A stretch of 17,006 nucleotides of DNA. It comes from Burkholderiales bacterium (lineage in GTDB: Bacteria > Pseudomonadota > Gammaproteobacteria > Burkholderiales > Usitatibacteraceae). The position numbers and the translations under genes were made by a program. This document shows positions 1 through 17,006 of the stretch, in pieces. The first letter of the stretch is position 1; each line of letters opens with the position of its first letter. The notes under the pieces are model-generated. The model ran no database searches. It saw only the letters and a list, made by a program, of their open reading frames with translations, and had not been told where the DNA came from. The stretch lies in the NCBI GenBank assembly GCA_014378085.1, contig JACMOJ010000339.1:1-17006 (forward strand), in the 5' to 3' direction.

Positions 1-707
1 AAAAACAGCGTGCCCCCCTCCGCCTGCTCAAATCTACCGCGTCTTGTTGTTGCCGCGCCGGTAAAGGCACCGCGCTCGTGCCCAAACAGCTCGCTCTCTA
101 AGAGATCCTTTGGAATCGCCGCAGTATTGATGGCGATGAACGGCTTTGTCGCACGCTGGCTGTGGCGGTGTAGAGCATGCGCAACGAGCTCTTTTCCGCT
201 GCCCGACTCACCGGTGATGAGCACCGTCGCGTGTGACTGCGAAAGCCGCCCTACTGCGCGAAACACCTCTTGCATCGACGGTGCCGAACCAAGTATTTCC
301 GGCGTAGCCTCCACCTTGTCAGAATCCGTTTGCTGGGCAATATGACGAGACTCGTCCATCGCACGGCGAATTAACTCGACCGCATGGTCGATATCGAACG
401 GCTTCGGCAGGTATTCGAAGGCACCCCCCTGAAATGCGGCAACGGCACTTTCTAAATCAGAATAAGCCGTCATGATGATGACCGGCGTCGTTGGCAGCTT
501 CAATTTCAGCTTTTGCATGAAATCTAACCCTGATATGCCGGGCATTCTGATGTCACTAATTACGACTTGCGGCGGATCGTCCTCAAGCGCGTCTAACCCT
601 TCATGGGCTGCGGCAAAAGACTTGTATTCGATCCCTTCACGCGTAAGCGCCTTTTCGATGACCCATCGAATCGATTTGTCGTCGTCAATAATCCAAACCG
701 GTTTCAT
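1..707 (-). CDS. ntrC: NtrC (NR-I) nitrogen response regulator, partial (C-terminus beyond left edge)
   Basis: NtrC is the response regulator of the nitrogen two-component pair. When phosphorylated by NtrB it oligomerises and drives sigma-54 RNA polymerase by ATP hydrolysis. The visible 235 residues contain a receiver domain (acidic pocket D8-D10, phospho-acceptor D52 in SDIRMPG, T80 and K102) and the start of the AAA+ domain, with Walker A GESGSGKE at 166-173 and the sigma-54-contacting loop GAFTGA at 213-218. The rest of the AAA+ domain and the Fis-type DNA-binding domain lie past the left edge. The start is the ATG at 705-707, preceded by AAAGGA with suitable spacing. It lies 60 bases downstream of the ntrB stop, in the same orientation, so the two are probably co-transcribed. 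The GAFTGA loop rules out a sigma-54-independent regulator. Confidence 0.96.
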   Translation of the reverse strand, partial: MKPVWIIDDDKSIRWVIEKALTREGIEYKSFAAAHEGLDALEDDPPQVVISDIRMPGISGLDFMQKLKLKLPTTPVIIMTAYSDLESAVAAFQGGAFEYLPKPFDIDHAVELIRRAMDESRHIAQQTDSDKVEATPEILGSAPSMQEVFRAVGRLSQSHATVLITGESGSGKELVAHALHRHSQRATKPFIAINTAAIPKDLLESELFGHERGAFTGAATTRRGRFEQAEGGTLF

Positions 708-767
708 TAAAAATCCTTTGTTTATTCCTGCTCAATTTACCGACTGCGAATACAACTCGGCTCACGG

Positions 768-1874
768 CTAGGGTCGTGCAGCCTGCAATTGTTGTTTGCT
801 TCTAACGGGGATAGTCACGATGAACTGGGTATCGCCAGAAGTGCTTTCGAATTCGATGACGCCACCATGCTGGTTTACAAAGTTTTGCGCGAGCGATAAC
901 CCAACGCCAGTGCCGCCTTCTCGTCCGGTTACGAGCGGATAAAAAATCGTGTCTTTAAGGTGTTCAGGCACGCCGGGCCCTGCGTCACAAATGCGAATTT
1001 CAAGTGCCAAGCGGAACCGTTCGCGTACGATAGTGACCTGTCTCGCGATGCGGGTCTGAAACCGTATTGTTCCAGCACCTGCCGTTGCCTGCGCCGCATT
1101 GCGTGCAATGTTGAGCATCGCTTGAATCAACTGTTCGCGGTCGGCAAGCAGCTCGGGCAGGCTGGTATCGTAGTCTCGGTTGATCGAAAGCGTTTCGGGG
1201 AACTCCGCAAGGACAAGTGAGCGCACATATTCTAGGACTTCGTGCATGTTCACCGGCTCAATTTTTGGCAGGCGGTGCGGCGTCAACAGCCGGTCCATTA
1301 GCGACTGTAAGCGATCCGCTTCCTTGACGATGACTTGTGTGTATTCCACAAAGGTGTCGTCCGGTAGTTCACGCTCTAGTAGCTGCGCTGCTCCGCGAAT
1401 ACCTCCCAGCGGATTCTTAATTTCGTGGGCAAGATTTCGTATCAATTCGCGATTGAGCTTTTGCTGTTCCAGCAATTTTTCTTCGCGCGCGATCTTTAGG
1501 TGTTGGTCAAGGGGTTGGAATTCCACAACCACCCGGTCCGCATCCACCGGCGTCGCAACACACGAACAGTGAAGCGTCTGCCCGACGGCTGTCACGATGG
1601 TAAGGCTGGACTCGTTAAAGCCGGACTCCGACGTCAGCACCTGCGCTAACATCGCAAACACGCCTGGGTCCTGCTCGTTGTCGTGGACTATCCTTGCCAG
1701 CGGCAAACCAACAGCGTTCTTGCGGCTGAATGCGAACAAATTTTCGGCTGCAGCGTTCGCATGCATGAGTTGGAGCTTCCTGTTCACCACCATTACGGCG
1801 GTAGCAATGAGATCGAGGCCTTGATATTGATTCAAAGCCGAAGCATCACGAAATTGTTGAGGTTGTTGTTTCAT
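768..1874 (-). CDS. ntrB: NtrB (NR-II) nitrogen sensor histidine kinase
   Basis: NtrB is the cytoplasmic kinase/phosphatase that sets NtrC phosphorylation in response to PII. The 368-residue protein has an N-terminal PAS domain (about 15-125), a dimerisation/phospho-acceptor helix with H150 in NLAHEIKNPLGG, and a GHKL ATPase domain with an N box around NIARNAAQA (255-263), a G1 box DAGPGVP (297-303) and a G2 box GGTGVGLSLA (320-329). There is no membrane segment, as expected for the family, and the length is typical. The start is the ATG at 1872-1874; no strong Shine-Dalgarno precedes it. The sigma-54-type promoter at 1905-1921 predicts a leader of only about 20 bases. An intrinsic terminator upstream (2011-2046) separates it from the DUF4124 gene, so the glnA transcript is not expected to reach ntrBC efficiently. 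Confidence 0.96.
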   Translation of the reverse strand: MKQQPQQFRDASALNQYQGLDLIATAVMVVNRKLQLMHANAAAENLFAFSRKNAVGLPLARIVHDNEQDPGVFAMLAQVLTSESGFNESSLTIVTAVGQTLHCSCVATPVDADRVVVEFQPLDQHLKIAREEKLLEQQKLNRELIRNLAHEIKNPLGGIRGAAQLLERELPDDTFVEYTQVIVKEADRLQSLMDRLLTPHRLPKIEPVNMHEVLEYVRSLVLAEFPETLSINRDYDTSLPELLADREQLIQAMLNIARNAAQATAGAGTIRFQTRIARQVTIVRERFRLALEIRICDAGPGVPEHLKDTIFYPLVTGREGGTGVGLSLAQNFVNQHGGVIEFESTSGDTQFIVTIPVRSKQQLQAARP

Positions 1875-1904
1875 GTTGTTTCAAGTTGCACCGTTTGTAA
1901 TCTT

Positions 1905-1921
1905 AGCAAGTTCCTTGCCAG
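1905..1921 (-). promoter_or_regulatory. Sigma-54 (-24/-12) promoter for ntrBC
   Basis: The minus strand reads TGGCAAGGAACTTGCT. This matches the sigma-54 consensus TGGCACG-N4-TTGCW with one mismatch (A for C at the sixth base). The invariant GG (1919-1918) and GC (1907-1906) are separated by exactly 10 bases, the required spacing. The predicted start of transcription is near 1894, about 20 bases before the ntrB ATG. The -24 half is the last unit of the 10-bp tandem array that extends upstream to 1980. A promoter is expected here because an intrinsic terminator closes the preceding gene. The match is seen directly; its function is inferred. Confidence 0.7.
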
Positions 1922-1980
1922 CACTTGCCAACACTTGCCAACACTTGCCAACACTTGCCAGCACTCGCCAGCACTCGCCA
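1911..1980 (-). repeat. Tandem array of seven 10-bp units, each carrying a TGGC(A/G)AG -24-like core
   Basis: Reading the minus strand from 1980 down to 1911, the units are TGGCGAGTGC twice, TGGCAAGTGT three times, TGGCAAGTGC once and TGGCAAGGAA once, with no spacer. The period is 10 bases, about one helical turn, so all copies face nearly the same side of the DNA. Each unit holds the GG of a sigma-54 -24 element. Between neighbouring full units the next GC falls 9 bases away instead of 10, so only the last unit, with the following TTGCT, forms a proper -24/-12 pair. The array lies between a terminator (2011-2046) and the ntrB start. Confidence 0.93.
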
Positions 1981-2010
1981 GCGAAGCCCCTGCAAACGAT
2001 ACCCCAATCG

Positions 2011-2046
2011 AAAAAAAACGCCGAAGACTTTTTGATCTTCGGCGTT
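2011..2046 (-). terminator. Intrinsic terminator after the DUF4124 gene
   Basis: A perfect 11-base stem, AACGCCGAAGA (2017-2027) with TCTTCGGCGTT (2036-2046), encloses an 8-base loop. On the minus strand it is followed by eight consecutive T (positions 2018 to 2011), some of which pair with the A tract of the stem base. It lies 42 bases past the stop of the DUF4124 gene, which is transcribed in this direction, so it should end that transcript before the ntrBC promoter. Confidence 0.92.
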
Positions 2047-2088
2047 CAACTTCGATCGGACAACCCAATCGAAAGGAGTCAAAACAAA

Positions 2089-2967
2089 CTAATGGCTTCG
2101 TGCAGTCCCGAGCTGGGCGGTCGTCACGCTAGCGTTTGACTGTATGGCGCCCGCTGTTTTGAGAGCGGCGCGTTGTGGAGGGACGCGCATCTGGAGCCGA
2201 AGTTCGGCAAGGTTCTCCTCGTGACTTAGTACCCGATCCTGTAGTTCTCGGACCAGTTCGAAATGTCTTTCGACGACCATTTTCGTGGCGGCGATATCGT
2301 CATTTAAAGGTCGTTTACCCGCTGACGCTCGTTCGTCAACGACAATCGCTGCACGCAATATTCGCATTGCGACGCTCTTTGATTGCTCGCGCTGTAGATA
2401 GTCTTTGGCCTCTACTAGCGACTGCGCCTCTGCCCCAATTTCAGCTTGGATGATGCGACGGCGAACCTCTTCTCGTCGCTGCAGCGCGGTCAATCCAGTG
2501 CTCCCTGCGCTGGGGGAAATTGCCTCTCGCCGAGAGTCGCTCGCTGACGCCCTGCCCGCGCTGCCTAGATTAAGCGAACTCCTCGGCAGCGGGTTTAGCG
2601 TCGAATGTTGCTTGCCGATGACCACGGGTGGCGGTTCTACAGCCATCGTCATTGATTCAGGCGTTTGTGGCGCCGTCGCTTCGCTTAGTGAATTTATATT
2701 TGGCGCAGCGTCTGCTGGCCGTGTCTGCGGGATCGGTGGAGTGCTCTGTGGCAAGACGGGGGCGTTCGCTGCATGCGGCGTCTTCGGTAAAACAGTCAAC
2801 GGGCCGAGTTCCACCACCGCTCCACCCTTAATAGGCTGATTTGAGTAAGTGGTTTTGCCCGATGTGTCTACGTGCTTGTACACGACAAGCCCTTGTGCAA
2901 ACGCCATCGGCATGCCGACGATTCCGGGCATCAACAAGATCAACAAGAAAAAACGCAAATAATTCAT
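2089..2967 (-). CDS. Secreted DUF4124-domain protein of unknown function
   Basis: This is a 292-residue exported protein. From the ATG at 2965-2967 it begins with a clear signal peptide (MNYLRFF, a hydrophobic stretch, then AFA before QG at about residue 25). A short DUF4124 module follows: VVYKHVDTSGKTTYSNQPI, about residues 28-46. Next comes a proline/alanine/serine-rich low-complexity stretch and a charged, probably helical or coiled-coil C-terminal half (about 165-260). DUF4124 proteins are common periplasmic or envelope proteins in Proteobacteria without an assigned function. The open frame extends 26 codons further upstream to a TTG at 3045. I prefer 2967 because it places the signal peptide at the N-terminus, although neither start has a good Shine-Dalgarno. 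The gene between glnA and ntrB is bounded on both sides by intrinsic terminators and so is probably its own transcript. Confidence 0.85.
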   Translation of the reverse strand: MNYLRFFLLILLMPGIVGMPMAFAQGLVVYKHVDTSGKTTYSNQPIKGGAVVELGPLTVLPKTPHAANAPVLPQSTPPIPQTRPADAAPNINSLSEATAPQTPESMTMAVEPPPVVIGKQHSTLNPLPRSSLNLGSAGRASASDSRREAISPSAGSTGLTALQRREEVRRRIIQAEIGAEAQSLVEAKDYLQREQSKSVAMRILRAAIVVDERASAGKRPLNDDIAATKMVVERHFELVRELQDRVLSHEENLAELRLQMRVPPQRAALKTAGAIQSNASVTTAQLGTARSH

Positions 2968-3109
2968 ATAGATAGCAACGTTTGACCGGTCCGCAGCGAC
3001 GTCATTCGGGCCTATCAGTTTGCAACCGAAGTTACTCTTTTTCAATGCAATGGGTAGCTAAATTCTCCTGACCACACACCATAGGTAGCGTTGCGAGGTA
3101 ATTTCGTGC

Positions 3110-3136
3110 AAAAAAAAGCGGCCCGAAAGCCGCCCG
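3110..3136 (-). terminator. Intrinsic terminator after glnA
   Basis: The GC-rich stem GCGGC (3118-3122) with GCCGC (3129-3133) and a 6-base loop is followed on the minus strand by a run of eight T (3117 to 3110). It begins about 37 bases past the glnA stop and has the form expected of a Rho-independent terminator for glnA. Confidence 0.85.
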
Positions 3137-3172
3137 TTTTGTTTTAGTCCTGAGCTTTGAGGATCTAGTCGT

Positions 3173-4582
3173 TTAGGCCGAGTAATACATATCGTATTCG
3201 ACCGGGTGCGTCGTCATACGGAAACGTGTGACGTCTTGCATTTTCAACTCGATGTAGGCGTCGATCATGTCGTCCGAGAACACGCCGCCGCGTGTCAAGA
3301 ATTCGCGATCCTTATCTAGGTGATCAAGCGCTTGGTCAAGCGATGAACAAACGGTCGGGATTTTTGCATCTTCTTCCGGCGGCAAGTCGTAGAGATTTTT
3401 GTCAGCGGGGTCACCTGGGTGAATTTTGTTTTGCACCCCATCCAAACCAGCCATCATCATCGCGGTAAAGGCGAGGTATGGATTAGCCGTCGGGTCTGGA
3501 AAACGTACTTCGATACGACGCGCTTTGTCAGACTGTACGTATGGCACCCGAATGGAAGCTGAACGATTGCGCGCGGAGTAGGCAAGTTTTACCGGCGCTT
3601 CAAATCCAGGCACAAGTCGCTTGTACGAATTAGTGCCGGGGTTGGTGATTGCGTTCAGGGCGCGCGCATGTTTGATGATCCCACCAATGTAGTACAACGC
3701 AAACTCGGACAAACCCGCATAGCCATTGCCAGCAAATAAATTCTTGCCATCTTTCCAAACTGACTGGTGCACGTGCATGCCGGACCCGTTGTCTCCGACG
3801 ATGGGCTTGGGCATAAAGGTGGCGGTTTTGCCGTAGCTATGCGCCACATTCAGAACCACATACTTAAGTATTTGTGTCCAGTCGGCGCGTTGTACGAGAG
3901 GCGCAAACTTGGTACCGATCTCGCACTGGCCAGCGGTGGCAACCTCATGGTGATGGACCTCTACTTCCACGCCCATATCCTCGAGTGCCATACACATGGC
4001 CGAACGAATGTCCTGTAATTGATCCACTGGCGGCACTGGAAAGTAACCGCCCTTCACCAGCGGTCTGTGCCCAAGATTACCGCCTTCAAATTTCTCGCCG
4101 GTAGACCAAGCGGCTTCTTCAGAAAATACTTTGCATGAACTTCCCGACATGTCGACGTTCCACTCAACCGAGTCAAAAATAAAGAATTCGGGTTCCGGGC
4201 CAAAATAAGCAACATCACCAATACCGCTTGACTTTAGATAGGCTTCGCCACGACGCGCCAGAGAACGGGGGTCACGGTCGTAGCCTTTTCCGGTGGAAGG
4301 CTCAATGACGTCGCACGTCAGAATTAAAGTAGGCTCGTCAAAAAATGGGTCCAATACCGCAGTGCTTGGATCGGGCATCAGCAGCATGTCGGAGGCTTCA
4401 ATACCTTTCCAACCGGCGATAGATGATCCATCAAACGCGTGGCCCTCGGTAAACTTGCTCTCATCAAATGCCTTTACCGGTACAGACACGTGTTGCTCTT
4501 TGCCTTTTGTATCGGTAAAACGGAAATCAATGAACTTGACTTCGTTTTCTTTTACTAATTTCATTACATCTGCGACTGCCAT
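3173..4582 (-). CDS. glnA: Glutamine synthetase, type I (adenylylation-regulated)
   Basis: GlnA makes glutamine from glutamate, ammonia and ATP as a cytoplasmic dodecamer and is the entry point of ammonia assimilation. The 469 residues equal the usual GSI length. Recognisable elements include the N-terminal beta-grasp domain ([15 protein letters not shown]), the flexible-loop aspartate (FDGSSIAGW, 50-58), metal-ligand glutamates ([10 protein letters not shown], 127-136, and CEIGTKF, 220-226), the ATP/metal histidine (GSGMHVHQS, 266-274), the glutamate loop ([10 protein letters not shown]) and the substrate arginine region ([10 protein letters not shown]). Tyr398 in NLYDLPPEE is the site adenylylated by GlnE in this class. 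The start is the ATG at 4580-4582 behind GGAGAG. A probable sigma-54 promoter at 4681-4698 and NtrC-like half-sites near 4765-4816 suggest NtrC control, consistent with ntrBC lying downstream. Confidence 0.98.
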
Positions 4583-4680
4583 GTGACTCTCCTGTTCAAG
4601 GTATGCGGAAAACGTGAGACCAAACGCTACGCCCCAAATTTAATCTGTTTACGTGCGTTCTTAACGCATCGATATGGAAC

Positions 4681-4698
4681 AGCACAAAACATGCCACA
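4681..4698 (-). promoter_or_regulatory. Probable sigma-54 promoter for glnA
   Basis: The minus strand reads TGTGGCATGTTTTGTGCT. GG (4695-4694) and GC (4683-4682) are separated by exactly 10 bases, and the hexamer-like parts resemble TGGCACG-N4-TTGCW with two mismatches (T for C, and G for the first T of TTGC). The predicted start is near 4670, giving a leader of about 88 bases to the glnA ATG. The fit is weaker than the ntrB promoter, but position, orientation and upstream half-sites support it. Confidence 0.55.
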
Positions 4699-4764
4699 CG
4701 CAAATGCAGCTTTCGATCAAATCGACGGGTATTTTCCGTGATCAGTTCAACTTTCCGCCTTATT

Positions 4765-4816
4765 ATGGTGCATTGCAATAACCCACGCACCAATAGGTGG
4801 CGTCAACTTGGTGCGC
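4765..4816. promoter_or_regulatory. Cluster of NtrC-like half-sites (GGTGC/GCACC) upstream of glnA
   Basis: Half-sites resembling the NtrC dyad TGCACCA-N3-TGGTGCA occur at 4765-4773 (ATGGTGCAT), 4786-4793 (CGCACCAA) and 4808-4815 (TTGGTGCG). The last two form a perfect 8-base inverted repeat with a 14-base spacer, which is the standard 3-base spacing plus 11, about one extra helical turn. They lie about 95-145 bases upstream of the predicted glnA start, where NtrC enhancers are usually found. No complete consensus dyad is present, so NtrC binding is inference. They are also just upstream of aroE. Confidence 0.45.
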
Positions 4817-4843
4817 TAATTACGGACATCTGCGTACGGTCTT

Positions 4844-5680
4844 ATGATTGATCAGTACGCCGTCGTCGGCAACCCCATCGCGCACTCGAAGTCGCCAGAT
4901 ATTCATGCAGCATTTGCGCGGCAGGTTGGGCACAAACTCAGTTACGTCCGGATAGAAGCCCCGCTCGCTAACTTTGTTGGCGTCGCGGAAGAATTTCGTC
5001 AGCGAGGAGGCGTCGGCATGAACGTCACCGCGCCATTCAAACTTGACGCCTTCAGCTTTGCGACACAGCGCTCGACGCGCGCTACGCTGGCGGGGGCCGC
5101 AAACACCCTGTGTTTCCAGCTCGGCGCGAACGGACCCACAATATATGCGGACAATACCGACGGTGTTGGGCTCGTCAACGACTTACGTGGGAACCTTGCG
5201 CGCGAACTAACCGGGCAACGTATCCTTCTCCTTGGCGCAGGTGGTGCCGCGCGCGGCGTGCTGGGCGCTCTGGTAGATGCGGCACCCGCCCGCCTCGCGG
5301 TTGCGAATCGGCGTTATGATAAGGCGGTTGAATTGGTGCAGCAAATCGCCGGGCCCATCGGCCATCCCGCAGTTGAAGCGCTCGGACTCGCGAAGCTTCG
5401 TGACCAACAATTTGACATCGTCATTAACGCAACCTCGGCCAGTCTTTCAGCGCAATCTTTAGATGTTTCGACGGCCTGCTTTGCACCGCATTGTCTGGCT
5501 TACGATATGACCTATGCCAAGGGTGTCACGCCGTTCCTAGAATTGGCAGGACGCGCAGGTGCAATCGCGGTGGACGGCGTCGGCATGTTGGTCGAACAGG
5601 CCGCCGAGTCTTTCTTCATTTGGCGCGGCGTTCGCCCAGATACGCGACCCGTCATCGCATTTATCAAAGCCACACTTTAA
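4844..5680 (+). CDS. aroE: Shikimate dehydrogenase (NADP+)
   Basis: AroE reduces 3-dehydroshikimate to shikimate with NADPH in the chorismate (aromatic amino acid) pathway. The 278-residue protein shows the shikimate-binding motif GNPIAHSKSP (9-18), the catalytic lysine K66 in GMNVTAPFK (alanine where valine is usual), the partner aspartate D106 in NTDG, the NADP-binding glycine-rich loop GAGGAARG (131-138) and the late motif YDMTYAK. Length and domain order are normal for AroE rather than the YdiB or AroDE types. The start is the ATG at 4844; the upstream Shine-Dalgarno is poor. It is divergent from glnA, with 261 bases between the two starts, and mtgA follows after 8 bases, so the two are probably co-transcribed. 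Confidence 0.97.
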   Translation: MIDQYAVVGNPIAHSKSPDIHAAFARQVGHKLSYVRIEAPLANFVGVAEEFRQRGGVGMNVTAPFKLDAFSFATQRSTRATLAGAANTLCFQLGANGPTIYADNTDGVGLVNDLRGNLARELTGQRILLLGAGGAARGVLGALVDAAPARLAVANRRYDKAVELVQQIAGPIGHPAVEALGLAKLRDQQFDIVINATSASLSAQSLDVSTACFAPHCLAYDMTYAKGVTPFLELAGRAGAIAVDGVGMLVEQAAESFFIWRGVRPDTRPVIAFIKATL

Positions 5681-5688
5681 GACCGTCC

Positions 5689-6387
5689 ATGGGAAAACAA
5701 CTCGCAAAGTGGCTCCTCAGCGCGCTGGCAATCCTTTTAGCGATATTTATCGCTTTTCAAAGTTACCTGTTGGCGCACCTGATTTGGTGGCGCAGTCACA
5801 ATCCCAACATGACGGCGTTTATGGAGTCACGCTTGTCGGCAGCGCGTCAGGTAAAGCCGACCGCGAAACTTGTGTTTGCGTGGGTTTCGTACAGCAGGAT
5901 TTCGGATAACCTGAAGCGAGCGGTGCTGACGTCTGAGGACGACAAGTTTGTCGACCACGATGGCTTCGACTGGGAAGGGATTCAAAAGGCGCTAGAAAAA
6001 AACGAGCGTCGAGGGAAAGTTGTTGCGGGCGGTTCGACTATTTCTCAGCAGCTGGCGAAGAATTTGTTCCTTTCAAGTGAGCGTTCCTTTTTTCGAAAAG
6101 CCCAAGAAGCGCTCATTACGATCATGATGGAGGGCGTGATGGAAAAAGAACGGATTTTGGAAATCTACCTGAACGTGATTGAGTGGGGCGATGGCGTTTT
6201 TGGCGCGGAGGCGGCAGCGCGCCACTATTTTGGCGTTAGCGCGGCCCAACTCTCGGCTTCGCAGGCGGCTCGACTTGCGGCGATGGTGCCGCGGCCGCGT
6301 TTTTACGACAAAAACCGCAATTCTCCATATTTGGCAAAACGTGCCGAGAGCATTGAAAAGCGCATGCACCTCGCGCAATTGCCATAA
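5689..6387 (+). CDS. mtgA: Monofunctional biosynthetic peptidoglycan transglycosylase
   Basis: MtgA polymerises lipid II into glycan strands on the outer face of the inner membrane (glycosyltransferase family 51). From the ATG at 5689 the protein has 232 residues: one N-terminal membrane anchor (about 8-32) and a GT51 domain. The catalytic glutamate E83 is in SEDDKFVDHDGFDW, followed by the second conserved block GGSTISQQLAKNLFL (114-128), then KERILEIYLNVIEWG and GAEAAARHYFG. There is no transpeptidase domain, which separates it from class A PBPs. The open frame extends further upstream inside aroE, but the start 8 bases after the aroE stop restores the normal family length and anchor position. 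It probably shares a transcript with aroE. Confidence 0.96.
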   Translation: MGKQLAKWLLSALAILLAIFIAFQSYLLAHLIWWRSHNPNMTAFMESRLSAARQVKPTAKLVFAWVSYSRISDNLKRAVLTSEDDKFVDHDGFDWEGIQKALEKNERRGKVVAGGSTISQQLAKNLFLSSERSFFRKAQEALITIMMEGVMEKERILEIYLNVIEWGDGVFGAEAAARHYFGVSAAQLSASQAARLAAMVPRPRFYDKNRNSPYLAKRAESIEKRMHLAQLP

Positions 6388-6397
6388 GGGTTTGACG

Positions 6398-6745
6398 ATG
6401 GAACTACTTGGCTGGGTTTTCTTTGGGCCGGCAAAGCTCATTGCACTGTTTCCGTACGCGGGATTTGCCATCGGCGGTGCGTTCTTGGCCGGTCAAGCGA
6501 TTCAAACTACGCTACTGAGTGGCGCGTTCAATCGAGATTGGTTTCGCCAGTCTGCCGCGCTCGCTGGTTTGGTGTGGATAATCTTCAATCTGTATGAGCT
6601 ACAAGTTAGCGCCGTGTTTGGTAAACAGCAATCCACCGGCGCTGAACTCTTCAGAATAGATCTCACCGTTATCACGCCAATCTTGTACGTGTTAACTGGC
6701 GCTGCGGTTTTTGCCGCATTCGGCCGAGGCCGTGGGCAAAAATAG
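6398..6745 (+). CDS. Small membrane protein of unknown function
   Basis: I do not recognise this 115-residue protein. It begins 10 bases after the mtgA stop with the ATG at 6398, and the same frame open upstream lies inside mtgA. Hydrophobic stretches at about 3-33, 50-66 and 88-107 suggest three membrane segments, with a short polar loop (FGKQQSTGAELFRID) between the second and third and a basic tail (GRGRGQK). Position and spacing suggest it is the last gene of the aroE-mtgA unit. Its codon use and composition look like those of its neighbours. No catalytic motif is visible, so no function is proposed. Confidence 0.75.
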   Translation: MELLGWVFFGPAKLIALFPYAGFAIGGAFLAGQAIQTTLLSGAFNRDWFRQSAALAGLVWIIFNLYELQVSAVFGKQQSTGAELFRIDLTVITPILYVLTGAAVFAAFGRGRGQK

Positions 6746-7056
6746 GCCTGCGACCTAGCCAACTTCAACGCTTGTTGCGGGACCGAGGGCGGGAGGCTTG
6801 TGGTGTGTTGCGGGGCGGTGTGCAAGCGCTGTGCGCGGTTGCGCGGTCGTCGACCGGATTCGCGTTTGCCAGTCGGACCTATCGACTGGGTCGATCGGTT
6901 CGACGTTTGGTCGGCGTTTGGGGGCGCTGCGTTGACCTAGCGGTTAGGGACACGTTCATACTTGGCTTTGCTCGGTAAATGTCTCAACCCGGTTGGGGTG
7001 CTCGATAAAGGCGACACGCCCTACCGGATTGAGATTGACCGAAGCGCTGGGCCCAC
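6746..7056. other. Non-coding gap, G/T-rich on the plus strand, between convergent genes
   Basis: These 311 bases separate the small membrane protein gene (plus) and the histone-like gene (minus), which converge. No convincing protein frame is present; the longest frame translates to arginine- and glycine-rich sequence without features. The stretch 6770-6950 is markedly rich in G and T on the plus strand. An imperfect inverted repeat, CTCAACCCGGT (6983-6993) with ACCGGATTGAG (7023-7033, one mismatch), encloses a small GGCG/CGCC hairpin. It could help end the minus-strand histone-like transcript, but there is no long T run. I recognise no known RNA. Confidence 0.5.
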
Positions 7057-7416
7057 TTAACCCATCGGTTTGATGAGCGGCGTGATGACAGGTGTCACCA
7101 TTGGCGCGGGCTTTGCTGCGGGGGCGGCCTTTTTAGGGGCTGCTTTTTTCGCAGCTGGTTTCTTTACAGGCTTCTTAGCTACTTTTTTTTTTGCCGCTGG
7201 TTTCTTAGCGGCTTTCTTTGCAACAGGTTTTTTAGCCGCTTTTTTTGCAGCAGGCTTTTTCTTAGCCGCTGGCTTTTTTGCGACTTTCTTAGCAGCTGGC
7301 TTCTTTGCGACTTTTTTTGCTGCTGGCTTCTTTGCTACTTTTTTTGCTGCTGGCTTCTTTACTGCTGGTTTTTTAGCCGCTTTTTTTGCTGCCGGCTTTT
7401 TCTTGGCTGTTGCCAT
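7057..7416 (-). CDS. Histone H1-like lysine/alanine/proline-rich DNA-binding protein
   Basis: This 119-residue protein is almost entirely lysine, alanine, proline and a little valine, built from variants of a KKPAAKK(V/A)A repeat. It ends in a non-repetitive hydrophobic tail (about 100-119, PMVTPVITPLIKPMG). Such proteins resemble the C-terminal domain of eukaryotic histone H1 and occur in many betaproteobacteria, for example Bordetella BpH1. They bind DNA through charge and act as nucleoid proteins. The ATG at 7416 is preceded by AAAGGAG with a 7-base gap (7424-7430), which decides the start over an in-frame TTG six bases upstream. The gene is rich in A runs on its coding strand and internally repetitive, so length may vary between strains. 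The antisense frame of Phe/Ala repeats is a mirror artefact. Confidence 0.88.
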   Translation of the reverse strand: MATAKKKPAAKKAAKKPAVKKPAAKKVAKKPAAKKVAKKPAAKKVAKKPAAKKKPAAKKAAKKPVAKKAAKKPAAKKKVAKKPVKKPAAKKAAPKKAAPAAKPAPMVTPVITPLIKPMG

Positions 7417-7803
7417 GATCAAACTCCTTTCGATGGTTGGACCGAATTGCTTGTTTGGACTCGACTCTACTGAATCGAATCACCAAGACATCAGTTCAGA
7501 CGAACGATTGAGATTGGCAGTTGCCGAGAATGCTAGAGACGGCGAAACAACCTCACTCCACTCGCGGTTGCTTGCCTAAAGAATCCAAATGCGAGGAATT
7601 CAAAAAACATTCGCCGCGAGCACTTGGTGAACTGGATTCTATGTAAGAAATTTTTTGAACACCAGTTATTCGCGCCCTCAACACTGATTATTAGCAATCA
7701 AGTTTTCAATTACTGTATCGAATCGATACCATCGTAATTTACTCCGCTACGCCATCACTCAATTTTCTGTCCAAGCATTTTGTTTTCGTTGAAAGTTTGC
7801 GCA
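7417..7803. other. Non-coding region upstream of the histone-like gene and downstream of lysA
   Basis: These 387 bases are more A/T-rich than the surrounding genes and hold no credible coding frame. They should include the histone-like gene's promoter, but I see no clear -35/-10 pair. There is no evident intrinsic terminator for lysA. A perfect 15-base odd palindrome, GTATCGAATCGATAC, lies at 7715-7729 and is listed separately. Confidence 0.5.
7715..7729. promoter_or_regulatory. 15-base palindrome GTATCGA-A-TCGATAC
   Basis: Seven-base arms are exactly inverted around one central A. The ten bases GTATCGAATC (or GATTCGATAC on the other strand) also occur in the inverted repeat ahead of the MarR gene, in the arm at 9795-9812. 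A shared operator is possible; this is inference from sequence identity only. Confidence 0.35.
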
Positions 7804-9090
7804 TCAAACCTCAATCTCGGGAAGCAGATGTTCTCCGGATAACAACATATCAATGGTCTCGCGTTCGCGCACAAGATATGCGTTTTGTCCGTCCACCATC
7901 ACTTCGGCTGCGCGCGGACGGGTATTGTAATTTGAGGACATCACAAAGCCATATGCACCGGCAGACAACACGGCAATTAAATCGCCCGCGCAAGCATTGA
8001 GACGACGCCCATAGCCAAGTACGTCCGCGCTCTCACACACCGGACCAACGACATCAAACTCTTTCTGTCCTTGCCCGCTGCTAAGTCTAACCGGCACGAT
8101 TTCGTGGTGCGCTTGATAAAGCGCCGGGCGAATTAGGTCGTTCATCGCCGCATCAACAATCAGGAAATTTTTGTGCTCCCCCAGCTTTACGTATTCAACG
8201 CGGCTCAACAACAGTCCGGCGTTACCGGCGATAGCGCGACCAGGCTCAAGCAGCAGCTCGACGTTCCTGCTGCCGAGCGCACTTTCCAATGCTGACGCGT
8301 AGCCGGGCAAATCGATTTGGACTTCTGCGTCATATGTGATCCCAACACCACCGCCGGGACAGATATGGTGAATATCCATGCCGTCGGCGGTGAGCTGATC
8401 GGCTAGGGCGACCAGTTTCCCCATCGCCTCGACGAGCGGAGCGGCGTCGGTCAGCTGCGAACCGATGTGGCAATCCACACCCACTACTTTAATGCCGGGC
8501 ATTGTCGCTGCCCGCTGGTAAACCGCTCGGGCACGTTCGAACGCGATACCAAATTTATTATTCTTAAGCCCTGTCGAAATATACGGGTGCGTTTTAGCGT
8601 CTACATCCGGATTGACGCGAAGACTGACCGGTGCTCGCAGCTTCATTGACGTGGCAATTTCCGCTAGCCGCGTCAATTCCGATTCCGACTCGACATTGAA
8701 ACACTTGATCCCCGCCTTCAGGGCGTACGTCATTTCACTGGCGGTTTTTCCTAGGCCGGAAAAGACCACCTTGCTCGCTTTGCCCCCCGCTCTCAACACC
8801 CTCTCCAGCTCGCCGCCGGAAACAATATCAAATCCCGCACCTAGTCGCGCCAGGGTGTTCAGAACCGCGAGATTTGAGTTTGCCTTTACCGCATAACAAA
8901 TCGTGTATGCGCGCGCCTCGCGCGCCGCACCGACTGCCGCATCAAGCTGGCGGTAAGCCATTGTTAACGCTGCGCGTGAATAAACAAAGGTTGGCGTGCC
9001 GAACTCAGCCGCGATATCGGCTAGTCGGACACCCTCGACACACAACTCGTCGGACAAATAGTGCCCGCCGAAAACTTCAATTGCGGCCAT
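7804..9090 (-). CDS. lysA: Diaminopimelate decarboxylase
   Basis: LysA decarboxylates meso-diaminopimelate to lysine, the last step of lysine synthesis, with pyridoxal phosphate. The 428-residue protein is a fold-III PLP enzyme. Lys69 in CYAVKANSNLAVL forms the internal aldimine. HIGSQ (208-212), the phosphate-binding glycines GGGVGI (246-251) and EPGRAIAG (282-289) follow. Cys352 in GPVCESADVLG comes from the partner subunit's active site. GAYGFVMSSNYN near the C-terminus is also typical. The ATG at 9090 directly follows the lptM stop codon, with GGGAGC seven to eight bases upstream inside lptM, so translation is probably coupled. Confidence 0.97.
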   Translation of the reverse strand: MAAIEVFGGHYLSDELCVEGVRLADIAAEFGTPTFVYSRAALTMAYRQLDAAVGAAREARAYTICYAVKANSNLAVLNTLARLGAGFDIVSGGELERVLRAGGKASKVVFSGLGKTASEMTYALKAGIKCFNVESESELTRLAEIATSMKLRAPVSLRVNPDVDAKTHPYISTGLKNNKFGIAFERARAVYQRAATMPGIKVVGVDCHIGSQLTDAAPLVEAMGKLVALADQLTADGMDIHHICPGGGVGITYDAEVQIDLPGYASALESALGSRNVELLLEPGRAIAGNAGLLLSRVEYVKLGEHKNFLIVDAAMNDLIRPALYQAHHEIVPVRLSSGQGQKEFDVVGPVCESADVLGYGRRLNACAGDLIAVLSAGAYGFVMSSNYNTRPRAAEVMVDGQNAYLVRERETIDMLLSGEHLLPEIEV

Positions 9091-9222
9091 TCAAAAGCTC
9101 CCAGAAATAGCGGTCGATTTTGGTGGGTCTGGCAGCCGAAGCGGACCCTTCTGACCGCAGGCGGTAAGCGCGGCGACCAATGTGGCGAGCGACAATATGC
9201 GTAGAATTCGGCGTAATGACAT
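9091..9222 (-). CDS. lptM: LptM (YifL/LppL) small lipoprotein
   Basis: This is a 43-residue lipoprotein precursor, short enough to be missed by length filters. It has a basic start (MSLRRILR), a hydrophobic stretch and a lipobox LTAC with the modified Cys at residue 22. The family signature CGQKGPL follows immediately, then a short proline-containing tail (RLPDPPKSTAISGSF). In Escherichia coli LptM (YifL) assists assembly of the LptD/E lipopolysaccharide translocon in the outer membrane. Its place between cyaY (divergent) and lysA (directly downstream, stop adjoining start) is the classic arrangement. An in-frame ATG three codons upstream (9231) is an alternative start; neither has a clear Shine-Dalgarno. 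Confidence 0.9.
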   Translation of the reverse strand: MSLRRILRILSLATLVAALTACGQKGPLRLPDPPKSTAISGSF

Positions 9223-9306
9223 GGTGCACATTTCGAAGTTGTTTGATCGATGGTATCACGTCAACATCGGTCGTTATCTCCAACAAACTTGAGTGAAGAG
9301 CCCTAT

Positions 9307-9645
9307 ATGTCCGCCCCCATTTCTTTATCAGAAACCGATTTTCACCAACGCGTTGATTCGTTGCTTTTAGCGCTTCAATCGCAACTCGACGAAGCGCCGA
9401 CGGATATCGACAGTGAGCTTGCTAGCGGGATTTTGACATTGTCATTTGAAAACGGCAGCAAGATCATCATCAATCGGCAAACTCCCAATCGAGAAATTTG
9501 GGTTGCCGCAAAATCGGGCGGCTTCCATTTTCGATTTGTTTCGCCATCGTGGGTCGACACACGAAGCGGAACAGCGCTGGGCAGACTCCTGACACAAGTC
9601 ATCTCGCAGCAGTCTGGCATCGACATCTTAGTCGCGCTGGACTAG
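9307..9645 (+). CDS. cyaY: CyaY, bacterial frataxin
   Basis: CyaY binds iron and modulates iron-sulfur cluster assembly by the IscS/IscU machinery. The 112-residue protein has the family size. It has an acidic N-terminal helix (FHQRVDSLLLALQSQLDE with D/E residues typical of the iron-binding ridge), the beta-sheet run LASGILTLSFENGSKIIINRQ, and the IWVAAKSGGFHFRF strand pair, followed by a C-terminal helix (ALGRLLTQVISQQSGI). The start is the ATG at 9307, after a modest GAAGAG. A frame open 19 codons further upstream lacks family-like sequence. It is divergent from lptM-lysA with 84 bases between starts, which must hold both promoters. Confidence 0.95.
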   Translation: MSAPISLSETDFHQRVDSLLLALQSQLDEAPTDIDSELASGILTLSFENGSKIIINRQTPNREIWVAAKSGGFHFRFVSPSWVDTRSGTALGRLLTQVISQQSGIDILVALD

Positions 9646-9749
9646 TCAATCGCCACAAGGCGGCACTGCTAAATTGAAGCCGACGACAACGCATATCGGC
9701 TGTCAATGATGCTGCGAAAAGTTGTTGCGGGAGTTGGCCGTGTAATTTA

Positions 9750-9812
9750 GTATCGAGACAACACTAAAAATACATGGCTTAAAATCAGCCGCCATTAGTG
9801 TTGATTCGATAC
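9750..9812. repeat. Long imperfect inverted repeat upstream of the MarR-family gene
   Basis: Arm GTATCGAGACAACACTAA (9750-9767) and arm TTAGTGTTGATTCGATAC (9795-9812) are inverted with 16 of 18 positions complementary; the mismatches are adjacent, at positions 8-9. The 27-base centre includes a smaller GGCT/AGCC pairing. It is not followed by a T run, so it does not look like a terminator. It ends 112 bases before the MarR start and adjoins a weak promoter-like stretch. The outer seven bases match the palindrome at 7715-7729. It could be a two-site operator or a structured leader. Confidence 0.85.
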
Positions 9813-9817
9813 ATTAA

Positions 9818-9837
9818 TTGACTGTAAGGGCTAGAAT
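9818..9837 (+). promoter_or_regulatory. Weak promoter-like elements ahead of the MarR-family gene
   Basis: A TAGAAT hexamer (9832-9837), one base from TATAAT, and a TTGACT (9818-9823) lie just past the inverted repeat. They are too close to be a standard -35/-10 pair with each other: TTGACT would need a -10 near 9841, where the sequence is poor, and TAGAAT lacks a good -35. A start near 9844 would give a leader of about 80 bases. Confidence 0.25.
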
Positions 9838-9924
9838 TGGTTTTGGGGCGTTTGTTTTTATCGCGGCATACGATGCTATTGCTGGCGGCAAATATTTGGA
9901 TATGGACGTATTGCATGGTTACGC

Positions 9925-10527
9925 ATGGATAAAAATCCGCTTGTGTTGCTTGAACTAGTTGAGCGACTAGGCAATTTAATGCGGGCGGAAGCTCGTCGGG
10001 CGGGCGCAGATGAACAGCTCGCACCCGTCCACGTTGAGGCGTTGGTCTATCTTGCAGGCGCGAACCGCTACTCGAATACGCCACAGGCGCTGAGTGAGTA
10101 CCTTGGCCTGACCAAGGGCACCGTGTCCCAAAGCCTGTTGCTACTTGATCGGCGAGGCTTGATCGAACGCTATCAAGATGACATTGATCGCCGAGTTGTC
10201 CGGCTTCGCCTATCCGCGACCGGAGAACAGTTTTTGTACGAAAATCAGCCACAGCTTGCGTGGATTCATGCGACGCGCGAGATCAGCCCGAACCGAGTAC
10301 GTAACGCCGTTTCTGCACTTCGCGAGACGCTCACCACGTTCCAATCTGATCGCGACGGCTCGCCATTTGGCAAATGTCCCGGTTGTAGACACTTCGAGCG
10401 CCTTTCCATCCGCGCATATAGATGCGGGCTCATGGGCGATCGATTGTCGGGTCCTGATACTCGGAAAATTTGTTGGCTGTATGCCGCAAAGGGCGGCGCC
10501 GCTGATGACGATGATGATGACCTGTAA
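9925..10527 (+). CDS. MarR-family regulator with a four-cysteine C-terminal extension
   Basis: The 200-residue protein has a MarR-type winged helix at about 52-100: TPQALSEYLGL, then TKGTVSQSLLLLDRRGLIER as recognition helix region, then the wing QDDIDRRVVRLRLSATG. Helices expected to form the dimer interface are at 5-25 and 105-142. Unlike classical MarR (about 145 residues) it continues with a tail whose only cysteines are C151, C154, C167 and C183 (spacing C-X2-C-X12-C-X15-C), and it ends in six aspartates. The cysteine set looks like a metal or iron-sulfur ligand group; this is inference. The start is the ATG at 9925; an ATG at 9914 is out of frame. The gene stands alone between cyaY and the PTS genes, with a large inverted repeat upstream that may be its operator. 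The ligand and targets are unknown. Confidence 0.88.
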   Translation: MDKNPLVLLELVERLGNLMRAEARRAGADEQLAPVHVEALVYLAGANRYSNTPQALSEYLGLTKGTVSQSLLLLDRRGLIERYQDDIDRRVVRLRLSATGEQFLYENQPQLAWIHATREISPNRVRNAVSALRETLTTFQSDRDGSPFGKCPGCRHFERLSIRAYRCGLMGDRLSGPDTRKICWLYAAKGGAADDDDDDL

Positions 10528-10626
10528 ATAAATAAGTGGCGCACCGCACACAGTTCACGCAAATCGTTTTGCCACGTTTTACAGCGCCGGATCGGCTCAA
10601 TTTGCTCGATGCGCTAGAATCGGTCG

Positions 10627-11043
10627 ATGATTGGACTATTGATTGTTGCCCACGGCACGTTGGGCGAAAGCCTTATTCACTGCGCCTCCCACGTTGTTGG
10701 GAAACGCCCTTTGTACCTCCGCCAGCTTGGCGTAACCATTCACGACGATCCGGATGCGATCCTACCGCAGGCTCGTGACCTGATCCGCTTTGTCGATAAA
10801 GGTAATGGCGTGCTTATCATGACAGACATTTTTGGGGCAACACCATCCAATATTGCCTGCCAACTGCTAGATGCCGGGCGGGTGACCGGCATCTCTGGCG
10901 TAAATCTGCCCATGCTGATCCGCGCGCTGACATACCGCGAACGTCCGATGGCAGAGCTGATCGAAAAGGCGATCGCCGGCGGCACCGAAGGAATTATCGA
11001 AATGCCGGCGAGCCGTTGTGAAACCCCAGCCAAGACAACATAA
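10627..11043 (+). CDS. PTS EIIA component, mannose (EIIA-Man) family
   Basis: This is a 138-residue stand-alone EIIA domain. His9 in LLIVAHGTLGESL is the phospho-acceptor, and the MTDIFGATPSNIA motif (about 85-97) supplies the conserved aspartate near the active site. In many Proteobacteria a ManX-like EIIA is encoded with HPr and EI but without EIIB/EIIC, and serves regulation instead of sugar uptake. That fits here, since ptsH follows 5 bases later and no permease is in the window. The start is the ATG at 10627, with a poor Shine-Dalgarno. A stretch GCTAGAAT just upstream (10612-10619) resembles a -10 element. The C-terminal tail (about 128-138) is short and polar. Confidence 0.92.
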   Translation: MIGLLIVAHGTLGESLIHCASHVVGKRPLYLRQLGVTIHDDPDAILPQARDLIRFVDKGNGVLIMTDIFGATPSNIACQLLDAGRVTGISGVNLPMLIRALTYRERPMAELIEKAIAGGTEGIIEMPASRCETPAKTT

Positions 11044-11048
11044 CCGAT

Positions 11049-11318
11049 ATGCAAAAGCAGGAAATTGAAATTATCAACAAGCTGGGACTCCATGCGCGAG
11101 CCTCCGCCAAGCTCACCCAAACTGCCGCTCGCTTCCAGAGCGAGGTATTTATTGCCAAAGCAGGGCGCAGAGTAAACGCTAAGTTCATCATGGGCGACAT
11201 GATGCTGGCTGCGGGCAAAGGTACGCTGGTGGAAATTGAAACGGCTGGGATTGACGAAGTTGACGCGTTGGCGGCGGTCGCTGCGCTGATTAATGATAAG
11301 TTTGGCGAGGGCGAATAG
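11049..11318 (+). CDS. ptsH: Phosphocarrier protein HPr with Phe at position 46
   Basis: HPr carries phosphate from EI to EIIA domains. The 89-residue protein has the active His15 in NKLGLHARASAKL and the family length. The regulatory segment reads VNAKFIMGDMMLAAGKGT: position 46, normally the serine phosphorylated by HPr kinase/phosphorylase in Firmicutes and many Proteobacteria, is Phe (codon TTC, one base from TCC Ser). Asp50 also stands where a hydrophobic residue is usual. So this HPr should not accept the HprK-dependent regulatory phosphate, while His15 transfer should be intact. The start is the ATG at 11049, five bases after the EIIA stop, so the two are probably translated from one message. 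A 177-base gap with direct repeats separates it from ptsI. Confidence 0.95.
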   Translation: MQKQEIEIINKLGLHARASAKLTQTAARFQSEVFIAKAGRRVNAKFIMGDMMLAAGKGTLVEIETAGIDEVDALAAVAALINDKFGEGE

Positions 11319-11410
11319 CGGTGGGCTCGCGAGGCGGCGGGGATGTCACGTTGCGCGTGCCCGATACACCGACCGCCCAAAAAGGCAAAATCCAATACTT
11401 TGCTGGATTT

Positions 11411-11450
11411 GATCGGCTTCGGTCGGCTTAGGTCGGCTTAGGTCGGTCCA
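11411..11450 (+). repeat. Period-10 direct repeat (GGTCGGCTTA) between ptsH and ptsI
   Basis: Four adjoining 10-base units, GATCGGCTTC, GGTCGGCTTA, GGTCGGCTTA and GGTCGGTCCA, occupy 11411-11450. The middle two are identical and the outer ones diverge. A small inverted repeat, AAATCCA (11388-11394) with TGGATTT (11404-11410), lies immediately before. The ptsI start is 45 bases downstream. This may be a regulatory array or a replication-slippage product. It shares the 10-base period, but not the sequence, with the array ahead of ntrB. Confidence 0.85.
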
Positions 11451-11495
11451 GATTTTGTCGGCTAACCTAATAGTTCTATTTACCGGAGCAAGCAG

Positions 11496-13241
11496 ATGAG
11501 TTTTACCATGCACGGATTGGGGGTGTCGGGCGGCATTGCCATCGGTCATGCCCACTTGGTAACGCTCGCATCTCTTGAGGTTGATCACTATTTGATCCCG
11601 GTCGAGTTTGTCGCCAAAGAAATTATGCGGTTTGACCGCGCCGTTAAATCCGTACGCGCAGAGTTAGACGAGCTCGAAATTGGACTGAAGGCCGCGCACA
11701 AACTGGACGCGCACTCTGGTGATATCGCTTCCTTCGTCACAATTCATCGTATGTTGCTGGAAGACCCCACCATTTCTGTCGAACCGCGCGCCATCATCGA
11801 GCGTGAGAGTTGCAACGCAGAATGGGCGCTGAAGCTACGCATCGATGACCTACTCGCGCAGTTTGCCGACATACAAGACGAATACCTCCGAGAGCGCAAA
11901 ACAGACGTGCGACAGGTTGCCGAACGCATCGTATCTGCGCTGACCGGACAGGGCGGCGCAGTACCCGAAAAGCTTCGCGAGCGTGCGGAAGACACTATCT
12001 TGGTAGCTCGCGACCTTTCGCCTGCCGATGTCATCTTGTTTAAGGATCATCAGCTAGCCGCCTTCATCACCGACTTGGGCGGCAAAACATCACATACCGC
12101 GATTCTTGCTCGCAGTCTGGGCATTCCGGCGCTAGTCGCCCTACATACGGCGCGAGAACTGGTTCGGGAGGACGAATTAATCATTGTCGACGGTACGCAA
12201 GGTGTCGTAATCGTCGATCCCGAAGAAACCGTTCTGGCGGAGTACCGGCTCAAACAACATCAGTGGAATTTAGAGAAACAAAAGCTCGGGCGCTTGAAGG
12301 CAGCAGCCGCTTCAACACTGGATGGCGTAAGTGTGGAGCTACACGCCAATATCGAATTACCCTCCGACTTGGTCGCTGTCCACCAATCTGGCGCGACCGG
12401 CGTCGGACTGTTCCGCAGCGAGTTTTTGTTTATGAACCGCCGCGACCTACCCACCGAGGATGAGCAATTTGCAGCCTACAAAGCGGTGGCAGAAGGTTTA
12501 AAAGGGATGCCGGTGGTCATCAGGACGCTAGATATCGGCGCCGATAAGTCGCTCGACCCTGCATTGGCGACCAATGGTCATTCGGCGCTTGGACTTCGCG
12601 CGATTCGGTATTGTCTGGCGGAGCCACAAATATTTAACGCCCAACTTCGCGCAATCCTCAGATCGTCGCGCTATGGCGACGTGAGAATTCTGATCCCGAT
12701 GCTCGCTTCGTCGGTAGAAATCCGCCAAACATTGCTTGCCATTGACACCGCCAAAGCGCAACTGAAGGTTGAGGGTAAAAAATTCAACGATAAGATCTTA
12801 GTCGGCGGCATGATCGAGGTTCCCGCGGCAGCGATCGCATTGCCAATGTTCCTTGCCAAACTCGATTTTCTCTCTATCGGCACTAACGACCTGATCCAAT
12901 ACACCCTTGCCATCGACAGAACCGACGACGCGGTTGCACACCTCTATGATCCCCTACATCCCGCCGTATTGCATCTCATCGCCAGCGTGATCGAACAAGC
13001 AAATCTTGCAAAAGTGCCGGTGGCGGTTTGTGGGGAGATGGCGGGGGATGTTTCGTTAACCCGCTTGTTGCTAGGGTTTGGATTACGCGATTTTTCAATG
13101 CATCCCGCTAATCTTTTGCTGGTCAAGCAGCGAGTACTGATGACCGATGTTTCGCAGATTCCACAACTGGTTGCAGCCATCATGCGATCGGGCGACCCTG
13201 AAGAAACGCGTGAACTGCTCGACCAGCTGAACGCGCTTTAG
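11496..13241 (+). CDS. ptsI: PTS enzyme I (phosphoenolpyruvate-protein phosphotransferase)
   Basis: EI takes phosphate from phosphoenolpyruvate onto its own histidine and passes it to HPr, starting the PTS relay in the cytoplasm. The 581 residues match the usual EI length. The HPr-binding helical domain spans about 30-150. The phospho-histidine H200 is in GGKTSHTAILARSLGIPA. The PEP-binding barrel shows TGVGLFRSEFLFM (301-313), RTLDIGADK (343-351), GGMIEVPAA (437-445), FLSIGTNDLIQYTLAIDR (458-475) and catalytic C512 in VAVCGEMAGD. There is no GAF domain, so this is not the PtsP (EI-Ntr) type. The start is the ATG at 11496 behind GGAG with a 7-base gap. It follows ptsH after 177 bases that include a repeat, so it could have its own promoter as well as read-through. 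Confidence 0.97.
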   Translation: MSFTMHGLGVSGGIAIGHAHLVTLASLEVDHYLIPVEFVAKEIMRFDRAVKSVRAELDELEIGLKAAHKLDAHSGDIASFVTIHRMLLEDPTISVEPRAIIERESCNAEWALKLRIDDLLAQFADIQDEYLRERKTDVRQVAERIVSALTGQGGAVPEKLRERAEDTILVARDLSPADVILFKDHQLAAFITDLGGKTSHTAILARSLGIPALVALHTARELVREDELIIVDGTQGVVIVDPEETVLAEYRLKQHQWNLEKQKLGRLKAAAASTLDGVSVELHANIELPSDLVAVHQSGATGVGLFRSEFLFMNRRDLPTEDEQFAAYKAVAEGLKGMPVVIRTLDIGADKSLDPALATNGHSALGLRAIRYCLAEPQIFNAQLRAILRSSRYGDVRILIPMLASSVEIRQTLLAIDTAKAQLKVEGKKFNDKILVGGMIEVPAAAIALPMFLAKLDFLSIGTNDLIQYTLAIDRTDDAVAHLYDPLHPAVLHLIASVIEQANLAKVPVAVCGEMAGDVSLTRLLLGFGLRDFSMHPANLLLVKQRVLMTDVSQIPQLVAAIMRSGDPEETRELLDQLNAL

Positions 13242-13901
13242 ATGTTAGGCGCTCTCCGAACCACCCAGCCTTCCCAGCCGACTTCGAACGGGATTCGCTT
13301 CGATCGATTTGTTTGGCTAAACCAAGTTCGGATGCTTGCCGTGCCTGCGTTTCTGGCGCTCGCCGGGTGCGCCTCCCCGACCTTTTTTAGCCTTCAACTG
13401 AGTGTGCCCTTTACGGATCTCAATGAACGTATCAGCCAACGGTTCCCGATGGAGCGCAGCATTGCGGATTTGTTGACGGTAACGCTGATGCGCCCGAAGA
13501 TAGCGCCAATATTGGCTGTCGCGGAGCGCGGACCAACAATGCCGGCGGCGCGGTTGTCGCTTACCTTAGATTTACAGCTAAAACTACCATCTTTGGTAAA
13601 TGCCACGCAGCGGACTCTTTGGGGAAGCATGACGTTATCTGGCGTGCCCCGCTACGAGCCAAAAATGAAGGGCATTGTGTTGCTAGACGCAAAGCTTGAT
13701 CGGGTTCGGGTTGATAACATGCCAAACGCGCTATCCGCAGCACTGGCAAAGGCTGCTTCACAGCTTGCCAAAGAACACCTCGACAACAAACCAATTTATA
13801 GCCTAACGGCGGCGCAGGTTACAAGGCTAGGTTTAGAGGCTGAAAACTCTGCGCTTTCGTTCGTTGTCCTCGCTGATCGCCTCGTCATTGCCAAGCAATA
13901 G
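13242..13901 (+). CDS. DUF1439 (YceB-like) lipoprotein
   Basis: This is a probable outer-membrane-directed lipoprotein of the DUF1439 family, which has no firm function. A lipobox LAGC is followed by [26 protein letters not shown], then the family's beta-rich body. [19 protein letters not shown] and the helical stretch [22 protein letters not shown] resemble YceB of E. coli. The frame opens with an ATG directly after the ptsI stop, which would give a 42-residue leader. The inner ATG at 13332 gives only 12 residues before the lipobox Cys and no basic n-region. Neither has a good Shine-Dalgarno, so the true start is uncertain. Direct adjacency to ptsI suggests co-transcription. Confidence 0.8.
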
Positions 13902-13956
13902 TCGATTCGACGTTTCTGCGCGGCCCTCGCGAAGGTTTTTTCCAACATGCCCCGCC

Positions 13957-13962
13957 TATAAT
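13957..13962 (+). promoter_or_regulatory. Candidate -10 element for uppP
   Basis: A perfect TATAAT hexamer lies 28 bases upstream of the uppP start codon, predicting a leader of about 22 bases. The -35 region, a T-rich run near 13935-13943, is poor. The same T run follows a weak bulged hairpin (about 13913-13933) that might partly terminate the upstream transcript. Confidence 0.45.
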
Positions 13963-13979
13963 CACCCACCACAATTGCA

Positions 13980-13983
13980 GGAG
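13980..13983 (+). promoter_or_regulatory. Ribosome binding site fixing the uppP TTG start
   Basis: GGAG is placed 7 bases before the TTG at 13991. It supports that rare start codon, because no in-frame ATG occurs before the first conserved UppP residues. Confidence 0.7.
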
Positions 13984-13990
13984 CACTGAG

Positions 13991-14872
13991 TTGGATTTCG
14001 CCCTATTGGTTAAGGCCATCATCCTTGGTATCGTCGAGGGACTGACCGAGTTTTTGCCGATCTCCTCGACCGGACATTTGTTTTTGGTTGGCCACCTGCT
14101 CGATTTCAATGACGAAAAAGGACAGGTGTTTGAAATCTTTATCCAAGCCGGTGCGATCCTTGCAGTCTGTTGGGAATATCGCGCACGCCTGATCTCCACC
14201 TTTCACGGCATTACCCACGAGCCGCGTGCGCAACGATTTGTGCTAAACCTGTTCGTCGCGTTCTTGCCGTTGGCCATATTGGGGCTGCTGTTCAACAAGC
14301 AGATCAAGGCCGTCCTGTTTCATCCCGTGCCGGTGGCGTTGGCCTTCATCGTCGGCGGTTTCATCATTCTTTTTGCAGAGCGTTGGTACAAGCGCCGGAC
14401 CAAACGCGAGATGCTGGCCCTGCGCGATCAGGCACCGGGAATTGTTGCCCGACCCATGATCGCGAGTGTCGATGACTTAACTTGGCGGGATGCACTGAAG
14501 CTCGGGTTGGCCCAGTGCGCCGCACTTATTCCCGGAACTTCGCGATCAGGCGCCACCATTATTGGCGGCCTGTTTTTCGGTTTGTCGCGGAAATGCTCAA
14601 CAGAGTTTTCGTTCTTCTTGGCCATTCCGACGCTGTTCGCGGCGACGCTCTACACACTCTGGAAGGCGCGCGCTTTGTTATCGACCAACGACATTCCCAT
14701 GTTCTCGGTGGGATTTGTTGCCGCGTTTGTCTCCGCATTTGTCGTGGTGCGTTGGCTCATCCGTTACGTCTCAACCCACGACTTCACAATTTTCGCGTGG
14801 TATCGCATTGTCTTCGGCTTGGTGGTTCTCGCCACCGCCTATTCTGGTGCCGTGGAGTGGCGTGTGCACTAA
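13991..14872 (+). CDS. uppP: Undecaprenyl-diphosphate phosphatase (BacA family)
   Basis: UppP removes one phosphate from undecaprenyl diphosphate at the inner membrane, recycling the lipid carrier for cell-wall and polysaccharide synthesis; the family also confers bacitracin tolerance. The 293-residue protein is very hydrophobic, with about eight membrane segments. It carries both active-site signatures: [14 protein letters not shown] (16-29), containing catalytic glutamates and the serine/histidine set, and [13 protein letters not shown], with the conserved arginine. Translation starts at TTG, backed by GGAG at the right distance, and the protein from there begins at the usual family N-terminus. 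It appears to have its own promoter and converges on the chpA-like gene. Confidence 0.96.
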
Positions 14873-14917
14873 CCGCGCAAGCGACGACGCTTGTAAAAAA
14901 CATAAACCCTACTAAAT

Positions 14918-14955
14918 ACGGGCGTTTTAAGCCACTTTAGCTTGAAAACACCCGT
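14918..14955. terminator. Long hairpin between convergent uppP and chpA-like genes, probable bidirectional terminator
   Basis: Arms ACGGGCGTTTTAAGC (14918-14932) and GCTTGAAAACACCCGT (14940-14955) pair over about 15 bases, with one mismatch or wobble and one bulge, around a 7-base loop. It lies 45 bases past the uppP stop and 20 bases past the chpA-like stop. There is no clean T run on the plus side. The minus side is T-rich further out (a T6 run near 14896-14901). Confidence 0.6.
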
Positions 14956-14974
14956 CAATAAACGAGTTTAGGTA

Positions 14975-17006
14975 CTAGGCAGCGGCTGGCCGCCGCGTGA
15001 ACTGCCGTATCAACTGAAGCAGTTGCTCTTCCTGATACGGCTTTCCCATGTATTCATTGACGCCAAGTTCCAGCGCGTGATTACGGTGCTTGTCTGCGGT
15101 GCGAGACGTGATCATGATGATCGGGATGTGTTTCGTTTTGGCATCTGCGCGAACATTCCTCGCAAATTCAAAGCCGTCCATCCGCGGCATTTCGACATCC
15201 AGCAGGATCACATCAGGTGCGACGTCTTGCAACTGCTGCAATCCGTCGACGCCGTCCTTCGCGGTGACCACTTCAAAATTTTCACGGCTAAGCATTCGGC
15301 TGGTGATTTTGCGAACCGTGAGTGAGTCATCGACCACCATCACCAATGGGTTGGCGCGAACCGGTTGTTTTGCCTCATCGATCATGAACCCACCGTCGCG
15401 GACACTGCCCGCGATCGCTTGCGCAAGCGATGGCCCAGCAGGCACGGAAACTTCCGCGCCCGTCTGCGTGGTCGTCGAAACGCCAGGTGCCAGACTTAAT
15501 CCCCCGTCGGCAGCTGCTGGCAAACTTGGCTCAACCAAGACGGCCAACGCCTCGCGGAATACGAGTTGTACCGGATTCATGATCAGAACCACTTGCCCCG
15601 AACCTAAAACGGTTGCCCCGGCAATGCCGGGAATGCGCGCAAGTTGGGGGCCGATTGACTTCACCACGATCTCGCGATTGCCAATAATGTCGTCAACCTG
15701 CACCGCCGCCCGCTGCTGGCCGCTTTTAGCAAGAATCACAAACGCGCGCCGCTGCGCCGAGACTTTCGGCTTCCCACCGAGGATGACCTCCATCGATCGA
15801 AGCGGATACTTATTGCCCTTCCAATCGATTTCGTTCATGTCCAAGAGTGGTTCGTAACGTTTGCCCTTGAACTCTTGTACCTGCTCGATCATCACCGACG
15901 GAATCGCGTAAGTCGTTTCCCCCACGGTCACCATCACCGCCTGCGTGACGGCCAATGTGAGTGGCAAAGAAATGGTGAAGGTTGTGCCCCGCCCCGCCAC
16001 GGATGAAATATCGATGCGGCCGCCAAGCGAAACAATCTCGTTTCTCACCACGTCCATACCAACACCACGCCCTGACAGCTGCGACACCACATCGGCGGTG
16101 CTGAACCCCGCCGCGAAAATGAACTGCGTCAACTGCGCGTCGCTCACTTCGGCGTCCACTGCGAGCAGCCCTTTTGAGATGGCTTTCTCGCGAATACGCA
16201 CAAACCCGAGCCCGGCACCGTCGTCGGCTAACGTCAGAATTACCTCGTTACCAATTTGGCGCGCATCAATAGAAATCTCACCGATTTCCGGTTTGCCAGC
16301 TGCCACGCGCGTGGCTGGCGATTCCAAGCCATGCGCCACCGCATTTCGCAGCAAGTGTTCAAATGGTGCGGTGATTTTCTCCAGCACTGAGCGGTCGATC
16401 TCGACCCGCACGCCGCGGAATTCAAGATTGGCTTTTTTATCGAGCTCTTTCGCTGCCTGGCGGATTAATCGATAGAAGCGGTCCTGCAAATTTCCCAACG
16501 GCACCAGACGGACGCCCATCAGCCCCTGCTGAAGGTCACGGTTCAAGCGCGATTGTTGGAGCAGTGCTGCGTCTGCTTCATCCAAATTTTTTGCCAGCGA
16601 CAGCTGAAGCGTCACAACGTCGTTCAAGCTCTCCGCCATAAATCGCGTTAACTCCTGCATCCGCGAAAAACGATCAAACTCGAGTGGATCGAACTGCTCA
16701 CCTTGCGTTTCGGCTTCTTTGATGCGCGACTGAATCTGGGTTTCTGCGCCAATTTCGATTTCGCGTAATTGGATTTTCATGCGGGCAACGTTATCGTTTA
16801 GCTCGAGCAGCGCCTTCTTGAACGCTTGCAACTCTAGGTCTACTCGCGATCGGGCAATTGCTAATTCGCCGGCTTCGTTGACGAAGCGGTCAATCAGCGC
16901 GGCGTTGACACGGAGCAGCGCCTGCCGACCACGCCCCTCAAGCTTCTCACCTTCGGCAACGATTTGGGCTCGTGCCGCCGCGATTGCCGCCAGCGGCGAC
17001 GGCAAT
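14975..17006 (-). CDS. ChpA/PilL-type hybrid CheA histidine kinase, partial (N-terminus beyond right edge)
   Basis: This is the C-terminal 676 residues of a chemotaxis-type kinase of the kind that controls type IV pilus twitching. Domains in order are: a CheA dimerisation segment (about 30-165, ALIDRFVNEAGELAIARSRVD); a GHKL ATPase (165-350) with N box HLLRNAVAHGLE (218-229), ADDGAGL (260-266) and GRGVGMDVV (312-320); a CheW-like coupling domain (352-490); a linker; and a C-terminal receiver (554-672) with acceptor D603 in LLDVEMPRMDGF. The frame runs unbroken to the window edge, so the apparent TTG start is not real, and the Hpt domains expected upstream are missing from view. The fused receiver and long inter-domain helix fit ChpA/PilL better than flagellar CheA. 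No pil genes are in the window to confirm this. Confidence 0.9.
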   Translation of the reverse strand, partial: LPSPLAAIAAARAQIVAEGEKLEGRGRQALLRVNAALIDRFVNEAGELAIARSRVDLELQAFKKALLELNDNVARMKIQLREIEIGAETQIQSRIKEAETQGEQFDPLEFDRFSRMQELTRFMAESLNDVVTLQLSLAKNLDEADAALLQQSRLNRDLQQGLMGVRLVPLGNLQDRFYRLIRQAAKELDKKANLEFRGVRVEIDRSVLEKITAPFEHLLRNAVAHGLESPATRVAAGKPEIGEISIDARQIGNEVILTLADDGAGLGFVRIREKAISKGLLAVDAEVSDAQLTQFIFAAGFSTADVVSQLSGRGVGMDVVRNEIVSLGGRIDISSVAGRGTTFTISLPLTLAVTQAVMVTVGETTYAIPSVMIEQVQEFKGKRYEPLLDMNEIDWKGNKYPLRSMEVILGGKPKVSAQRRAFVILAKSGQQRAAVQVDDIIGNREIVVKSIGPQLARIPGIAGATVLGSGQVVLIMNPVQLVFREALAVLVEPSLPAAADGGLSLAPGVSTTTQTGAEVSVPAGPSLAQAIAGSVRDGGFMIDEAKQPVRANPLVMVVDDSLTVRKITSRMLSRENFEVVTAKDGVDGLQQLQDVAPDVILLDVEMPRMDGFEFARNVRADAKTKHIPIIMITSRTADKHRNHALELGVNEYMGKPYQEEQLLQLIRQFTRRPAAA

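Follow-up and report, generated by a model that had tools for sequence, protein, structure and literature searches.

A tandem array of -24-like cores adjoins a probable sigma-54 promoter of ntrBC in a Burkholderiales bacterium

Introduction

Formation of the closed complex by sigma-54 holoenzyme needs the spacing GG-N10-GC across the -24 and -12 elements of the promoter. Bacterial promoters can also contain VNTRs that alter expression by their copy number, and the known examples alter either how far apart the promoter parts lie or how distant an activator site is.

Sigma-54 promoters have been predicted at ntrB in Beta- and Gammaproteobacteria in one survey (PMC12316311). In Paraburkholderia phymatum, nodules of an rpoN mutant show down-regulation of ntrB and ntrC, and the glnA-ntrBC unit is reported to have a putative RpoN box (PMC5979394). 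One passage of that report places the box at glnA, followed by ntrBC, and therefore the P. phymatum box may not be an ntrB-proximal promoter. Here, we describe the region upstream of ntrB in a 17,006-nucleotide stretch of DNA from a Burkholderiales bacterium (contig JACMOJ010000339.1), the whole of which is referred to as the window.

Results

The window contains ntrB and the start of ntrC, which carries the sigma-54 interaction domain, together with glnA, which is backed by family models and lies upstream of ntrB with a DUF4124 ORF in between (Table 1). The partial ntrC scores 367.4 bits, below the full-length NCBIfam cut-off of 558.6. Most of the window is collinear with a stretch of the UKL13-2 chromosome (L050) and a stretch of genome G003 (L051). 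The nearest named relatives are two MAGs labelled Rhodocyclaceae (L001 and L013) and Betaproteobacteria bacterium UKL13-2 (L002), with NtrB identities of 80-83%.

Table 1. Coordinates of features in the window
Feature	Position	Strand	Details
ntrC, cut by window edge	3..707	-	TIGR01818 positions 1-233 of 463, 367.4 bits; Sigma54_activat domain
ntrB, nitrogen regulation sensor kinase NR(II)	768..1874	-	NCBIfam NF008293, 354.7 bits, cut-off 240
Second 10-bp repeat, over ntrB start	1864..1888	+	TGTTGTTTCA on plus strand, 2.5 copies
Predicted +1	1894	-	Inferred from -12 C at 1906; 20 nt before ATG at 1874
Complete sigma-54 -24/-12 promoter, predicted	1905..1920	-	TGGCAAGGAACTTGCT; seventh core plus TTGCT; sole GG-N10-GC register
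Six extra 10-bp units	1921..1980	-	TGGCGAGTGC x2, TGGCAAGTGT x3, TGGCAAGTGC x1; -24-like, no correctly spaced -12
Terminator-like hairpin and T run	2016..2047	-	Between DUF4124 ORF and array; consensus scan and alignment
glnA -24/-12 promoter-like site	4681..4696	-	TGGCATGTTTTGTGCT; same 16-mer in L050 and L051
Two NtrC-like sites upstream of glnA	4787..4814	-	Two mismatches each; overlap of 2 bases
10-bp tandem repeat, ptsH-ptsI gap	11413-11446		TCGGCTTAGG, 3.4 copies

On the minus strand upstream of ntrB, the core TGGC(A/G)AG occurs seven times, starting at 1980, 1970, 1960, 1950, 1940, 1930 and 1920, with exactly 10 bp between all successive starts and a span from 1980 to 1914. Tandem Repeats Finder (TRF) reports 1914-1982 as period 10, 6.9 copies and 94% matches, and the array consists of tandem, near-identical units, as a VNTR would. 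The pattern TGGCRAG-N3-TGGCRAG matches six times in the window, and not one such adjacent pair was seen in 200 dinucleotide shuffles. Seven tandem -24 cores with a 10-bp period had been noted in a first-pass annotation made from the letters of the window, and our pattern and shuffle checks bear out its coordinates, count and spacing. Our register check likewise agrees with its statement that only the last core is followed by TTGCT at GG-N10-GC, the others being off by one base: copy 7 alone has this arrangement, and copies 1-6 each form GG-N9-GC with the next unit, so that none of the six upstream units has the geometry expected of a further sigma-54 promoter.

Read along the minus strand from 2047, the order of elements is a terminator-like hairpin, a short spacer, the seven cores, TTGCT (1909-1905), the predicted +1 and the ATG. 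The consensus scan found one terminator-like hairpin against 0.6 expected in shuffles, and alignment shows the same hairpin in L001, L002 and L013. Folded as DNA, the array region has a z of -2.63, with 1 of 200 shuffles as stable, a result to which we give no weight. A coding origin of the array was considered and set aside, since its period of 10 bp is not divisible by three and it is located between annotated-type genes; short plus-strand ORFs do cross it.

The seventh core and TTGCT together have the sequence and spacing of a sigma-54 promoter (TGGC-N7-TTGC type, GG-N10-GC). In our self-made weighted consensus, with a maximum of 22 and a threshold of 19.5 for strong sites, the promoter scores 21. 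Transcription is predicted from the -12 element to start at 1894, the position given by the first-pass annotation. A search for a sigma-70 promoter in 1800-2150 found none. We compared the site with 43 related ntrB loci, 20 from one search and 23 from further searches with duplicates dropped. In 21 of the 43, a strong -24/-12 site (at least 19.5 of 22) lies on the ntrB strand no more than 250 nt upstream, compared with 0 of 43 on the opposite strand of the same DNA and 0 of 43 inside ntrB. The promoter is not universal, being absent within 250 nt at 22 of the 43 loci, and a family search that matched ntrB in 26 of 28 genomes found the site in 12 of those 26 loci. It is nevertheless present at the conserved upstream position in all three closest relatives (L001, L013 and L002), and RpoN is encoded in 3 of 3 close relatives (over the Pfam cut-off). 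L001, L013, L030 and L032 share the 16-mer TGGCAAGGAACTTGCT exactly; L002 and L033 differ from it by one base, in the N4 spacer. Judged by this conservation, the -24/-12 promoter that had been proposed for ntrBC is very probably real. The pattern TGGCRNGN4TTGCW occurs twice in the window against 0.09 expected, and 1 of 200 shuffles reaches two. The second occurrence, at 7102 on the plus strand, lies on the opposite strand of an ORF (7057-7422, minus) that encodes a lysine/alanine-rich, histone-H1-like repeat, named by eye.

The array is not conserved in the way the promoter is. Within 500 nt upstream of ntrB, successive TGGC copies at 10-bp steps number at most one in 39 of the 43 loci, zero in three and two in one (L008), and among the 21 related ntrB promoters TGGC lies 10 bp above the -24 core in none and 11 bp above it in two (L001 and L013). 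A strict pattern of three cores plus a -12 element had no match in 399 sampled Burkholderiales genomes or in 398 sampled Pseudomonadota genomes. With up to two mismatches, the array pattern matched one place in each of the three closest genomes, where the controls gave 0 to 5 matches apiece, and none of these places is at ntrB; two are real short 10-bp repeats (L021 and L022) and the third shows no clean repeat (L023). Neither the plasmid nor the E. coli collection matched the array, and the plasmid collection did not match the promoter region, in searches that filter simple repeats. Viral contigs L073 (the three-core pattern in an unclean repeat), L075 and L076 (two units each) were dismissed as chance-like by eye. 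Among the relatives examined, the array is thus lineage-specific. The first-pass annotation had named the joint absence of the -24/-12 pair and the array from close relatives as evidence against its reading; the result is mixed, as the pair is present and the array absent. The comparison of unit number across related genomes that it had suggested shows an array that is not conserved and a longest run of two.

From the first TGGC to that of the -24 core is 60 bp in the window versus 11 bp in L001 and L013, and L002 has a longer, unrelated spacer, which together suggest that the spacer upstream of -24 is tolerant of change. As a probe of protein databases we used the antisense ORF at 1873-2139 (plus), which spans the array. 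It had one match, P0001, a predicted protein of 111 residues whose reading frame crosses the equivalent spot in a relative. At the protein level, P0001 retains LASSLP, which overlies the promoter, and is missing the residues encoded by the repeat.

Two other 10-bp repeats are present in the window (Table 1). At the first, over the ntrB start, L001 and L013 have one repeat copy and a TTG start; in the window a second copy, beginning with ATG, follows the TTG-type copy, and the two copies are in different frames. The second, in the ptsH-ptsI gap, was not seen in L051 or L050, which have other sequence there; by eye, the L050 gap contains a 13-bp duplication. Counting TRF rows with a score of at least 40 and a period of at most 30, period 10 accounts for 3 of 11 rows in the window versus 1 of 95 in UKL13-2 (18 stretches, a 360-kb sample), 0 of 10 in 51 kb of G003 plus L001, and 0 of 57 in 164 kb of farther loci. 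The Fisher p value for the window against UKL13-2 is 0.003, or 0.028 if two of the 11 rows are counted, and this excess is weak because the comparison is post hoc, the array itself is counted and several window rows are one coding repeat. UKL13-2 also has at least one 10-bp repeat (L021) outside the sampled 360 kb.

Comparable repeats occur elsewhere, and of the 10-bp repeats other than the array, within and beyond the window, some contain TGGC. An unrelated contig from the viral collection (L074) carries at 9998-10047 five perfect copies of GAGTGCTGGC, the decamer of the first two units in the window, which are not followed by a -12 element; near them is an ORF that by eye resembles a tyrosine recombinase. 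L021 has an independent 10-bp repeat of TGGCAGGTGG at about 1500-1530, of approximately three copies, intergenic-looking and away from ntrB, and genome G001 (L022) has a shorter 10-bp repeat of TGGCGCGAAA/T. No strong -24/-12 site was found near either of these (best per strand 15.5 and 18.0 of 22 at L021, 14 and 14 at L022). Since the repeats of L074, L021 and L022 lack a -12 element or a strong -24/-12 site, a sigma-54 promoter is not needed for such repeats to arise. The additional TGGC of L001 and L013, placed 11 bp above the -24 core, has its GG at N10 from the GC of the next TGGC. An imperfect repeat of this kind could seed slippage, and a slippage origin of the array is plausible.

The product of ntrC is itself a candidate regulator of the promoter, and the first-pass annotation had suggested feedback by NtrC on ntrBC. 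A consensus search of the window over the 526 nt that precede ntrB, allowing up to three mismatches, found no NtrC-like site, and the same region of L001, L013 and L002 has only weak ones (two to three mismatches). The suggestion of feedback therefore finds no local support. The array was also considered as a set of NtrC sites and rejected: GTGC occurs in it as direct repeats only, with no GCAC on the same strand, and pattern searches were empty there. The best pair of NtrC-like sites lies about 90-120 bp before the glnA -24/-12-like site and ~2.9 kb from ntrB. Upstream of glnA, L051 has an NtrC-like site with one mismatch, and L050 has three-mismatch ones only. Over the whole window, eight NtrC-like matches compare with 10.3 expected, no more than chance. 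NtrC, if it drives ntrBC here, must do so either remotely or through a poor site; an activator other than NtrC is possible.

Discussion

Taken together, we consider it likely that ntrBC has a conserved sigma-54 promoter whose -24 side has been multiplied by slippage into an array that is close to neutral. In this account, ntrBC would be transcribed from its own promoter (1920-1905, minus), between the terminator-like hairpin and ntrB. A 10-bp segment containing the -24 core would have been multiplied in tandem in this lineage, probably by recent replication slippage that started from an imperfect neighbouring TGGC like that of L001 and L013. With a spacing one base below the usual sigma-54 geometry, the six extra cores would most likely have no effect or a slight effect on transcription, and such an origin predicts that unit number varies at the level of strains. 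Near-identity of the units favors slippage, as do the two further 10-bp repeats within these 17 kb and the repeats of L074, L021 and L022. Against slippage with neutrality, TGGC-AG is constant across the seven units and other positions differ, a pattern that selection on -24 cores would give as well, and the repeat is placed exactly on the promoter core.

An alternative is a functional array, in which weak binding of sigma-54 holoenzyme to the upstream cores, by way of the RpoN box, makes them local decoys or a loading strip, with unit number setting ntrBC output. The seven cores are in the same phase, at a perfect 10-bp step and adjoining a real promoter. The RpoN box contacts -24 and the HTH contacts -12 (PMC6028918), and weak one-sided binding is conceivable on that basis. 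Other evidence is less favorable to this alternative. Not one of the 21 related ntrB promoters has a core at step 10. A single polymerase footprint covers neighboring units at this distance, which cannot be filled simultaneously; upstream units with polymerase bound would thus compete with the real promoter instead of feeding it, and filled units close to the true promoter would block it. The spacing of the units falls one base below what is required; with a step of 11 bp, each TGGC would be both a -24 and the previous -12 element, and the array's 10-bp step avoids this, which disfavors selection for more promoters. In 150 genomes, with the reversed pattern as control, a doubled -24 core before a full site was matched in 92, more than the control, and among the matches listed, counted by eye, step 10 (8) is not commoner than step 9 (19) or step 11 (9). 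We therefore think a functional array unlikely. Increased polymerase occupancy, tuning by copy number and a slippage-prone volume control, the roles offered by the first-pass annotation, gain no support, since relatives keep the promoter without the array, doubling at step 10 is not commoner and the spacing is broken; a decoy or tuning role is possible and unsupported. A strip of -24 half-sites both made and tunable by slippage, whose unit number would set the amount of holoenzyme retained close to the complete promoter or kept away from it, we regard as rather improbable.

The array might instead be bound by another regulator that reads 10-bp direct repeats upstream of the promoter. Some OmpR/PhoB-type regulators do read such repeats, which suit dimers of this type generally, and the lack of an NtrC-like site near the ntrB promoter leaves its activator unexplained. 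However, because the array is absent from related loci, no regulator shared with them depends on it, and we hold this proposal to be quite improbable. That the array is an assembly artefact, with a wrong unit number or a chimeric join, is very improbable, given that it is ~70 bp, below common read lengths, has internal variants and is flanked by DNA syntenic with L050 and L051.

If the array is neutral, as we favor, a designed-looking regulatory array can arise next to a conserved promoter. If it is functional, it would offer a natural test of whether sigma-54 holoenzyme can be held, and output set, by -24 half-sites alone, and would bear on the way sigma-54 finds promoters. A literature search by title and abstract start, whose coverage is mostly of papers available without subscription and whose silence is accordingly weak, returned no description of tandem -24 arrays or of sigma-54 tuning by them. 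Compared with the sigma-54 promoters of ntrBC and glnA-ntrBC in Beta- and Gammaproteobacteria, the window has the same element at the same gene and on the same strand, and it adds six -24-like cores upstream at a 10-bp step. Like promoter VNTRs, it has tandem near-identical units in the promoter region that are slippage-prone in appearance, whereas its complete promoter keeps the -24 to -12 spacing untouched.
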